NCBI RefSeq assembly: GCF_001684965.1
Contig: NZ_MAYG01000032.1
Span: forward strand, 93,019 to 157,018
Length of the DNA stretch: 64,000 nt
Source: Chryseobacterium arthrosphaerae
GTDB taxonomy: Bacteria > Bacteroidota > Bacteroidia > Flavobacteriales > Weeksellaceae
Reading direction: 5' to 3'
Both the position numbers and the translations under genes were made by a program. Below are positions 1 to 64,000 of the stretch, one piece after another. A model generated the notes under the pieces. It was not told the DNA's origin, ran no database searches, and was given only the letters and a program-made list of their open reading frames with translations. Within the stretch, counting starts at the first letter, position 1. The number at the start of each line of letters is the position of its first letter.

Positions 1-731
1 TCATGCCTTTTAAGCAGTTCAAAAAACTGTTTCAATGTTTTTTCCAACCGTACAGAATCATTATTATAATAAAGCATCCTGACCTGATCCGTATATAAAG
101 AATCCATATCGCTATTGAAATAATAAACATCCCGGTCCTGGTTGGCGATCATGCTTTTCCAGGGATACTCACGGCCTTTATATTTGAAGACATCACTGTC
201 TGCGCTGTAGCTTATAGAATCCACCGGATCTTTAAAATAAAGAACCTGTTGCCTTTCTTTATTATAATCGTCATTCAGCAAAAGCAACCTGCCTTTATAG
301 GCAATTTCAGCATTCCGCTTGAGCTCATCCTGTGAAAAGACAGTCAGGGCGGCGTATTTACTTCCAAGCATCACACAAAAGAATGCCATTGAAAGAAAAG
401 ACAGGATGATAAATACGATCAGCCATTCCTTAAAAAGATCCGTTTTCTTTTTGGGATATAATGATTTGAAACCGTTATTCCTGATATAAAAGAAAAACCA
501 TACAAGTGCAATAACTCCTCCTGTAATTCCGGTTCCTGCTGCTGCAATATCCCGGTTTCTATTAAAATAAGTATTCTGATCATACAGGTTTTCACCAAAA
601 TCATTGAACCAGAAACCTATAAAGAAGGCGAGCAGCCAAAACAGGAGTCCTATTATAATCATATAAGGAAACTTGGTATTCCATAGCATGGGGAAACGAA
701 GCAGTAATGCAGTATCAATTTTTTTAAACAT
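1..731 (-). CDS. ABC-type permease-like membrane protein (partial)
   Basis: An open frame starts at the ATG at 731 and runs off the left edge without a stop, giving about 243 residues. Hydrophobic segments lie near residues 23-45, 65-88 and 105-130, with a charged, Tyr/Asp-rich presumably extracytoplasmic region after the third. The gene starts 7 bp after the stop of the ABC ATPase at 738-1871, so the two are almost certainly one operon and this is probably the membrane partner of that ATPase. No specific permease family motif was recognised, so the substrate is unknown. The C-terminus lies outside the window. Confidence 0.7.
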   Translation of the reverse strand, partial: MFKKIDTALLLRFPMLWNTKFPYMIIIGLLFWLLAFFIGFWFNDFGENLYDQNTYFNRNRDIAAAGTGITGGVIALVWFFFYIRNNGFKSLYPKKKTDLFKEWLIVFIILSFLSMAFFCVMLGSKYAALTVFSQDELKRNAEIAYKGRLLLLNDDYNKERQQVLYFKDPVDSISYSADSDVFKYKGREYPWKSMIANQDRDVYYFNSDMDSLYTDQVRMLYYNNDSVRLEKTLKQFFELLKRH

Positions 732-737
732 AAGACT

Positions 738-1871
738 CTATTTTAAAAAGAAAACCCGGCTTGATTTTGAAATATCACGGAAATAAGCAATATTGACAGC
801 TTGTTCCAGACAGAAACGGATAAAATCCTCCCTTTTCATTTCTTTGTGGAAAACAGCTACAAAAGTACTTCCGTTCTGTTCCAGAGATTGAAGAGGAAGC
901 TGTGAGAGCTTACACTTAAGTTCGGTAATATTTTCATCAGTTTCAAACTCTATAATAAGGGATACAACTTCGCCCCTGTTCAGATCCTGCTGTTTTCCGT
1001 TCTTAAGAAAGATAATCTGGCTGGAATTCTTTTCAACTTCATACAGCTGCTGGGAACTGAGCACTACCGCCAAAGGTCTGAACGGTGAACCTGCGATCTG
1101 CCTGAGGTCTTCCAAAACGGTTTGCTGAGCAATGATATCCAGATTGGCAAGCGGCTCATCAATCAGCAGGATCTTTGGCTTTCTTAAAAGCATTCTGGCC
1201 AGTTCAAACCGCATTTTATATCCTGAGCTCAGATTTTTCCAGGAATATTCTCTGAATCTTCTCAGTCCGAGTCTTGCCATGATAAGTTCTGTAACTTCAA
1301 CCGCTTCACCTGGAGAATAACCATATGAAACTGCTGTAAATAAAAGATTCTGCAGAAGACCTCCCCGCCATGATGGGGTACGCTGTGGAATATAAATCAG
1401 TTTGGAACGTAAGTCATAGGTATCCGTATAGGGAAAAAGATAATAAAGCTCTCCTTTATCAGCCCTCAGTTCGCCACACAAAGACCGGAGGAGTGTGGTC
1501 TTCCCGTTACCGTTTTCCCCTACCAGGCCTACAATCTCACCGGTTCTGATCTCCAGGTTCATGGGTCCCAGTGTAAAAGCTTTGGAGTATTTTTTCTCCC
1601 ATCCGATCATTTTGGTAAGGATATGGCGGTCCAAGGGCTCTTTTTTCTGCAGCTCACTGCTGATTTCAGACAAAAGTGCCGTAAGCTTCCGGGACAGTTC
1701 CTCAGAATTCTGGTGAGAATCATACCATGCAAGAAATGCATTGGTCTTTTTATACAGTTTGATATTTTCGGTATCCAGGGTAAAATCTATGATCCGCTTC
1801 AGGGCGTGGTCATAGTTTCCGGAACTGATCTGTTCCGTTACTTCTTCCTTATGCTCATGAAAAGTTTTCAT
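738..1871 (-). CDS. ABC transporter ATP-binding protein with N-terminal helical extension
   Basis: 377 residues. A charged helical extension of about 95 residues precedes the nucleotide-binding domain. The Walker A is GENGNGKTT (about residues 117-125), the signature is degenerate (LSSGYKMR instead of LSGGQ), the Walker B is ILLIDEP with a following LANLD D-loop, and the switch region reads VVLSSQQL, with Gln instead of the usual His. A further domain of about 90 residues follows. It would power the membrane protein encoded just downstream (start 7 bp after this stop). The extension, altered signature and lost switch His are unusual for an exporter. Transported substrate unknown. Confidence 0.8.
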   Translation of the reverse strand: MKTFHEHKEEVTEQISSGNYDHALKRIIDFTLDTENIKLYKKTNAFLAWYDSHQNSEELSRKLTALLSEISSELQKKEPLDRHILTKMIGWEKKYSKAFTLGPMNLEIRTGEIVGLVGENGNGKTTLLRSLCGELRADKGELYYLFPYTDTYDLRSKLIYIPQRTPSWRGGLLQNLLFTAVSYGYSPGEAVEVTELIMARLGLRRFREYSWKNLSSGYKMRFELARMLLRKPKILLIDEPLANLDIIAQQTVLEDLRQIAGSPFRPLAVVLSSQQLYEVEKNSSQIIFLKNGKQQDLNRGEVVSLIIEFETDENITELKCKLSQLPLQSLEQNGSTFVAVFHKEMKREDFIRFCLEQAVNIAYFRDISKSSRVFFLK

Positions 1872-1889
1872 CGGTTTTTATTTCGGACG

Positions 1890-1922
1890 AAAAGATATTA
1901 AATATTTGTTTTTCCTCCACAA
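1890..1922 (-). promoter_or_regulatory. Candidate promoter of the ABC operon
   Basis: On the minus strand TTG (1920-1922) is followed after 22 bp by TATCTTTT (1890-1897), one mismatch from the Bacteroidota -7 consensus TAnnTTTG. It lies 18 bp upstream of the ABC ATPase start. The near repeat copy at 1926-1944 abuts its -33 element, so a protein bound there would contact or block RNA polymerase. Confidence 0.45.
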
Positions 1923-1925
1923 TAC

Positions 1926-1987
1926 CAAATCCGGAAATTTTGTCAAGTTAATTTTACGTTAAAAATAACAAATCCGGAAATTTTGTC
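1926..1987. repeat. Two direct copies of an operator-like repeat between the ABC operon and clpB
   Basis: CAAATCCGGAAATTTTGTC occurs identically at 1926-1944 and 1969-1987. The start-to-start distance is 43 bp, about four helical turns, so both copies face the same side of the DNA. Each has CAAA...TTTG ends around a TCCGGA core. The first copy abuts the -33 element of the ABC promoter and the second lies about 160 bp upstream of clpB. I know of no regulator with this site; it is not the CIRCE element. Confidence 0.6.
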
Positions 1988-2148
1988 CTAATTTTTTGTA
2001 AATTTAATAATTGAACAGTTTTTGCGATAAGCTAATCGATTAAATGATTAAATAATTGATGGCATTAAGAAACTGAGCCTGAAAATTTAGTTTCTTGATG
2101 TTTTTAGGAAAATTAAACCGGAACATATCATTACAAAAATATAAAAAT

Positions 2149-4743
2149 ATGAACTTAAACCAATATACTGTAAAATCACAAGAAGCCATCCAGGCAGCAC
2201 AACAGGTTGCCATGGAACTCGGCAACCAAAGTATTGAACCTCAACACCTACTTGAAGGTATCTTTCAGGTAGATGAAAATATATCACCTTTCTTACTTAA
2301 AAAATCTGAAGCAGATGCCAACCTGGTGAGAGAGCGTAACCGTGAAAGCCTGGAAAAACTCCCTAAAGTACAGGGAGGGAACATCTACCTTTCACAATCC
2401 GCCAACAAAGTTTTGCTGGACGCACCCAATATTGCCAAAAAAATGGGCGATGAATATGTAACGATTGAACATTTATGGCTATCCCTTTTGGAGACAGGTT
2501 CTGAAGTTTCCAAAATGCTGAAAGATATGGGCGTAACCAAAAGCTTACTGGAGGGAGCAATTAAAGAATTAAGAAAAGGGAGCAAAGCCACTTCTGCAAG
2601 CTCTGAAGAGACTTACCAATCCCTGAATAAATATGCTAAAAACTTCAATGAATTAGCAGCGGAAGGAAAACTGGATCCTGTGATCGGACGTGATGAAGAG
2701 ATCAGAAGGGTTTTGCAGATTCTTTCCCGAAGAACAAAAAACAACCCGATCCTCATTGGTGAACCGGGTGTAGGTAAAACAGCAATTGCTGAAGGAATTG
2801 CCCACAGAATCATCAGCGGTGACGTTCCTGAAAATCTGATGGATAAAACTTTATACTCATTGGATATGGGAGCACTGATCGCCGGCGCCAAATACAAAGG
2901 TGAATTTGAAGAGCGTCTGAAATCTGTAGTCAACGAAGTGATTAAATCAGACGGGCAGATCATCCTGTTCATCGATGAGATCCACACATTGGTAGGTGCC
3001 GGTGGCGGCGAAGGCGCCATGGATGCTGCCAACATTCTGAAACCGGCTTTGGCAAGAGGTGAGCTGAGAGCCATCGGAGCCACAACGCTGAATGAGTATC
3101 AGAAGTATTTTGAAAAGGATAAAGCATTAGAAAGACGTTTCCAGAAGGTAATGGTAGAAGAGCCGGATACGGAGTCTGCAATTTCCATTCTTCGTGGGAT
3201 CAAAGATAAATATGAAGCTCACCATAAGGTAAGAATCAAAGATGAAGCGATTATTGCTGCTGTAGAAATGTCCCAGCGATATATTTCTGACCGTTTTTTA
3301 CCGGATAAGGCGATTGACCTTATTGATGAGGCTTCTGCCAAACTGAGAATGGAGATCAACTCCAAGCCGGAAGAACTGGATGTTTTAGACAGAAGACTGA
3401 TGCAGCTGGAAATTGAACTGGCAGCAATCTCAAGGGAGGGTAACCAGACAAAAATCGACCATTTAAAAGAAGATATTGCTAAAATTTCTGAAGAGAGAAA
3501 TGAAATCAATGCCAAATGGCTGAAAGAAAAACAAAAAAGTGAAGATCTTACCCAGATCAAAAAAGATATTGAATCTCTGAAATTAGAGGCAGAAAGAGCT
3601 TCCAGAGCCGGAGATTATGCAAAGGTAGCGGAGATCCAATATGGAAAACTCCGTGAAAAAGAAGACGAGCTTGCCAAAGTGGAACTGGAAATGCAGAACC
3701 ACCAGAATGAGCTGATCAAGGAAGAAGTAACCGCAGAAAATATATCCGAAGTTATTGCTAAATGGACAGGCATTCCTGTTACCAAGTTATTGCAATCAGA
3801 AAGAGATAAACTGTTGAATCTGGAGTCTGAGCTCCATCACAGAGTGGTAGGACAGGATGAAGCCATTGAAGCCGTAGCGGATGCTATCCGAAGAAACAGA
3901 GCCGGGCTGAGCGATGATAAGAAACCTATCGGATCTTTCTTATTCCTCGGAACAACCGGAGTCGGAAAAACCGAGCTTGCCAAAGCACTTGCAGAATTCC
4001 TGTTTGATGATGAAAATAATATGACAAGGATTGATATGAGTGAATATCAGGAACGCCACAGTGTTTCCAGGCTGGTAGGTGCGCCTCCGGGATACGTGGG
4101 ATATGATGAAGGCGGGCAGCTTACTGAAGCTGTGAGAAGAAGACCTTATTCGGTTGTACTTCTGGATGAGATTGAAAAAGCGCATCCTGATGTTTTCAAT
4201 ACATTACTGCAGGTTTTGGATGACGGACGTCTGACTGACAACAAGGGGCGTGTGGTGAATTTCAAAAATTCAATCATCATCATGACTTCGAATTTAGGAT
4301 CGCATCTGATTCAGGAGAATTTTGAAAATCTTACCGAGCAAAACCAGGATGAGATTGTGGAAAAAACCAAAGAAGAGGTTTTTGATCTTCTGAAACAGAC
4401 TTTACGTCCTGAATTCCTGAACAGGATTGATGAGATCGTATTGTTCCAGCCTTTAAGAAAAAAAGAAATCGGAAAAATCGTTCAGTATCAGTTGAGAGGA
4501 TTCAATGATATGTTAGCAAAACGGAATATCGTGATGACATTTACCCAGGATGCCGTAGATTATCTGATGGATAAAGGTTATGATCCGGCTTTCGGGGCAA
4601 GACCTTTAAAAAGAGTGATCCAGCAGGAAGTGCTGAACAAGCTTTCTAAAGAAATCCTTGCCGGAAAAGTGAACGACGGTGACAGAATTACACTGGATTA
4701 CTTCGTTGAAACAGGCCTGGTATTCAGACCTACCGAACAATAA
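2149..4743 (+). CDS. clpB: ATP-dependent disaggregase ClpB
   Basis: 864 residues, full family length. ClpB is the cytosolic AAA+ disaggregase that works with DnaK/DnaJ/GrpE to pull proteins out of aggregates. The order is: N-terminal Clp repeat domain (1-145), NBD1 with Walker A GEPGVGKT at 204-211 and Walker B ILFIDEIH, the long coiled-coil middle domain that distinguishes ClpB from ClpA/ClpC (about 400-520), NBD2 with Walker A GTTGVGKT and the conserved GAPPGYVGYDEGGQL, and the C-terminal D2 domain. The ATG at 2149 was chosen because it begins the family-typical MNLNQYTVKSQEA; an in-frame ATG at 2095 would add 18 atypical residues. Monocistronic, with a strong terminator behind it. Confidence 0.97.
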   Translation: MNLNQYTVKSQEAIQAAQQVAMELGNQSIEPQHLLEGIFQVDENISPFLLKKSEADANLVRERNRESLEKLPKVQGGNIYLSQSANKVLLDAPNIAKKMGDEYVTIEHLWLSLLETGSEVSKMLKDMGVTKSLLEGAIKELRKGSKATSASSEETYQSLNKYAKNFNELAAEGKLDPVIGRDEEIRRVLQILSRRTKNNPILIGEPGVGKTAIAEGIAHRIISGDVPENLMDKTLYSLDMGALIAGAKYKGEFEERLKSVVNEVIKSDGQIILFIDEIHTLVGAGGGEGAMDAANILKPALARGELRAIGATTLNEYQKYFEKDKALERRFQKVMVEEPDTESAISILRGIKDKYEAHHKVRIKDEAIIAAVEMSQRYISDRFLPDKAIDLIDEASAKLRMEINSKPEELDVLDRRLMQLEIELAAISREGNQTKIDHLKEDIAKISEERNEINAKWLKEKQKSEDLTQIKKDIESLKLEAERASRAGDYAKVAEIQYGKLREKEDELAKVELEMQNHQNELIKEEVTAENISEVIAKWTGIPVTKLLQSERDKLLNLESELHHRVVGQDEAIEAVADAIRRNRAGLSDDKKPIGSFLFLGTTGVGKTELAKALAEFLFDDENNMTRIDMSEYQERHSVSRLVGAPPGYVGYDEGGQLTEAVRRRPYSVVLLDEIEKAHPDVFNTLLQVLDDGRLTDNKGRVVNFKNSIIIMTSNLGSHLIQENFENLTEQNQDEIVEKTKEEVFDLLKQTLRPEFLNRIDEIVLFQPLRKKEIGKIVQYQLRGFNDMLAKRNIVMTFTQDAVDYLMDKGYDPAFGARPLKRVIQQEVLNKLSKEILAGKVNDGDRITLDYFVETGLVFRPTEQ

Positions 4744-4778
4744 ATAGTTTTTTTTCATATACATTAATTTTTGTAGAT

Positions 4779-4813
4779 AAGTGCTGTAGAGAAATCTGCG
4801 GCACTTATTTTTT
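4779..4813 (+). terminator. Rho-independent terminator after clpB
   Basis: A 12-bp stem (4779-4790 with 4795-4806, two G-T pairs) is closed by a GAAA tetraloop and followed by ATTTTTTTC, 36 bp after the clpB stop. Confidence 0.85.
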
Positions 4814-4840
4814 CTGTACTTTTAAGGCAAATTTTTGCTG

Positions 4841-5746
4841 ATGCATAGAAAATTAATAACCTTTTTATTTTTATTAACATCACTTCTTGCCAGTGCTCAG
4901 AATAAACTGACATCCCCGTTTTCTCTTACCGATTATCAGAATATGCGTACTGAGTACCTTGAAGCCATCAAGAATAATCCGGATATTGTTCCTGAAAACA
5001 GATTCTACTATTCAAAAAAGAAACTGGACAGTGTCAATGCCATAAAGCATGACATCATAAGACAGGAATGGATCAGAAAAGGGGTTGATCCTTCTGCAAT
5101 TACCGGGGAAGCTCTTCAGAATGCAGAAAGCAACAAGCAATATTATCTGCAATATGCCTATTTTACCACGAACAGAAAAGGATATGATTTCTATATTTAC
5201 GATACCCTGAAACTGATTCTTTCTGATCATAAGAATGTAACAATAGAATATGTATTCGGAAAAGATACAGACACTGAATATCTTCATAATAAAAAAATAG
5301 CCACAGTCAATCAATATTTCAACAGCAACGGCCAGCTGAAAAGAACCGATTCCTATATTCTTCCAACACAGGAAGGCGCAGAACGGGAGATCACAGGAAT
5401 TTCGAAAGAGTACAACATGATCGGAAAACTTCTGTTTGAAGCTGACTGGGAAAAGGAATTCAGACACAATAAAGCCCAGGTGCTGGCAGCCGGTGATCAA
5501 TTAGTCCGGCAGCATATCCTGAAAAAGATCAAAAGTAATGATAGCCGGATCAGTGATTTTCAGGCTAAAGAAATGGCAGCCAATTTTTTAAAGTACGCCC
5601 AAAAAAGCACTCAAAAATTTAAAAGTGATGACAGAATTCCGATGTGGTATATAACGTATTGGACCGTAAGTTCCCGGACAGAGCTCAAAATCAATGACAA
5701 AACACTGCAGATGACTGACATCCGTGACTTTAAGATGCAGGAGTAA
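4841..5746 (+). CDS. Secreted protein of unknown function
   Basis: 301 residues from the ATG at 4841; an in-frame TTG two codons upstream is less likely. A signal peptide (HRKLITFLFLLTSLLASAQ) with an SAQ-N cleavage site indicates export to the periplasm or outer membrane. The rest is soluble, Lys- and Tyr-rich, with no membrane segment, lipobox or sorting domain. No family was recognised. It stands alone between the clpB terminator and the double-glycine peptide gene, same strand, 140 bp from the latter. Confidence 0.75.
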   Translation: MHRKLITFLFLLTSLLASAQNKLTSPFSLTDYQNMRTEYLEAIKNNPDIVPENRFYYSKKKLDSVNAIKHDIIRQEWIRKGVDPSAITGEALQNAESNKQYYLQYAYFTTNRKGYDFYIYDTLKLILSDHKNVTIEYVFGKDTDTEYLHNKKIATVNQYFNSNGQLKRTDSYILPTQEGAEREITGISKEYNMIGKLLFEADWEKEFRHNKAQVLAAGDQLVRQHILKKIKSNDSRISDFQAKEMAANFLKYAQKSTQKFKSDDRIPMWYITYWTVSSRTELKINDKTLQMTDIRDFKMQE

Positions 5747-5886
5747 TCCGTATTTTTAATATAAACATCATCTATTCCCGGTAATAAATTAATCTATCCA
5801 ACAATTCCAGATCATATTTATCCTTTTAATGTGAAATATTACTATCTTTAATACACCAACAAATTATTAACTAAAACAAAATCAGT

Positions 5887-6039
5887 ATGAAAAAGTTAAA
5901 AAGAAGTGAATTAAAGAAAATTGACGGCGGAGTCATTGCGCCGATCATCATGTGTGATGAAAATATGAACTGCCCACCCAATCTGTGCTGCACTCAAGGA
6001 TACATCTGCAGGGACTGGAGGAAATACCCTTGCATTTAA
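5887..6039 (+). CDS. Double-glycine leader peptide with six-cysteine core (bacteriocin-like)
   Basis: 50 residues. The leader MKKLKRSELKKIDGG ends in the Gly-Gly site cut by C39-peptidase ABC exporters, and it resembles bacteriocin-like leader peptides common in Chryseobacterium. The core is 35 residues with six Cys at 23, 29, 34, 35, 41 and 49. The spacing is C-x5-C-x4-CC-x5-C-x7-C, and the central CC pair is the hallmark of cystine-knot (knottin) peptides. No modification enzyme, immunity gene or C39 transporter was seen in the window; the ABC pair at 1-1871 shows no C39 domain in the part visible. An own terminator follows 12 bp after the stop. The knot topology is inferred from spacing only. 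Confidence 0.8.
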   Translation: MKKLKRSELKKIDGGVIAPIIMCDENMNCPPNLCCTQGYICRDWRKYPCI

Positions 6040-6051
6040 GGAAAATTTTAA

Positions 6052-6076
6052 AGCGGAGATCATTCTCCGCTTTTTA
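6052..6076 (+). terminator. Terminator of the double-glycine peptide gene
   Basis: Perfect 8-bp stem AGCGGAGA / TCTCCGCT with a TCAT loop, followed by TTTTT. It makes the peptide gene a separate transcription unit from the next operon. Confidence 0.85.
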
Positions 6077-6224
6077 TATCATTCACAACTGTTTCTGTAC
6101 TTGCACAATCCGTAAAAACCCGGTAAAATTAACAGTATAATTCCCATTTCATCCATGTGTTTTCTAGGAAATTTTTCACGAAATTTGCATATTAACTGAA
6201 ATGTATATTATAAACACTAAAGCT

Positions 6225-6764
6225 ATGAGTACAGAATCAAACAACCCCCTACAACCAGGTGTAATGTCTAACAGTCTTATTAAAGTTTTAGTAGACAATT
6301 ATCGCCAGAACCACTTGACTGTTATTAAAAATAACTTAGGAATAGAAGACGCTCATTCTATATGGTTTGATCTTCCGAAACTGAAAAGGTTTATTGCAAT
6401 GGTAGAAGCAGAAGCCCTTAAAACCAATCCTGAAACTACCGATGAGGATCTTGGGATCAGATTTTACTACGCTTCCTATCCCAAAGCTGAAAACTGGGAT
6501 ATCATGGCTTCCCATCCGGTCCCTAAGGAATATGCTGAAAAACATACATTGGTGATGATTCCTACAGTGAAAAGCACCAATGAAGATGGAAATGTTCTTC
6601 ATTCTGACTTCAATACACTTCAGGCCAGCGGCAGGTCTTTAGGATTAAGTGCAGCCAAAAGAGGAGGAACTTCCAATGACGGGTCTTCAGATGATGACGG
6701 AACCATCGGGGAAAATCACGGACTGCTTATCCCGCCATCAGCACCTATGGGTGAATCTTATTAA
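6225..6764 (+). CDS. Hypothetical cytoplasmic protein, first gene of a two-component operon
   Basis: 179 residues from the ATG at 6225 (MSTESNN). An in-frame ATG at 6201 is possible but lies only about 10 bp after a -10-like GAAATTTGC, so the shorter form is preferred. The protein is soluble with no signal peptide, has a helical N-terminal half and ends in a disordered Ser/Asp/Gly-rich tail (SSDDDGTIGE...). No family was recognised. The next gene starts 26 bp downstream and continues into a kinase/regulator pair, so it may be a sensor accessory or a co-regulated output. Confidence 0.7.
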   Translation: MSTESNNPLQPGVMSNSLIKVLVDNYRQNHLTVIKNNLGIEDAHSIWFDLPKLKRFIAMVEAEALKTNPETTDEDLGIRFYYASYPKAENWDIMASHPVPKEYAEKHTLVMIPTVKSTNEDGNVLHSDFNTLQASGRSLGLSAAKRGGTSNDGSSDDDGTIGENHGLLIPPSAPMGESY

Positions 6765-6790
6765 TTACCATTTATATTTCAAAACACAAC

Positions 6791-7435
6791 ATGACTGATT
6801 TCCAGGTATTTGTTCAAAACAGCATGCTTTTCTCTGAAGGGCTTGCTGCATTCGTTGCACTTTTATATTACAGGCGTTTAAAAGAACTACAATGGAAGCT
6901 CCTTGTGGTGTATCTGGTTATCATTTTTCTGGGGGAAGCATATAGTAAATGGGGATACTTTTCTCATGTTACCAAAGCCCAGTATTATAATTATCTTTTA
7001 ATACCTATCCAGTTCATATTTTTATATTGGCTGTACGCAGCAAAATCTTTAGGAAGACCTAAGCTGTTCTGGATATTATCCATCTTATATTTACTTTCAT
7101 TTATTCCCAACGAGCTGTATTTTGCGAAGAATAAAATAGTATTTGCCTTCAATTACACATTTGGGTGCTTTATGCTGATGATACTGGTAATCATGGAGTA
7201 TTATAAACAAATTACTTCACAGGAAATTCTCAATTTTTATAAGAACAAAATGTTTTATATTAACCTGGGGATTACATTGGCCTATATAGGAACGTTACCT
7301 TTTATGGCATTTATGTCACTTCTGGTAAAATACAAAGAGATCTGGGATATCTATTTCAGTTATTTCCTGATCTCCGGGTTCGTATTGTATATTTTATTTG
7401 CAAGTTCATTCATATGGGGAAAACGGAGCTCTTAA
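6791..7435 (+). CDS. Polytopic membrane protein, probable sensory partner of the adjacent kinase
   Basis: 214 residues with about seven hydrophobic segments and very short loops, like the membrane halves of 7TM-type sensors, but with no signalling domain of its own. Its 3' end overlaps the kinase gene by 22 bp, so translation is coupled. The overlap suggests that the sensor function of this two-component system is split between this protein and the kinase. No ligand-binding motif was recognised. Confidence 0.75.
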   Translation: MTDFQVFVQNSMLFSEGLAAFVALLYYRRLKELQWKLLVVYLVIIFLGEAYSKWGYFSHVTKAQYYNYLLIPIQFIFLYWLYAAKSLGRPKLFWILSILYLLSFIPNELYFAKNKIVFAFNYTFGCFMLMILVIMEYYKQITSQEILNFYKNKMFYINLGITLAYIGTLPFMAFMSLLVKYKEIWDIYFSYFLISGFVLYILFASSFIWGKRSS

Positions 7436-8199
7436 TCGTCATCATTCTGTTTAATATACTTTTTGTAATGTTCATCGTTGCAGTGATGATCTATATCATC
7501 AACTACAGACGGCGCAAAAAGGAATACCTGAATGAAATTGAGATGAAAAATGAACTTCATCAGCGGGAACTCCTGTCTACCCAGCTGGAGATTCAGCAGG
7601 CCACCATGCAGCAGATCGGGCGTGAGCTTCATGACAATATTGGCCAAAAGCTGACATTGGTAAGCCTGTACGTACAGCAGATGCTCTACGAAAATAGGGC
7701 ACCGGAAGCCAATGAAAGGATTGATCAGGTCTCGCAGATCATCAACCAGTCTCTGCAGGATCTCAGGAGTCTTTCAAAAACCTTAACGGATGACAATATC
7801 AACCAGAAGGAAATTGTAACTTTGATTCAGGAAGAAGTAGACAATACCAATTCATTCAGGAAATGTAAAGTAAGTTTTAAACATAATTTCAATCAGCTTG
7901 ATCTGGGTTTTGTTCATAAAAATGTACTTCTGAGAATTACCCAGGAATTTATCCAGAACAGTATAAAACACTCCGGCTGTCAGAATATTTTCATCAGCCT
8001 GAATACATCGGAGGATATTCTCTGGGAACTTACCATTCATGATGACGGTAAAGGATTTGACACCACAAAACTAACTTCCAACGGGATCGGCCTTACCAAT
8101 ATGAAGAACAGGGCCGAGATCATAGGTGCCCAATTCTGTCTTGAAAGCCAGGAAAACAAAGGGACCACACTTAATATTATTTTTAAAAAGCAGTCATGA
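7414..8199 (+). CDS. Sensor histidine kinase, NarX/LiaS type (HisKA_3)
   Basis: 261 residues. One N-terminal membrane helix (about 5-29) is followed by a short coiled coil, a HisKA_3 dimerisation domain with GRELHDNIGQ (phosphoacceptor His73) and a compact HATPase_c domain with N-box (ITQEFIQNSIKH) and G-boxes (DDGKGFD, GIGLTNM). It has no periplasmic sensor domain, so input probably comes from the polytopic protein whose gene overlaps its start. Its stop overlaps the start of the cognate regulator by 4 bp. Confidence 0.92.
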   Translation: MGKTELLIVIILFNILFVMFIVAVMIYIINYRRRKKEYLNEIEMKNELHQRELLSTQLEIQQATMQQIGRELHDNIGQKLTLVSLYVQQMLYENRAPEANERIDQVSQIINQSLQDLRSLSKTLTDDNINQKEIVTLIQEEVDNTNSFRKCKVSFKHNFNQLDLGFVHKNVLLRITQEFIQNSIKHSGCQNIFISLNTSEDILWELTIHDDGKGFDTTKLTSNGIGLTNMKNRAEIIGAQFCLESQENKGTTLNIIFKKQS

Positions 8200-8834
8200 A
8201 AAAATCTATTGTAATCGTTGACGACCATATACTTATCGCCAAAGCCCTGGAAGGCATTATCAGTAATTTCAGTGAATTTGAGGTCATTTACGTCTGTGAA
8301 AACGGCAAAGACCTTATTGAAAAATTCGAAGAAGGTAACCGCATTCCGGATATTATCCTTTTAGACATCAGCATGCCGATCATGGATGGCTTTGAAACGG
8401 CAGCATGGCTTACAAAAAACCATCCTGACATCAAGGTCATGGCCCTCAGTATGCAGGGTGACGACAACAGCGTGATCAAAATGATCAAAAACGGCGCAAA
8501 AGGCTATCTTCTGAAAAACACACATCCGAAAGATCTTGAAACAGCACTTTCCAGACTGAATACCGATGGATTCTTCTATCCTGAGTGGGCATCAAAAATC
8601 ATCTTCTCCAATCTTGGCAAAGAAGAATCGGAAGTGTCGATAAAGATTTCCGAACGCGAAAAAGAATTTCTGAAATATACTGTGACAGAACTAAGTTACA
8701 AGGAAATTGCAGACAGAATGTGCTGCAGCCCGAGAACCGTAGAAAGCTACAGGGATCAGCTTTGTGAAAAACTGGATCTTAAAACCCGTGTGGGGCTGGC
8801 TGTTTTTGCTATTAAAAATGGATTTGCAGGCTAA
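8196..8834 (+). CDS. Response regulator, NarL/LuxR type
   Basis: 212 residues. Receiver domain with acidic pocket D9/D10, phosphoacceptor Asp57 (ILLDISMP) and conserved Lys (LLKNTHP). A C-terminal LuxR-type helix-turn-helix follows (about 145-205, ISEREKEFLKYTVTELSYKE, SPRTVESYRD). Partner of the HisKA_3 kinase whose gene overlaps it by 4 bp. Targets are unknown; the first gene of its own operon and the M43 protease genes downstream on the same strand are the nearest candidates. Confidence 0.93.
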   Translation: MKKSIVIVDDHILIAKALEGIISNFSEFEVIYVCENGKDLIEKFEEGNRIPDIILLDISMPIMDGFETAAWLTKNHPDIKVMALSMQGDDNSVIKMIKNGAKGYLLKNTHPKDLETALSRLNTDGFFYPEWASKIIFSNLGKEESEVSIKISEREKEFLKYTVTELSYKEIADRMCCSPRTVESYRDQLCEKLDLKTRVGLAVFAIKNGFAG

Positions 8835-9086
8835 AAAGATACATTAAAAATATTCTTACAATAATAATTAATATTGAAATTATTTCTTAAAAAGAATCAC
8901 AAAAACTAAAAACAAAAACCATTTTTACAAAATTAAATAAAATTCAATATTAAATTAAAAATAATAAAATATATTCAATAAAAACAATCATTAAATAGGA
9001 ATAATTTAAATAAATAATAAAATCATTTGCATATTAATTTCAAATAATATAATTTCATACCCTCAAAAAAATAAAAAAATTGTGAT

Positions 9087-10097
9087 ATGAAAAAAATCTT
9101 ATTTGGAACGCTTATGCTTGGTTTAATGACAGCCTGTAACAGTGACAATGTGAATAATCAGAATGAAGAATCCACAGATACTTCTGTTCCGGCTGCAGGA
9201 GCTGCCTCTCTGAGCAGAAGCTGTCTTTCTGAGGAGATAAGACAGGAAGCTTTACAGAACAGTCCGGAACTGAGACAGAGATTTGCCGAACTGGAAGCCA
9301 ATACCCAAAAATTCTCCGATGAAATACAACTGGGAAAAGTTCTTACAGACGGTACTGTTGAAATTCCTGTAGTGGTAAATGTTTTATACAGCAATGCTGC
9401 CGAAAATATTTCTGACGCAAGAATTGCAGAACAAATTGAAGTATTGAATGCTGATTACAGCGGCACCAATACAGACATCACAAAAGTTCCTTCAGAATTC
9501 CAGCCTGTAAAAGCCGGAGATGTAAAAGTAAAATTCAGACTGGCCAATACCGTAAGAAAGTCCACAACCACTACAAGCTGGGTAAAAGACACCATGAAAA
9601 AATCAGCTAACGGCGGAATAGATGCTACCAGCCCGGCCAATTATCTTAATATATGGATAGTGGGTAAAGTAGTAAGCAGTGACGGAAGAACCATTCTTGG
9701 ATACGCCACCTTCCCTGAGTCTGCCGGATTATGGAATGACGGAGTTGTAATTCCTGCCCCTTATTTTGGAAAAACAGGAGCCGCAGCCAACTTCAACCTG
9801 GGAAGAACAGCAACCCATGAGGTAGGACACTATCTTAATCTAAGACATATATGGGGGGATGCAAAATGTGGTGATGACCTGGTAGCTGATACCCCAACAC
9901 AAACCTCAGAAAATTACGATACCCCTACTTACCCGCTTTACAATCGTTGTAACGGGAAAAACAGATCCGTAATGTTTATGAATTATATGGATTATGTAAA
10001 CGACGCAGCTATGTTTATGTTTACAGCCGGACAAAAAACAAGAATGCAGTCTGTAGTAGCTTCTAACGGTGCCAGATCCGGATTAAGAGAATACTAA
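9087..10097 (+). CDS. M43-type zinc metalloprotease lipoprotein, copy 1
   Basis: 336 residues. A lipoprotein signal (LGLMTAC, acylated Cys17) is followed by a short acidic/Asn segment (CNSDN) and a pappalysin/cytophagalysin-like metalloprotease domain. The zinc site is HEVGHYLNLRH (His244, Glu245, His248, His254), and a Met-turn MNYMDY sits near residue 301. The usual Gly of HExxHxxGxxH is Asn in all three tandem copies. Conserved Cys near residue 261 and 288 may form a disulfide. It probably sits in the outer membrane and degrades extracellular protein. First of three tandem paralogues with closely matching leaders and terminators, about 250 bp downstream of the NarL-type regulator. Confidence 0.9.
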   Translation: MKKILFGTLMLGLMTACNSDNVNNQNEESTDTSVPAAGAASLSRSCLSEEIRQEALQNSPELRQRFAELEANTQKFSDEIQLGKVLTDGTVEIPVVVNVLYSNAAENISDARIAEQIEVLNADYSGTNTDITKVPSEFQPVKAGDVKVKFRLANTVRKSTTTTSWVKDTMKKSANGGIDATSPANYLNIWIVGKVVSSDGRTILGYATFPESAGLWNDGVVIPAPYFGKTGAAANFNLGRTATHEVGHYLNLRHIWGDAKCGDDLVADTPTQTSENYDTPTYPLYNRCNGKNRSVMFMNYMDYVNDAAMFMFTAGQKTRMQSVVASNGARSGLREY

Positions 10098-10120
10098 GCC
10101 CATAACCTTTAAAATATTTT

Positions 10121-10154
10121 AAATCTATCTCGGTTTCTGAGATAGATTTTTTTT
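10121..10154 (+). terminator. Terminator of protease copy 1
   Basis: Perfect 11-bp stem AAATCTATCTC / GAGATAGATTT with a 7-nt loop and a T-run. The same stem core recurs after copies 2 and 3. Confidence 0.85.
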
Positions 10155-10543
10155 ATCCTTTTACGCCTGTTAAATCTCAGAAAATCAGCAAAAACAACAA
10201 TAGAATGATAATATTATTATAAAAACATTAAAAAGAAGAATAAACCATGACATTCAGACCTTTTGTTTTGCTTAAAAAATAGTTTTCTGATTGAAATTAT
10301 AGTAAAAAACATTCTACTAATTAAACAAAAAACAAAATTATTTACATTTAAAAATACACTTAACAGTGAAATACAACTAAAAATCTATAAAATTGATTAA
10401 AATTCAAAATATAATCAATTAATATAAAATATAATCAATTAAAACACTGATTAAATAAGAATAATTTAAATAAAATGTAAAATAATTTGTATATCAATTT
10501 TAAATAATATAATTTCACATCCTCAAATTCAAAATATAGTGAT
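10155..10543 (+). other. AT-rich intergenic leader of protease copy 2
   Basis: No gene is visible in about 390 bp. The last 100 bp (from about 10445) is closely similar to the 100 bp before copy 1, and about 10320-10370 matches the region before copy 3 (shared ATTATTTACATTTAAAAA). At 10157-10180 there is a footprint, CTTTTACGCC..TTAAATCTCAG, that recurs after copy 3 at 13034-13056. The region therefore duplicated with the gene. Confidence 0.65.
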
Positions 10544-11560
10544 ATGAAAAAATTCATGTTTGGAGCCCTGATTCTGGGCTTACTGTCGGCCTGTAATACC
10601 GACAGCCTTACCAATCAAAATGAAACCCCTATGAACCAGGATGAGGTTCCTGCAGGAAGCGCTGCGAAAAGAAGCTGTCTTTCAGAAGAAATAAGAGAGA
10701 AAATGCTGCAGAAAAACCCTGCCCTGAGACAAAAAATGAATGAAATTGAAGTCGGAGCCGAGAGATATGCCAATAACCTTGCACTAGGCAAAGTTCTGGC
10801 AGATGGAACCGTAGAGATCCCGGTTGTTTTTAATGTAATCTACAACACTGCAACCCAGAATGTTTCTGATGCAAGAATCGCAGAACAGATCGCTGTTCTG
10901 AATGCTGATTACGGCGGCACCAACTCCGATGTTACTAAGATCCCTTCAGCATTTCAGCCCTCAGCAGCAGGTGATGTAAAAATCCGTTTCAAACTGGTGG
11001 CGACCAACCGGAAGCAAAGCTCAAAAACAGGCTGGCGATCTGATCTTGAAGAAATGAAAAAAGCCAGTACAGGAGGGATTACAGCTACTGATGTAACCAA
11101 AAACATGAATATCTGGGTAGTCAACTCAATACTTGACGAAAATAATCAGCCGGGGACCTTAGGGTATGCTTATTATCCTGAACATGCAGGACAATGGTAT
11201 GACGGTCTTGTAATTGGCTACAACTATATCGGGAAAACAGGAGCTTCTGCCCCATTCAATCTTGGAAGAACAGTAACGCATGAAGTAGGACATTACCTGA
11301 ATCTTCCACACCTTTGGGGATCAAGCGATGCAGGATGCCAGACAGATTACTCTAATGACACACCGCTTTCTCCCGGCCCTAACTATGGAACTCCAACTTA
11401 TCCCCTTAACAGATCCTGCGGAGGCGTAAGCCGTTCTCAGATGTTTATGAACTATATGGATTATGTAGATGATAAAGCCATGTTCATGTTCTCTGCCAAC
11501 CAGAAAACAAGAATGCAGGCTGTAGTTTCAGCATCTGGCCCAAGATCCGGTTTAAGATAA
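10544..11560 (+). CDS. M43-type zinc metalloprotease lipoprotein, copy 2
   Basis: 338 residues. Lipobox LGLLSAC (Cys16 or 17), then the same domain order as copy 1. The zinc site is HEVGHYLNLPHLWG with the same Asn-for-Gly change, and the Met-turn is MNYMDY. It is the most diverged copy: the region before the zinc site carries a two-residue-longer loop (LDENNQPG), and the segment after it (SSDAGCQTDYSNDTPLSP) differs from copies 1 and 3, so substrate preference may differ. Own AT-rich leader and own terminator. Confidence 0.9.
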   Translation: MKKFMFGALILGLLSACNTDSLTNQNETPMNQDEVPAGSAAKRSCLSEEIREKMLQKNPALRQKMNEIEVGAERYANNLALGKVLADGTVEIPVVFNVIYNTATQNVSDARIAEQIAVLNADYGGTNSDVTKIPSAFQPSAAGDVKIRFKLVATNRKQSSKTGWRSDLEEMKKASTGGITATDVTKNMNIWVVNSILDENNQPGTLGYAYYPEHAGQWYDGLVIGYNYIGKTGASAPFNLGRTVTHEVGHYLNLPHLWGSSDAGCQTDYSNDTPLSPGPNYGTPTYPLNRSCGGVSRSQMFMNYMDYVDDKAMFMFSANQKTRMQAVVSASGPRSGLR

Positions 11561-11591
11561 TCACCATCTTCATTAACAATAAAAACATTTA

Positions 11592-11622
11592 AAATCTATC
11601 TCTATCAGGGATAGATTTTTTT
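11592..11622 (+). terminator. Terminator of protease copy 2
   Basis: Stem AAATCTATC / GATAGATTT with a 9-nt loop and a T-run; same family as the terminators of copies 1 and 3. Confidence 0.8.
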
Positions 11623-11971
11623 CAGGTCCATAGTGAACGTATCATAACGCATATTTTATTGGGATCAGGTTCAAAAACCGGGGAACACATGATCCATTTT
11701 ATGACAAAACAAAAATCACATCTATCCTGATCTTCATTTCTATTAAAAATATTCTATATATTTAATAAAAAATAAAATTATTTACATTTAAAAACAAACT
11801 TTAATTTGAAATCCATCAACTTTAAATTAAATTAATTAAAATTCAAAACAAATATAAATACAGTGAATTATACTCAAATAAAACGTAATTAAATTAATAA
11901 TTACAAATATAATTTGTAAATAAAGTAAAAAGTACATAAATTAGTTTTCTCAAAAATTCAAAATAATGATT
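11623..11971 (+). other. AT-rich leader of protease copy 3, with palindrome
   Basis: No gene is visible. Positions 11750-11800 match the leader of copy 2. A perfect inverted repeat, TTACAAAT-ATA-ATTTGTAA (11901-11919), lies about 53 bp before the start codon; I did not find it intact in the other two leaders. It could be an operator or simply AT-rich chance sequence. Confidence 0.5.
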
Positions 11972-12976
11972 ATGAAAAAACTATTTTTTGGAGCACTTAT
12001 GCTCGGCGTAATGTCTGCCTGTAACAGCGACAACATTAATAATCAAAGTGAAGCTCCGGCTGATGAAACTGCCTTTTCCGCTGGTATAGCCCAGAGAGGA
12101 TGTGCTTCTGAAGAAATACGTCAGGAAGCTTTAAAAAACAGCCCTGAACTCAGACAAAGGTTCGCAGCCCTGGAAAACAATACAGAAAAATTCAGTAACG
12201 ATATCAAACTCGGAAGAGTGCTTGCTGACGGAACCGTGGAAATCCCTGTAGTTGTCAATGTCATCTACAAAACAACAGCAGAAAATGTTTCCGATTCAAG
12301 GATTGCAGAGCAGATTGCTGTTTTAAATGCCGATTACTCCGGTACAAACAGTGATGTCAGCAAAATTCCTTCGGAATTTCAGTCTGTAAGCTCCGGTGAT
12401 ACGAAGGTAAAGTTCAGATTGGTAAACACCATCAGAAAATCGACCTCCAAAACAAGCTGGTCTACGAATGACGATATGAAAAAGGCATCGAAAGGAGGAA
12501 TTAATGCTACCAATCCTACAAATTATCTGAACATCTGGGTGGTAGGCAAAATGACCAGCCAGGGAAGAACAATCCTGGGATACGCTACATTCCCTGAATC
12601 TGCCGGATTATCCAATGACGGTGTTGTAATTGCCGCACCATTTTTTGGCAAAACAGGCGCATCTTCTCCTTTCAACTTAGGAAGAACAGCGACTCATGAA
12701 GTAGGGCATTACCTGAATCTAAGACACATCTGGGGAGATGCCAATTGCGGAAATGACCAGGTAAGCGACACCCCTACCCAGACAACGGCTAATTACGGAA
12801 AACCTACTTATCCTCTTTATAATACCTGCGGTGGTGTCAACAGATCTGTGATGTTCATGAATTATATGGATTATGTAGATGACGGAGCCATGTTTATGTT
12901 CTCTGCCGGCCAAAAAACAAGAATGCAGGCTGTAGTAGCTTCTACCGGTGCCAGATCCGGATTAAGAGTATATTAA
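11972..12976 (+). CDS. M43-type zinc metalloprotease lipoprotein, copy 3
   Basis: 334 residues. Alignment with copies 1 and 2 places the start at the second ATG (11972); the ATG at 11966 would add Met-Ile. Lipobox LGVMSAC, zinc site HEVGHYLNLRHIWGDANCG and Met-turn MNYMDY. Closer to copy 1 than to copy 2, so the array probably arose by at least two duplications. Same presumed location (surface or outer-membrane lipoprotein) and activity as copy 1. Confidence 0.9.
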   Translation: MKKLFFGALMLGVMSACNSDNINNQSEAPADETAFSAGIAQRGCASEEIRQEALKNSPELRQRFAALENNTEKFSNDIKLGRVLADGTVEIPVVVNVIYKTTAENVSDSRIAEQIAVLNADYSGTNSDVSKIPSEFQSVSSGDTKVKFRLVNTIRKSTSKTSWSTNDDMKKASKGGINATNPTNYLNIWVVGKMTSQGRTILGYATFPESAGLSNDGVVIAAPFFGKTGASSPFNLGRTATHEVGHYLNLRHIWGDANCGNDQVSDTPTQTTANYGKPTYPLYNTCGGVNRSVMFMNYMDYVDDGAMFMFSAGQKTRMQAVVASTGARSGLRVY

Positions 12977-12997
12977 AATCAATTTTTTATATATTTA

Positions 12998-13030
12998 AAA
13001 TCTATCTCATCTATGGGATAGATTTTTTTT
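12998..13030 (+). terminator. Terminator of protease copy 3
   Basis: Stem AAATCTATC / GATAGATTT and a run of eight T; third member of the array's terminator family. Confidence 0.82.
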
Positions 13031-13067
13031 ATACTTTTACGCCACTTAAATCTCAGGGATCATAGCG

Positions 13068-14453
13068 ATGAAAAAAATAGCACTGGCATCATGCATATTA
13101 CTGCATCTGTACTGTTATAAAGCACAAGACACCATTCAGACCAGAAATCTCCAGGCAGATCTTGAAATGATCCGTTCCGATATGCCTTTCCAGGAAAAAA
13201 AGCCATTCTTTAAAAAGGAATGGGTAAAGAAATCGGTGGCACCTGCTATTCTTTTCACAGCTGCCGCTGCTACATGGGGCGAAAAAGAAAATATCCGTGA
13301 GGTAAGAAACCGCTATCTTCCTAATTTTAAAGTCAAATATGACGACTATCTTCAGTATGCGCCTGCTGTGGCCGTATACGGATTAAAACTCTCCGGAGTA
13401 AAGGGTCGGAACAACCTTGGGAGAGCTACGCTTTCATATGGTACCAGTTTGGCAATCATGGCTATTTTGGTAAACTCCATTAAATATACATCAAAAGTAG
13501 AGAGACCGGATGGTTCCAAAAATAATTCATTCCCTTCCGGACATGCGGCCATGGCTTTCACCAATGCAAGTTTCCTTCATAAAGAATATGGACTCGTAAA
13601 CCCGGCATACAGCATTGGCGGGTATAGTGCCGCAACCATTACCGGTCTTGGCCGGAACTTAAATAACAGGCACTGGGTTCCTGATATTCTTGCCGGTGCA
13701 GGGATCGGGATTATTTCTACAGAATTAGGCTATTTCTTCATCGATAAAATTTATAAAAACAAAGGAGATAATTTAAGTATTCTGTCCAGAATACAAGGCA
13801 ACGACTACCCATCTTTCCTTTCTCTAAAAATGGGGGCAGCATTAGGTACCACCAATTTCCTTCGGGAATCAGAACTGGATGACAAAAAACAAACCGGTTT
13901 TGAAGGCGGGCTTGAGGGCGCTTACTTCTTTTCAAAAAAATGGGGTGTAGGAGCAGATATCACTTTCAGCAGTTTTCCTATTAAGCCTCAAAGAATAACT
14001 TTTGATGACGGACAGGACTTTGGGGACCATAGCATCAGAACCCAGTCTATGGGGTTCCTGGCAGCGGGGATAGGTCCTTATTTTTCTCATGAATTTTCAG
14101 ATAAATGGCAGCTTATGGTAAAAGCAACTGCCGGATATTCTGCAACCGCCAGTGGCAAAGTGTTTGTAAAAGGAGATGAGATTGATGCTCCCAACCATGA
14201 GCTCCAGATAGCGAAATACAAGCCTAAACCGGCTTTCCGATGGAATACAGGAGCTTCTATGACCTATAAATTTAATCCGGGACTTGGACTTACTTTTTAT
14301 ACAGATTATACTCAGATCAACTCTACTATACGTTATCATTTCAGTGACGACATCAAAGAAAGTGCTGAAATGAATGAAGAACTCAATCATCTGATCACCA
14401 AAGAAAAGATCAATTACGTCACGTTAGGTTTACGGTTAACTGCGTATTTTTAA
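13068..14453 (+). CDS. PAP2-family phosphatase with C-terminal beta-rich (outer-membrane-like) domain
   Basis: 461 residues. After a signal sequence (about 1-19) comes a PAP2 acid-phosphatase core with all three motifs: K139...R146-P147, PSGH 156-159 and G-R196-x5-H202-x3-D206, with hydrophobic segments between them. Such enzymes dephosphorylate membrane lipid phosphates such as undecaprenyl-PP, PA or lipid A. Residues about 245-461 are alternating hydrophobic/polar strands with a terminal aromatic (TAYF), resembling an outer-membrane beta-barrel. That fusion points to an envelope location facing the periplasm. Stands alone, 38 bp after the last protease terminator. Confidence 0.87.
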   Translation: MKKIALASCILLHLYCYKAQDTIQTRNLQADLEMIRSDMPFQEKKPFFKKEWVKKSVAPAILFTAAAATWGEKENIREVRNRYLPNFKVKYDDYLQYAPAVAVYGLKLSGVKGRNNLGRATLSYGTSLAIMAILVNSIKYTSKVERPDGSKNNSFPSGHAAMAFTNASFLHKEYGLVNPAYSIGGYSAATITGLGRNLNNRHWVPDILAGAGIGIISTELGYFFIDKIYKNKGDNLSILSRIQGNDYPSFLSLKMGAALGTTNFLRESELDDKKQTGFEGGLEGAYFFSKKWGVGADITFSSFPIKPQRITFDDGQDFGDHSIRTQSMGFLAAGIGPYFSHEFSDKWQLMVKATAGYSATASGKVFVKGDEIDAPNHELQIAKYKPKPAFRWNTGASMTYKFNPGLGLTFYTDYTQINSTIRYHFSDDIKESAEMNEELNHLITKEKINYVTLGLRLTAYF

Positions 14454-14454
14454 A

Positions 14455-14487
14455 ATAAAAAAGCCTTCAGATATTTATGAAGGCTTT
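14455..14487. terminator. Bidirectional terminator between the PAP2 and M1 genes
   Basis: Stem AAGCCTTCA / TGAAGGCTT (14461-14486) with an 8-nt loop. The T-run is good in the minus direction (for the M1 gene) and moderate in the plus direction. Confidence 0.8.
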
Positions 14488-14492
14488 CATTT

Positions 14493-16358
14493 TTATAATG
14501 TTTTTGTATTGTCTCCCGGGGTATAATCCATGAAAATATCACCATCAAGCTTTACAGATTTCACTTTTTTCTTGATAGGAATGACCAGATCTGTCATTTT
14601 CTGATCTTTTTCCCAGATAGAAGGTGAGAAATGCAGTTTTTCAGTTGTTCCGTCTTCATAGGTCAGCACTGCATCAAATGGAATAGCGAATCCTCCTACA
14701 TTCGTTACATTCACTGTAAGCAGGTCATTCAGCTGAGAAGCTCTTTCCACTTTCAGATCTATATAATTATTGGTATAGAACCAGTTCTGGAAAAACCAGT
14801 TAAGATTTTTTCCGGAACCTGTGTTCATCGAGTTGAAATAATCCCATGGCACAGGATGTTTACCGTTCCAGTTATCCATATAATGATGTAATGCTTTTTT
14901 GAATAACTCGTCCCCGAGATAATCTTTCAGGGCCAGATAAGAAAGGGAAGCTTTTACATAAGAATTGTTTCCGTATCCGGCTCCGCTTACCTGGGTACTC
15001 ATGGTAATCAAAGGCTGATCCTGTTCTGCTGAAGGATCAGTGATCCATTTTTTGACACGGAAATTTTTATAAAATTCTTTAGCTGCTTCTTCTCCGTTCT
15101 CATCAATTCCGATAAGATATTCAAGTGTAGTTGCCCAGCCTTCATCCATAAAAGCATATCTCGTTTCGTTGATTCCCATATAAAAAGGGAAATAGGTATG
15201 GGCTATTTCATGGTCAGCCGTAAGCCTTGCATCTCTCAAATCATCAGGAATGCTGGTATCATTGATCATCATTGGGTATTCCATATCGGCATATCCCTGG
15301 ATTGCAGTCATTACATTATAAGGGTATTCTACTCCCGGCCAGTTTTTAGAAAACCAATCCAGGTTATACTGCATCCACCCTACATACTGTTCGAAATCTT
15401 TTGCTCCGTTTTTGTATCCGGCCTGTACGCTGGCCCGCTTTGTTTTCAGCTGAACACTGGCCGCATCCCATACATAGTGATTGCTCATAGCAAAACAGAA
15501 GTCTGTAATATGATTAGCTTTGAATTTCCAGGTATTCCATTTGTTCTGGCGGGTAACTTTCCCGGATTTCATTTCCTGTTCCGTAGCAATATGCATTACT
15601 TTATCACTCTTCAACGAAGCTTTATACCTTTTCAGGTATTCTGTGCTAAGCACATCTTCCGGATTAAGGAAATCACCGGTTGCCCAGACTACATAATTCT
15701 TCGGAGCCGTGATGGCAAAGCTGTAATCATTAAAGTCATTGTAAAATTCCTGCCTGTCTGAATGCGGAAGCATATCCCATCCGTTATAATCATCGTATAC
15801 GGAAATCCTCGGGAAAGAATACGCTACATAGAACGTTTCAGGATCTATTTGCCCTTCCCTTCCGCTCTGTACAGAAAGGGGATATTCCCATTCTATCTTA
15901 ACCTCAGCTTTAGATTTTGATTTCAGAGCTGATTTTAATTTTACTTTTTCCACAGTCCCCCAGTCATCGCTGTCAATATCATATTTCTCATTATTCACAA
16001 TGAAAGATTTGATTCTGAGCCCGGAAGAGAGAAAATCTTTAGATACAAATCCAGATCTTGGCGACTGCGGCTTATGAAGGTTGTTCACAAATCTTATAGC
16101 CAGCTCATTCAATGCATCCGGACTGTTGTTGGTATACACAATTGTTTCTTTTCCGGAAACTACCTTTGTTCCGGCATCCACTTTTACTTCTACATTATAT
16201 ACTCCTTTATTCTGCCAGTAGTTTTTACCAGGTGCTCCTGAAACATCACGGGTTCCTTTTTCATAGGCTTTTTTGATATTTCTGGGCATATATAACTCCT
16301 GCGCAGACCATTGCATCAGCGAAACGACCACCAGCATTCCGGAAAAAATTTTCTTCAT
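14493..16358 (-). CDS. M1-family (gluzincin) metallopeptidase, secreted
   Basis: 621 residues from the ATG at 16358, which begins a clear signal peptide (MKKIFSGMLVVVSLMQWSAQ). An in-frame ATG at 16385 would lie at or before the expected transcription start of the -7 box at 16383-16390, so it is rejected. Zinc site HEIAH (His383, Glu384, His387), with the third ligand Glu406 exactly 18 residues on (FMDEGW). The substrate motif is G-x-x-DMEYP rather than GAMEN. It probably trims peptides in the periplasm or at the surface. Distant paralogue of the M1 gene at 25800-27737. Confidence 0.92.
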   Translation of the reverse strand: MKKIFSGMLVVVSLMQWSAQELYMPRNIKKAYEKGTRDVSGAPGKNYWQNKGVYNVEVKVDAGTKVVSGKETIVYTNNSPDALNELAIRFVNNLHKPQSPRSGFVSKDFLSSGLRIKSFIVNNEKYDIDSDDWGTVEKVKLKSALKSKSKAEVKIEWEYPLSVQSGREGQIDPETFYVAYSFPRISVYDDYNGWDMLPHSDRQEFYNDFNDYSFAITAPKNYVVWATGDFLNPEDVLSTEYLKRYKASLKSDKVMHIATEQEMKSGKVTRQNKWNTWKFKANHITDFCFAMSNHYVWDAASVQLKTKRASVQAGYKNGAKDFEQYVGWMQYNLDWFSKNWPGVEYPYNVMTAIQGYADMEYPMMINDTSIPDDLRDARLTADHEIAHTYFPFYMGINETRYAFMDEGWATTLEYLIGIDENGEEAAKEFYKNFRVKKWITDPSAEQDQPLITMSTQVSGAGYGNNSYVKASLSYLALKDYLGDELFKKALHHYMDNWNGKHPVPWDYFNSMNTGSGKNLNWFFQNWFYTNNYIDLKVERASQLNDLLTVNVTNVGGFAIPFDAVLTYEDGTTEKLHFSPSIWEKDQKMTDLVIPIKKKVKSVKLDGDIFMDYTPGDNTKTL

Positions 16359-16382
16359 ATCGATCCTTTTAAAGATAGGTAT

Positions 16383-16390
16383 CAAAAATA
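16383..16390 (-). promoter_or_regulatory. Candidate -7 box of the M1 peptidase gene
   Basis: TATTTTTG on the minus strand matches TAnnTTTG exactly. It would start transcription near 16376-16378 and give a leader of about 20 nt before the ATG at 16358. No TTG was seen at the right distance upstream. Confidence 0.5.
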
Positions 16391-16465
16391 GCGAAAAAGT
16401 GACAGCGGGTGGTAATTTCTTTTGTAATAATGTTTTATGATAATTAATTTTTCACTTATAATATT

Positions 16466-18841
16466 TTACAGCCTTTCTTGCTCAGAAGTCTTCCTGATTG
16501 TTTTAACATTTTTCACAGACTGGTTTCCGAAATTGAATTTCAATGAAAACGTAACGCCCTGTGCATCTGTATAATCCAGGAAGTAATTGTCCTGATTGGC
16601 ATACTTTGTACTGACCTTCTGGCCTGTTGTCCTGAAAATATCACTGAATATCAGAGATGCTTCAAGCTTTTTATTAAAGAATTTCCTGTTCATCACAAAA
16701 TATGCGGACCAGTTACTTGAAATTCTGAAAGGTCCCTGGATTCCCGGAGAATAATAACGGTGACCCATTTCCATTTTCCAGTCGCTTGCCTTATCCAAAG
16801 TAAAACTTGTAGAAATATTGGAACTCAGGTTCCATACTTTATTCCGGTGCAGGATTCCGTCAACTCCATTAAAATAGTTTTCATTATGCTCAAGGTTTTC
16901 AGACACAATAATATTCCACCAGGGCTTTATCTCGAAATTTTTATATAAGCTTAAGCCAAATGCCTGTCCTTTTTCAATATTGGTGAAATGATACACTACA
17001 TTATTGGTCTCAGGCACCTGATAAGAAATTTCCATAGACGGAAACAGTTCTTTACGGTAGTACAGATCCACATTCCAGTTCTTCCAGGAATAGGTAAGAT
17101 TGAGATTGTGCGTAATCGTTGCCTTTAGCCGTGGATCTCCCTGAAAGTATGAAAACAAATTATAGTAAGATTTCGCCGGATTCAGCCATGAATAGGAAGG
17201 CCTGCTGATTCTTTTACCATACGAAAATCCGAATTCCTGTTTATTTTCTGTGGTATATTGTGCATAAAAGGTTGGAAAAAACTTCCAGTAATCGCTTTTA
17301 TTAAGTTCGTAAGGCTCAGAGACGACCCCTTCAAGACTGGTCATTTCAGCACGAAGTCCACCTTTGAAATTCCACTTTCCGATGTTGTAGGAAAGTGAAG
17401 AATACAGGGCAAAATTATGTTCCTTATAATCAAAAATACTGCTCTTTTCAGGTCTGTATTCCAATGATCCGTTTTCATTGTCTGAAAAATCCAGTATACT
17501 GCCGGTTTTTACAAAACTGTATTTTGTACCGGACTCCAGTTCCCACTGCTCATTTTTCCACTGATAATCGAGCTGAGTAGAATACAGCTGCACATCTGCT
17601 TTATTCTGGGTCATGAAATTATCTTCTCTCGGCGGCTGACCAGCAAAATTCAGGTGGGTTGCCACATTCTGATATTTTCTGGCATTATTTCCTGTAAAGT
17701 AACTGATCCAGGACAAACTGCTTTTCTTATTCAGTTTCCGGTCTATCTGAAAGCTCAAAGAATTATTGATTGCCCGGGAGTGATGATCGTTAATCGTAGC
17801 ATAGTCAGACTCTGCTATGTCCTGTGCATTGTAGATATAGGTGGGAACGTTGTAAGTTCCAAAAGATTTCGGAGAAAAATACCCTGAATAGTTGAGGCTT
17901 AAGTTGGTCAGACTGTCCAACTCATACTCCACGTTGAAGTTCAGGGTATTCTGGTTATTGTTTTTATCCTTCCTGTTCATCGTACTGCCCCATCTGGTCT
18001 GGCTCTCAGAGTAGCTGACATAGTCTGTCCCTTCTCTGTAGTACGTTCCTAAGCCCCTGTAATAGCTTGCCATAACGGAAAGCTTATCTTTTTTATAATA
18101 TTGGGAAAGGCCAAAAACTCCTTTCGCATATTGAGTCTGTATATACCTGGACGAAAGAATTCCCCGGTAGCCTTCAATCTTATTCTTTTTCATCACAATA
18201 TTCAGCACGGCACTTCCCGAAGCTTCATATTTTGCAGGCGGGTTTGTGATCACTTCTACAGATCTGATCTCATCTCCCTGTGTATTTTCCAGAAGGTTTT
18301 TGAGTTCGTCTCCCGTCAACATTACTTTTTTATCATTGATTGTCACAAGGATTCCCGTGCTTCCTTTCACTGTAAGTACGTTATTGCTGACACTCACATT
18401 GGGAGTATTCTTTAAAATTTCCCAGGCATTCAGTGAAGAAATATTGCTGTTTTCCACATTGAATTCCAGGCGGTCCACTTTTCTTTTCACCAGTGGTTTT
18501 CTTTTCGTCATGACAACCCCTTCTATTTCCCGGGTTTCCCTTTTAAGGATAATCCGCAGGTCTTCAGGGTTTTCCAGGTTCAGCAGTTCTTCATATAAAG
18601 AATATCCTTTCACCGTAGCCACCAGTTTTATATTCTGTTCTGCAATCCCTTCTAAAATAAAGTTCCCTTTGCTGTCTGTTTTCAATTCTTTGATCAGTTC
18701 ATTCTTAGAATTAAAAAGCTCAATTTTTACCGCCTGGAGTTTTTCATTTTCCGGGTTTTCAACTGTTCCGCCAATCTTTTGCTTCTGGGCAAAAACCAAC
18801 ACGGGAAAACACAGAAAAAGAATAATTTTGTTCATAATCAT
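16466..18841 (-). CDS. Outer-membrane beta-barrel protein, TonB-dependent-receptor type (OMP_b-brl_3)
   Basis: 791 residues (a second in-frame ATG at 18835 would give 789). Signal peptide ending VLVFAQ, a carboxypeptidase-regulatory-like Ig domain (about 22-105), a plug domain (about 125-215, with the VEVITNPPAKYEASGSA segment typical of the OMP_b-brl_3 group) and a large barrel full of aromatic strands. It likely takes up or exports a ligand across the outer membrane. The gene is divergent from a kinase/regulator pair, and three phased GTTAAT repeats lie just upstream of it, so that system probably controls it. Ligand unknown. Confidence 0.9.
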   Translation of the reverse strand: MIMNKIILFLCFPVLVFAQKQKIGGTVENPENEKLQAVKIELFNSKNELIKELKTDSKGNFILEGIAEQNIKLVATVKGYSLYEELLNLENPEDLRIILKRETREIEGVVMTKRKPLVKRKVDRLEFNVENSNISSLNAWEILKNTPNVSVSNNVLTVKGSTGILVTINDKKVMLTGDELKNLLENTQGDEIRSVEVITNPPAKYEASGSAVLNIVMKKNKIEGYRGILSSRYIQTQYAKGVFGLSQYYKKDKLSVMASYYRGLGTYYREGTDYVSYSESQTRWGSTMNRKDKNNNQNTLNFNVEYELDSLTNLSLNYSGYFSPKSFGTYNVPTYIYNAQDIAESDYATINDHHSRAINNSLSFQIDRKLNKKSSLSWISYFTGNNARKYQNVATHLNFAGQPPREDNFMTQNKADVQLYSTQLDYQWKNEQWELESGTKYSFVKTGSILDFSDNENGSLEYRPEKSSIFDYKEHNFALYSSLSYNIGKWNFKGGLRAEMTSLEGVVSEPYELNKSDYWKFFPTFYAQYTTENKQEFGFSYGKRISRPSYSWLNPAKSYYNLFSYFQGDPRLKATITHNLNLTYSWKNWNVDLYYRKELFPSMEISYQVPETNNVVYHFTNIEKGQAFGLSLYKNFEIKPWWNIIVSENLEHNENYFNGVDGILHRNKVWNLSSNISTSFTLDKASDWKMEMGHRYYSPGIQGPFRISSNWSAYFVMNRKFFNKKLEASLIFSDIFRTTGQKVSTKYANQDNYFLDYTDAQGVTFSLKFNFGNQSVKNVKTIRKTSEQERL

Positions 18842-18884
18842 TGTTTTTTATGGATGCAAACAATATTGCGGTTGTTTTACGGGG

Positions 18885-18942
18885 CAAAATTCTACATTGG
18901 CGGGGAGAATTTCAGTTAATGGAAGGTTAATAATGGGTTAAT
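18885..18942 (-). promoter_or_regulatory. Triple 11-bp-phased response-regulator site upstream of the receptor gene
   Basis: GTTAAT (plus strand; ATTAAC on the transcribed strand) occurs at 18915-18920, 18926-18931 and 18937-18942, spaced exactly 11 bp, the pattern bound by OmpR/PhoB-type dimers. Downstream on the minus strand a -7-like GAATTTTG (18885-18892, one mismatch to TAnnTTTG) lies 22 bp from the nearest repeat, which thus occupies the -33 position. The same 22-bp geometry occurs before the DUF1573 gene. Confidence 0.7.
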
Positions 18943-19020
18943 GCCATTTTGCCTGAAAATTTCCCGGCAAACCACCTTATTCTCTTACGGACTTACTTTT
19001 ACAGTTCACCTCTATCATAT

Positions 19021-19081
19021 GGTTAATGAAAGGTTAATCCCTCAATATTATTTCAGGAAAATGGCTAAAGCTTTATCTTTG
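19021..19081 (+). promoter_or_regulatory. Phased GTTAAT pair and promoter of the first kinase gene
   Basis: GGTTAAT-GAAA-GGTTAAT (19021-19038) has an 11-bp period. TATCTTTG (19074-19081) matches TAnnTTTG exactly. The box ends 5 bp before the ATG at 19087, so the transcript should begin at or next to the start codon (leaderless). The repeats centre roughly 57 bp upstream of that point, a normal activator position, suggesting autoregulation. Confidence 0.65.
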
Positions 19082-19086
19082 TTTAG

Positions 19087-20406
19087 ATGATATCCAAGAG
19101 CAAAAATCTGATCTTCCTCTTTGCCACCTTATTCCTTCTTCTGCTGGGAATACAGGTTTACTTTATGTACAAAACCTACCAGGTCAAGGAAAGAGATATT
19201 TACAGATCCGTAAGTGACGGTCTTAGCAGCTATGCGGACAAGCTTGAAAACATTCACGATGCTGAGGAAATGAAAAGTGATACCCTTCAGAGGAACATCA
19301 GCAAATACTATAATAAGGAAATCAGCCAGAAGGAATTTATCCGTCATTTTATAGAAGACAGAAAAGCTTCAAAAGAAAGACTGAATAATTATATCGAGGA
19401 CCGCCTGAAAAAAGACGGTTATCAAATATCTGCCAGAATTCAGTACACTTCTATCATTCATCTTCCGGACAGCATTAAACTGATCAGTCAGCCCATCATT
19501 ATTTTCGAAACAAAAGTTAAAGTAAAAAAGCCTAAAATTACTACTACAGGAACCTGGAGAACTTCTTCTACCAAGGAAAATATAGGGAAAGAAATTAACC
19601 GGGAGAGAGAAACATTTTTTGTCAGCAGCCAGACCGATTTTGAAATTCAGAATATAAAATTTCTTGTTTTCAAAGAACTTACCCTGTTGATTTTATGCTG
19701 CATTATCCTGCTTGCCAGTGTATTGCTTCTCTATATTTTTACGATCAGGAACCTGATCAGACAGCAAAAGCAGGTAGAAGTTCTCCATACCGTTGTGGAT
19801 AATATTTCCCATGAGTTTAAAACCCCTATAGCCACTTTAAAGATAGCTTCCAAAACTTTAAAAAAAGGCTGGAACCCTGATACCCTTCCCCTTATTGACC
19901 GGCAGATTTCCAGACTTGAAAGTTTGATGTACCAGCTCCACAAGGATGAGATACCTGAAGAAATCACAGCTGTACAACCTGAAGACTGGGATTTTTTCAT
20001 TCAGGACCTGGCATTCACCTATCCCCAGACAGAATTTACATTCGAAAATAAGGTCACAGGAAAGCTTCCTTTTGATAAAAACCTTATGGAAACCGTCATT
20101 AAAAATCTTTGTGAAAACAGTATCAAATACGGCGCTTCCCTTGTCAGGGTAAAAACCGGTTGCGCCGCTCAAAACCTGGAAATTGAAATTTCAGACAATG
20201 GCCAGGGCATGGAAAACAAGGAACTTGCCAACATTTTTGAAAAGTTCTACAGAATACAGTCCAATAATGTGCACAACAGTAAAGGACTTGGGCTCGGGCT
20301 TTATTTTGTCAAAAAAATAATCACTTCTTATCACGGTAAAATAGATGTTTCCAGCCAGCCTGGTATGGGAAGTACTTTTAAAATATCAATTCCTTATGAA
20401 AACTAA
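19087..20406 (+). CDS. Sensor histidine kinase (HisKA) facing the receptor gene
   Basis: 439 residues. Membrane helices at about 7-27 and 198-220 flank a periplasmic sensor domain of about 170 residues with no recognised fold. HisKA follows with VVDNISHEFKTP (His242), then HATPase_c with N-box (NLCENSIKYG), DNGQGM, FEKFYRI and GLGLGLYFVK. The phosphorylation partner is the OmpR-type regulator overlapping its 3' end. It is divergent from the outer-membrane receptor gene, a sensor-target arrangement common in Bacteroidota. Similar overall to the second kinase at 29450-30700. Confidence 0.93.
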   Translation: MISKSKNLIFLFATLFLLLLGIQVYFMYKTYQVKERDIYRSVSDGLSSYADKLENIHDAEEMKSDTLQRNISKYYNKEISQKEFIRHFIEDRKASKERLNNYIEDRLKKDGYQISARIQYTSIIHLPDSIKLISQPIIIFETKVKVKKPKITTTGTWRTSSTKENIGKEINRERETFFVSSQTDFEIQNIKFLVFKELTLLILCCIILLASVLLLYIFTIRNLIRQQKQVEVLHTVVDNISHEFKTPIATLKIASKTLKKGWNPDTLPLIDRQISRLESLMYQLHKDEIPEEITAVQPEDWDFFIQDLAFTYPQTEFTFENKVTGKLPFDKNLMETVIKNLCENSIKYGASLVRVKTGCAAQNLEIEISDNGQGMENKELANIFEKFYRIQSNNVHNSKGLGLGLYFVKKIITSYHGKIDVSSQPGMGSTFKISIPYEN

Positions 20407-21082
20407 AATCCTTCTGGCAGAAGACGATCCGGATTTCGGAATGATCCTGAAACAATATCTGGAACTGGAAGATTTTGAAGTCACCTGGTTTCAGAATCCT
20501 GAAGATATTGTTCCTCTTGTAACTTCAGGTTTCCCTTTCCATATTGGTATTTTAGATGTGATGATGCCCCATATGGACGGTTTTTCTCTGGCTAAAATCA
20601 TTGTAAAGGAAAGAAGTAATTTTCCGCTTCTGTTCCTTACTGCAAAAAATCAGAAAATAGACCGGCTGACCGGGCTGAAAATAGGGGCTGATGACTATAT
20701 TCCCAAACCGTGTGACCCGGAAGAACTGGTTTTAAGAATTAAAAATATCCTGAAGAGAACCTTACCGGCTGTTACAGAAACTCACATCAGAATCGGGCAA
20801 TATCAATTGGATACCCAGAAACTTCAGCTTTCGCATCCTGAAGGGAATGTGCGGCTGACAGTTCGTGAACAGGAACTGCTTCTCTATCTTCTGAAGCATA
20901 ATCATTCTATGATCACAAGAGATAATATCCTGGATAACCTCTGGGAAACCAACGATTACTTCACGGGAAGAAGCCTGGATGTATTTATCAGCAGAATCCG
21001 GAAATATTTCAGCCATGATCCTGAAGTAAAAATCCAATCCCTGAGAGGAATTGGATTTGAGGTTGATTTTCCAGCCGGATGA
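20396..21082 (+). CDS. Response regulator, OmpR/PhoB type
   Basis: 228 residues from the ATG at 20396, which overlaps the kinase stop by 11 bp; longer in-frame starts would run deep into the kinase gene. Receiver domain with acidic pair, phosphoacceptor Asp54 (GILDVMMP), Thr and Lys (DDYIPKP), then a winged-helix DNA-binding domain (about 130-228) with TVREQELLLYLLKH and GRSLDVFISRIRKYF. Likely binds the 11-bp-phased GTTAAT repeats between its operon and the receptor gene. The DNA-binding half resembles the regulator at 30713-31393. Confidence 0.94.
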   Translation: MKTKILLAEDDPDFGMILKQYLELEDFEVTWFQNPEDIVPLVTSGFPFHIGILDVMMPHMDGFSLAKIIVKERSNFPLLFLTAKNQKIDRLTGLKIGADDYIPKPCDPEELVLRIKNILKRTLPAVTETHIRIGQYQLDTQKLQLSHPEGNVRLTVREQELLLYLLKHNHSMITRDNILDNLWETNDYFTGRSLDVFISRIRKYFSHDPEVKIQSLRGIGFEVDFPAG

Positions 21083-21084
21083 TT

Positions 21085-21912
21085 TTATAGGGAAAGATTC
21101 ACAATAACCGGGAAATGGTCTGACGGATAAAGAAGGTTTTCTCTTCTGTCATTGATATGCCTGTGAGATCTTATGGTAAATCCTTTTGTGAAAATATAAT
21201 CGATTCTGTCTTTTGGAATTTCATTCACATTGAAAGCCGTAAAGGTTCCTACCGGACCGTAATGTTTGGTTTCTGAGTGATAGAAAGTATCTTTCATATT
21301 TTTGGAAAGTATTTTAATCGGTTCGGAATCATCGGTCAGGTTAAAGTCACCGCTCAACGTTACCGGAAGATTTTTTGGATTAAGCTCTTTGATCTTTTTA
21401 AGGATCAGTTCTGAAGATTTTACCCTTGCCACATTTCCCACATGATCGAAATGAAGATTCATGGCCAGGAATTCTTTTTTTGATTTTTTATCTTTAAAAA
21501 CCGCATAGGTACAGATTCTGTTCAGTGCTGCATCCCATCCTTTTGAAGGTTTCTCCGGAGTTTCGGACAGCCAGAATGTTCCTGATTTTACCACATCAAG
21601 CCTGCCGGTATCATAAAAAATAGCAGAAAATTCCCCCTGTTCTTTCCCGTCATCTCTTCCTACGCCAATATAGTTATAATTTTTCAGCCCGGTTTTGAGG
21701 TCTTTCATCTGCTCCGGCAATGCTTCCTGCACGCCGAAATAATCAGGATGATAATAGGTCAGCAGGTCAGCAACGTCCTGCTTTCTTTGCGGCCAGGCAT
21801 TTTCTTTATCCGATTCAACATTCAGCCTGATGTTGAAGCTCATTACGGTGAGGTCCTGCGAAAATCCCAATACTGAAAGCATCAGGAGCATCATTGAAAA
21901 TCTGAAATTCAT
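21085..21912 (-). CDS. Secreted endonuclease/exonuclease/phosphatase (EEP) family protein
   Basis: 275 residues. Signal peptide (FRFSMMLLMLSVLGFSQ), then the EEP fold: TVMSFNIRLN with the metal-binding Asn, FGVQEAL with the metal-binding Glu, NLHFDHVGN, LSGDFNLT and the C-terminal YPSDHFPV with catalytic Asp-His. Exported members usually hydrolyse phosphodiesters or sugar- and lipid-linked phosphates rather than DNA. The gene ends 3 bp from the convergent regulator gene, and no terminator hairpin fits between them. A -7 box lies at 21936-21943. Substrate unknown. Confidence 0.88.
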   Translation of the reverse strand: MNFRFSMMLLMLSVLGFSQDLTVMSFNIRLNVESDKENAWPQRKQDVADLLTYYHPDYFGVQEALPEQMKDLKTGLKNYNYIGVGRDDGKEQGEFSAIFYDTGRLDVVKSGTFWLSETPEKPSKGWDAALNRICTYAVFKDKKSKKEFLAMNLHFDHVGNVARVKSSELILKKIKELNPKNLPVTLSGDFNLTDDSEPIKILSKNMKDTFYHSETKHYGPVGTFTAFNVNEIPKDRIDYIFTKGFTIRSHRHINDRRENLLYPSDHFPVIVNLSL

Positions 21913-21935
21913 ACGCTTATTTTATCAATAAGAGA

Positions 21936-21943
21936 CAAAAATA
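21936..21943 (-). promoter_or_regulatory. Candidate -7 box of the EEP gene
   Basis: TATTTTTG on the minus strand, an exact TAnnTTTG match, 23 bp upstream of the ATG at 21912. No TTG was seen at the usual distance upstream. Confidence 0.5.
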
Positions 21944-21979
21944 AAACTTATCTGTGACAGGGAAGCCTTACTGATATGA

Positions 21980-22189
21980 TTATATTGTTAAATTATTCTG
22001 ATCTTCTTCTACCGATAGGAAGTAATCCTGAAATCCGTCAGCTGAAATTGGCTGTTCACACTCCAGTTTCATAACTCCGATGGCTGTATAATGAGCAGCA
22101 AGTCTGATATGTCTGCTTTTGAGAAGGATTTTCAGTTTTTCCAGATTGATCTCTTTTTTTAAAACTGCCAGATAAGTGATCATATTCAT
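21980..22189 (-). CDS. Small protein resembling a free-standing subtilisin propeptide (I9-like inhibitor)
   Basis: 69 residues. The start ATG overlaps the subtilase stop (ATGA, 22186-22189), so translation is coupled; a second ATG two codons on is possible. The predicted order is strand (TYLAVLKK), helix (NLEKLKILLKSR), strand, strand (TAIGVMKLEC), helix, strand (YFLSVEED), the ferredoxin-like order of I9 propeptides, which often end in a V-x-x-VEED-like strand. The N-terminal 90 residues of the adjacent protease have the same order. It probably inhibits or chaperones that protease. It has no signal peptide. The homology is inferred from pattern alone. Confidence 0.65.
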   Translation of the reverse strand: MNMITYLAVLKKEINLEKLKILLKSRHIRLAAHYTAIGVMKLECEQPISADGFQDYFLSVEEDQNNLTI

Positions 22190-23442
22190 ATTTGTATTAG
22201 TCCGTTTCCTATGTCTCTATATTTAATTCCCTCAATGGGTCTGGCTTTATTTTCAATAAGTGCCCAGATCTCTTTTGCTGATGAACCGGAAAACTGTTCC
22301 ATATATAAAGCAGCAAGTCCTGAAACATGCGGTGCAGCCATACTGGTACCGCTCATAGCGTAGTAAAAATAATTTTTATTCTTTGCATTTTTGGGATAAG
22401 CACTCACAATGTCTACGCCGGGTGCACATACATTGATATTTCCTCCTGTGGAAGGATTAAGCCCTGCATTTGAAAATTTAGCAACCTTCATCTGCATATC
22501 AATCGCTGCCACTGCCATAATCGATTTTGAATTTGCCGGCATTGAAACCGGTTGCGGAACCTGCGGTCTGCTGCTGTCATTACCTGCCGCCGCTATAATA
22601 AGGCAGTTATTTTCCAAAGCTCTTTCCCCTATGGTTTCAAAAAGGATGGAAGGCTGATCATTGAGTCTCACCGGGGATGCGAGTGAAAGGGATAATATCC
22701 TGAACTTTTTTGTAATAGCCCAGTCTATAGCATCAATCACGCTACTGGTAGTACCTCTTCCGCTATCGGAGAGTACTTTGGCGATCTTCAGATTACAGCC
22801 GCCTGCAATTCCGTATCGTATATTCTTATCATTTCTGGTATTTCCTGTTGCAATGCCTGCGCAGTGTGTTCCGTGGCCATTGGGATCTCTGTTCCAGTCT
22901 TCTCCATCTATGAAAGATTTACCTTCAATTTCCCTGGATGAAAAATCCGGGTGGGAAACTTCAAGCCCTGTATCCAGAATACAAACATCGACTCCTTTTC
23001 CTGTATACAAAGCATTTTCAAGACCAATTGCTTTTAATCCCCATTCCATTTCAACCGGTGTTTTCTGAGGCAGAGGTTTGCCGGCCATGTATTTTTCAAG
23101 CTCTGAAATTTTTTCTGTAAGCCCTGCTGACTGTTTTTTAAGTTCACTGATGAGCTGCCATTCATCTGCAGGGAAAAACTCCCGTTCTTTTTCATAATAA
23201 ATGACAGGATTTGATTCGTTATCCACCGCACTCTTCAATTGCTCTTCATCCCCAGTTTCTACTACCAGAACGCCAAGATTTTTGTACAAAACACCATTAT
23301 CCTTATTAATGATTTCATAAGAACGGTTGTCACTGGAGAGAAATTCAGAGGAAGTAATACTCACCTCCAGCTCTTTCTCAACTTTTTTGATTGCGGTTTT
23401 CTGCTGATCTTCCAGCAGGACAATATATCTTCCGGTTTCCAT
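22186..23442 (-). CDS. S8 subtilisin-like serine protease, no signal peptide
   Basis: 418 residues. Residues 1-90 look like an I9-type prodomain, 95-120 is a short charged helix, and 140-418 is the peptidase domain. The catalytic set is complete: Asp157 (ILDTGLE), His190 (NGHGTHCAG), oxyanion Asn288 (AAAGND) and Ser367 (SGTSMAAPH). There is no signal peptide, lipobox or sorting domain, so unlike most Bacteroidota subtilases it appears to act inside the cell. Fourth gene of a tight operon behind a DUF2589-like protein and two unknown proteins, and overlapping a probable I9-like inhibitor gene. Confidence 0.92.
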   Translation of the reverse strand: METGRYIVLLEDQQKTAIKKVEKELEVSITSSEFLSSDNRSYEIINKDNGVLYKNLGVLVVETGDEEQLKSAVDNESNPVIYYEKEREFFPADEWQLISELKKQSAGLTEKISELEKYMAGKPLPQKTPVEMEWGLKAIGLENALYTGKGVDVCILDTGLEVSHPDFSSREIEGKSFIDGEDWNRDPNGHGTHCAGIATGNTRNDKNIRYGIAGGCNLKIAKVLSDSGRGTTSSVIDAIDWAITKKFRILSLSLASPVRLNDQPSILFETIGERALENNCLIIAAAGNDSSRPQVPQPVSMPANSKSIMAVAAIDMQMKVAKFSNAGLNPSTGGNINVCAPGVDIVSAYPKNAKNKNYFYYAMSGTSMAAPHVSGLAALYMEQFSGSSAKEIWALIENKARPIEGIKYRDIGNGLIQI

Positions 23443-23456
23443 AACGATCGTTTTTT

Positions 23457-24035
23457 TTAAATTAACTTCAGAAATACCTTTTCCAGAATAAGGAAAATAT
23501 CTTCCGGAATCACTGTCAGCCTGAGCTTCTTATTCACTCCCGAGATGGCTGTATTCTGTGCGATCAGAGAAGTCCAGAAACTTTCAATCTTTATAACAGA
23601 ATTCAGCTCCTTCAGTTTTTCATCATCCAAAATACCGTTCTGGTATAAGGAAACAATGATCCCTGAAACAAGCTCTTCAGCATCTTCCAGCTTTTTATTT
23701 TCCTTCGCATATATTTCCATCAGAATATCATAAATGTCTTCTATCCCATTGAATGAAAATCCCCAGAGAAGCTCACGTCTACCGGTGTTTATTTTTTCCA
23801 TTTTTATAGGATTAAAGCCTCTTTTAACCGTCGCAATCCTATTCATGATTTTCAGAACTTCAGATTCGTGGCTGGTGTTCCCTTTTGTTTTGAAATACTC
23901 CAGGGTTTCATTTAAGAAAATATCAAAGCGGGAATCAAAGTCAAAGGATTTTGACAGGTATAAAGCCTGCACTTCATTGAAATCTTCCAGAAGCTCCTTC
24001 AGTTTCTGCACTGTATGATGAATAAGTTCCTGCAT
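23457..24035 (-). CDS. Hypothetical helical protein in the DUF2589/subtilase operon
   Basis: 192 residues, soluble, mostly alpha-helical, no signal peptide. No family was recognised. A central RREL-x-WGFSF segment separates a helical N-terminal half from a helical C-terminal half. The start codon shares one base with the upstream stop (TAATG at 24033-24037), and the subtilase starts 15 bp after its own stop, so it is co-translated with its neighbours. It could be an adaptor or a substrate of the protease; the sequence alone cannot decide. Confidence 0.75.
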   Translation of the reverse strand: MQELIHHTVQKLKELLEDFNEVQALYLSKSFDFDSRFDIFLNETLEYFKTKGNTSHESEVLKIMNRIATVKRGFNPIKMEKINTGRRELLWGFSFNGIEDIYDILMEIYAKENKKLEDAEELVSGIIVSLYQNGILDDEKLKELNSVIKIESFWTSLIAQNTAISGVNKKLRLTVIPEDIFLILEKVFLKLI

Positions 24036-24733
24036 TACTCAAAAGTTATCTGTTCTATTTCCTTACCGTCTTTATCTTTGTATGACACAATCCTTATTCC
24101 TTCTTCCTCCATTTCAACATGAAGGTTGATGAATAATTTATCTCTGTCTTCCGCCGCGCTTGTGTTGGGATCAATGTAAATATTGTTCAGTTTGGCATTG
24201 ACCAGCGTATATCTATTGAGTAAAACTTTTGAAAAAATCTCTTTCAGTTCTTCTATTTCATCTTCACCAGTTCCTTCCTGTGGCCGGAAGATTCCGGAAT
24301 TAAGAATTTTGATTTTATTTCTGAGATCAAGCTTAAGCACTTCATTGGCGGGAACTTTACCAAACTTCTGATCATTTTTTTCCAGTCTGCTAAAGAGTGA
24401 TTTGAATTCTTCAGTCTGGATCTGTCTTTTTGTGATCTCAGGAATATTCAGTTTTTTCTCTTTATTTACGAGACGGATTCTTTCATTCATTTCTGTAACA
24501 AACTGATCCTGATTCAGTTTAAAGTTATACTTGGGTTCCGAATCTATATCTGTAATTTTAATGGGAATATCCATTTTCACACAGGGCAGCGCATACCGTG
24601 GCACTTTAAAATACTTAAGGTATTCGTGACGGGCATATTCTTTGGCAATAAGAACGGCATTTTCGTCAGCCTTTTTACGAGCCTGAATTATCTCATTGTT
24701 GAGATAATCCAGGTAATCTGATAATTTGATCAT
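24035..24733 (-). CDS. Hypothetical protein associated with DUF2589
   Basis: 232 residues, no signal peptide. A helical N-terminal segment (SDYLDYLNNEIIQARKKAD, then YARHEYLKYF) is followed by a beta-rich part beginning VPRYALPCVKMDIPIKI, then a charged helical stretch and a C-terminal beta-rich tail. From memory, proteins with this helix-then-VPRF/Y start accompany DUF2589 genes in other bacteria; that link is recollection, not a search. Starts 15 bp after the DUF2589-like gene and shares one base with the next gene. Confidence 0.72.
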   Translation of the reverse strand: MIKLSDYLDYLNNEIIQARKKADENAVLIAKEYARHEYLKYFKVPRYALPCVKMDIPIKITDIDSEPKYNFKLNQDQFVTEMNERIRLVNKEKKLNIPEITKRQIQTEEFKSLFSRLEKNDQKFGKVPANEVLKLDLRNKIKILNSGIFRPQEGTGEDEIEELKEIFSKVLLNRYTLVNAKLNNIYIDPNTSAAEDRDKLFINLHVEMEEEGIRIVSYKDKDGKEIEQITFE

Positions 24734-24748
24734 TCTTCGTAAATTTTA

Positions 24749-25636
24749 TTATTGCGAAAGAAGTCCAAGAACTTTTTCAAGACCTGCAGGCATTTCGTCA
24801 TTGGTCGCCCTTACTTTTACGCCAAGGGAATATTCTTTTTCAACCTTGATCCCTGTGCTGGACGATCTTTTGTATGACACATCCACTTTGAACTTTACAG
24901 GACCAAAGCCACCGGACGCTCCTGCGTTGATCCCGAATTCATCACTTACATCTTTAGTGTATGTTGAATTCAGCTTAACGTTAAAGTCTACTTCACAGGT
25001 TTCAATCCTGAAACTCGGAACATTCAGTAAGGCTACAAAAGGAACGACAATCTCTACCGGATCAGATTTTGTTTTTGGATTGTCATTGCTTACGGGTTTA
25101 TCAGGATCGAAGTCCGGATTGGGAATCGTCTTGGTATATTTAAACTCTGCCATTCTCAATTTTTTCGGGCTATTGGCGTTGGCAGGGTCCGTAAGCTCAA
25201 AACCGACTTCATTAATGAAATTCACCGTAGCAATAGAGGCATTAGACTGTGCTTTTACACAAGCATCCAAAGGTCCGCCAATAATGGTTGCGAAATCTAT
25301 ACTTCCCAATTCTGCGGCAAAATCTGCACTGGCAGCATCCGAAGTTTTGAAGATTTCTTCATCTGCAGCCATCTTACCAGCTATCAGTTTCATAATTTCT
25401 GAAGAGGCACCGGAAAAAGATTTTTCCCACTTTTCATCATAATTCTTTTTGAAGTCATCTACAATATTCAACAGCTCCTTGTTGGTAAGTGTTCCCAATT
25501 CGGATACTTCAATTCCGGATACTTTTTCGTAGACTGCAGGGGTAAGCACTTTTTCCACTCCTGATAAAAGATCGATCAACTCATTTTTTGTTTTTTTGGC
25601 GTGACTTGTTTCAAGCACTGATTTTAATGTTTCCAT
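24749..25636 (-). CDS. DUF2589-like protein, first gene of the protease operon
   Basis: 295 residues. A helical N-terminal domain (1-110) precedes a DUF2589-like region that opens IDFATIIGGPLDACVKAQ (113-130) and continues SIATVNFINEVGF. A beta-rich domain (about 155-275) follows, with paired strands (VPFVALLNVPSFRIETCEVDF, then a V-x-Y-K-R repeat-like strand). There is no signal peptide. The biochemical function of DUF2589 is not known to me. The beta-rich half could be an assembly or pore-like module, which is speculation. It leads an operon of five genes and has an exact -7 box at 25668-25675. Confidence 0.78.
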   Translation of the reverse strand: METLKSVLETSHAKKTKNELIDLLSGVEKVLTPAVYEKVSGIEVSELGTLTNKELLNIVDDFKKNYDEKWEKSFSGASSEIMKLIAGKMAADEEIFKTSDAASADFAAELGSIDFATIIGGPLDACVKAQSNASIATVNFINEVGFELTDPANANSPKKLRMAEFKYTKTIPNPDFDPDKPVSNDNPKTKSDPVEIVVPFVALLNVPSFRIETCEVDFNVKLNSTYTKDVSDEFGINAGASGGFGPVKFKVDVSYKRSSSTGIKVEKEYSLGVKVRATNDEMPAGLEKVLGLLSQ

Positions 25637-25667
25637 GTTTTTTTGTTTTTAAATTAATATTGTTCAG

Positions 25668-25675
25668 CAAAATTA
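25668..25675 (-). promoter_or_regulatory. Candidate -7 box of the DUF2589/subtilase operon
   Basis: TAATTTTG on the minus strand matches TAnnTTTG exactly, 32 bp upstream of the ATG at 25636. The nearest upstream TTG lies only 13 bp away, too close for a standard -33, so an activator may be needed. Confidence 0.5.
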
Positions 25676-25736
25676 TTTCATTGCCGTTCAAAAGTTTACA
25701 GGAGAACCCCTTCACTTTACCCGGAAAAACACCCTA

Positions 25737-25771
25737 AAAAACAAAAGCCCGAACTGTAGAAGTTCAGGCTT
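25737..25771 (-). terminator. Terminator of the second M1 peptidase gene
   Basis: Stem AAGCCCGAACT / AGTTCAGGCTT (25745-25771, one mismatch) with a 5-nt loop; on the minus strand it is followed by TTTGTTTTTT. It separates the M1 gene from the protease operon. Confidence 0.85.
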
Positions 25772-25799
25772 GTATTCTGTTGATACCAACTCGCAAGTA

Positions 25800-27737
25800 T
25801 TACGCCGGTGTCATGCTGTTATTCTTAGGATTGATATCCGGAACTACAGAAGCGGGATCCAGTTTTACCTCATCGATCTCTTTGCCGGAATCTACTTTGA
25901 AAGTCCATTCTGTATTTCTCTTCCAGACTTCAACAGGAATTTTCACTGTTTTTGAAGTGCCGTCTTTGAATTTTACCTGTACTGTTGTAGGCATTGGAAG
26001 CTGTCCAAGGTTTTCAACGGTAATCCGTACTCCGTTTTTGAAGTCTCCGTTAATGTATTTTACATCTTTAACAGCCTGATCAATTTTCCATTTATTTAAA
26101 AACCATCCTCTCCAGTACCAGTTCAGTTCTTCTCCCGAAACATTTTCCATCGTATGGAAGAAATCCCATGGTGTAGGATGTTTGAAAGCCCAACGGTTGA
26201 TATAGGTTCTGAACGCCTTGTCAAATTTTTCAGGTCCGAGAACTGCCTCTCTCAAAACAGCCAGCCCTGCTCCTGGTTTATAATAGGCCAGAGCTCCGAT
26301 GTTTCTTTCCTTCATATTATCAGGCCCTACCATAACGGGCTCCAGATTATCTCCCATCAGAAAACCTCCTGTTTTTGCCAGATCTCTTTTTCTGTGATAT
26401 TCACCTTTATTAAAAGCTTCCGTAGAAAGTCCGTTGATAAAGGTATTGAAACCTTCATCCATCCATGCAAATAATCTTTCGTTAGAGCCTACGATCATAG
26501 GAAACCAGTTGTGCCCGAATTCATGATCCGTTACTCCCCAAAGATCTTCTCCTTTTGAATCCATATGACAGAAAACAATTCCCGGATACTCCATTCCGCC
26601 TTCGTTTCCTGCAACATTGGTAGCTGCCGGATACGTATATTCATACCATTTCTGCGAGTAATGCTCTATCGCTGCTTTTGTATATTCTGTAGATCTTCCC
26701 CAGGCTTTATCCCCTGCGCTTTCAACGGGATAAGCTGAGATGGCCAATGATTTTTTTCCGCTTGGAAGGTTAATTTTTGCCGCATCCAGGATAAATCCGG
26801 CTGAAGAAGCCCAGGCAAAATCCCTGGTCTGCGTAATTTTAAATTTCCAGGTCTTTGTTCCGGAAGAATTATTTTTCCCGATTTCAGATTCAGGACGTAT
26901 CATCACTGTTTTGTCACTGTTTCTGGCCTGATTCCATCTGCTGACTTCCTCTTTGCTGTAGACTTCCTTTTCATTCAGAAGCTCTCCGGATGCTACCACA
27001 TAATGATTGGCCGGCACTGTAATATTGGCTGTAATATTTCCATATTCCAGATAAAATTCTGAAGCTCCCAGATAAGGCAGAGTGTTCCAGCCCATTACAT
27101 CATCATATACGCACATTCTCGGATACCACTGTGCCATGGTAAAGATCTTCCCGTTCTTTGTTTCCTGTACTCCCATCCTGTCTGAACCGTATTCCGGAGA
27201 AATAAAAGAATACTCGATGGCGATTCTGGCCACACCTCCTTTTGCTTTCAGCTCTTTAGGCAGGTCTATCTGCATTCTGGTATCTGTAATGGTGTATTTT
27301 ACCGCTTTGCCATCAAGTTTTACTGATTTAATGGTATATCCTCCGTCAAATTCCTCACCGTGCGCTCCGTTTCTGCTTCCTGAAAGCGGTACGACTCCGT
27401 TTCCACGGGAATCTCTGGAAAACAGGTTCTGATCCAGCTGTAACCAAAGAAAACCTAATTGATCGGGGCTGTTATTGGTGTAAGTGATTTCTGCGGTACC
27501 CGTAATTTCTTTTTTATTTTCATTCAGGCTGACGTTCAAATGATAGTCTGCCGAGTTCTGCCAATAGGCATGACCGGGCTGACCACTTGCAGAACGGGTT
27601 TCTGAACCCATCTGAGGATAAAAGAAAGGTTTGAATGCTTCTACATAATCATATTTCGGAGTTTCCTGTGCATATGCCGGTCCTGAAAACATCAAAACTG
27701 CAACTGCTGAAACAAGGGCTGGAAGTTTGAAATTCAT
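25800..27737 (-). CDS. M1-family (gluzincin) metallopeptidase, secreted
   Basis: 645 residues. Signal peptide ending GPAYAQ (about residue 24). Zinc site HEFGH (His405, Glu406, His409), with Glu428 in WMDEG 18 residues on. The substrate loop reads GGMEYP where classical aminopeptidases have GAMEN. It shares the whole plan (N-terminal beta domain, catalytic domain, C-terminal beta domain) and several segments with the M1 protein at 14493-16358, so the two are paralogues, here about 9.4 kb apart. Terminator hairpins lie on both sides, so it is probably monocistronic. Confidence 0.93.
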   Translation of the reverse strand: MNFKLPALVSAVAVLMFSGPAYAQETPKYDYVEAFKPFFYPQMGSETRSASGQPGHAYWQNSADYHLNVSLNENKKEITGTAEITYTNNSPDQLGFLWLQLDQNLFSRDSRGNGVVPLSGSRNGAHGEEFDGGYTIKSVKLDGKAVKYTITDTRMQIDLPKELKAKGGVARIAIEYSFISPEYGSDRMGVQETKNGKIFTMAQWYPRMCVYDDVMGWNTLPYLGASEFYLEYGNITANITVPANHYVVASGELLNEKEVYSKEEVSRWNQARNSDKTVMIRPESEIGKNNSSGTKTWKFKITQTRDFAWASSAGFILDAAKINLPSGKKSLAISAYPVESAGDKAWGRSTEYTKAAIEHYSQKWYEYTYPAATNVAGNEGGMEYPGIVFCHMDSKGEDLWGVTDHEFGHNWFPMIVGSNERLFAWMDEGFNTFINGLSTEAFNKGEYHRKRDLAKTGGFLMGDNLEPVMVGPDNMKERNIGALAYYKPGAGLAVLREAVLGPEKFDKAFRTYINRWAFKHPTPWDFFHTMENVSGEELNWYWRGWFLNKWKIDQAVKDVKYINGDFKNGVRITVENLGQLPMPTTVQVKFKDGTSKTVKIPVEVWKRNTEWTFKVDSGKEIDEVKLDPASVVPDINPKNNSMTPA

Positions 27738-27770
27738 TTTTAAATTATTATTTAGTACATAGTTATAAAA

Positions 27771-27806
27771 AAACTCCCGGAATTGTTATATATCCGGGAG
27801 TTTTTT
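27771..27806. terminator. Bidirectional terminator between the SDR and M1 genes
   Basis: Perfect 11-bp stem AAACTCCCGGA / TCCGGGAGTTT with an 11-nt AT-rich loop and T-runs on both sides. It ends the SDR gene in the minus direction. Confidence 0.88.
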
Positions 27807-27820
27807 ACGTATAAGTGATG

Positions 27821-28702
27821 TTAATTCGACTTTTTAGCTTTAATCATTGCTTCCAGAGCATCCCACATTTCTTTCGGAATTGCTTCAAGCATATTGAATT
27901 CTCCTGCTCCCTGAAGCCATTCACCGCCATCAATGGTTACCACTTCCCCGTTCATATAAGCTGAATAATCTGACACCAGGTAGGCAGCAAGATTAGCAAG
28001 CTCCTGATGTTCTCCTACCCTTCTCAACGGAACTTTCTTTTTCATATCGAATTTTTCCTGGAGATCACCGGGAAGAAGTCTGTCCCACGCTCCTTTTGTA
28101 GGGAATGGTCCCGGAGCAATGGCATTGAAACGGATCCCGTATTTAGCCCATTCCACCGCTAAGGATCTGGTCATTGCCAAAACCCCCGCCTTTGCGCAGG
28201 CTGATGGCACTACATATGCTGAACCTGTCCAGGCATAAGTTGTTACAATATTCAGAACGGTTCCCGGAGTTTTAGCATCTATCCAGTGTTTTCCTACTGA
28301 AAGGGTACAGTTTTTTGTTCCTTTTAAAACAATATCAAGGATAGAGTCGAATGCAGAATGAGTCAGTTTTTCTGTTGGCGAGATAAAGTTTCCGGCAGCA
28401 TTATTCAACAGGATATCAATCTTCCCGAATTCTTTCAACGCTGCTTCTTTCATGGCTTCCACCTCATCCCAGTTTCTCACGTCACAAGCTACACAAAGTA
28501 CCTTTCCCCCTGTTTCGTCTTCCAGTTCTTTAGCCGTTGCCTGTAACTTTTCAAGATTTCTGGAGGTAATGACCACATGGGCACCCAATTCGAGAAAGTA
28601 TTTGGTCATTGCTTTTCCAAGGCCGCTTCCGCCTCCTGTTACAATCGCTACTTTATCTTTCAGTGCCCCTTCACGAAGCATCGGCTGTGTATATAGACTC
28701 AT
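27821..28702 (-). CDS. SDR-family oxidoreductase, 2,4-dienoyl-CoA reductase-like
   Basis: 293 residues, single Rossmann domain. Cofactor motif TGGGSGLG, ITSRN after beta-2 (Arg suggests NADPH), NNAAG, then TYAWTGSAYVVPSACAKAG. The usual SDR Tyr of YxxxK is Ser here, while the Lys is kept. The surrounding YVVPSAxAKAG text is what I recall from eukaryotic mitochondrial-type 2,4-dienoyl-CoA reductases, which use a different Tyr. It probably reduces dienoyl-CoA intermediates of unsaturated fatty-acid oxidation in the cytoplasm. Single gene with its own terminator. Confidence 0.85.
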   Translation of the reverse strand: MSLYTQPMLREGALKDKVAIVTGGGSGLGKAMTKYFLELGAHVVITSRNLEKLQATAKELEDETGGKVLCVACDVRNWDEVEAMKEAALKEFGKIDILLNNAAGNFISPTEKLTHSAFDSILDIVLKGTKNCTLSVGKHWIDAKTPGTVLNIVTTYAWTGSAYVVPSACAKAGVLAMTRSLAVEWAKYGIRFNAIAPGPFPTKGAWDRLLPGDLQEKFDMKKKVPLRRVGEHQELANLAAYLVSDYSAYMNGEVVTIDGGEWLQGAGEFNMLEAIPKEMWDALEAMIKAKKSN

Positions 28703-28804
28703 AAAATATTTTTTCTTAAAAATAATAAATATTGAAATGCAATCCTTTAAAATAGATTGATAAATAATGCAGCAAATAATAAAACAAGCGAACCACAGGC
28801 TTAT

Positions 28805-28843
28805 TAAATAAAAAACAACCCAACCGTCAACGGTCAGATTGTT
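28805..28843 (-). terminator. Terminator of the DUF1573 gene
   Basis: Imperfect long hairpin with ACCGT/ACGGT at its core and AACAA/TTGTT at its base (28814-28843), followed on the minus strand by TTTTTTATTT. Confidence 0.75.
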
Positions 28844-28870
28844 CTTCTTTACTTTTTTTAAATATAATAA

Positions 28871-29281
28871 CTAGGAAACAACTGTTCCTTTGAATGAAAG
28901 TGTCTTAGGTGTTTTGCTCTCACTCGTGGTAACGTTTACTGTTTTCATAAACGGCCCTGCAGCAGCAGCATTATAACTTGCTTCTACAAATCCTTTTTTC
29001 CCCGGCTGGATAGGAGTTTTGGTATAATCAGCGGTTGTACATCCGCATGAAGGGGCTACATTTTGTATAATGATCGGTTTTGAACTTGTATTGGTAAATT
29101 CAAATCTGATCAGCTTCGCTTTTCCCTGAGGAATATTGCCCACATCTATAGATTCTGACTTCCACTTAATGGCATCTGCCACCATTTTTACAAGGGAAGG
29201 TGCATCTGTCGTAAGTATATTCGCATAGAACGGAGAAAATGCCAGAACAGCTAAAAGAGCGGTAATTTTTAATTTTTTCAT
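28871..29281 (-). CDS. Exported DUF1573-family protein
   Basis: 136 residues. Signal peptide (KKLKITALLAVLAFSPFYA), then one immunoglobulin-like DUF1573 domain with the hallmark SCGCTT in VAPSCGCTTADYTKTPIQPG. DUF1573 proteins are small exported proteins of unknown role, abundant in Bacteroidota. The promoter has an exact -7 box (TACATTTG, 29338-29345), with a GTTAAT site at its -33 position and two more upstream. The gene faces a kinase/regulator operon and is therefore probably a direct target of that system. Confidence 0.9.
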   Translation of the reverse strand: MKKLKITALLAVLAFSPFYANILTTDAPSLVKMVADAIKWKSESIDVGNIPQGKAKLIRFEFTNTSSKPIIIQNVAPSCGCTTADYTKTPIQPGKKGFVEASYNAAAAGPFMKTVNVTTSESKTPKTLSFKGTVVS

Positions 29282-29337
29282 GAGTACAAATTTTTGTTAA
29301 TAGTTAAAAGGCAACTGATATTTATCTTTTGATACAG

Positions 29338-29430
29338 CAAATGTAACGGTGATTACCGATCCTGCTTGTTAATCGCTTTCAAACATTTGTTAATAAGTTG
29401 TTAATGACAAAAAATAAATAGATATTTTTG
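29338..29430. promoter_or_regulatory. Divergent promoters sharing TTGTTAAT regulator sites (DUF1573 and second kinase)
   Basis: TTGTTAAT occurs at 29366-29373, 29387-29394 and 29398-29405; the last two are 11 bp apart and the first two 21 bp. Minus strand: TACATTTG (29338-29345) lies 22 bp from the GTTAAT of the first copy. Plus strand: TTG at 29398-29400 is followed after 22 bp by TATTTTTG (29423-29430), so the third copy overlaps the kinase -33. Another GTTAAT lies at 29296-29301, next to the DUF1573 start. Confidence 0.72.
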
Positions 29431-29449
29431 GATAATATTGCCTCTGTAA

Positions 29450-30700
29450 ATGGGAATCAAAAAACTTAATATCATCATCAGCCTTGGGTTTGTTGCTATC
29501 ATCGGAATTCTGATAGCTCAGCTTCTCTGGACCCGGCAGGCATATAATCTTGAAGATAAAAAGTTTAACCAAACCGTGAATATTGCATTGCTGGAAGTAG
29601 TAGAAAAACTGTCAGGAGGAAAGACATCCTTTACAGAAAGTCCTATACAGAATATTTCCAATGACTATTATGTAGTCAATATCAACAATGAATTCCATCC
29701 CACAGTACTTGAGTATTATCTGAAGACAGAATTTAACAGGTTTCAGATCAATACCAACTATGTTTATGCATTATATAATTGCCATAGTGACAGGATGATC
29801 TACGGAAAGTATGTTTCCACCCATCAGAAAAGTACCAATAAAACGGTTAACTTTCCGAAGCATAAGAATCTGGTCTATTATTTTTCTATACGCTTTCCGG
29901 ATAAAGCTACCTATCTCATCAGCTCTTTACGGTTTTGGTATATCCTGACATTCGCCCTGATTATCATCCTTCTTGTATATGTATATTCAATTTATACCAT
30001 TATTCAGCAGAAAAAATTCTCAGAGCTTCAAAGGGATTTTATCAATAATATGACGCATGAGTTCAAAACTCCCCTATCTTCCATACTTCTGGCATCGGAA
30101 GCGCTTACCAAGCAGGATACCATCAAGGAAAATCCTAAACTGAAGACCTATACTTCCATTATTACCGACCAGAGTTATAAGCTCAATAATCATATTGAAA
30201 AAATATTAAATATTGCAAAAACCGATGCATCCGGACTGTCCCTGAAACTCCAGAGAATTGTATTACTCCCCTTCATCACGGAAATTGCAGACTCTATACA
30301 ACAGAAAAATGAAAACCTCAACATCCGGATAGAACTTGATGATACCGATGTCATCCTTGCAGATGAATTTCACTTTACCAATATCATCTACAATATTCTG
30401 GACAACTCCATAAAGTATTGTGATACGGCCCCTGATATTCTGATCTCTTCCTTTAAAGACTCAAAAGGGCTGCATTTAAAATTTAAAGATAACGGAATTG
30501 GAATTCCTTCTAAAAACATGCCTCATATCTTTGATAAATTTTACAGGATAAATACCCAAAAAAGTGATGAAGTGAACGGTTTTGGACTGGGGCTTTTCTA
30601 TGTAAAAAAAGTCGTCCAGCAGCATAACTGGAAAATATCGGTTGAAAATAATACGGATAAAGGAATTACAATTACCTTATTTTTACCGTTTGTAAATTAA
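29450..30700 (+). CDS. Sensor histidine kinase (HisKA) facing DUF1573
   Basis: 416 residues. Two membrane helices (about 6-27 and 163-185) enclose a periplasmic domain of about 135 residues. HisKA carries INNMTHEFKTP (His203). HATPase_c has N-box (NILDNSIKY), DNGIGI, FDKFYRI and GLGLFYVKK. It pairs with the OmpR-type regulator that begins 12 bp after its stop. The plan matches the kinase at 19087-20406 but with a different sensor domain, so the two systems are paralogous with different inputs. Confidence 0.93.
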   Translation: MGIKKLNIIISLGFVAIIGILIAQLLWTRQAYNLEDKKFNQTVNIALLEVVEKLSGGKTSFTESPIQNISNDYYVVNINNEFHPTVLEYYLKTEFNRFQINTNYVYALYNCHSDRMIYGKYVSTHQKSTNKTVNFPKHKNLVYYFSIRFPDKATYLISSLRFWYILTFALIIILLVYVYSIYTIIQQKKFSELQRDFINNMTHEFKTPLSSILLASEALTKQDTIKENPKLKTYTSIITDQSYKLNNHIEKILNIAKTDASGLSLKLQRIVLLPFITEIADSIQQKNENLNIRIELDDTDVILADEFHFTNIIYNILDNSIKYCDTAPDILISSFKDSKGLHLKFKDNGIGIPSKNMPHIFDKFYRINTQKSDEVNGFGLGLFYVKKVVQQHNWKISVENNTDKGITITLFLPFVN

Positions 30701-30712
30701 TCTGTATAACTC

Positions 30713-31393
30713 ATGGAAAAATCTAAAATTCTATATGCCGAAGATGATGAGACGATCGCTTTCCTGATTCAGGACAGCCTGGAAACGTATTATGACATTT
30801 CCTGTTATCCTGATGGAAAATCTGCCCTGGAAGCTTTCAATACCCGGAATTTTGACATCTGCCTTTTAGATATTATGATGCCCGGCATCAACGGATTTGA
30901 GCTGGCCCAGTACATCCGTGATAAAAATACAGAGATTCCCATCATCTTTATTTCTGCCAAAGCATTGAAGGAAGACCGGATCAAAGGGTTGAAAATAGGT
31001 GCAGATGATTATCTTGTAAAGCCCTTCAGTATTGAAGAACTCATCCTGAAAATTGAAGTTTTTCTGAAACGCACCAGAAAGACGAACACTCATCCATTAC
31101 AGTATAAAGTAGGGAAATATAATTTCGATCCTAAAAATTACACTTTACAGGATTCAGCCAATACCATTACTCTTACCCAAAGGGAATCTGAGCTGTTGCT
31201 ATACTTTATCCGCCACAAAAATACGGTTGTAAAAAGACAGGAAATTCTGAAAGCGATCTGGGGAGATGACGATTATTTTATGGGAAGAAGTCTGGATGTA
31301 TTTATTTCGAGGCTGAGAAAGGTATTTGTAAATGAAGAAAATATTTCCATAGAAAACCTTCACGGAATAGGTTTCCGGTTCTCTGAAAAATAA
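30713..31393 (+). CDS. Response regulator, OmpR/PhoB type
   Basis: 226 residues. Receiver domain with acidic residues near 10-12, phosphoacceptor Asp53 (CLLDIMMPG), Ser (FISAKA) and Lys (DDYLVKPF). Winged-helix domain about 128-226, with LTQRESELLLYFIRHKN and GRSLDVFISRLRKVF. The recognition segment is very close to that of the regulator at 20396-21082, which fits the finding that both loci carry GTTAAT sites. Likely controls DUF1573 and its own operon. Confidence 0.94.
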   Translation: MEKSKILYAEDDETIAFLIQDSLETYYDISCYPDGKSALEAFNTRNFDICLLDIMMPGINGFELAQYIRDKNTEIPIIFISAKALKEDRIKGLKIGADDYLVKPFSIEELILKIEVFLKRTRKTNTHPLQYKVGKYNFDPKNYTLQDSANTITLTQRESELLLYFIRHKNTVVKRQEILKAIWGDDDYFMGRSLDVFISRLRKVFVNEENISIENLHGIGFRFSEK

Positions 31394-31469
31394 CCGGAAC
31401 GTTTTTATATAAATTACAATACGTGAAGATTATTTTTTAATTATTTTTATCTTTTAATAATCCTATTTC

Positions 31470-33767
31470 ATGAAAAAAACCGGGTCTACTATTTTTCTTT
31501 CATTATTGTTTTTTGCTACAACTTTCAAGGCTCAAAAATTTGAAAAGCTGTATCAATATGTAAATCCACTGATCGGAACTGAAAAAATGGGACATACTTA
31601 TCCCGGCGCTACCGCTCCTTTTGGAGCTGTACAGCTGAGTCCTGAAACAGATACCATTTCTTATGAGCTGAACGGCAAATACAATGGTGAGGTTTATAAA
31701 TACTGTGCAGGCTACCGTTATGAAGATAAAACAATTGCAGGCTTCAGCTCTACCCACTTCAGCGGTACGGGCCATTCTGACCTCGGAGATTTTCTTATCA
31801 TGCCTACCGTAGGAAAACTACAGCTTAATCCGGGTACAGCTTCTCATCCCGAAAACGGTTACAGAAGCCGATTCTCACATCAGAATGAAACTGCAGAAGC
31901 AGGTTATTATAAAGTAAAACTTGATGACCACAATATCCTTGCAGAACTTACTGCAACCACCAGAGTGGGAGTTCACCGTTACACTTTTCCCAAATCTGAC
32001 CAGGCCCACATTATTCTGGACCTGATGGCCGGAATTTACAATTATGACGGAAAAAATATCTGGACCTATGCACGTGTGGAAAACGGAAATACCATCACCG
32101 GCTACAGACAGACCAATGGCTGGGCAAGAACCAGAACCGTTTATTTTGCCATGAAGTTTTCAAAGCCTTTCAAAGCTTACGGGCAAAAAAATTATGACGA
32201 AAAGCAGGTATATAAAGGATTCTGGAGAAAATTCGATCAGACAAAAAACTTCCCGGAGATCGCAGGAAAAAACCTGAAAATGTATTTTGATTTTGATACT
32301 CAGGAAAATGAAGCCATTGAAGTCAGACTCTCTATTTCTCCCGTCAGCCAGTCCAATGCATTGGAAAACCTGGAAAAGGAAACAGGGAATTTATCTTTTG
32401 ATCAGGTAAAGGCCCAGACCCAGGAAACCTGGAACAAAGAACTGAATAAAATTATCATCAAAGGTTCCGATACGGAAAAGACCAATTTTTATACGGCCAT
32501 GTACCATACTTTTATCAATCCTACTACTTATATGGATGTCAACGGGGAGTATAAAGGTCTGGATCAGAATATTCATAAAGCAACAGGTTTTACTCATTAT
32601 ACTACATTTTCCCTGTGGGATACTTACCGTGCCCTTCATCCGCTATTCAATATCATCCAGCCTAAAAGAAACGGTGATATGGTGAAATCTATGATGGCTC
32701 ATTACAATCAGTTTTCCATGAAAATGTTACCCATCTGGTCTCATTATGCCAACGACAACTGGTGTATGAGCGGCTATCACAGTGTAAGTGTAGTGGCTGA
32801 CGCTATTATTAAAGGAAATTATAACGGCGATCCCAAAGAAGCCTTGAAAGCCTGTGTAGAAACGGCCAATAAAAGAGACTACGAAGGCATAGGGCAATAC
32901 ATTGACCTAGGATATATTCCCGCTGAGAAAAACGGAACTTCAGTTTCCAATACTCTGGAATATGCTTATGATGACTGGGCTATTGCTCAGCTGGCAAAGC
33001 ATCTTGGAGAAACAGAAGTGTATAATCAGTTTATCAAACGTTCTGAAAACTGGAAGAATAATTTTGATCCCACCATTGGCTTTATGCGTCCCCGTCTTGC
33101 TGATGGAAGTTTCAAAAAAGATTTTGATATACTCAGCACCCATGGCCAGGGGTTTATCGAAGGTAATTCATGGAACTACAGCTTCTTTGTTCCTCAGAAT
33201 CCGGATGAGCTGATCAAAATGATGGGCGGGAAAAAGAAATTTGCGACAAAGCTGGATGAATTATTTACAATGCATCTTCCGGATGAGTTTTTTGCAGATA
33301 CTGAAGATATTACAAGGGAAGGAATCATCGGTGGGTACGTCCATGGAAACGAACCGGCACACCATGTTGCCTACCTTTACAACTGGGCAGGACAGCCCTG
33401 GAAAACCCAGGCACAGATCCGCCGTATTCTGGAAATGCAGTACAAAGCAACTTCGGACGGATTGGGAGGAAATGACGATGCAGGACAAATGAGCGCCTGG
33501 TATATTTTGAGTACACTGGGTTTCTATCCTGTCGCTCCCGGTTCAGAGGACTATTCAATCGGAAGCCCGGCTATTGACCATGCGGTTTTGAATCTGGAAA
33601 ACGGAAAAGTTTTTGAAATTGAAGCCATCCATCAGAATCCGAAAAATATATATGTTCAGAAAGTTCTCTTGAATGGGAAAGAGATTAAAGATTTTACATT
33701 AAAGCATTCTGACATTGTAAAAGGCGGTAAGCTTACATTTTATATGGGAAATAAAGCGAAAAAATAA
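31470..33767 (+). CDS. GH92-family alpha-mannosidase, secreted
   Basis: 765 residues. Signal peptide ending TTFKAQ, then the two-domain GH92 plan: N-terminal beta-sandwich opening YVNPLIGTEKMGHTYPGA, and a helical catalytic domain with TTFSLWDTYRALHP, EGNSWNYSFFVPQN and GNDDAGQMSAWY. GH92 enzymes are calcium-dependent exo-mannosidases that trim alpha-linked mannose from N-glycans or yeast mannan. It acts in the periplasm or at the surface. No SusC/SusD pair is adjacent, so it is not part of a classical polysaccharide utilisation locus. It starts 76 bp after the regulator gene and could be co-transcribed. Confidence 0.93.
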   Translation: MKKTGSTIFLSLLFFATTFKAQKFEKLYQYVNPLIGTEKMGHTYPGATAPFGAVQLSPETDTISYELNGKYNGEVYKYCAGYRYEDKTIAGFSSTHFSGTGHSDLGDFLIMPTVGKLQLNPGTASHPENGYRSRFSHQNETAEAGYYKVKLDDHNILAELTATTRVGVHRYTFPKSDQAHIILDLMAGIYNYDGKNIWTYARVENGNTITGYRQTNGWARTRTVYFAMKFSKPFKAYGQKNYDEKQVYKGFWRKFDQTKNFPEIAGKNLKMYFDFDTQENEAIEVRLSISPVSQSNALENLEKETGNLSFDQVKAQTQETWNKELNKIIIKGSDTEKTNFYTAMYHTFINPTTYMDVNGEYKGLDQNIHKATGFTHYTTFSLWDTYRALHPLFNIIQPKRNGDMVKSMMAHYNQFSMKMLPIWSHYANDNWCMSGYHSVSVVADAIIKGNYNGDPKEALKACVETANKRDYEGIGQYIDLGYIPAEKNGTSVSNTLEYAYDDWAIAQLAKHLGETEVYNQFIKRSENWKNNFDPTIGFMRPRLADGSFKKDFDILSTHGQGFIEGNSWNYSFFVPQNPDELIKMMGGKKKFATKLDELFTMHLPDEFFADTEDITREGIIGGYVHGNEPAHHVAYLYNWAGQPWKTQAQIRRILEMQYKATSDGLGGNDDAGQMSAWYILSTLGFYPVAPGSEDYSIGSPAIDHAVLNLENGKVFEIEAIHQNPKNIYVQKVLLNGKEIKDFTLKHSDIVKGGKLTFYMGNKAKK

Positions 33768-33785
33768 AATTGTATAAATAAAATT

Positions 33786-33853
33786 CTCGCAGATTACACA
33801 GATTTGGCAGATGACTGAGCTATAAAATCTGCGTAATCTGTGCAATCTGCGAG
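33786..33853. repeat. Long imperfect palindrome, REP/BIME-like element
   Basis: Two 27-bp arms (33786-33812 and 33827-33853) match with three mismatches around a 14-nt loop. The arm opens CTCGCAGATT and contains a CACAGATT..GCAGAT core that itself repeats the GCAGATT/ACAGATT word. It sits in a convergent gap between the GH92 and dihydroorotase genes. It resembles dispersed palindromes of Flavobacteriia; only one copy is in this window. Confidence 0.7.
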
Positions 33854-33890
33854 AGATAAAAATATCTTTAATTTATTTATGATTTAAAAT

Positions 33891-33957
33891 AAGTTTTGGC
33901 TAAAGCCAATGGAATATTTATAATTTAAAAGCGGGCTAAAGCCCGCTTCTATTGAAT
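33891..33957. repeat. GGCTAAAGCC element, copy 1
   Basis: AAGTTTTGGCTAAAGCCAATG is followed by an AT-rich spacer and the 16-bp palindrome GCGGGCTAAAGCCCGC, ending TTCTATTGAAT. Two further copies lie at 48509-48575 and, inverted, at 63781-63831. All three are between genes, so it is a dispersed repeat family. Confidence 0.8.
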
Positions 33958-34000
33958 TTCTTACAATATCCAGCTATTACCCGGACAACATTTGTTTTAT

Positions 34001-35335
34001 TTACTCCACTTCAAAAAGCAAACGCTCTCCAAACTTCTCTTCTGCAATTTTTCCGTTATCATATACCAGATGGCCATTTACAAAAGTATGGGTAACCTTG
34101 GAATGGAAGTTTGTTCCTTCCAGCGGGCTCCATCCGCATTTGTACAGTAAATTGTCTTTAGAAACAGTCCAGTCTGCATTTAAATCTACCAGCACAAGAT
34201 CTGCTTTATAGCCTTCTCTTACAAAACCTCTCTTATCCACTCTGAAAAGGATCGCCGGATTGTGGCACATTTTCTCCACAATTTTTTCAAGGGAAATTTT
34301 ACCGTTTTTATAATTTTCAAGCATGACAACTAATGAATGCTGTACCAATGGTGCTCCTGACGGACATTTTGTATAGACATTATTTTTTTCTTCAGCAGTA
34401 TGTGGAGCGTGATCTGTAGCGATAACATCAATTCTGTCATCTAAAAGAGCTTCCCATAGGGCATCTTTATCTTTTTGTGTTTTCACGGCAGGATTCCATT
34501 TGATCAATCCGCCTTTTGTTTCGTAATCCTCATTGGTAAAGGTCAGGTGATGAACACAAACCTCAGCAGTGATTTTTTTATCTTTTAAAGGAATATCATT
34601 TCTGAAAAGTTCCATTTCCTTTGCTGTTGAAAGATGGAAAACATGCAGTCTTGCTCCGGTTTTCTGAGCAAGCTCAATGGCTTTGGATGAAGATTTATAA
34701 CACGCTTCTTCACTCCTGATCAGGTGATGGAATTTTACCGGAATATCTTCACCATATTCATCTATGTATTTCTGCGTATTGGCTCTGATGGTTGCCTCAT
34801 CTTCACAATGAACTGCAATAAGCATTTTGGTATTGCTGAAAATATTTTCAAGTGTTTCCGGATTATCTACCAGCATGTTTCCTGTGGAAGAGCCAAGGAA
34901 CAATTTAATTCCCGGAACGTTTCTTGGATTGGTCTTTAAAACTTCTTCAAGGTTATCATTAGTACCTCCCATCATAAAACCGTAATTGGCATAGGCCTTT
35001 TGGGAAGCTATCTCATATTTATCCGCCAGCAAATCCTGAGTAACGGCATTAGGTACCGTATTGGGCTGATCGATAAAACTGGTTACTCCACCTGCAATGG
35101 CAGACCTTGATTCACTTTCAATATCTCCTTTATGAGTCAGGCCCGGTTCACGGAAATGCACCTGGTCATCAATCACTCCCGGAAGAAGGTATTGTCCTGA
35201 ACCATCAATGATCCGGTCTGCATCTTCTGTAATACCGGAACCTATTTTAGAGATTAAATCATTTTCTATTAAGACATCACCTTCAAAGATCCGGCCTTCG
35301 TTGACGATGTTTACATTTTTGATAAGGATTTTCAT
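34001..35335 (-). CDS. pyrC: Dihydroorotase
   Basis: 444 residues, cyclic amidohydrolase (class I dihydroorotase type). It makes dihydroorotate from carbamoyl aspartate in pyrimidine synthesis. Metal-binding motif DDQVHFREPG: the first His of the usual HxH is Gln, as I recall for other Bacteroidota enzymes. Candidate carbamylated Lys in GIKLFLGSS, His in AVHCEDE and VFHLST, Asp in IATDHAPH. The Gln change could also fit an altered metal site. Gene stands alone, with repeats downstream and the divergent flippase upstream. Confidence 0.9.
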   Translation of the reverse strand: MKILIKNVNIVNEGRIFEGDVLIENDLISKIGSGITEDADRIIDGSGQYLLPGVIDDQVHFREPGLTHKGDIESESRSAIAGGVTSFIDQPNTVPNAVTQDLLADKYEIASQKAYANYGFMMGGTNDNLEEVLKTNPRNVPGIKLFLGSSTGNMLVDNPETLENIFSNTKMLIAVHCEDEATIRANTQKYIDEYGEDIPVKFHHLIRSEEACYKSSSKAIELAQKTGARLHVFHLSTAKEMELFRNDIPLKDKKITAEVCVHHLTFTNEDYETKGGLIKWNPAVKTQKDKDALWEALLDDRIDVIATDHAPHTAEEKNNVYTKCPSGAPLVQHSLVVMLENYKNGKISLEKIVEKMCHNPAILFRVDKRGFVREGYKADLVLVDLNADWTVSKDNLLYKCGWSPLEGTNFHSKVTHTFVNGHLVYDNGKIAEEKFGERLLFEVE

Positions 35336-35505
35336 TATACTTGGAATTAGATATTAGATCATAGAATCCTGAAAAACCGGTGCACCGGTAATGAAAAAAC
35401 AGTTACTTCATTTTTGAATTTCAATATTCAGCTTCTATAAAAAGCAAAATTAAGGTTTATGAATGAATTTTAATATCACCGGATACAAATCAATTTCTAA
35501 ATATT

Positions 35506-35513
35506 TACATTTG
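35506..35513 (+). promoter_or_regulatory. Candidate -7 box of the flippase gene
   Basis: TACATTTG matches TAnnTTTG exactly, 16 bp before the TTG start codon, implying a leader of only about 10 nt. No TTG -33 was seen at the right distance. Confidence 0.5.
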
Positions 35514-35529
35514 CATAAAATTTTTCGAA

Positions 35530-36984
35530 TTGTATAAGAAATTATTTGGGCAGACAGCGGTATATGGGCTCAGTTCCGTATTGGTCCGTATCTTCCCATT
35601 CATTATTGCACCAATCGTAACAAAGGCTTTCGGGCCGGCAGCTTCATCGCCGTTTGTAGACTGGTATTCTATTGCAGGGGTCATCACGGTATTGCTTACC
35701 CATGGTATGGAAACTTCGTTCTTCCGTTTTGCGCAGGAGGAAAGTATTGACAGAAAAACATTAATTTCTACCTGCTCGGTGAGTATCATCAGCATGGGGC
35801 TTATCTATCTTATTTTAGGATATGTTTTCAGGTTTCAGCTGGCAGAGGCATTTGAAACACCGGATCAGGTGAACTACCTGGTTATTTTTCTATTTATCCT
35901 TTCATTGGATGCTTTTTCTACGATTCCGTCTGCAATATTAAGACTTCAGGGGAAACCCTTTAAATATATGCTGTCTAAAGTGGCAGGTTCATCTGTTTAC
36001 TTTTTACTGGTCCTGTTCTTTATACGATGGCTTCCTAATCATCCGGAAGGGATTTTCGGTTTAAAATACAATTCGGATTTCGGTGTGGGGTATGTTTTTG
36101 TGGCAAACCTCATTCAGAGTATCATTACGCTTTTAATCGTAGGAAAAGAATTCTTCAGCTTCAGCCTTTCCAAATTTGATTTCGGATTATGGAAAAGGAT
36201 TATGAACTACTCCTGGCCTGTAATGATTGCAGGACTTGCAGGTATTGTGAACCAGACGTTAGACAGACAGTTCCTTAAATACTTACTTCCTGAAGAAGAA
36301 GCCCGCCATCAGATCGGAGTATATGGGGCGGTTTATAAAATTGCAACCTTTATCACCGTTTTCAGACAGGCATATCAATTGGGGATTGAGCCTTATTTCT
36401 TTTCTAGCTTTAAAAACAAAGACTCTCATAAGACCTATGCAGTACTGATGGACGTTTTCGTTATTTGCAGCTGTATCATTTATATGGGACTGATGGTTAA
36501 CCTTCAGTGGATCTCTGAAAAATATTTAAGAAACCCGCTCTATTATGAAGGGATCGAAATCATTCCTTTTGTCATGCTGGGAGCATTATTTCTCGGAATT
36601 TATCTTAATCTTTCCATATGGTACAAGCTTTCGGATCAGACACGGGTAGGATTGTATATTTCAGTTATAGGAGCATGTATTACCATTCTGATCAACTTCC
36701 TGTTTATTCCTGCTTACGGATACTGGGCAAGTGCAATGGCTGCCTTGGTCACATTCACATCGATGATGATCATTTCCTATGTATGGGGCCAAAAACAATA
36801 TCCCATTCATTATAATACCGGAAAGATTGCGATGTATCTGTTCTTTACAATTGCCTGTTCCCTGATCTCTTTTTATGAGTTCAGGACCAATTATCTGGTA
36901 GGAAATTTATTTCTGATCCTGTTCCTGGGACTGGTTGCTTTTAAAGAAAAGGCGATTGTATCCAAACTTTTTAAAAGATCTTAG
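35530..36984 (+). CDS. Polysaccharide/lipid-linked oligosaccharide flippase (MOP superfamily)
   Basis: 484 residues with about 14 membrane helices and no signal peptide, the plan of Wzx-like flippases. The first residues (YKKLFGQTAVYGLSSVLVR) match the start I recall for flavobacterial homologues, and no ATG is available nearby, so the TTG at 35530 is taken as the start. It probably moves an undecaprenyl-linked sugar unit across the inner membrane for LPS or surface glycan. A sugar nucleotidyltransferase follows 150 bp downstream. Confidence 0.87.
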   Translation: MYKKLFGQTAVYGLSSVLVRIFPFIIAPIVTKAFGPAASSPFVDWYSIAGVITVLLTHGMETSFFRFAQEESIDRKTLISTCSVSIISMGLIYLILGYVFRFQLAEAFETPDQVNYLVIFLFILSLDAFSTIPSAILRLQGKPFKYMLSKVAGSSVYFLLVLFFIRWLPNHPEGIFGLKYNSDFGVGYVFVANLIQSIITLLIVGKEFFSFSLSKFDFGLWKRIMNYSWPVMIAGLAGIVNQTLDRQFLKYLLPEEEARHQIGVYGAVYKIATFITVFRQAYQLGIEPYFFSSFKNKDSHKTYAVLMDVFVICSCIIYMGLMVNLQWISEKYLRNPLYYEGIEIIPFVMLGALFLGIYLNLSIWYKLSDQTRVGLYISVIGACITILINFLFIPAYGYWASAMAALVTFTSMMIISYVWGQKQYPIHYNTGKIAMYLFFTIACSLISFYEFRTNYLVGNLFLILFLGLVAFKEKAIVSKLFKRS

Positions 36985-37134
36985 AACTTGGTCTCTCTTT
37001 TGATTAATAGTACTCTTTACAATAAAAAAACGAATACACTAAGCATGATAAGTATTATGCCACAAAGGCATTTTAATTATTATATTTAGAAAAAAATAAA
37101 CTACATTTAAACAAAAAACATCTTTATATCATTT

Positions 37135-38151
37135 ATGAAAATTATTGTTCCTATGGCTGGACGTGGATCCAGACTACGTCCACATACACTGACAGTTCCA
37201 AAACCGCTTATCCCTATCGCAGGAAAACCTATCGTACAGAGATTGGTGGAAGATATTGCTAAAGTTGCAGGAGAAAAAATTGAAGAAGTAGCCTTTATCA
37301 TTGGAGATTTTGGTCCTGAGATCGAAAGATCCCTTATTCAGATTGCTGAAAAGCTGGGAGCAAAAGGAAGCATATACTATCAGAATGACCCTCTTGGAAC
37401 AGCCCATGCGATCAAATGTGCTGAGCAGTCTATGCAGGGAGATGTGGTTATTGCTTTTGCTGATACCCTGTTCCGTGCAGATTTCCAGCTGGATAAAAAC
37501 TCGGATGGTGTGATCTGGGTGAAAAGTGTGGAAGACCCGTCCGCATTCGGTGTGGTAAAATTAGATAACTACGGTTTCATTACAGATTTCGTTGAAAAGC
37601 CTCAGACTTTTGTTTCTGACCTTGCCATCATCGGGATCTACTATTTCAACAGTGCTGAAAAACTGATGGATGAGATCAACTATATCATGGATAATAATAT
37701 TAAAAACGGAGGCGAATACCAGCTGACCACCGCATTGGAAAACCTGAGAGCAAAAGGAGCCAAGTTTACTTTGGGTAAAGTAAATGACTGGATGGATTGT
37801 GGTAACAAGAACGCTACGGTAGAAACCAACAGCAAGATCCTTGAATATGAAAAAGAGGAAATGACCCACTACCCTGCTTCTGCCGTGATCGAAAATTCCC
37901 TTATCATCCAGCCTTGCTTCATTGGAGAAAATGTAAAGATTTCCAACTCCAAAATAGGACCTGGAGTTTCACTGGGTAATAATACAACTGTGGTCAATTC
38001 CAATATTGAGAATTCCCTGATTCAGGAGAATACAAGAATCAACCATGGAAACCTTTCCAATTCTATGATTGGTAATTCTGCCCAATATTTCGGGGTTGCC
38101 AGAGAAATTTCCCTTGGAGACTATTCTGTTCTAGATTTTCTTTCCAAATAA
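37135..38151 (+). CDS. Sugar-phosphate nucleotidyltransferase (RmlA/GlmU-like)
   Basis: 338 residues. N-terminal nucleotidyltransferase domain (1-235) with the signature AGRGSRLRPHTLTVPKPLIP, then GTAHAI and the Asp of AFADTLF. A C-terminal left-handed beta-helix (about 250-320) shows the hexapeptide pattern (IENSLI, IGENVKI, ISNSKIG). It makes an NDP-sugar from NTP and a sugar 1-phosphate; the sugar cannot be told from sequence. Sits between the flippase and the DUF4292 gene, consistent with a role in envelope glycan synthesis. Confidence 0.9.
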   Translation: MKIIVPMAGRGSRLRPHTLTVPKPLIPIAGKPIVQRLVEDIAKVAGEKIEEVAFIIGDFGPEIERSLIQIAEKLGAKGSIYYQNDPLGTAHAIKCAEQSMQGDVVIAFADTLFRADFQLDKNSDGVIWVKSVEDPSAFGVVKLDNYGFITDFVEKPQTFVSDLAIIGIYYFNSAEKLMDEINYIMDNNIKNGGEYQLTTALENLRAKGAKFTLGKVNDWMDCGNKNATVETNSKILEYEKEEMTHYPASAVIENSLIIQPCFIGENVKISNSKIGPGVSLGNNTTVVNSNIENSLIQENTRINHGNLSNSMIGNSAQYFGVAREISLGDYSVLDFLSK

Positions 38152-38194
38152 ATAAGAGTAGAAATTCTTCAACTTAAAATAAGATATAATCAGG

Positions 38195-38219
38195 CCACAC
38201 AAAACATTTTGTGTGGTTT
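38195..38219 (+). terminator. Perfect palindrome after the nucleotidyltransferase gene
   Basis: Two 10-bp arms, CCACACAAAA and TTTTGTGTGG, with a 2-nt centre (38195-38216). Only three T follow, so it is a weak intrinsic terminator at best; attenuation before the DUF4292 operon is an alternative. Confidence 0.5.
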
Positions 38220-38262
38220 GGCGTTAATATTGCACGATTTTTTAAAATCTAAAAATAGCTAC

Positions 38263-39108
38263 ATGAAAAATTGGATACCATTCTTTTTATTGCTTCTTGC
38301 CCTGTCATCGTGTAAAACCCGTACCGGTGCGAAAAACGATGCGGATCACAAACGGGACAGTATTGTGACGGCCGAAGACAACAGAAATCCAAAAGATGTA
38401 AATGAACCGGTGAGAGATAAACTTACTTTTTACGAACATGTAGTGATCCCGCCAAAATTCGAACAAATCAAGATCGACAGTAAAGTACGTGTAGAATCGG
38501 GAAGCTACGTGCCTACCCTGGATGCCACCATTTATATTGAAAATGATAAAAAAGTGTGGATGAATCTACGGGCCCTTTTCATTAATGCAGCCAGAGGAAT
38601 TGCAACTCCCGAAGGAATAAAAGGCCAGGATAAGATCAATAAAACATATATTGATTCTGATTTTGATTACCTCAACAATCTGCTTAATGTCAACTTCATT
38701 GATTATAAATCGCTGGAAAAAATATTATTGGGAAGAACATTTGTTAAGATTAATGATTCACAGTTTACCTTAACGCAAAATGCACAGGGCTATAAAATGG
38801 TTTCCAATGTCAATCAGAAGATTGTAACGGATGAAAAACAGAGGGAATACAAAATTGCGTTGCAATATGACACCAATTACGATCTGCTTAATGTCAACTT
38901 AAAAGATATCCTGTCTTCTGATGAGCTGGAAATTTCTTACAGTGACTGGAATGAATACAACGGAATCCGCCTTCCGAAAAATGTTAAAATAATTATAAAA
39001 GGCTCAAAATCTAGTCAAATTTTACTGGAAAACACGAAATTTGACTTTTCGAGGATGGAAACACCTTATTCTGTACCATCCAGTTATAAGAAAATTGAGA
39101 TTAAATGA
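38263..39108 (+). CDS. DUF4292-family lipoprotein
   Basis: 281 residues from the ATG at 38263; upstream in-frame codons would put residues before the signal peptide. Lipoprotein signal LLALSSC, acylated Cys near 16. The middle part has LolA/LolB-like alternating strands (VWMNLRALFINAARGIATPEGI), the reason such proteins are often compared with lipoprotein or LPS carriers. Overlaps the following EnvC-like gene by 4 bp. Probably an outer-membrane lipoprotein acting in envelope assembly. Confidence 0.88.
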   Translation: MKNWIPFFLLLLALSSCKTRTGAKNDADHKRDSIVTAEDNRNPKDVNEPVRDKLTFYEHVVIPPKFEQIKIDSKVRVESGSYVPTLDATIYIENDKKVWMNLRALFINAARGIATPEGIKGQDKINKTYIDSDFDYLNNLLNVNFIDYKSLEKILLGRTFVKINDSQFTLTQNAQGYKMVSNVNQKIVTDEKQREYKIALQYDTNYDLLNVNLKDILSSDELEISYSDWNEYNGIRLPKNVKIIIKGSKSSQILLENTKFDFSRMETPYSVPSSYKKIEIK

Positions 39109-40667
39109 TTAAAAAATTTAGCTTTTTAATAGGTATTCTGATGTTCGGACTGCACCAGGGACAGCAGAAAAAAGAACAGTTGCAAAAGCAGAATGCCGAA
39201 CTTAAAAAACAAATTGCACAAATAAATACGGATTTAGCTAAAACAAGAAGCGAATCTAAACTTTCCATAGCCTATCTTACCAGTGTTAATCAAAAGTTAG
39301 TTTTAAGAGAAAAGGTCTACAATAATACTCAGAAAGAAAAGAGATTTATTGAGGACGATATTTATCTGCGCCAGCTTGAGATCAACCGTCAGAACAAAGA
39401 ATTGGCTGTTCTCAGAAAGAATTACGCAGAAGTTCTTGTCAATGCTTATAAAAATAAAGGGGTACAGAATAAAGTAACCTTCATACTTTCGTCAAAGAAC
39501 CTTGGTGAAGCGATACGAAGAGTACAGTATCTGAAGCAGTATTCTGACTATCAGGATAAAAAGGCCGCTGAAATTACCAATGCAGCCAATCAGATTAAGA
39601 AAACAATTGCCCAGAGACAAAACTCTGTAAAGGAAAAGGAAAATCTTTTGGTGAATCAGCAGAAAGATCTGGCAACGATCAATGCAGAAAGAGCACAAAA
39701 GGAGCAGTTGGTTGCAGAATTTAAAAAGAACGAATCTAAACTTACCGTTGAGCTGAAGCAGAAGCAGGCCCAAAATAAAGTTATTGAAGGTCAGATCAGA
39801 GCAATTATTGCGGAAGAGATCAGAATAGCAAAAGCGGAAGAAGAAGCAAGAAGAAAAGCCGAGGCTGAAAAGATCCGTCTCGCTAAACTTGCTGCCGAAA
39901 GAGAAAAAGCAAGAATTGAGGCTGAAGCAAAAGCAAGAGCTGAAGCGCTTGAAAGAGAAAGAAGACTCGCTGAAGCTGAAGCTAAAAAAGCAGCAGAACT
40001 CGCTGCAAGAAGAGCGGAAGAAGAAAGAAAACGTAATGAAGAAGCTGCAAGAGCTGAAGCGAATGCCAAAGATGAAGCGAGAAAGCTTGCTGCTAAAAAA
40101 GCATCTGATGAAGCCAATGCAAGAGCCAGAGAGGCAGCAGATAAATTAACCGCTGCAAGAGCCGCAGAAGCAGCCCTTGTCAAGAGAAAAGAAGAGGAGA
40201 AGAAAGCAGCAGAAACCAAAGCAATGACAAGCTATGGGGTTTCTACAGCATCCGGAAACAGTTTTGCAGACAACAGGGGAAGACTCGGTTATCCTGCAGA
40301 CAGAGCCGGGCAGATCACTCACCGTTTCGGAAGACAGCCGCACCCGGTATTCAAAAATATTACTGAAGAAAATAACGGGATTAAAATTTCTGTTCCTTCA
40401 GGTACCCGGGCAAAATCAGTATTCCCGGGATCAGTATCTTCGGTGCTGGCCAATAATGACGGTACGAAAACTGTTATTATTAAACATGGAAGCTATTTTA
40501 CGATCTATTCCAACTTAGGAAATGTAAGTGTATCCAAAGGGCAGCAGGTTTCTTCAGGAACTGCAGTAGGTACGGTAGCCCAGGATTTTGACGGAGCCTA
40601 TACCCTTGATTTCCAAGTATGGAACGGAAGTACACCAGTTGATCCATTAGGTTGGATTTCATATTAA
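39105..40667 (+). CDS. EnvC-like murein hydrolase activator (coiled coil plus degenerate LytM/M23)
   Basis: 520 residues. Signal segment to about residue 20, coiled coil about 20-225, an Ala/Glu/Arg/Lys-rich uninterrupted helix about 228-370, and a C-terminal M23/LytM domain about 395-520. The zinc ligands are lost: NNGIKI replaces HxGxD, YSNL replaces YxHL and LDFQVW replaces HxH. This matches EnvC/NlpD-type activators that switch on amidases at the division site rather than cutting peptidoglycan. The start overlaps the DUF4292 stop (ATGA). The TolA-like charged helix is longer than in E. coli EnvC. Confidence 0.88.
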   Translation: MIKKFSFLIGILMFGLHQGQQKKEQLQKQNAELKKQIAQINTDLAKTRSESKLSIAYLTSVNQKLVLREKVYNNTQKEKRFIEDDIYLRQLEINRQNKELAVLRKNYAEVLVNAYKNKGVQNKVTFILSSKNLGEAIRRVQYLKQYSDYQDKKAAEITNAANQIKKTIAQRQNSVKEKENLLVNQQKDLATINAERAQKEQLVAEFKKNESKLTVELKQKQAQNKVIEGQIRAIIAEEIRIAKAEEEARRKAEAEKIRLAKLAAEREKARIEAEAKARAEALERERRLAEAEAKKAAELAARRAEEERKRNEEAARAEANAKDEARKLAAKKASDEANARAREAADKLTAARAAEAALVKRKEEEKKAAETKAMTSYGVSTASGNSFADNRGRLGYPADRAGQITHRFGRQPHPVFKNITEENNGIKISVPSGTRAKSVFPGSVSSVLANNDGTKTVIIKHGSYFTIYSNLGNVSVSKGQQVSSGTAVGTVAQDFDGAYTLDFQVWNGSTPVDPLGWISY

Positions 40668-40683
40668 AAAAAGTGTAACTTTG
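40652..40683 (+). promoter_or_regulatory. Promoter of tatA
   Basis: TTG (40652-40654), 21 bp, then TAACTTTG (40676-40683), an exact TAnnTTTG match. It begins inside the last codons of the EnvC-like gene and predicts a start site near 40690, 9 bp before the tatA ATG. Confidence 0.65.
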
Positions 40684-40698
40684 CAAAAATTTTAAGAG

Positions 40699-40908
40699 AT
40701 GAATACACTAACAATACTTGCCTTATCTTGGCAACACATCCTTATCGTAGCAATACTTTTGGTATTACTTTTTGGAGGAAAGAAAATTCCGGAATTAATG
40801 AGAGGAGTAGGCTCAGGAATCAAAGAATTTAAAGATGCGGTAAAAGAAGAAGACAAACCAGGCTCTGAAAACAAATCGTCTTCCAACAATAATTCTTCAA
40901 GCAACTAA
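40699..40908 (+). CDS. tatA: Twin-arginine translocase subunit TatA/E
   Basis: 69 residues. One N-terminal membrane helix (about 10-25), the hinge FGGKKIPELMRGVGSG, an amphipathic helix (IKEFKDAVKEE) and a Ser/Asn-rich disordered tail. TatA oligomers form the protein-conducting element of the Tat pathway, which exports folded proteins. No tatC lies in this window. It has its own promoter and is followed 15 bp later by the DUF4254 gene. Confidence 0.95.
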   Translation: MNTLTILALSWQHILIVAILLVLLFGGKKIPELMRGVGSGIKEFKDAVKEEDKPGSENKSSSNNNSSSN

Positions 40909-40923
40909 AATTACTTAGAATTA

Positions 40924-41538
40924 ATGAAATTTACCGAGACTGCATGGAAAATCTTCAATCAATCTATTGAAGACTATCACGTGTCTGATGACGTTAACAC
41001 TCTAATTAATAACCCGTTCGAAAAAGATAGTTTGGAACGGATTTTGTATGCAAAGAACTGGATTGATACCGTTCAATGGCATCTGGAAGATATAATTAGA
41101 GATGAAAATATTGATCCGGCTGAAGCTCTTCAACTCAAGAGAACAATAGATGCCTCCAATCAGAAAAGAACTGATCTGGTAGAATACATTGACAGCTGGT
41201 TCCTTACTAAGTTTGAAAATATAACTCCGAAACCTGAAGCAAAGATAAATACGGAAACTCCCGCCTGGGCAGTAGACAGATTATCAATTCTTGCGCTAAA
41301 GGTTTATCATATGTCATTAGAAGCCAATAGAGAATCCGCTTCTGAAGAACACAGAAAAAACTGCCAGGCTAAACTGGATGTACTGCTTATTCAGAAAGAA
41401 GACCTATCAACTTCTATAGATCAGTTGCTTGCTGATATTGAAAACGGTAACGTTAAGATGAAAGTATACAAACAAATGAAAATGTATAATGATGAAAGTC
41501 TTAACCCAATCCTTTATCAAAAAGGGCAACAGAAATGA
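40924..41538 (+). CDS. DUF4254-family protein
   Basis: 204 residues, soluble and helical, no signal peptide. The opening MKFTETAWKIFNQSIEDYH and the NPFEKDSLERILYAKNWID segment are the DUF4254 features I recognise. Function unknown; homologues commonly sit near envelope and LPS genes in Bacteroidota. Starts 15 bp after tatA and overlaps the next gene by 4 bp, so it belongs to this operon. Confidence 0.85.
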   Translation: MKFTETAWKIFNQSIEDYHVSDDVNTLINNPFEKDSLERILYAKNWIDTVQWHLEDIIRDENIDPAEALQLKRTIDASNQKRTDLVEYIDSWFLTKFENITPKPEAKINTETPAWAVDRLSILALKVYHMSLEANRESASEEHRKNCQAKLDVLLIQKEDLSTSIDQLLADIENGNVKMKVYKQMKMYNDESLNPILYQKGQQK

Positions 41539-41993
41539 AAAGACTAGTTTTTTTTGGAGTACTTATTATACTAACAACTTCCTGCGCAACGGAAAAGCTT
41601 AACCTTTCTCCGCTGTCAAACAGCTTTTATAGTGATACTAAAGGTTCTGATTCTGACCGAAACTCAAAAAAGAATTTTAATATCAATATCAAAGAAAATG
41701 TAAATGCTTCTGAAATTTCAAACATCATCTCCACATTTCCCAAATTTAAAAACAATGGGTTGAATGAAGAGGTTACAAGTTTGAAATACAGCCTTCAGAA
41801 CTATTTATACGCTATTGATGCCAATAATTCGACAGGAAAGAAAAGAGCACTGAAAAGCTTCGAAAAATCATACAAAAAAATTCAAAAGCAAAGACAGAGT
41901 CTGGGCAAAGATGATGACGAAGTTCTCAACAGATATCTGGTTCGTCTGAAAACCAATATTTCTGTGATAGAAGACGCCTTACCAGGAAGTTAA
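41535..41993 (+). CDS. Small lipoprotein of unknown function
   Basis: 152 residues. Lipoprotein signal IILTTSC, Cys near 16, followed by a Ser/Asn-rich linker (about 25-55) and a basic helical domain rich in Lys and Asn. No family was recognised. It overlaps the DUF4254 stop by 4 bp (ATGA) and ends 20 bp before ribA, so it is probably co-expressed with the tatA-DUF4254 group. Confidence 0.75.
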   Translation: MKRLVFFGVLIILTTSCATEKLNLSPLSNSFYSDTKGSDSDRNSKKNFNINIKENVNASEISNIISTFPKFKNNGLNEEVTSLKYSLQNYLYAIDANNSTGKKRALKSFEKSYKKIQKQRQSLGKDDDEVLNRYLVRLKTNISVIEDALPGS

Positions 41994-42013
41994 AAAAACT
42001 AATTGAACAATCA

Positions 42014-42610
42014 ATGATTAAAATTCAGGCGGAAGCCAATGTTCCCACCGAGTACGGTACTTTCCGAATGATTGCTTTCTCCGAAAATGAAAACGACTGG
42101 ATGCCTCATATGGCTATTGTCGCAGAGAATACGGATTTTACAAAACCTGTGAATGTCCGTTTTCATTCTGAATGTATTACCGGAGAAGTTTTCCATTCAA
42201 AAAAATGTGAATGCGGGCAGCAGCTTGATGCTGCGATGAAATACATCCATGAGAACGGCGGAATTATCATCTATCTTCGCCAGGAAGGCCGGAATATCGG
42301 TATCATCAACAAACTGAAAGCTTACTCTCTGCAGGAAAAAGGACTTGATACGGTACAGGCCAATCTGCAACTGGGACTTCCTGCTGATGACAGAAACTTC
42401 GGTGTAGCGATTGAGATCCTTAACCTATTGGATGTAAAAGATATCAACCTTCTTACCAACAATCCTGAAAAGGTAAAATATGTGGTAGACAGCAACATTC
42501 ATCTTAATTCAAGAGTACCCTTACAGATTCCGGCTAACGAAATAAGCAAAGGCTATCTGCAAACCAAAAAAGATTTCTTTGGACATCTGCTGGATGACAA
42601 TGACAACTAG
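42014..42610 (+). CDS. ribA: GTP cyclohydrolase II
   Basis: 198 residues, the stand-alone RibA form without a fused RibB domain. It catalyses the first step of riboflavin synthesis from GTP. Zinc site Cys54, Cys65, Cys67 (SECITGEVFHSKKCECG), YLRQEGRNIG with the catalytic Arg, and the TNNPEKV motif near the C-terminus. Followed by a strong terminator, so it ends the operon. Confidence 0.95.
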   Translation: MIKIQAEANVPTEYGTFRMIAFSENENDWMPHMAIVAENTDFTKPVNVRFHSECITGEVFHSKKCECGQQLDAAMKYIHENGGIIIYLRQEGRNIGIINKLKAYSLQEKGLDTVQANLQLGLPADDRNFGVAIEILNLLDVKDINLLTNNPEKVKYVVDSNIHLNSRVPLQIPANEISKGYLQTKKDFFGHLLDDNDN

Positions 42611-42618
42611 ATAAAACA

Positions 42619-42650
42619 AAAGCTTCAGAAATAAATCTGAAGCTTTTTTA
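42619..42650 (+). terminator. Terminator after ribA
   Basis: Perfect 11-bp stem AAAGCTTCAGA / TCTGAAGCTTT (42619-42646) followed by TTTT. Confidence 0.88.
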
Positions 42651-42800
42651 TTGGAAATCATTTTTTCTTAAGATAATGCTGCAGAGTCTCATCTGCAAAA
42701 TATATAGTGGGCTAAACAGGATTTGAACAGGTTAAACGTCAGAAATTTATTAAATCCTGCCTGGTCATGCTGATTTATCGTTTACCATTTATAAAAATCA

Positions 42801-42833
42801 AAAGCCCCGAGATTTCTCCCGGGGCTTTCTTTA
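42801..42833. terminator. Bidirectional GC-rich terminator
   Basis: Stem AAAGCCCCG / CGGGGCTTT (42801-42828) with TTTCTTT on one side and TTTTGATTTTT on the other. It ends the minus-strand lipoprotein gene at 42864 and backs up the ribA terminator. Confidence 0.82.
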
Positions 42834-42863
42834 ATTATAAAAAACTGAAAAGATATTTCTTAA

Positions 42864-43403
42864 TTAATTTACATTGACTGTTTTTACTTTACTTTCATCC
42901 AGATTATAGTATTTCACAACAGCATTATAATCACTGTAATCTACATTTGCTTTTGCATTCTTACCTGCTGCTGCTTTACCAGCATTAGCATAAACCAATA
43001 CAATTCTAAATGTCTGATTATTTAAATAGGTACCCGCTTCAGCAGAAGTCAATGTAGCCGGATCAACACCTTCTGTGAAAATCTCTACCTTTTGACTGTT
43101 AAACAGGAAATTATATTCCAGTTCTCTGTTGTTTGCTAAATAATAGGTTTTAGGAACAAGCTGCCAGGCATTACTCGCTGTAGGATCCTTTCTGTATACT
43201 AATACAACGTCAGTGCTCTGAAGATTAAGCAGTTCCACATGTGAATAATTATTTGAACTATTTAAAGAAACATTCACATCCTTCATTACAGGAAGAGTAT
43301 CACTATCTACAGGATTTTGTACAACAACATCATCATTGTTATCACAGCTATAGGCTAAAAAACCAATACCTGCAAGTAATATAAATGGAAGAATTTTTTT
43401 CAT
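42864..43403 (-). CDS. Lipoprotein of unknown function
   Basis: 179 residues. Signal with lipobox LAYSC (Cys about 20) followed by DNNDD, an acidic stretch like the Bacteroidota lipoprotein surface-export signal. The remainder is beta-rich, then an Ala/Gly/Lys-rich linker (AGKAAAGKNAKANVD) and a short C-terminal segment. No family was recognised. It stands alone, divergent from the GH3 operon. Confidence 0.8.
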   Translation of the reverse strand: MKKILPFILLAGIGFLAYSCDNNDDVVVQNPVDSDTLPVMKDVNVSLNSSNNYSHVELLNLQSTDVVLVYRKDPTASNAWQLVPKTYYLANNRELEYNFLFNSQKVEIFTEGVDPATLTSAEAGTYLNNQTFRIVLVYANAGKAAAGKNAKANVDYSDYNAVVKYYNLDESKVKTVNVN

Positions 43404-43468
43404 TGTATAAAAGTTTAGTTATTATTTATATTGCGTATTCAAATCATATACCAAAAATTTCAAAAACA

Positions 43469-43500
43469 TTGTTTTCCTGATTTTTTTAATTGTATTTTTG
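43469..43500 (+). promoter_or_regulatory. Promoter of the GH3-bshA operon
   Basis: TTG (43469-43471), 21 bp, then TATTTTTG (43493-43500), an exact TAnnTTTG match. The transcript would begin near 43506, supporting the ATG at 43518 and excluding longer starts. Confidence 0.68.
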
Positions 43501-43517
43501 TTCTTATTCAAAAAGTC

Positions 43518-45215
43518 ATGAAGAAATTATTATATAGTTCACTCTTTATTGTCGCATTGATAAGCCCTAAGCTGAATGCCCAGTATCAACCTAAAAATAC
43601 AACCGCAGATGATCTGAAAAAGGCAAAGCAATGGGTTGATAAAACTTACAGGAACCTTTCACAGGATGAAAAATTAGGTCAGCTTTTTATCGTTGCACTG
43701 TACACCAATAAAGGAGAGGACTATATCAGCCAGATAAGAAATATTGTTATCAATGATAAGATTGGAGGCCTGATTTTAATGCAGGATGATGCTGCAAGAG
43801 AAATTAATCTCGTGAATGAGTTTCAGCAGAAGTCCAAAGTGCCTTTAATGATCGGGATGGATGCGGAATGGGGACTGTTCCAGAGAATTGCAACGGCTCA
43901 TAAATTCCCATGGGCAATGACATTAGGGGCGATCCAGGATAAAAATCTTGTGTACCAGATGTCTGCCAAAATTGCAGAAGATTGTCACAGAATGGGGATC
44001 AACTGGGATTTTGCCCCAGTAGTGGATGTCAATACCAATCCGAACAACCCTATTATCGGGAACAGAAGTTTTGGTTCTGAAGTGAATAACGTGATCAGTT
44101 CTGCCCTATCCTACTCCAATGGTTTGCAGGATAACAATATACTAGCAGCAATCAAGCATTTTCCTGGCCATGGTGATACCAGTACAGATTCTCATCTTGA
44201 CCTTCCATTGGTCTCTCATAATACGGACAGACTTAATACAGTGGAGCTGGCTCCCTTCAAAGCTTTAATGGATAAAGGAATCGGTGGGGTGATGGTAGCT
44301 CATTTATATGTTCCGAGTTTAGAATCAGGAAAAGGAATTCCTGCTTCGGTTTCTAAAAATATCATCACTGGATTACTGAAAGATAAACTGGGTTACAAAG
44401 GTCTGATCATTACAGATGCTCTCAATATGGGGGCTGTAGCCAATAAATACAAACCAGGCGAACTGGATGCCCTGGCTTTTAAAGCAGGAAATGATATCAT
44501 GCTTTTCTCACAGGGAGTTTCTGAAGGAAAAAAACTGATACAGAAAGCGATTGACAAAGGTGAAATTCCTCAGAGCAGAGTGGAAGAAAGTGTTAAGAAA
44601 ATCCTGTTGACAAAATATTTCCTGGGACTTACACAGTACACTCCGAAAAATCCTGAAAATATCAATACTGATTTGAATAACGATTCTCATAAAACATTGG
44701 TTCAGAATCTTTATGCCAATGCGCTGACTTTATTAAAGGATGAAAAGAAACTGCTTCCGCTTACCGGGAAACAGATCTATTATGTTCCTTTGGAGGAAGC
44801 TCCTTATCAGACTTTTGCCAACAGCCTGGGGAACAATATAATGATTAAAAAAGCCGGTGAGATCAATACTATTCCGGCGGGTTCTACTGTAGTTGTAGGC
44901 TTCCATAAGGATAATTCAACGGCGTATAAACCTTATAAAATTTCGGCAGAATCCAAAAAGGTTCTTGCTGATCTGACTAAAAATCAAAATGTAATTCTCA
45001 ATGTATTCGGAAGTGCCTATGCATTAAAGGACATTGATATTTCGAAGGTATCAACCGTTCTTGTTTCTTATGAAAATAATGATGATTCAATGAATGCAAC
45101 GGCTGATGCCCTGAACGGAAAAACAAAAATATGGGGCAGGCTTCCCGTATTGGTCAACGACCAGCTGAAAGCAGGGATGGGAATAGATCTTAATGCCTCT
45201 GCCATTACCCAATAA
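43518..45215 (+). CDS. GH3-family beta-N-acetylhexosaminidase (NagZ-like), secreted
   Basis: 565 residues. Signal peptide ending SPKLNAQ (about 22), then a GH3 TIM barrel: DFAPVVDVN, KHFPGHGDT at 213-221 with the Asp224-x-His226 loop typical of NagZ acid/base catalysis, and nucleophile Asp300 in GLIITDALNMG. A second domain (about 385-565) is present, absent from the short E. coli NagZ. Likely recycles or degrades peptidoglycan GlcNAc residues in the periplasm. First gene of an operon with bshA, DUF2851, PspC-like and GNAT genes. Confidence 0.9.
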   Translation: MKKLLYSSLFIVALISPKLNAQYQPKNTTADDLKKAKQWVDKTYRNLSQDEKLGQLFIVALYTNKGEDYISQIRNIVINDKIGGLILMQDDAAREINLVNEFQQKSKVPLMIGMDAEWGLFQRIATAHKFPWAMTLGAIQDKNLVYQMSAKIAEDCHRMGINWDFAPVVDVNTNPNNPIIGNRSFGSEVNNVISSALSYSNGLQDNNILAAIKHFPGHGDTSTDSHLDLPLVSHNTDRLNTVELAPFKALMDKGIGGVMVAHLYVPSLESGKGIPASVSKNIITGLLKDKLGYKGLIITDALNMGAVANKYKPGELDALAFKAGNDIMLFSQGVSEGKKLIQKAIDKGEIPQSRVEESVKKILLTKYFLGLTQYTPKNPENINTDLNNDSHKTLVQNLYANALTLLKDEKKLLPLTGKQIYYVPLEEAPYQTFANSLGNNIMIKKAGEINTIPAGSTVVVGFHKDNSTAYKPYKISAESKKVLADLTKNQNVILNVFGSAYALKDIDISKVSTVLVSYENNDDSMNATADALNGKTKIWGRLPVLVNDQLKAGMGIDLNASAITQ

Positions 45216-45241
45216 TACAACATCAAAACAACAATAATCCA

Positions 45242-46390
45242 ATGAAAATAGGCATACTTTGCTATCCAACCTATGGAGGAAGCGGAATTGTAGCAACAGA
45301 ACTTGGAATGTCTCTTGCCAACAAAGGATATGAGGTACACTTCATCAGCTCTGCACTTCCGGCAAGACTGGATATTACCAATCCTAATATTTTCTTCCAC
45401 AGGGTCAATGTTCAGACCTATCCCCTTTTCCAGTATCAACCTTATGATATTGCGTTAAGTTCGATGATCTACCGGGTTGTCAATCTTTATAAACTTGATC
45501 TGCTGCATGCTCATTATGCCATTCCTTATGCTTATGCGGCATTTACGGCAAAACAAATGCTTAAGGAAGACAATAATGATATTCCGCTGGTAACGACTCT
45601 GCATGGTACGGATATTACCCTTGTGGGTCAGCACCCGAGCTATAAACATGCGGTAGAGTTTTCAATCAACCAGTCTGATGCGATTACTTCGGTTTCTGAA
45701 AGTCTGAAAAAAGACACGCTTCAGTTTTTCAATATCAAAAAAGAAATCCAGGTAATTACCAATTTCATTGATAATTCTGAGTTTGACGACTGCTCTGAAT
45801 GCCAGAGAACGCAGTTTGCCAATCCTGATGAGAAAATCCTGATCCATGTATCCAACCTTCGTCCTGTAAAACGGGTAGATGAAGTCCTGCAGATTTTCAA
45901 GAATGTGGAGAAAAAGGTAAAATCCAAACTGATCATCATTGGTGAAGGTCCAGATATGGAGAAAGTGAACCAGTTCCTGGAAGAAAATCCTGAGCTTATC
46001 TCAAAGATCCGTCTTTTAGGAAAGGTAAATGATCTCTATAAAATCTTACAGCTTTCCGATGTATTTCTTCTTCCTTCGGAGCAGGAAAGCTTCGGTCTGG
46101 CAGCATTGGAAGCCATGGCGGCTTATACTCCGGTGATCAGCTCAAATGCTGGGGGAATTCCTGAGGTAAATATTCAGGGAGAAACAGGTTATCTGGCAGA
46201 GATCGGAAATGTGGAAGCCATGAGTAACTATACTATTAAGCTGTTGAGCAATGAAGAACTTTTAACTCAAATGAAGAAAAATGCGAAAGATCAGGCCATT
46301 AAGTTCGATTTGAAAAACATTCTTCCTATATATGAGAAAATGTATAGAACAACCATAGAAAATTTTAAAAAGGAGCTGACGAAAGTATAA
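45242..46390 (+). CDS. bshA: N-acetyl-alpha-D-glucosaminyl L-malate synthase
   Basis: 382 residues, GT4 glycosyltransferase. It catalyses the first step of bacillithiol synthesis, joining GlcNAc from UDP-GlcNAc to L-malate. Typical features: IGILCYPTYGGSGIVATELG, LHAHYAIPYA, ITNFIDNSEF, and the C-terminal nucleotide-sugar loop PSEQESFGLAALEAMA. Starts 26 bp after the GH3 gene. No bshB or bshC was seen in the window. Confidence 0.94.
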   Translation: MKIGILCYPTYGGSGIVATELGMSLANKGYEVHFISSALPARLDITNPNIFFHRVNVQTYPLFQYQPYDIALSSMIYRVVNLYKLDLLHAHYAIPYAYAAFTAKQMLKEDNNDIPLVTTLHGTDITLVGQHPSYKHAVEFSINQSDAITSVSESLKKDTLQFFNIKKEIQVITNFIDNSEFDDCSECQRTQFANPDEKILIHVSNLRPVKRVDEVLQIFKNVEKKVKSKLIIIGEGPDMEKVNQFLEENPELISKIRLLGKVNDLYKILQLSDVFLLPSEQESFGLAALEAMAAYTPVISSNAGGIPEVNIQGETGYLAEIGNVEAMSNYTIKLLSNEELLTQMKKNAKDQAIKFDLKNILPIYEKMYRTTIENFKKELTKV

Positions 46391-46418
46391 TTTTTCTATT
46401 ATATTTACCGTCACACTT

Positions 46419-47681
46419 ATGACGGAAAAATTACTTCAATATCTTTGGAACTATAAGGTTTTCAAACATTTTGACTTCAAGGATATTGAAGGTAATCCCG
46501 TCGAGATCATCCGGTTCGGAAAATGGAATACCAATGCTGGTCCGGATTTTCTGGATGCAAAGATCAAAATCAACGGGCTGGTGATAGCAGGAAATATAGA
46601 ACTGCATGTACGCTCCTCCGACTGGATCTTCCATAATCATTCTCAAGACCCTAATTACCGGAATATAATTTTTCATGTCGTATTCCAGCACGATATAGAA
46701 ATCAGTGAGTTTACCGGAAACAATATTCCGACGCTGGAACTTAAAGATTATATTGATGAAAATATCCTTGGGAAATACGAAAAGCTTGCTGATGAAAATA
46801 AGTTTATCGCCTGTGAGAGTATTTTTGACAGAGATAAAATCCCTCTTTTCTTTCACGAAGGCAATATCCTGAAAAAGCTGGAGGAAAAATCATTGGAACT
46901 GGAGCAAAGTCTCGCTCTGTATAAAAATAACTTTGAAGCGGTTCTATTTCACAGCTTGGCCTATTCTTTCGGTTTAAAAGTAAATGCTTTAATCTTCAGG
47001 CAGATTGCAGAAAGTATCGACTACTCTATCATCAATAAAGTCCGGCAAAACCCTTTTCAGCTTGAGGCTTTGTTGTTCGGAATTTCAGGATGGCTTGATC
47101 ACCCGAAGGACGAACAGATGAAAATCTGGAAACGGGAGTTTGAATTCATCAAAGTCAAATTTAAAATTACTGATTTAAAACTTCATCCCAAATTCTTAAG
47201 ATTAAGACCTCGTAATTTTCCCACTATACGGCTGTCTCAGCTGGCTGATCTTTACTTCCGGCATCAGAATTTATTTTCGAAGATCATCGGTGCACAAAAT
47301 GCAGCACACATTTACGAAGTATTCACACCCATAAAAGCTTCCGAATACTGGGACAGTCATTTCAATTTCGGAACAGTCTCAAAGATGCAGCCCAAAACGC
47401 TAAGCAGGGATTTTATAGACCTCATTATCCTGAATACTGTACTTCCTTTAAAATATACTTACCACAAATACCACAGTGAGGATGCTGCAGAAGAAATGAT
47501 AGAACTGTATAAAAATATCCCTGCAGAAAAAAATTCAGTGATACAGGGCTGGAAAAATCTGGGGGTACATACAACGAATGCCCTGGAGACTCAGAGCCTG
47601 ATTTATCACCATAAAAATTCATGTGAAGAAAAAAATTGCTTAACTTGCAGTATTGGATTTAAACTTTTAAAAGAATCTTAA
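46419..47681 (+). CDS. DUF2851-family protein
   Basis: 420 residues, soluble, no signal peptide. The N-terminal part (LLQYLWNYKVF, GKWNTNAGPDFLDAKI, GNIELHVRSSDW) is the DUF2851 hallmark. The C-terminus ends in a Cys/His cluster (HHKNSCEEKNCLTCSIG) that could bind metal. Function unknown. Starts 28 bp after bshA and ends 1 bp before the PspC-like gene. Confidence 0.88.
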   Translation: MTEKLLQYLWNYKVFKHFDFKDIEGNPVEIIRFGKWNTNAGPDFLDAKIKINGLVIAGNIELHVRSSDWIFHNHSQDPNYRNIIFHVVFQHDIEISEFTGNNIPTLELKDYIDENILGKYEKLADENKFIACESIFDRDKIPLFFHEGNILKKLEEKSLELEQSLALYKNNFEAVLFHSLAYSFGLKVNALIFRQIAESIDYSIINKVRQNPFQLEALLFGISGWLDHPKDEQMKIWKREFEFIKVKFKITDLKLHPKFLRLRPRNFPTIRLSQLADLYFRHQNLFSKIIGAQNAAHIYEVFTPIKASEYWDSHFNFGTVSKMQPKTLSRDFIDLIILNTVLPLKYTYHKYHSEDAAEEMIELYKNIPAEKNSVIQGWKNLGVHTTNALETQSLIYHHKNSCEEKNCLTCSIGFKLLKES

Positions 47682-47682
47682 A

Positions 47683-47904
47683 ATGCTGAGTAATATTCGT
47701 CATAAAATGGAAAGAGAATGGTTTGGTGTTCTGACGAGAACGGGTGCTAAGCTGGGTATTCCAGTTTCCAAATTAAGGATTTTCTTCATTTATTCTACTT
47801 TTGCCACAGCCGGTTTTTTCTTTCTGATCTATCTGGGGCTGGCATTTACTTTGTGGATTAAAGATATTTTTATCACCAGAAGGCCAAGTGTCTTTGACCT
47901 ATAA
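47683..47904 (+). CDS. Small PspC-like membrane protein
   Basis: 73 residues. One membrane helix (about 35-58) preceded by a basic amphipathic region with the PspC-like pattern GVLTRTGAKLGIPVSKLRI. PspC-domain proteins are membrane-bound parts of envelope-stress responses. The start lies 1 bp after the DUF2851 stop, so translation is probably coupled. The assignment is by pattern in a very short protein. Confidence 0.72.
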   Translation: MLSNIRHKMEREWFGVLTRTGAKLGIPVSKLRIFFIYSTFATAGFFFLIYLGLAFTLWIKDIFITRRPSVFDL

Positions 47905-47907
47905 ATT

Positions 47908-48420
47908 ATGGAATTTTTACCGATTACTTCAGCCGGAGATCATAGAATACAGGAAATCTATGCTTCTTATACCACTACTTTTCCTGTAGACGAACAAAGA
48001 GATCAGCAACAGTTTTTAGATTTATTTTCAAATCCGAAAGTGGGATTTATGTCTGTAGTCCATGAATCCGAAGCTGTAGGTTACCTCATCTTATGGGAGC
48101 TCGGTTCATTTGTTTTTGTAGAACATTTTGAAGTCTTTGAAGCGTTCAGAAGTAAGAAGCTGGGATCTCATATTATGACTCATTTATTAGAAAACTATCC
48201 GAAAATCATCCTGGAAATTGAGCCTGCAGAACTCAGCGAGGATGCTCAAAGACGGTATTCCTTCTATCAGAGAAACAGTTTTGAGCTGATTGATACAACC
48301 TATGTACAGCCTAGCTACGGAGAAGGGAAACAATCTTTGAATCTATGGTTATTAGCCAATTATTCCCCTGAGAATGTGGAAGAGATTAAAAGCATTATCT
48401 GTAAAACAGTTTACCCTTAA
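47908..48420 (+). CDS. GNAT-family N-acetyltransferase
   Basis: 170 residues. GNAT fold with the central strand and acetyl-CoA loop (VEHFEVFEAFRSKKLGSHIM, motif A), then ILEIEPAE and a YQRNSFELID segment typical of motif B. Last gene of the GH3-bshA operon, starting 3 bp after the PspC-like gene. Substrate unknown. Confidence 0.85.
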   Translation: MEFLPITSAGDHRIQEIYASYTTTFPVDEQRDQQQFLDLFSNPKVGFMSVVHESEAVGYLILWELGSFVFVEHFEVFEAFRSKKLGSHIMTHLLENYPKIILEIEPAELSEDAQRRYSFYQRNSFELIDTTYVQPSYGEGKQSLNLWLLANYSPENVEEIKSIICKTVYP

Positions 48421-48426
48421 ATATAT

Positions 48427-48456
48427 AACGCCGGAAATTCCGGCGTTTATTTTTGT
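48427..48456 (+). terminator. Terminator of the GH3-bshA operon
   Basis: Perfect stem AACGCCGGAA / TTCCGGCGTT (48427-48447) followed by TATTTTTG, 7 bp after the GNAT stop. Confidence 0.88.
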
Positions 48457-48508
48457 TGATATTCATGATAAATTTTAAAAATCCGCAACGAATATCATAT
48501 CATTATTC

Positions 48509-48575
48509 AAGTTTCGGCTAAAGCCAATGGATGGTTTATTTTTATTAATCGGGCTAAAGCCCGATTCTATTGAAT
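48509..48575. repeat. GGCTAAAGCC element, copy 2
   Basis: GTTTCGGCTAAAGCCAATGG, AT-rich spacer, palindrome ATCGGGCTAAAGCCCGAT, then TCTATTGAAT. Same order and spacing as the copy at 33891-33957, and again in a gap between convergent genes. Confidence 0.8.
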
Positions 48576-48616
48576 ATATATTCTACAGCTAACAACTTTT
48601 AATACCTATCACAGAT

Positions 48617-49351
48617 TTAGTTCACCTCATACTCCAGCTTTATGGTAATACTCGCTTCTTTTTCCTTGGAAGAGGTATTAAAGGTTCCGCCATAGGAATA
48701 GTCTTCATTTGAATTGGGGGCAGTAATCTGGATCACTCCCATCGTTGCCTTTTTAAGATTACCGAGGCTGCTTCCTGAATTTTCGGCAATTTTCTCGGCA
48801 CGTTCTTTAGCGTCTTTTGTAGCGGATGCAATCATTTCCTGTTTTACAGTAGCCAGTTTGGTATAGAAATAAGCAGGTGAAGAAGAAGTAAACTCAATTC
48901 CCCAGTTGATAATTTCCGTAATATTTCTGGAGAGATTTTCAATTTTGGCTACTTCTTTACTTTCAATAGAAACTTTCTGTGTCAGATTATATCCGGAGAA
49001 TTCACCCTGTACATAGTTTCCGTTGGCATCATTATAACTTCTGAACTGCTTCTGGATATCTACTGATGAAAACACGATCTCGTTCTGTTTTATTCCTTTT
49101 GAAAGCAGGTAATCATTGATCACTTTTCTGTCCAGTGCCAGTTCATCATAGGCTGATTTAAGATCTGAATTATTTTTGGAGAAACTTCCGGACCAGGTGA
49201 TAAGATCTGAGGTAAACTGTTTTGTTCCCAGTCCTGTAACGGAAATTGTATTTTCAGATTTGTTCCTGTTTTTGATGGCATTTCCGAGGAGGCCTAACCC
49301 GATTATAAAACCCAGCGCTCCTACTGCAATGGCAATGATGTTTTTATTCAT
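48617..49351 (-). CDS. SIMPL-domain (DUF541) protein
   Basis: 244 residues. An N-terminal hydrophobic segment (about 5-24) serves as signal anchor. SIMPL domain: ENTISVTGLGTKQFTSDLITW, a helix with KSAYDELALDRKVINDYLL, and the C-terminal SYGGTFNTSSKEKEASITIKL cut here into its two strands. SIMPL proteins are periplasmic, with a poorly defined role (oxidative or envelope stress). Single gene between the repeat element and the paralogue array. Confidence 0.85.
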   Translation of the reverse strand: MNKNIIAIAVGALGFIIGLGLLGNAIKNRNKSENTISVTGLGTKQFTSDLITWSGSFSKNNSDLKSAYDELALDRKVINDYLLSKGIKQNEIVFSSVDIQKQFRSYNDANGNYVQGEFSGYNLTQKVSIESKEVAKIENLSRNITEIINWGIEFTSSSPAYFYTKLATVKQEMIASATKDAKERAEKIAENSGSSLGNLKKATMGVIQITAPNSNEDYSYGGTFNTSSKEKEASITIKLEYEVN

Positions 49352-49440
49352 AAAATTTGTGGTTTTTGGTTGGTTGCTATCATTACTGCAGCAATTTCCA
49401 TTCCACTGTTTTAAGATATTTTTAACACATCATAGTTGTT

Positions 49441-50253
49441 TTACTTTTGGTTCTGTTTCAGTCTTTGAATGAAAAGTGGCATTGTTTCTTCCAGTCTCAG
49501 CATCACTCCTGAAAGATTTCTCGCCTTTACATAAGTACGTACCTGTGGTTTTGCCGCAAATGAAAATTCAATGAACTCTGAAATCCTGTCCGCCGGAATT
49601 CCTGCTTTGGTAAAATAATCATCTTCTATCCTCTTCCGGATCCAGAGAATATGCTCCTGAAGATCGTCATATTTATAAAACCTCTTCTGCCTTCTTGCTT
49701 TACCGCTTATCAGATCATAAACACCCTGTACATTCAGGTTTCCTAAGAGAATAGGCAAAAGAACACTTTTCACTTCTGCCGGTTTTTCTCTCATCTTACC
49801 TACAGGCTGCGGAAGCCCTACGGCATCTCTCACCTGCTCTCCCTTATCTACTTTGGCTACAATCCTGGAATCCACTTCCAGATCTCCGGTGAGTTTTTTT
49901 ACGATCTTTACTTCTCCCACATCCCTGGGAATCTGATAAAGCGTAATAAACAGCTGAGAATTGATTCCATTGGTAAGAACCCGTCTGGATGTTCTTCTGA
50001 AATCTTCTTTTACAAACCTCAGCTCATCATTGGGACCAGCATCAATAGAAAACATTCCTTCAGCGTCAGAATATACCTTTTTATCCGTAGTGATGTTAAT
50101 GACAATAACGCCACTCAGGTTACCTCCTTCATCATCTACAATTTTTCCCGTTACCGTTTGTTGAGAAAACAAAATGGCACTGTAGAGAAAAACAAATAGT
50201 AAAAAACTTTTTTCCCGGTATTTCTTTATGATATTTCTAACTCTGTAATTCAA
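49441..50253 (-). CDS. Secreted carboxypeptidase-regulatory-like protein, paralogue 3
   Basis: 270 residues. The frame opens with a TTG at 50253; no ATG precedes the signal peptide (about 16-32, LFVFLYSAILFSQ). The CarboxypepD_reg-like Ig domain (about 33-105) contains GVIVINITTDKKVYSDAEG and NDELRFVKEDF. A linker follows (GLPQPVGKMREKPAE) and a helical C-terminal domain (about 170-270). Exported, function unknown. Third in transcription order of three tandem paralogues sharing DELRFVK and the K-x-TGDL/NL segment. Confidence 0.78.
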   Translation of the reverse strand: MNYRVRNIIKKYREKSFLLFVFLYSAILFSQQTVTGKIVDDEGGNLSGVIVINITTDKKVYSDAEGMFSIDAGPNDELRFVKEDFRRTSRRVLTNGINSQLFITLYQIPRDVGEVKIVKKLTGDLEVDSRIVAKVDKGEQVRDAVGLPQPVGKMREKPAEVKSVLLPILLGNLNVQGVYDLISGKARRQKRFYKYDDLQEHILWIRKRIEDDYFTKAGIPADRISEFIEFSFAAKPQVRTYVKARNLSGVMLRLEETMPLFIQRLKQNQK

Positions 50254-50302
50254 TTTTTTCTGTATTCTTAAAAAATAATTTCTGCAAAAGAGAATATTTC
50301 CC

Positions 50303-51112
50303 TTATTGTTCTGACAATTTATTCATTTTACGATATTCACCAAAGGCAATCATCAGTTCCATCTTAACAACATCGTTTTTGAAATCTTTTCTGTGTTTCT
50401 TAGCCAGTAAGCGGGTTTTATTAGCATACAGAAGAAATGCGTCGATCTGTTCTTCACCCATCCCATATTTTTTCAGGAAATCCAGATTAATTTCATTTTT
50501 TACCCTGTTCAGGAACTCCTGTGTTTCATTATAATCGGCCTTGGTGATCTTCGGTTTCGAAGCTTTTTTGATCAGACCGGATAAAGCTTTGAAAACACCC
50601 ATTATATCTACATTCCCGGTTTTGAAATCATGCCCTGTAAATGTTTTCGAAATTGTTTTATCCGGCAAGGGCTCATTGAGCGGGCTGTACATATACTCAG
50701 ACATTTCAGATTTCAAAGCCCGTATCTTTCCGGATTCATTAAGGTGCTGGTTGTCTTTGGCAAGGTTCCCTGTGAGTTTGTAAGTAATCTTCACTTCGGG
50801 AATCTGTATCTCCATTCTTTGAAGTGAAACCTGAAGTGAATTGCCCAGATCTTCTCTGGTGATCTTTTTATCAAACCGGTAGTAGCCTTCTTTAACGAAT
50901 CTGATTTCGTCATTTTCAGCAACAGCAATTTCAAAATTTCCCTGATCATCACTTTGGGTATGCTGATTCCTGGAAATATTGATAATGAAAACGGGATTGA
51001 TATTCAGGCTGCCGCTATTGGTGATTTTTCCGGTTACTTTCTGCTGTGCAAACATGAGTGTGCCTGCAGAAACAAGTATAAAGCAGATCCCCGGCTGTAT
51101 ATATTTTATCAT
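50303..51112 (-). CDS. Secreted carboxypeptidase-regulatory-like protein, paralogue 2
   Basis: 269 residues from the ATG at 51112. Signal peptide ending TLMFAQ, then the CarboxypepD_reg-like Ig domain (KVTGKITNSGSLNINPVFII, DEIRFVKEGYYRFDKKI), then VKITYKLTGNL, a linker and a C-terminal helical domain. Same domain order as its two neighbours. It starts 6 bp after paralogue 1 and is followed 49 bp later by paralogue 3, so the three form one operon. Confidence 0.8.
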   Translation of the reverse strand: MIKYIQPGICFILVSAGTLMFAQQKVTGKITNSGSLNINPVFIINISRNQHTQSDDQGNFEIAVAENDEIRFVKEGYYRFDKKITREDLGNSLQVSLQRMEIQIPEVKITYKLTGNLAKDNQHLNESGKIRALKSEMSEYMYSPLNEPLPDKTISKTFTGHDFKTGNVDIMGVFKALSGLIKKASKPKITKADYNETQEFLNRVKNEINLDFLKKYGMGEEQIDAFLLYANKTRLLAKKHRKDFKNDVVKMELMIAFGEYRKMNKLSEQ

Positions 51113-51118
51113 CGCTGT

Positions 51119-51865
51119 TTACCGTTGGGATTGTGGAGTACGGTATGTTGTAATTCTGGTCAGAACAAGGCGTTGAAACCTGGTCAGATCCGCATCACTG
51201 CAAAATCCATATTTCAGGATTTTTTTCCTTTCAAAACCTCCGGCAAAAACGTAGTAAATAAAATGGTCAATCTGTGCTTTATCTATCTTAAGATCTGTAA
51301 AATAGGTTTCACCGAGACTTTTTTTAATATAGCTCATCAGATCGATATCATCCCATCGATCTTTAACTTTTCCAATAAAGAAGCCCTCTCCTTTTGGCTG
51401 TACAAATTCTCCGGGTCTTGCGGCCAGGATTCTCGGATCAGATTTTTGTTTGATATAACGGCCTAATTCAGCTTCCAGTTGTTGAACCTTTTTAGCCTTA
51501 TTATAAGTTTTTGAGTCTATTTTCAGGTTTCCGGTAAGTCCCTGCTTTACCTCAACCTCGGGAATCTGGATTGTGATCCTTACAAGGGTGATATTCATAG
51601 GCGACTGTATATTTTCCTGGGAAACCCTCCTTGTAATACGTTCATAACCCGGTTTTACAAAACGCAGTTCATCGCCTGCTTTTCCGGCAATCATAAAGTG
51701 TCCGTCCCGGTTTGAAATGATCATTTCATCAGTTCTGATATTGATCACATTTACATCCTGTATTTCAGCACCGTCTTCTGAAGTAATCTTTCCAAAGATA
51801 TAAGTCTGGGCATGGCTGTGAACGAAAAATATAAGGGATAAAAAAAAGAATAGTTTAAGTTTCAC
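51119..51865 (-). CDS. Secreted carboxypeptidase-regulatory-like protein, paralogue 1
   Basis: 248 residues, GTG start at 51865, chosen because it begins the signal peptide (LKLFFFLSLIFFVHSHAQ) just after an exact -7 box at 51883-51890. Ig domain with DVNVINIRTDEMIISNRDG and DELRFVKPGYERITRRV, then EVKQGLTGNLKIDSK, linker and helical C-terminal domain. First gene of the array. The Ig domain is like the one that opens TonB-type receptors, but no barrel follows. Confidence 0.8.
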   Translation of the reverse strand: MKLKLFFFLSLIFFVHSHAQTYIFGKITSEDGAEIQDVNVINIRTDEMIISNRDGHFMIAGKAGDELRFVKPGYERITRRVSQENIQSPMNITLVRITIQIPEVEVKQGLTGNLKIDSKTYNKAKKVQQLEAELGRYIKQKSDPRILAARPGEFVQPKGEGFFIGKVKDRWDDIDLMSYIKKSLGETYFTDLKIDKAQIDHFIYYVFAGGFERKKILKYGFCSDADLTRFQRLVLTRITTYRTPQSQR

Positions 51866-51882
51866 GGGCTATTTTTTATAGA

Positions 51883-51890
51883 ACAAAGCT
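51883..51890 (-). promoter_or_regulatory. Candidate -7 box of the paralogue array
   Basis: TAGCTTTG on the minus strand matches TAnnTTTG exactly, 18 bp upstream of the GTG start. No standard -33 TTG was seen. Confidence 0.5.
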
Positions 51891-52047
51891 AAAATTATTT
51901 TTAAATGTAACCATAAGTTTAACCACAGTTAACGCCTTTTAATATTTCTTTTTGATTTTTGTCCTTTAAACTGTTAAATAGGCATCCCTAATTGTTAAAG
52001 TTTCTTTTAAATTTTAGCTAACTTGCAGTCTCAATTCTCTTTTTACA

Positions 52048-55000
52048 ATGCAAAATTCTTATACAGTCATCAATGCTTCAGCAGGATCAGGAAAAACATA
52101 TGCCCTGGTTCAGAGGCTTCTGATGATCTGTCTCCGCTATCCTAATCAGCAGCAATCGATCAGGAATATTCTCGCTCTGACTTTTACCAATAAGGCAGCC
52201 AACGAGATGAAGGAAAGAATTCTGTCCTGGCTGGGAAATTTTTCCGCCGGTAATTATGCAGAGAATACGGATTTGAAAAACATTCAGAAAGCGTTTGAAG
52301 AACAGGGTTTAAAGATTACCATCGACGAGCTTCATCACCGTTCTAAAAAACTTCTGGATTATATCCTTCACAACTATTCTACCCTGAATATCGGGACTAT
52401 TGACCGCTTTAACTCGAGGTTGGTAAGAAGTTTTTCTTACGAGCTGGGACTTGCGAAGAATTTTAATCTTGAAATTGAAGCTGAACCGTTTCTGATTGAA
52501 GCTGTAGATAAAATGCTGGATCAGATCGGCGAAAATGAAACGATCTCCAATTCTTTCATGGATTATGTAGATTACAGCCTTGAAAACAATGAAAGGATCA
52601 ATCTTAATAAAAACCTTTATGATTCGGCCAAAGAATTTGTAAAGGATATTCATTACGAGCATTTGAAAAGCAATAAGAGCTTTGATGATGCCCATTATGA
52701 AAACATAAAAAATACCCTAAGAAAAGAAATCGTTCTCAATAAAAAGAAATCTGCAGAATTGGCGGCTCAATCCATTGAACTGTTTAAATCCAGAAATATT
52801 GAGATTGAAGATTTTGCCCAGGGAAAAAACGGGATCGGAGGTTTCTTTACCAAAGTTACTGACTTTTACCAACAGAAGAGAGCCGGCTTTCCTTTTCCTA
52901 CGACTCTGGAAGAATCTGTTATCAACAATTACCGGAAAGGAGCCTCTTCAAAATCAAAACATAAAGAAGCTGATATTCTGGAAATTCTTGACCAGTTGAT
53001 TGAGAACAGGATGCAGCTTATCCGTTTGTTTATTGAAACCCAGAAAAAAGAGAAAGTTCTTTCTGCGCTGCTTCCGTTAAAAGTAAATAAGGATATCCAG
53101 GATGAACTCAGGAAAATTGAGGAAGAAAACGATCTTGTTCTTCTTTCAAAGTTTAATATCCTGATCAATGAGAACCTTAGGAATGAACCTTCGGCTTTTA
53201 TTTATGAAAAAGTAGGTTCCCAGTTTCAGCATTATTTCTTCGATGAATTCCAGGATACATCGGAACTGCAATGGCAGAATTTTGTACCGTTGAGAGATCA
53301 TAGTGTCGCCACAGAGTACACTTCATTCACATTGGTTGGTGATCCTAAACAGAGTATCTACCGGTTCCGGGGCGGGGAAAGTAAGCTGATGCTGGATATT
53401 ATCAACAAAAAGGAATTTTCACCCAAAGAAGCCGATCTTCTTGTTTTAAAAGATAACTGGAGAAGTGCCAGAAATATTGTACAGTTCAATAATGAACTCT
53501 ACCGGTATCACTCTGAAGGACTTGAAGAAGAGCATAAAAATATTTTCGGGACCGATGCTGAGCAGAGTCCGAAATCAAAATTTGACGGACGGGTAAAAGT
53601 TAACCTGATTGAAAATCTTACCAATGAAGAATTTTATGATGATACCTCAGAAAGGATGCAGAAGGATATTCAGGAATGCCTGGATAACGGATTTAAATTC
53701 TCAGATATTACGATTCTCTGCCGTGGAAACTTCGATATTTTCAGTTATTCACAAAAGCTGGGGAACCTGAAGGTAACGTATCACGGTGAAGAAACCAATA
53801 TTAAGACTATTTCGGACAAAGGACTTACCCTTGAGCTTTCCAATACGTTAAAAGCCGTTATTGAGTTCCTGAGATGGGAAATTAATCCTAAGAATAAGCC
53901 TTGCCTGATCATGATGATGTACCATCTGAATACGCTGGGGAAAATTCATATGGCGGATTTCACTTTGGAGATGAAGGAGATCCTGGATATTGAAAGCCAC
54001 GAGGAAATTCTTCTGTTCCTTCAGCAGAAATATTCGCTGCAGCTTAAACAGGATAATTTCCCGAGATTTAACCTGTACAACTTCATTGAATATTACATCA
54101 ATGAGTTTTCCGTAGAAAACAAAGAGACAGATTTCCTGCTTAATTTCCTGGAAATGCTTTTCAATTTTACCCAGAATGCCGGCGCCAGCACAAAAGAGTT
54201 TCTTAAATACTGGGATGAGGAAGCGTCATCGTACACCATTCAGGCCTCTGAAAATATCGATGCCATTCAGATTATGACCATCCATAAATCCAAAGGGCTG
54301 GAATTCCCGATTGTTTTCATTCCCATGATCAATAAAAACAGGGATAATGAATTTACCAACTGGTTTGAGACCAATGAAAGTGATGCCTTAAAATCTGTCA
54401 ACATCAATCAGTTCAGTAAGAATCTTGAAGTATATGATGAGCAGATACAGGAATTTAACAAGAAGAACTCTTATAAAAATCTGATTGACAGGCTTTGCCT
54501 TCAGTATGTTGCCACGACGAGACCTGTAGAACAATTGTTTTTTTATATTCAAAAAGCTAATAAAACGTCTAATAATCTTGAGCTTCTGGAGTTTCTTCAG
54601 ACCAAAAATACAGAGAATGCAGATGAGTTTGATCTGTACGAGGTATATCCTGAAATGCTTAAGAAATATTCGAAAACAAAAAGTTCGTCTTTTAAAACAA
54701 AGAATATTGAAGATCTGAAGAATATCAATGAAAAAAGTACTTCGATCAAGATTGCCACACCGTCCAAAAACTATCAGGTAAGAAATGAGAAAGTGAGAAT
54801 CGGTCTTTTCGTCCATGAACTTTTATCAAAGATCAATACGGAAAAAGATATCGCCAAAGTCCTGGAAGGCTATGCTCTGGAAGGGCAGATCACCATTGAA
54901 GAAAAAAATGAAATAGAAGCTACCTTACGCGAGATCGTCAGAACCTATGCTGAGTTTTTTGATGAAAAATGGGAAGTGATCAATGAAAAAGATATCATGA

Positions 55001-55188
55001 TCTCTGAAAACGGAGAAAGCCATATTTCACGTCCTGACCGTATTCTGAAAAGCGATGAAGGCTATATCATTGTAGATTTTAAAACCGGGGAACAAAAAAG
55101 CAAAGATGAAGCTCAGGTGCAAGGTTACAGAAACATTCTTGAAAGGCTTGGTAAAAAGGTTCTTAAAACGCAGATTATCTATCTCTGA
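52048..55188 (+). CDS. UvrD/AddA/RecB-like helicase-nuclease
   Basis: 1046 residues, superfamily 1A helicase with a C-terminal RecB-type nuclease. Walker A ASAGSGKT (10-17), FTNKAANEM (motif Ia), FFDEFQDTSELQW (Walker B), VGDPKQSIYRFRGGE (III), a motif V region IMTIHKSKGLEFPIVF and motif VI VATTRP. The C-terminal PD-(D/E)XK nuclease has RPDRIL and IVDFKTG. It unwinds and cuts broken DNA for recombination repair. The AddB-type partner is not in the window. Single gene on the plus strand, no terminator recognised. Confidence 0.92.
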   Translation: MQNSYTVINASAGSGKTYALVQRLLMICLRYPNQQQSIRNILALTFTNKAANEMKERILSWLGNFSAGNYAENTDLKNIQKAFEEQGLKITIDELHHRSKKLLDYILHNYSTLNIGTIDRFNSRLVRSFSYELGLAKNFNLEIEAEPFLIEAVDKMLDQIGENETISNSFMDYVDYSLENNERINLNKNLYDSAKEFVKDIHYEHLKSNKSFDDAHYENIKNTLRKEIVLNKKKSAELAAQSIELFKSRNIEIEDFAQGKNGIGGFFTKVTDFYQQKRAGFPFPTTLEESVINNYRKGASSKSKHKEADILEILDQLIENRMQLIRLFIETQKKEKVLSALLPLKVNKDIQDELRKIEEENDLVLLSKFNILINENLRNEPSAFIYEKVGSQFQHYFFDEFQDTSELQWQNFVPLRDHSVATEYTSFTLVGDPKQSIYRFRGGESKLMLDIINKKEFSPKEADLLVLKDNWRSARNIVQFNNELYRYHSEGLEEEHKNIFGTDAEQSPKSKFDGRVKVNLIENLTNEEFYDDTSERMQKDIQECLDNGFKFSDITILCRGNFDIFSYSQKLGNLKVTYHGEETNIKTISDKGLTLELSNTLKAVIEFLRWEINPKNKPCLIMMMYHLNTLGKIHMADFTLEMKEILDIESHEEILLFLQQKYSLQLKQDNFPRFNLYNFIEYYINEFSVENKETDFLLNFLEMLFNFTQNAGASTKEFLKYWDEEASSYTIQASENIDAIQIMTIHKSKGLEFPIVFIPMINKNRDNEFTNWFETNESDALKSVNINQFSKNLEVYDEQIQEFNKKNSYKNLIDRLCLQYVATTRPVEQLFFYIQKANKTSNNLELLEFLQTKNTENADEFDLYEVYPEMLKKYSKTKSSSFKTKNIEDLKNINEKSTSIKIATPSKNYQVRNEKVRIGLFVHELLSKINTEKDIAKVLEGYALEGQITIEEKNEIEATLREIVRTYAEFFDEKWEVINEKDIMISENGESHISRPDRILKSDEGYIIVDFKTGEQKSKDEAQVQGYRNILERLGKKVLKTQIIYL

Positions 55189-55311
55189 TCTTAAAAATAC
55201 AGCAGCTGTAAAAAGTTGCTATTTTTTTTCCGGAATTTAAAAGGTTTTATTATTTTTATTCAGTATAAATAAAACAGAATCAGTCATTTATTCTGATTGA
55301 AATTACTGACC

Positions 55312-55536
55312 ATGAAAATATATTTAATCTCATACTTAATAAGTTTGTTTATGACGGTACTTTCCGGGACCATTATATTCAATATCATTGATTGTATAGA
55401 TCCGCCCGTTACTGAGGAAGGGTTTAGATATATGCCTACGGAAAATCTTGTAAAATCTTTTTTCTCCGGTATTTTCATAGGGGCTGTTGTTTTTATACTG
55501 GCTTTGAGGATACAACGTCAAAAACAGGGAAAATAA
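55312..55536 (+). CDS. Small two-helix membrane protein, unknown
   Basis: 74 residues from the ATG at 55312. Two membrane helices (about 3-22 and 46-64), a short loop with IDCIDPPVTEEGFRYMPTE between, and a basic C-terminal tail (RIQRQKQGK) that should be cytoplasmic. No family was recognised. The next gene starts 24 bp downstream. Confidence 0.65.
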   Translation: MKIYLISYLISLFMTVLSGTIIFNIIDCIDPPVTEEGFRYMPTENLVKSFFSGIFIGAVVFILALRIQRQKQGK

Positions 55537-55560
55537 TGTAACAGGTTATTGCTAAAGCTT

Positions 55561-55932
55561 ATGCTTAAAAACTACATCATTAAAAACCGGAAAATACTGT
55601 TCATAATACAGACAATCCTTTTTACCGGATTCATTTTCCTTACCATGATTTACTATTGGGATCGTCCGGCTCACATTTATTTTAACCGCAGTATTGACAC
55701 AATGAATGTTCAGAATCTGTTTTCACAGCTCATGACATTTCTATTTGTATTTTTTTCTATAATTATCCTGGTGTATCCTATCCTGCTTCTGATACAAATA
55801 TACCATCTGAAAGCCATCAAAGGGGCCTGGAAAAAACTGATAATCTTATTGCTTCTGTACTTTATCAGTATCGTTTCAGTTTTTGCGCTGTTAACGATCA
55901 ACGGAAGCCATACTATCAAAACAATAAACTGA
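55561..55932 (+). CDS. Small polytopic membrane protein, unknown
   Basis: 123 residues from the ATG at 55561; an in-frame TTG four codons upstream is less likely. Three membrane helices (about 12-32, 58-83, 95-115). No family was recognised. Between the 74-residue membrane protein and a lipoprotein on the same strand with short gaps (24 and 22 bp), so the three are likely one operon. Confidence 0.68.
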   Translation: MLKNYIIKNRKILFIIQTILFTGFIFLTMIYYWDRPAHIYFNRSIDTMNVQNLFSQLMTFLFVFFSIIILVYPILLLIQIYHLKAIKGAWKKLIILLLLYFISIVSVFALLTINGSHTIKTIN

Positions 55933-55954
55933 CCTGAATGAAAAAACATACCCT

Positions 55955-56773
55955 ATGAAACTCAATATTTTTACAGCCTTGATCTTCCTGTTTATCGGAT
56001 GTGGTCAAAAAGCGCAGAATTATAATTATGAACTTGAAGATTCAGATGAAGCCTACGTTATGGATTCATGGAGTAAAGATCATAAAGAAGATTACTACCA
56101 AAGAGTCGGTGCTCTCCTCAGTGAGTTTTTATTGCGTGAAAAGTATACATTACCCTCAGAATCCGAATTTAATGAAGCCATACTCAAAAAACTGAAAATA
56201 TCGGTAACTGCTCAAAAGCATTATCAGGTGATTCCTTATCATATCTTTCAGAAAGACAGCATCAACGGTGACGCTTCCCGCCTGTTTATTTTTCCAAAAC
56301 AAAGAGTGATTTCCCTGGAGTCTGAATTTCCTCTTCTCAATGCATCCAGTTTGGCTTACTACCATTCCCCTGACTATAAAAACCTGGATCACAGTAAAGA
56401 TTATAATACTGTACTTAATAAATTAATATTAGCATCCGCTGATGAAAAAGAGATTGAAGGCTGGCTGAAAGATGAGCAGCTTCAGGATCTTTTTACTTAT
56501 TTGGTTTGCTGTTTCCATTATGACAGCAATGAAAAAGTATTCAGATCTGTCATTGAAAAAATAAAAAATGATCCTGCAAAATACAGTTCAGAATCCCTTC
56601 AGCTGCTTTTTTATAAGGACAGAAAAGAAATTGACCATAAATTTCTTTCAAAAATTGCAAAATTTGATCCGGACAAAAAACTGCAGGTTTATTTTAGAGA
56701 AGCTCTGGCAGAAGAGTTTAATGAAAATGATCAGGAGAAGTTTGAAAAGATATTGAATACAATCTACAGATAA
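55955..56773 (+). CDS. Lipoprotein of unknown function
   Basis: 272 residues. Lipoprotein signal IFLFIGC (Cys about 16). The mature part is charged and mostly helical, with a repeated-looking C-terminal half (YSSESLQLLFYKDRKEIDH, DPDKKLQVYFREAL). No family was recognised. Last gene of a three-gene orphan cluster behind the helicase-nuclease. No terminator hairpin was seen behind it. Confidence 0.73.
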   Translation: MKLNIFTALIFLFIGCGQKAQNYNYELEDSDEAYVMDSWSKDHKEDYYQRVGALLSEFLLREKYTLPSESEFNEAILKKLKISVTAQKHYQVIPYHIFQKDSINGDASRLFIFPKQRVISLESEFPLLNASSLAYYHSPDYKNLDHSKDYNTVLNKLILASADEKEIEGWLKDEQLQDLFTYLVCCFHYDSNEKVFRSVIEKIKNDPAKYSSESLQLLFYKDRKEIDHKFLSKIAKFDPDKKLQVYFREALAEEFNENDQEKFEKILNTIYR

Positions 56774-56904
56774 AGATGATCTGATTAAAGTCTTCTGTCG
56801 GATGATCCGATATTCTGTAGATAACAGTAAAAAGCGATGCTCTTTATAGAAACATTTTAATAAAATTCCGAATCATCTATTACTCATTAATGATACTTCT
56901 TCCA

Positions 56905-56935
56905 TAAAAAAACCGCCATTCCTGAGAACAGCGGT
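56905..56935 (-). terminator. Terminator of the ferritin gene
   Basis: Hairpin with ACCGC / GCGGT base pairing and an inner TTC/GAA (56912-56935), followed on the minus strand by TTTTTTTAT. Confidence 0.8.
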
Positions 56936-56959
56936 CTTATATTGTAAAAACCTTCCGGT

Positions 56960-57469
56960 TTAAGCAGTTGCATCAGGAGTGAATACTCTCTGTGACAATT
57001 CCTGATCAAAAAGATATAATGCGGATGGGTTATCGCACACCATTTTAATTTTGGTAACATATTGGGAAGCGCTGGCTTCTTCTTCTACCTGCTCATTGAT
57101 AAACCACTGCAGGAATGATGTGGTAGCAAAGTCACCTTCTTCGTTTGCATTCTTAACGATATTGAAAATACTTTTAGTTACAATCTTCTCATGCGCCAGT
57201 GCCTTTTCGAAAATATCTGTTGCATTTTCGAACTCATGTGGAGGTTTTGCAATTTCTCCGATGATGATTTCTCCCCCTACATCATTTAAATAATCAAACA
57301 TTTTATCAGCATGCATCAATTCTTCTTTGCTCTGTACTCTGAAGTAGTTGGCAATCCCGTCAAGATCTTTTCCTGAAAACCAGGCAGACATTGAAAGATA
57401 ATATTGAGCGGCATATTGTTCGTGAGCAATCTGTTCGTTAATTAATTTTGCAATTTTTTCGCTAACCAT
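56960..57469 (-). CDS. ftnA: Ferritin
   Basis: 169 residues from the ATG at 57469 (MVSEKIAKLINEQIAHEQYA). The longer frame from 57517 would begin within its own promoter. Four-helix bundle with ferroxidase ligands Glu in NEQIAHEQYAA, the ExxH pair in KEELMHADK and a Glu-rich QVEEEASASQY helix. Bacterial-type ferritin oxidises Fe(II) and stores it in 24-mer cages in the cytoplasm. Own promoter and terminator. The symbol follows the family; E. coli-type naming is approximate. Confidence 0.93.
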   Translation of the reverse strand: MVSEKIAKLINEQIAHEQYAAQYYLSMSAWFSGKDLDGIANYFRVQSKEELMHADKMFDYLNDVGGEIIIGEIAKPPHEFENATDIFEKALAHEKIVTKSIFNIVKNANEEGDFATTSFLQWFINEQVEEEASASQYVTKIKMVCDNPSALYLFDQELSQRVFTPDATA

Positions 57470-57487
57470 AAGTATTAAATTTATAGT

Positions 57488-57517
57488 CAAAAATAGGGAA
57501 TAAATGCCCGAAATCAA
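57488..57517 (-). promoter_or_regulatory. Promoter of the ferritin gene
   Basis: Minus strand TTG (57515-57517), 19 bp, TATTTTTG (57488-57495, exact TAnnTTTG). It predicts a start about 57482 and a leader of about 13 nt before the ATG at 57469. Confidence 0.7.
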
Positions 57518-57541
57518 AAGTTTTACAGAAAATTAATACAG

Positions 57542-57567
57542 AAAGGATGGAAAAACATCCATCCTTT
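57542..57567 (-). terminator. Probable terminator of the DUF4890-like gene
   Basis: Perfect 10-bp stem AAAGGATGGA / TCCATCCTTT with a 6-nt loop, 30 bp past the gene's stop. The T-run behind it is poor, so it may be only partly effective. Confidence 0.6.
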
Positions 57568-57596
57568 GCACATTAAAAAATCAAAATTACGAATTG

Positions 57597-58043
57597 TTAT
57601 TTCGCTTCAGGAGCAGCAGTATTCATCGGCTTTTTCATCATTTTTCTATCCTTCATTGCCATTCTTCTGTGCTCCATCTTTTCTTTTCTGTCAGCCTGCC
57701 ATTTATCATATTGCTCAGGGGTAAGAATCTTCTTCATATCAGCATCCATTTGTGCTCTTTTGGCTTTCATTTCTTCCATCTTGGCCTGTCTGTCTACTTT
57801 ACTTTTTTCAAACTGCGCTTTCATTTCTGCTTTTCTTTTATCCTGAAGTGTTTTTATCTGAGCAACCTGGGATTGGTTCAGATTAAGGTCTTTCTGCATC
57901 TGGTCCAGATGTTCCTGTTGTTTCTGCTCCATTCTCTGTTTCATTTCAGCGGCTTTTGCCTGTCTGTCCTGTGGAGTGGTTTGCTGTGCCATTGCCAGAC
58001 TTCCCATCCCGATAAATGCTATTGCTAAAACTAATTTTTTCAT
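57597..58043 (-). CDS. Exported helical Spy-like protein (DUF4890-like)
   Basis: 148 residues. Signal peptide ending GSLAMAQ (about 20), then an almost wholly helical, Lys/Met/Gln/Asp-rich domain with the pattern NLNQSQVAQIKTLQDK and ILTPEQYDKWQADRKEK, which repeats the LTxxQ-like motif of Spy/CpxP periplasmic chaperones. Exported and probably chaperone-like or metal-binding (many Met, His), inferred only. Its own terminator follows. Confidence 0.75.
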   Translation of the reverse strand: MKKLVLAIAFIGMGSLAMAQQTTPQDRQAKAAEMKQRMEQKQQEHLDQMQKDLNLNQSQVAQIKTLQDKRKAEMKAQFEKSKVDRQAKMEEMKAKRAQMDADMKKILTPEQYDKWQADRKEKMEHRRMAMKDRKMMKKPMNTAAPEAK

Positions 58044-58167
58044 CTTTAAAAATTTTAATTGATTGTTATTTTTGTTATTATACCTTTTTGATTATGAATT
58101 AAAACACAAGTTAAATTAACATATTCATAAATAATGTTAAATTTTAACACAAATAAATTAAGTATAA

Positions 58168-58202
58168 ACAAAAAAAAGGACAGATTATAAAAACCTGCCC
58201 TT
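58168..58202 (-). terminator. Terminator of the GFR-repeat protein gene
   Basis: Stem AAGGACAG / CTGCCCTT (58176-58183 and 58195-58202, one G-T pair) with an 11-nt loop; on the minus strand a T-run of more than seven follows. Confidence 0.72.
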
Positions 58203-58230
58203 CACACCACTTAAATATAATATATGAAAA

Positions 58231-59211
58231 TTAATTCTTTACCAGACTTACTCTGAATCCGCCATTACCGCGATTATTCCGGGCCGGAGCAGAACTTTCA
58301 GATTTTCTGAATCCACCACCGTTCCCTCTGAATCCGCTGTTATCTCTTGATGGGGCGCTTTCTCTTCTTACTTCACTGTTTCCTCTGAAACCCCCTCCAT
58401 TATTTCTGAAGCCGTTATTATCATTTGAATTTCCACGGAAACCTCCATTGTCTGAATTTCCTCTGAAGCCTCCGTTATTATTTCTTATCTCGTTATTTTC
58501 ATTTCTGAAACCGGAATTGTCATTTCTTCCATTCCCACGGAATCCTCCTGAGTTTCCATTGTTTCTGTCTGAATTCCTGAATCCGTTATTCTGCCTTTTG
58601 TCTGTCCTGATGACTTCAAAAGTAGGATTATCTGATCTGCGGAACCTTGACCGGTCTACTCTGTAAATATTGATATTTACGTTTCTGTATCTAGGCATCA
58701 CAGTATATCTCGGTACATAATAAGTTCTTCTGTAATTCTGAAAATATACAACAGGGCTCATTCCTCTGTAGTAATTGTTCTGGAAAACCACAAACACTCT
58801 TGGTCCTAAGATCCTTTCCAATGCGTAGAATCTGTCATAATACCATCTGTCCGGATTATATCGGTAGAAATTATCCCATGCGGAAAAGCTTGCATACAGA
58901 TTATTCAGTCTCATAATCTGATCTACCTGCCAGCGGCTTAATCTGTTCTGAACGAAAAATCCGTTCCAATCGATATTAATGATACTGTTTCTATAATCGT
59001 TGTAATAACTTTGATAATAGTCGCCTGGATAGTAGTCCAGAGGATAATTGTAATAATAATCATCAGGAAAATAATTTCTGTCATCTTCATCGCTGTAATA
59101 GCCGTTTCCATTCTGATAATAACCGTCATCATTCCAACCATTATTCGGATACCCTTGAGCTGACGTCAAAACGCCTAACCCCAAAGCTAATCCCAAAAAT
59201 ATTTTTTTCAT
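58231..59211 (-). CDS. Secreted Tyr/Asp/Asn-rich protein with GFR repeats
   Basis: 326 residues. Signal peptide ending GVLTSAQ. Residues 20-75 are Tyr/Asp/Asn-rich (many DDYYYNYP-like runs). Residues 85-190 form a more ordered domain (FFVQNRLSRWQVDQIMRLNN, VFVVFQNNYYRGMSPVVYF). Residues 200-326 are low complexity with ten GFR tripeptides in Gly/Asn/Arg context (for example GGFRGNS). No family was recognised. The composition suggests a sticky or RNA-/polyanion-binding surface protein, which is inference. Confidence 0.78.
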   Translation of the reverse strand: MKKIFLGLALGLGVLTSAQGYPNNGWNDDGYYQNGNGYYSDEDDRNYFPDDYYYNYPLDYYPGDYYQSYYNDYRNSIINIDWNGFFVQNRLSRWQVDQIMRLNNLYASFSAWDNFYRYNPDRWYYDRFYALERILGPRVFVVFQNNYYRGMSPVVYFQNYRRTYYVPRYTVMPRYRNVNINIYRVDRSRFRRSDNPTFEVIRTDKRQNNGFRNSDRNNGNSGGFRGNGRNDNSGFRNENNEIRNNNGGFRGNSDNGGFRGNSNDNNGFRNNGGGFRGNSEVRRESAPSRDNSGFRGNGGGFRKSESSAPARNNRGNGGFRVSLVKN

Positions 59212-59280
59212 CTCTATAGTCGTTAATTGGTTAATATATAGCAGAATATCTTAATTCTATCTTTTTGATACAAATAAAAA

Positions 59281-59319
59281 AAAGAAGTTAAATCCGTAGA
59301 TCAAACTTCTTTTAAATTT
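59281..59319 (-). terminator. Terminator of malQ (possibly bidirectional)
   Basis: Stem AAAGAAGTT / AACTTCTTT (59281-59312) with a 14-nt loop. On the minus strand a run of T follows at 59280 and below. Confidence 0.7.
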
Positions 59320-59350
59320 TTATTAACTTATTGATAATCAATTGTTAAAT

Positions 59351-62002
59351 TTACATCCTTCCGCTGTCTATTACCCAGGAGGCGATTTTTTTATTGAACG
59401 AATGCTTTTCTTTCAGATCTTCAAGTTGAATATGCATTCTGTAACGCCAGTAATGAGGAAAAACAGCAGGATTATTAATCCTTTCATTATCCACGTTCCG
59501 GTTAGAAAGATCCGGATCCGTTGCCAGAAACTCCTGGATCGGGAAAATAGCTAACATTGACTCGTTATATAAATGCTGTTTCATAATGATTTCTGCCAGG
59601 TGGGGTGTTAAATCTTCAGGGGCTTTCCCATACTGAATCAGCTGTTGATTAAAGTACCTTTGCGTCAGGGCAGGATCTTCTTTCCACCATTGTCTCAAAG
59701 TTGAGCTGTCATGTGAAGAAGCGGTCACCACATTCATATAGCTTGCATTTCTGGGGTCATAGAATGGAATATTTTCAGCAGGCATACGCTGAACCTTCAG
59801 GGCAATAATGGCCAGTTCGTCCATTACCACAGGTACGCATGCAGGTACCATTCCGAGGTCTTCACCACAGATCAGCATTTTGGTAGCATTCAGAATTACC
59901 GGAAGTTTTTCCATCGCCTTTTCATACCACAAATGATCCTGTCTTCTGAAGAAATAATCATGGTACAGGTCATAGATACTCTTCTGTTCCCATTCCGGCA
60001 GGTATTTGTAGGATTCTGTATTATATACATTAAATCTTGGATGGTAAACCGTTTCTCCTTTTCTTTCTTCCGTTAAAAACAGAACATTGGCACAAAGCGA
60101 AACCAGTTTTTCCTCGATCGGACCTCTTGGATTCTTTTTAAAGAAATCTACCAGCTTTCTCTGCGTATCAAATTCCTCTTTGAATGAGTAAGTGCCATCC
60201 TCATTGGGATCTATGAATTCAAGGGCTTTTTCACTTTCTTTTCCAAAATATCCCCATAAGATCTCATTATTAATAAACGGCTTACAGTACCTGTCAAAAT
60301 TAAATGGAAGCTGCCATGCTTTAAATTCATCTGCAACAATAGGAACGGCAGGATAAAAATATCCTAATATCCCCTGGACAGCAGAAACCGGCATTCTCCA
60401 GATCCTGAAGAAACCTAAAATATGGTCAATTCTCATGGCATCAAAATATTGCTCCAACGCCTTGAACCTGTTTTTCCACCATCTGTAATCATCTTCTTTC
60501 ATGGCTTCCCAATTATAGGTAGGGAATTCCCAGTTTTGCCCAAGCTCAGTAAACTGATCCGGTGGAGCTCCCGCCTGAAAATCCATTCCGAAGAGTTCCG
60601 GTTCAGTCCATGCTTCTACAGAATATCTGTAAATACCGATCGGTAGGTCTCCTTTTAAAGAAACTCCAAGATTGTGGGTATAATCTACGGCGTCTTTCAG
60701 CTGGAGGTGAAGCTGGTACTGTACCCAGGCATGCAGCATCGAAAGATCATAATCTTTACTTTTTGCTGTAAAAAACTGTGAGATTTTCCCGGCAATGTAT
60801 TTCTTATGGGTTTTCCAGTTGTTGAAATTAGGCGTCTTATACTTATCCCTTAATACACAGAATGCAGCGTAAGGAACCAACCAGTTTTCATTGTCTTTTA
60901 TAAACTTTTTGAAATTTCTGTCTTTATAGATCTTGTCTTTTTCCGCTGTAAAAACCGCCTGCAAATATTTCCATTTGCCTGCGATCATTTTTTCATAATC
61001 AATCAGATCAAGAGCATTTAAGGCTTCTTTTTCAGCATAATACTCTTCAACGACATCTTTCGGTAAAGAATAATCAAGCTTTTCAATAGAAATATACTGC
61101 GGATGCAGAGCGTATACTGATACTGCTGCATAAGGATAAGAATCTGTCCAGGAATAATTGGCTGTTGTATCATTGATCGGAAGAATCTGGATAATTCCAA
61201 GATGGGTTTCTTTCGTCCAATCAGCCAGCTTTTTGATATCTGCAAATTCTCCTACCCCAAATCCGTCTTCACTTCTCAAAGAAAATACAGGAACTGCAAC
61301 ACCTGCATCATGGTACATCTGATATCCTTTAAATCTGAAATAATGATTGGAAACAATCTGCAGAACATCCGGCATCGGATTGGCTGTTGTAAAACGGTTC
61401 TCACCGGTCTCAACGTCAATTACCCTTTTCTCTTTGGTATCATAAAGACAGTATTTGAACTGGATCAATTCATGTTCAGGAATTTCCACAGAAACTTCCC
61501 ATATTCCAAAATCTGTTTGAGAGAGAGGAATAGCTTTCTCATAATTCCAATTTCCTAAAGAGGGTGTGTTTCCAAATAGAACAACTCTCCAGTCAGGATT
61601 ATATATAGGGGCTTCTATCCTGAATACATGAGTATGCTTTTTTAAAATCGCTGCCTTCTCCGTAACGAATGTATGCAGTTTATTATAAAGGATTTTATTA
61701 TTCAGATAATTTTCAGGGAAGTTTTTATTATTCCATTCATCAAAAATAATAAACTCCTTATAGTTGTGAGGAAAATGAAGATGATGCGGAACAAACTCTT
61801 CCCTTAATACATTTCTTCTTTCATCCACCACACGATACTGATAGGATATGGATTTTGAAAAATAGTCCACTTCACATTTCCATAATCCATTATCAGCATA
61901 AAACATAGTATGGATATGAGCTGCAGTACCTTCCCCGTCAATCACCAGCTCCAGATTCTCTCCGGCCTTTACAATATATCCTACATTAAAGTATAACTTC
62001 AT
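59351..62002 (-). CDS. malQ: 4-alpha-glucanotransferase with N-terminal starch-binding domains
   Basis: 883 residues, much longer than the 500-residue core because the first 250 residues hold two CBM20-like starch-binding domains (the second is clear: VVLFGNTPSLGNWNYEKA). The GH77 core has RIDHILGFFRIW with the nucleophile Asp, GEDLGMVP with the acid/base Glu, and SSHDSSTLRQWW. This domain plan is like plant cytosolic DPE2. It moves glucan units between maltodextrins in the cytoplasm (no signal peptide). Single gene. Confidence 0.93.
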   Translation of the reverse strand: MKLYFNVGYIVKAGENLELVIDGEGTAAHIHTMFYADNGLWKCEVDYFSKSISYQYRVVDERRNVLREEFVPHHLHFPHNYKEFIIFDEWNNKNFPENYLNNKILYNKLHTFVTEKAAILKKHTHVFRIEAPIYNPDWRVVLFGNTPSLGNWNYEKAIPLSQTDFGIWEVSVEIPEHELIQFKYCLYDTKEKRVIDVETGENRFTTANPMPDVLQIVSNHYFRFKGYQMYHDAGVAVPVFSLRSEDGFGVGEFADIKKLADWTKETHLGIIQILPINDTTANYSWTDSYPYAAVSVYALHPQYISIEKLDYSLPKDVVEEYYAEKEALNALDLIDYEKMIAGKWKYLQAVFTAEKDKIYKDRNFKKFIKDNENWLVPYAAFCVLRDKYKTPNFNNWKTHKKYIAGKISQFFTAKSKDYDLSMLHAWVQYQLHLQLKDAVDYTHNLGVSLKGDLPIGIYRYSVEAWTEPELFGMDFQAGAPPDQFTELGQNWEFPTYNWEAMKEDDYRWWKNRFKALEQYFDAMRIDHILGFFRIWRMPVSAVQGILGYFYPAVPIVADEFKAWQLPFNFDRYCKPFINNEILWGYFGKESEKALEFIDPNEDGTYSFKEEFDTQRKLVDFFKKNPRGPIEEKLVSLCANVLFLTEERKGETVYHPRFNVYNTESYKYLPEWEQKSIYDLYHDYFFRRQDHLWYEKAMEKLPVILNATKMLICGEDLGMVPACVPVVMDELAIIALKVQRMPAENIPFYDPRNASYMNVVTASSHDSSTLRQWWKEDPALTQRYFNQQLIQYGKAPEDLTPHLAEIIMKQHLYNESMLAIFPIQEFLATDPDLSNRNVDNERINNPAVFPHYWRYRMHIQLEDLKEKHSFNKKIASWVIDSGRM

Positions 62003-62064
62003 CTATATTTTTTTATAAAAGTACATTTTAATATCGAAAAATAAAACTTATTGAATATCAAATA

Positions 62065-62102
62065 ATCATTAAAAAACCTTTCACAATTACTGGAAAGGTT
62101 TT
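62065..62102 (-). terminator. Terminator of the T9SS-sorted protein gene
   Basis: Perfect 10-bp stem AAAACCTTTC / GAAAGGTTTT (62073-62102) with a 10-nt loop and, on the minus strand, TTTTTTAATG beyond. Confidence 0.85.
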
Positions 62103-62153
62103 AAAATAAGTCAAATTTTTTGATACTTTATATTCGCTATATTCTGCATTTAA

Positions 62154-63320
62154 TTATTGGGTAACTAAAACCTTCTTGTTCAGGATTACTTTTCCTGATT
62201 CATCAGTAATGCTCACAATATAAGCTCCGTTTACCAAACCTTTAAGATAAACTTTTTCATCCAGTGAGCCGTCTCTTACAGATAAAGTCTGATTCATCAC
62301 ATTTTTGCCTGACATGTCAAATACATTCAGTCTGATGTTTCCTTTTACATTTTTGTTATTGACATGAACATTGATATGATGCTCATCTATCCTTGTAGGA
62401 TAAATATCGAGATTCGTCAGGGTATTTGCTGCAGTTGCTTTATCATTTACAAAGTATTTACTGGCAAGATCATAGATGTGCAGACCTTTCTCACCAGGAA
62501 GTTCCCTGGCCTGTAAAGTTTCCAGATCTACCTCATATAATGCAGCTCCTTTTGCACTGGCGATTACTACTTTCCCCTGGGCATTCACAGCAGAACCGTT
62601 GACAGAATAACTATCCGGAATTCCGGCAATCTTACCTATATATTTAGCTTTTAGTTCTTTGGTTACCACTTTGAAAATATTTCCTGAAGCTGAAAAAACA
62701 TAGAAGTTATTATCAGCATCAGCAATCATATCTCCTCCGAAACCCGTTGTCATAGCAGTAAAAGAGTTCTTTCCATTGGAAGCATCATCTTTTATGATAC
62801 CGAGGTCATTCACCGTATAGTGCCCATCCTTTTTGCTGATCTCAAGGAATTGGGTTCCCGCATTATTTACAGCATAAATATTTCCGTTATATCCAGTCGC
62901 CATTCTCGTTATATGAGAATTGATATCACATGAAGACACTCTTGCCACATTATTTTCGATCAGTGTAATCTCTTTTGTCTGAGGGTGCAATACATAGATA
63001 TTGGAAGAAAACATGGGCATATACACCAGGTTATTATTGGACGGATCATAAGCCAATGCTGCCATAGTTACTGCCTGTGAATTGTTATAGGAGTTTCTGT
63101 CTTCAGCTACAATACCTCTTTTCCCTTGAGAAAATACTTTCGCAGAAGAATCAGCACCGAAAAACTTTTCACCTGAATTTCCACTCGTTGCATCAATAGT
63201 ACGGAAGTCATTAAAACTAATGCTTTGGGTATCCTTTCCCGTAATGGCAAAAATATCCTGCTGTGCGTGTGTATTCACACCTAACATTAGTAAAAATAGA
63301 GGGAATAAATGTTTTTTCAT
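62154..63320 (-). CDS. Secreted protein with type IX secretion C-terminal sorting domain
   Basis: 388 residues. Signal peptide ending LGVNTHAQQ, a long beta-rich region (about 20-300) with repeats resembling propeller blades (YDPSNNNLVYMPMF, NGNIYAVNNAGTQF, DADNNFYVFSASGN, NAQGKVVIASAKGA) and a C-terminal type A sorting domain: LDIYPTRI, IRLNVFDMSGKNVM, LVNGAYIVSI and KKVLVTQ. It should cross the outer membrane via T9SS. Propeller repeats suggest binding, not catalysis; no active site was seen. Confidence 0.86.
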   Translation of the reverse strand: MKKHLFPLFLLMLGVNTHAQQDIFAITGKDTQSISFNDFRTIDATSGNSGEKFFGADSSAKVFSQGKRGIVAEDRNSYNNSQAVTMAALAYDPSNNNLVYMPMFSSNIYVLHPQTKEITLIENNVARVSSCDINSHITRMATGYNGNIYAVNNAGTQFLEISKKDGHYTVNDLGIIKDDASNGKNSFTAMTTGFGGDMIADADNNFYVFSASGNIFKVVTKELKAKYIGKIAGIPDSYSVNGSAVNAQGKVVIASAKGAALYEVDLETLQARELPGEKGLHIYDLASKYFVNDKATAANTLTNLDIYPTRIDEHHINVHVNNKNVKGNIRLNVFDMSGKNVMNQTLSVRDGSLDEKVYLKGLVNGAYIVSITDESGKVILNKKVLVTQ

Positions 63321-63653
63321 AAGATGTATATTTTAGATTCGTAATTATTTTAGTATGACTAAGTTAAGTAAAATAAAAATACAAACATAAAAAATCACCA
63401 GTATTTGAATACTATTTATAAATAATTAATATAAATGATGCGATAATCGCAATCAGCAGATAACTCACGTGAATTATTTACCATAACAGTTTTATCATTT
63501 TCCAGACCTCTCTATTTATTTTCCGGAGCTTAATCCCGCTATCCGCTCATACTCCTCACGCCTGTACGCTGCCACACTTCAGATCCTCTGCTCTTCCAGC
63601 TGTGCTGCGGGGTAACCGCTGCTATCGGGGCTAAGGTATGGGGATGGGTTATT
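63321..63653. other. Non-coding region with GC-rich block
   Basis: No supportable gene. An AT-rich stretch (63321-63510) is followed by an unusually GC-rich block (about 63525-63640, CTTAATCCCGCTATCCGCTC then GCTGCGGGGTAACCGCTGC). The block resembles a dispersed non-coding repeat of Chryseobacterium as I remember it. An open frame at 63539-63781 on the minus strand consists of this repeat material and is not considered a gene. Confidence 0.55.
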
Positions 63654-63694
63654 AGTAATAAGTAATGAGTAATAAGTAATGAATAATGAGCAAT
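63654..63694 (+). repeat. Degenerate heptamer tandem repeat
   Basis: About six copies of AGTAATR (AGTAATA, AGTAATG, AGTAATA, AGTAATG, AATAATG, AGCAATC). A short unstable array, candidate for length variation between strains. Confidence 0.75.
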
Positions 63695-63780
63695 CCGGAA
63701 TAAAACAAGAACAGGATCAGGATTGGAATTGGGATAAAAGAGAGTAAGGGATAATAATAGGAGTATTAAGCCACAGGGCA

Positions 63781-63831
63781 TTCAATAGGGACGGGCTTTA
63801 GCCCGTTCTCATCAAAAAGAATAAATTCCAT
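63781..63831. repeat. GGCTAAAGCC element, copy 3, inverted and truncated
   Basis: Reads as the reverse complement of copies 1 and 2: TTCAATAGGGACGGGCTTTA..., palindrome ACGGGCTTTAGCCCGT, ending AATTCCATT. The second GGCTAAAGCC half seen in the other copies is missing. Confidence 0.72.
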
Positions 63832-63870
63832 TAAAAATAAAGAAGTGCGATGAGAGGTTCTTGGATATAA

Positions 63871-63908
63871 AACAAAAAAAATCCTTTATCGTTATGATAA
63901 AGGATTTT
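63871..63908 (-). terminator. rRNA operon terminator
   Basis: Stem AAATCCTTTATC / GATAAAGGATTT (63879-63907) with a 5-nt loop, followed on the minus strand by TTTTTTTGTTTT, about 18 bp past the 5S 3' end. Confidence 0.88.
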
Positions 63909-63925
63909 TAAAAATAAAATAAAAA

Positions 63926-64000
63926 CTGGCGGCGGCCTACTCTCCCGCGTTAGCAGTACCATCGGCGCTGGTGGGCTTAACTTCTGTGTTCGGAATGGGA
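63926..64000 (-). rRNA. rrf: 5S ribosomal RNA (3' part, cut by window edge)
   Basis: The minus strand of this stretch reads TCCCATTCCGAACACAGAAG, then TAAGCCCACCAGCGCCGATG, then a GGGAGAGTAGG segment and GCCGCCGCCAG, the conserved 3' two-thirds of bacterial 5S rRNA. The 5' part and presumably 23S and 16S lie to the right of the window. The exact 3' end (63926 or 63927) is uncertain by a base or two. Confidence 0.93.

Follow-up and report, generated by a model that had tools for sequence, protein, structure and literature searches.

What does a subtilase without a signal peptide do in the cytoplasm when it is encoded in one operon with a DUF2589 protein, a pair of proteins outside any known family and a small inhibitor-like protein? 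The question is raised by five genes in a 64,000-nucleotide stretch of Chryseobacterium arthrosphaerae DNA (the window, meaning the whole stretch analysed):

24749-25636, minus strand: g1, a DUF2589 protein with an extra N-terminal helical domain (295 aa)
24035-24733, minus strand: g2, of no known family, a frequent partner of DUF2589 (232 aa; Pfam and comparison of loci)
23457-24035, minus strand: g3, of no known family, accompanying g1 and g2 in many loci (192 aa)
22186-23442, minus strand: g4, a cytoplasmic S8 subtilase (418 aa; Asp157/His190/Ser367 triad plus Asn288)
21980-22189, minus strand: g5, a free I9-type inhibitor-like protein (69 aa; AlphaFold2 and structure search)

A first-pass annotation of this DNA had described five tightly packed genes with 15-bp gaps and short overlaps. 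The packing stands: from the coordinates, g1 and g2 are 15 bp apart, g2 and g3 overlap by 1 bp and g4 and g5 by 4 bp, and the gap between g3 and g4 is 14 bp, not 15. Its description of the products also held. No signal peptide was seen at the five N-termini when the translations were read by eye, and g2 and g3 are both without a known family. The DUF2589-like g1 belongs to Pfam DUF2589 (PF11655; 82.8 bits against a cut-off of 23). The g4 product is a complete peptidase S8, with 175.6 bits in Pfam and the catalytic Asp, His and Ser together with the oxyanion Asn; Asp157, His190, Asn288 and Ser367 do not vary across 15 aligned sequences. The DUF2589 family is widely scattered, Pfam assigns it no function, and in the literature searched by full text it was named once, in a single paper. 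Its helix may resemble RebB (R-body).

A DUF2589 search gave 2294 among 8000 scored candidates, with the best 120 of the 2294 listed. Eighty-six DUF2589 loci were at least 8 kb long, 43 with the extra N-terminal domain of g1 (N-domain) and 43 without it. All five genes were present in strict order in 43/43 of the N-domain loci; whether the five are conserved together, which the first-pass annotation had left to a neighbourhood survey, is thereby settled for loci of the window type. Among the 43 N-domain-free loci, none had the protease or g5, 26 had g2, and 17 of these had g3 as well. Classed by N-domain and S8 protease, loci of at least 8 kb had both in 44 cases, neither in 46 and a mixed state in 0. 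Below 8 kb, both were present in 3 loci, neither in 71 and the N-domain without a full S8 in 14, where the S8 is absent or cut and the flanks are short or run into contig ends. Among fetched loci, N-domain matches lay inside DUF2589 ORFs in 61/61 cases.

Searches led by the subtilase, which are independent of g1, gave the same picture. The subtilase is present in 52/171 genomes of the genus, and a long DUF2589 gene lies beside it in 51 of the 52. The sole S8-only genome of the genus holds a degenerate remnant; in the sole DUF2589-only genome, the subtilase and neighbouring genes are in frameshifted pieces. In a sample of the order, the subtilase was found beside a long DUF2589 gene in 11/11 cases, and the five-gene cluster is kept together in several Bacteroidota orders. 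The g1-g2-g3 trio is a module that exists also without the protease, and one lineage adds g4, g5 and the N-domain of g1, three elements that co-occur in every complete locus examined. The window locus is like other DUF2589 loci in that DUF2589 is followed by g2 and often g3, and unlike them in having a subtilase, g5 and an N-domain of this type. Neither the wider protease-free module nor the pairing of the protease with an extra domain on DUF2589 had been recognized in the first-pass annotation.

Comparison of the window with loci L003 and L005 gave dN/dS of 0.03-0.14 for each of the five genes, rough ratios with most dS values above 1. Because the gene order recurs in 43/43 loci and dN/dS is low, we conclude that g2, g3 and even the very short g5 are genuine and that purifying selection acts on them. 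Candidate signals upstream of g1 are as follows:

25745-25771, minus strand: terminator-like hairpin that sets the operon apart from the M1 peptidase gene upstream of it (hairpin scan)
25668-25675, minus strand: TAnnTTTG box TAATTTTG, lying 39 nt upstream of the start of g1

The scan that gave the hairpin found a number of hairpins not above that of its shuffles. TAnnTTTG is taken here to be a promoter-like motif of Bacteroidota; the box lies at -52 to -35 in 36/43 loci and within -90 to -15 in 39/43. A search for the full Bacteroidota promoter motif did not find it at the operon, where the TAnnTTTG half alone is present, and a sigma-70 scan gave fewer sites than in shuffles.

The g4 protein is organized as follows:

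22240-23001, minus strand: Peptidase_S8 domain, residues 148-401 (Pfam)
23173-23442, minus strand: N-terminal region, about residues 1-90, a possible I9-like prodomain (weak match)

The S8 match is preceded by 147 residues and followed by 17. With g4 ending 17 residues past the match, a C-terminal secretion domain of the type IX system would not fit, its usual size exceeding such an end. g4 is not the subtilase of IetAS (IteS; 22 bits against an NCBIfam cut-off of 900), a system in which the subtilase is partnered by the ATPase IetA, nor is it a type VII secretion mycosin (144.6 bits against an NCBIfam equivalog cut-off of 278.75). It matches a phage 'protease' family in PHROGs (phrog_3677, E 4e-62).

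Could the operon encode a housekeeping intracellular subtilisin and its inhibitor, like Bacillus Isp1 and IPI, with g1-g3 as mere co-transcribed neighbours? By sequence, g4 matches 7y6m best in the PDB (E 3.2e-36), which is an intracellular serine protease; a protein inhibitor of an intracellular subtilisin (IPI) has been reported, and g4-g5 shares with ISP and IPI a signal-less cytosolic S8 protease and a free protein inhibitor. However, the ISP propeptide, according to PMC6220982, is 16-20 residues long and bears a LIPY/F motif, whereas the N-terminal region of g4 is long and lacks that motif, and its S8 match begins at residue 148, which places g4 outside the ISP family. IPI is Ig-like according to PMC3901451, and g5 is I9-like in prediction. 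With the linkage to g1-g3 complete in the examined loci and the subtilase confined to 52 of the 171 genus genomes, a distribution not expected of a housekeeping enzyme, we regard this account as highly improbable.

The AlphaFold2 model of g5 (pLDDT 87.8) has the order beta-alpha-beta-beta-alpha-beta, and in 19 of the best 20 structure rows, many of which are one protein, the match is to a subtilisin propeptide, a proenzyme or POIA1. The I9-like label of the first-pass annotation thus agrees with a predicted fold of the subtilisin propeptide/POIA1 type with a C-terminal tail. This fold alone is clear. Pfam gave 0 matches to I9 (PF05922) at g5, and none of 16 g5 proteins lists I9 at E up to 10, a search limited by HMMER filters that drop most weak matches; hhalign of g5 against I9 was negative or weak, and a PDB profile search with g5 gave two chance-level matches. 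Unlike I9 propeptides and POIA1, to which its sequence identity is 10-13%, g5 has no Pfam I9 match and is a separate gene in an operon shared with its presumed protease. The score of the g4 N-terminal region against g5 was reached by 0/100 shuffles, that of I9 against the same region by 1/100 and that of I9 against g5 by 3/100, in shuffles that break column order and are an easy null; hhalign probabilities for comparisons of the g4 region were below 6%. Judged by its modelled fold, g5 would be a free I9-type inhibitor of g4.

The g1 protein is the likely target of the protease, because its extra N-domain occurs solely where the protease is present. Its parts are:

25379-25636, minus strand: N-domain, about residues 1-86, confined to the subtilase-linked DUF2589 proteins seen
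25325-25378, minus strand: linker, residues 87-104, a proposed cleavage region (low-confidence model; cleavage putative)
24758-25288, minus strand: DUF2589 domain, residues 117-293 (Pfam)

The AlphaFold2 model of g1 has a pLDDT of 63, with values below 50 at residues 87-108. Across the g1 alignment, entropy is 1.36 in the linker, 1.31 in the N-domain and 0.30 in residues 105-118. The linker is as variable as the N-domain save for Asp92 and Phe96 (codon 25349-25351), which are invariant in 38 aligned rows. The extra domain adds about 86-104 residues before DUF2589, and 10/16 aligned proteins without it start at positions equivalent to residues 99-104 of the window protein.

Our preferred reading, held tentatively and at slightly less than an even chance, is that the operon works as a protease switch in the cytoplasm, added to the widespread DUF2589 module. 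A regulated intracellular protease had been one of two suggestions of the first-pass annotation, and it gains support from the gene linkage, the subtilase-led searches and the predicted I9 fold of g5; the other, a conflict or defence module, did not. In the switch, two things would hold g4 inactive: the region at its own N-terminus, which resembles I9 by a weak match, and g5, with its flexible C-terminal tail placed in the g4 active site in the manner of subtilisin propeptides and POIA1. A signal would relieve the caging through degradation or displacement of g5 or through autoprocessing of g4. Freed g4 would then cut g1 in the disordered linker at about residues 87-104, the most plausible site being close to Phe96, which is invariant. 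The cut would remove the N-domain and leave a product beginning approximately where most N-domain-free DUF2589 proteins begin, and this released canonical DUF2589 protein would act with g2 and g3. Cleavage of g1 by g4, inhibition by g5 and the role given to DUF2589 are steps that we infer.

The same cut could serve assembly. g1-g3 would then form an intracellular multi-subunit structure, with g4 trimming g1 as a maturation protease, no on/off switch, and g5 as folding helper and brake. This is unlikely in our estimate, and several observations fit it: the trio occurs without the protease in 17/43 N-domain-free loci, as structural parts would; tandem DUF2589 genes, also expected of structural parts, occur among the DUF2589 loci; the operon evolves slowly; and prodomains are folding chaperones besides being inhibitors, according to PMC6220982.

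A cell-death or defence role, in which DUF2589 would be a membrane-active killer restrained by the N-domain and released by the subtilase, takes its model from fungal HET-Q1/HET-Q2. There, as PMC10989679 describes it, an S8 protease gene adjoins the gene of a protein activated by removal of a terminal piece, and Phe238 of HET-Q1 is the presumed P1 residue for cleavage by HET-Q2. The window likewise has an S8 protease gene adjoining an effector-like gene, the product of which has a separable domain at one end, and residues 224-269 of g1, rich in Ser/Thr/Gly, are placed with low confidence between long strands in the AlphaFold2 model. One DUF2589 locus (L125) holds a trypsin-like peptidase without a visible signal peptide, and in another (L130) two TIR proteins of the ThsB type are encoded at a distance of about 3 kb. 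Unlike HET-Q1, however, g1 matched no gasdermin or other pore-former by sequence or fold, its model being weak; the piece would leave from the N-terminus, not the C-terminus; and the operon also encodes a free inhibitor of the I9 type besides two more proteins. PADLOC matched the five proteins to S8 models only. DUF2589 similar to g1 was found in 1/50,697 phage records and 3/72,556 plasmid records, and the flanking chromosomal genes are identical in kind in 35/35 Chryseobacterium loci. With the low dN/dS, these results give the defence reading little support, and we consider the killer model quite improbable; a mobile or defence island is not supported by the PADLOC result, the phage and plasmid counts or the constant flanks.

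Other DUF2589 genes were also inspected for partners. An M15 peptidase and a patatin near short Chryseobacterium DUF2589 genes were refuted as partners by a control: M15_4 is present in 165/171 genus genomes, and patatin stands with M15 beside it and without DUF2589 in L184 (the window genome) and L188. Various peptidoglycan-hydrolase families near other DUF2589 genes are still a lead, drawn from neighbours picked by hand and without a control.

Returning to the protease switch, our guess is that the g1-g2-g3 trio is an assembly acting on the cell envelope. A bolder version, to which we give very little credence, is an effector system gated by a protease and of a kind not yet described, in which the caged subtilase clips g1 at Phe96 and the product, joined by g2 and g3, would attack or remodel the cell's own envelope or that of another cell. 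If true, bacteria would have invented independently a counterpart of the subtilase-gasdermin pair of fungi. The co-occurrence itself turns DUF2589 into a testable biochemical question, namely whether g4 cuts g1 between the N-domain and the canonical start and g5 stops g4. If the switch is real, it would open a first way into DUF2589 and provide a case in bacteria of a protease, its inhibitor and its substrate encoded in one operon.

The operon occupies window positions 21980-25636 on the minus strand. Its five genes (g1 to g5 in transcription order) are tightly packed, with spacings computed from the coordinates of +15 (g1-g2), -1 (g2-g3), +14 (g3-g4) and -4 bp (g4-g5), and inspection by eye revealed no signal peptide at any of the five N-termini.

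Genes of the operon at window 21980-25636, minus strand, in transcription order
g1: 295 aa, DUF2589 protein (Pfam 82.8 bits, cut-off 23)
g2: 232 aa, without Pfam family
g3: 192 aa, without Pfam family
g4: 418 aa, S8 subtilase (Pfam 175.6 bits)
g5: 69 aa, I9-inhibitor-like protein, without Pfam family

A terminator-like hairpin (25771-25745) lies between the upstream M1 peptidase gene and the operon. A TAnnTTTG box is located 39 nt ahead of g1; in relatives the box was found at -52 to -35 in 36 of 43 cases and within -90 to -15 in 39 of 43. The full promoter motif is absent at the window operon.

What distinguishes g1 from other DUF2589 proteins is an N-terminal domain (N-domain, residues ~1-86). 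Six-frame translations of the fetched loci were searched with profiles built for each of the five proteins and for the N-domain. The linkage set comprised 86 DUF2589 loci of at least 8 kb; shorter loci, repeats (L180, L181, L182 and L187, which duplicate L059, L061, L060 and L002, respectively) and one stray (L183) were excluded. The N-domain was present in 43 of the 86 loci, which are mostly from Chryseobacterium, include those from which the profiles were built and do not amount to 86 independent lineages; all 43 contain g1, g2, g3, the subtilase and g5 on the same strand and in that order. In the 43 loci without the N-domain the same search detected neither subtilase nor g5; 17 have g1-g2-g3, nine g1-g2 and 17 neither partner. 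Seventeen further N-domain loci are shorter than 8 kb; three contain a full subtilase, which is missing or cut in the other 14 because flanks or contigs end. All N-domain matches in the fetched loci (61/61) fall in DUF2589 ORFs. When 80 DUF2589 cores were placed in a tree, read by topology alone, N-domain proteins grouped together except for a frameshifted fragment (L048); the N-domain and the subtilase may therefore have been paired in a single event and retained since.

Starting from the subtilase instead avoids the bias of the DUF2589-led search. The subtilase was found in 52 of 171 genus genomes (E <= 1e-100), and in 51 of the 52 the long form of DUF2589 lies on the same contig, with low-end coordinates 1.8-2.7 kb apart. 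Both mismatches are explained: G047 (locus L186) has a decayed operon, in which the subtilase is broken, g5 is intact, the genes on either side are the same, and the g1-g3 ORFs are gone with other small ORFs between; in the G128 assembly the genes here, subtilase included, are in pieces. An order-wide sample gave the subtilase in 11 of 246 genomes (E <= 1e-85), ten being Chryseobacterium counted before; the eleventh belongs to a different genus of the family, and its short locus contains g2, g3, g4 and g5 along with the C-terminal end of g1.

In g4, Asp157, His190, Asn288 and Ser367 are unchanged across 15 aligned sequences, and the top PDB sequence match is an intracellular serine protease (7y6m, E 3.2e-36). 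Classical intracellular subtilisins, according to an excerpt of PMC6220982, have a propeptide of 16-20 residues with a LIPY/F motif, whereas g4 has 147 residues before an S8 match that begins only at residue 148, which rules out membership of that class. Scores for mycosin and IteS were far under both cut-offs. The phage 'protease' family phrog_3677 (1125 positions) matches g4 residues 100-416 (E 4e-62); judged by this match, a related subtilase is carried by large phage proteins. Elsewhere in the window (9087-12976) are three tandem paralogues of 336-338 aa with lipoprotein-like N-termini by eye; the first matches the Peptidase_M43 metalloprotease family, and the second and third share 58% and 75% identity with it.

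Among 16 aligned proteins without the N-domain, 10 begin at positions equivalent to window-protein residues 99-104 and six earlier, three of these (L049-L051) carrying a different N-terminal stretch. Over 38 N-domain rows, entropy was 1.36 for the linker (residues 87-104), 1.31 for the N-domain and 0.30 for residues 105-118; Asp92 and Phe96 are the sole invariant residues of the variable stretch. Subtilisins prefer large hydrophobic P1 residues. The predicted g1 model is poor, without a good structural match, and its pLDDT is below 50 at residues 87-108. As precedent, in fungi the gasdermin HET-Q1 is presumably cut after a Phe by the subtilase HET-Q2 (excerpt of PMC10989679). Taken together, the variable, low-pLDDT linker with its invariant Phe96, the P1 preference and this precedent lead us to hypothesize that g1 would be cleaved there, with a putative g4 cut around Phe96.

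DUF2589 itself is more widespread. The g1 query returned a 99% identity match in a Chryseobacterium contig, which places the window genome very near this genus. The scan gave 61 loci, from Chryseobacterium, Kaistella, Petrimonas, Proteiniphilum, other Bacteroidales, Tenacibaculum, Leeuwenhoekiella, Saprospiraceae, Chitinophaga and Segetibacter, plus some from phyla besides Bacteroidota. The gene is present in 81 of 173 genus genomes, in a long (~295 aa) or short (~200 aa) form, and in 28 of 395 genomes of an even Bacteroidota draw, whose fetched loci show the N-domain only in the window genome (G000), G018, G024 and G070. It occurs in 8 of 349 genomes around G577 and 2 of 235 around G575; g1-like DUF2589 was found in 1 of 50,697 phage and 3 of 72,556 plasmid records. 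In a full-text search of the available papers, the name DUF2589 appeared in a single one, an excerpt of which lists AF0414-AF0417 of Archaeoglobus fulgidus, 'short, DUF2589 related genes', as upregulated on lactate (PMC3949148). Titles in the subtilase/antiphage, gasdermin and Inhibitor_I9 literature, a coverage omitting most subscription papers, described no operon of this make-up.

Twenty-nine hand-picked neighbours of other DUF2589 genes were scanned without a control set, a thirtieth being itself a DUF2589 gene; several gave no match. Peptidoglycan-active families turned up, a different one at each locus: CHAP, Amidase_3, Muramidase, Phage_lysozyme, M15 and PG_binding. Across L129, L138, L155, L174, L181 and L182, which come from different lineages, the families seen are CHAP, PG_binding_1, Muramidase, Phage_lysozyme, Amidase_3 and M15_4. 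By eye, none of the five with a visible start has a clear signal peptide. M15 was rejected as a DUF2589 partner in Chryseobacterium, being a core gene; it was the sole association with a control. The short DUF2589 trio of Chryseobacterium adjoins a patatin-like phospholipase gene (L133-L136 and other short-type loci among L063-L092). Since M15 is near-universal in the genus and two genomes have patatin at this position but no DUF2589 beside it, the site resembles a point of insertion. Other neighbours include a trypsin-like peptidase, with no signal peptide visible, inside one DUF2589 cluster (L125:4165-5010), two ThsB-type TIR proteins ~3 kb from a second cluster (L130:741-1610), an eCIS_core protein at a distance of ~0.7 kb from the DUF2589-g2 pair of a Kofleriaceae locus (L059:8307-10124) and a TcdB-like protein. 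In a second arrangement (L124, L126, L131, L132, L141), DUF2589 genes, mostly several in tandem, accompany a 63-77-aa CxxC zinc-ribbon-like protein. A ~90-aa protein with a shared sequence pattern follows or separates DUF2589 genes in L061, L154, L155, L174 and L182; it occurs in Mariprofundus, Vibrio, Chitinispirillales and others, and the L154 copy, the one that was scanned, matches no Pfam family.

All 35 Chryseobacterium loci have the operon between the same two genes, for a short-chain dehydrogenase and an endonuclease/exonuclease/phosphatase, and 27 also have the M1 peptidase gene. In eight tested loci of other genera, a 60% identity threshold detected none of these three flanking genes. 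The g1 of a Bacteroidales locus (L036) is 75% identical to that of the window, about as close as that of Kaistella (L037), a member of the window's own family, at 73%. The differing flanks and these identities hint that the unit moved between orders in the past and then gained a fixed place in the genus. Compared with L003 and L005, dN/dS of the window genes was 0.03-0.05 for g1 and g2, 0.04-0.12 for g3, 0.07-0.08 for g4 and 0.11-0.14 for g5; in the comparison with L020, four of the five genes had saturated dS. Such low ratios are more in keeping with a conserved role in physiology than with an arms race.
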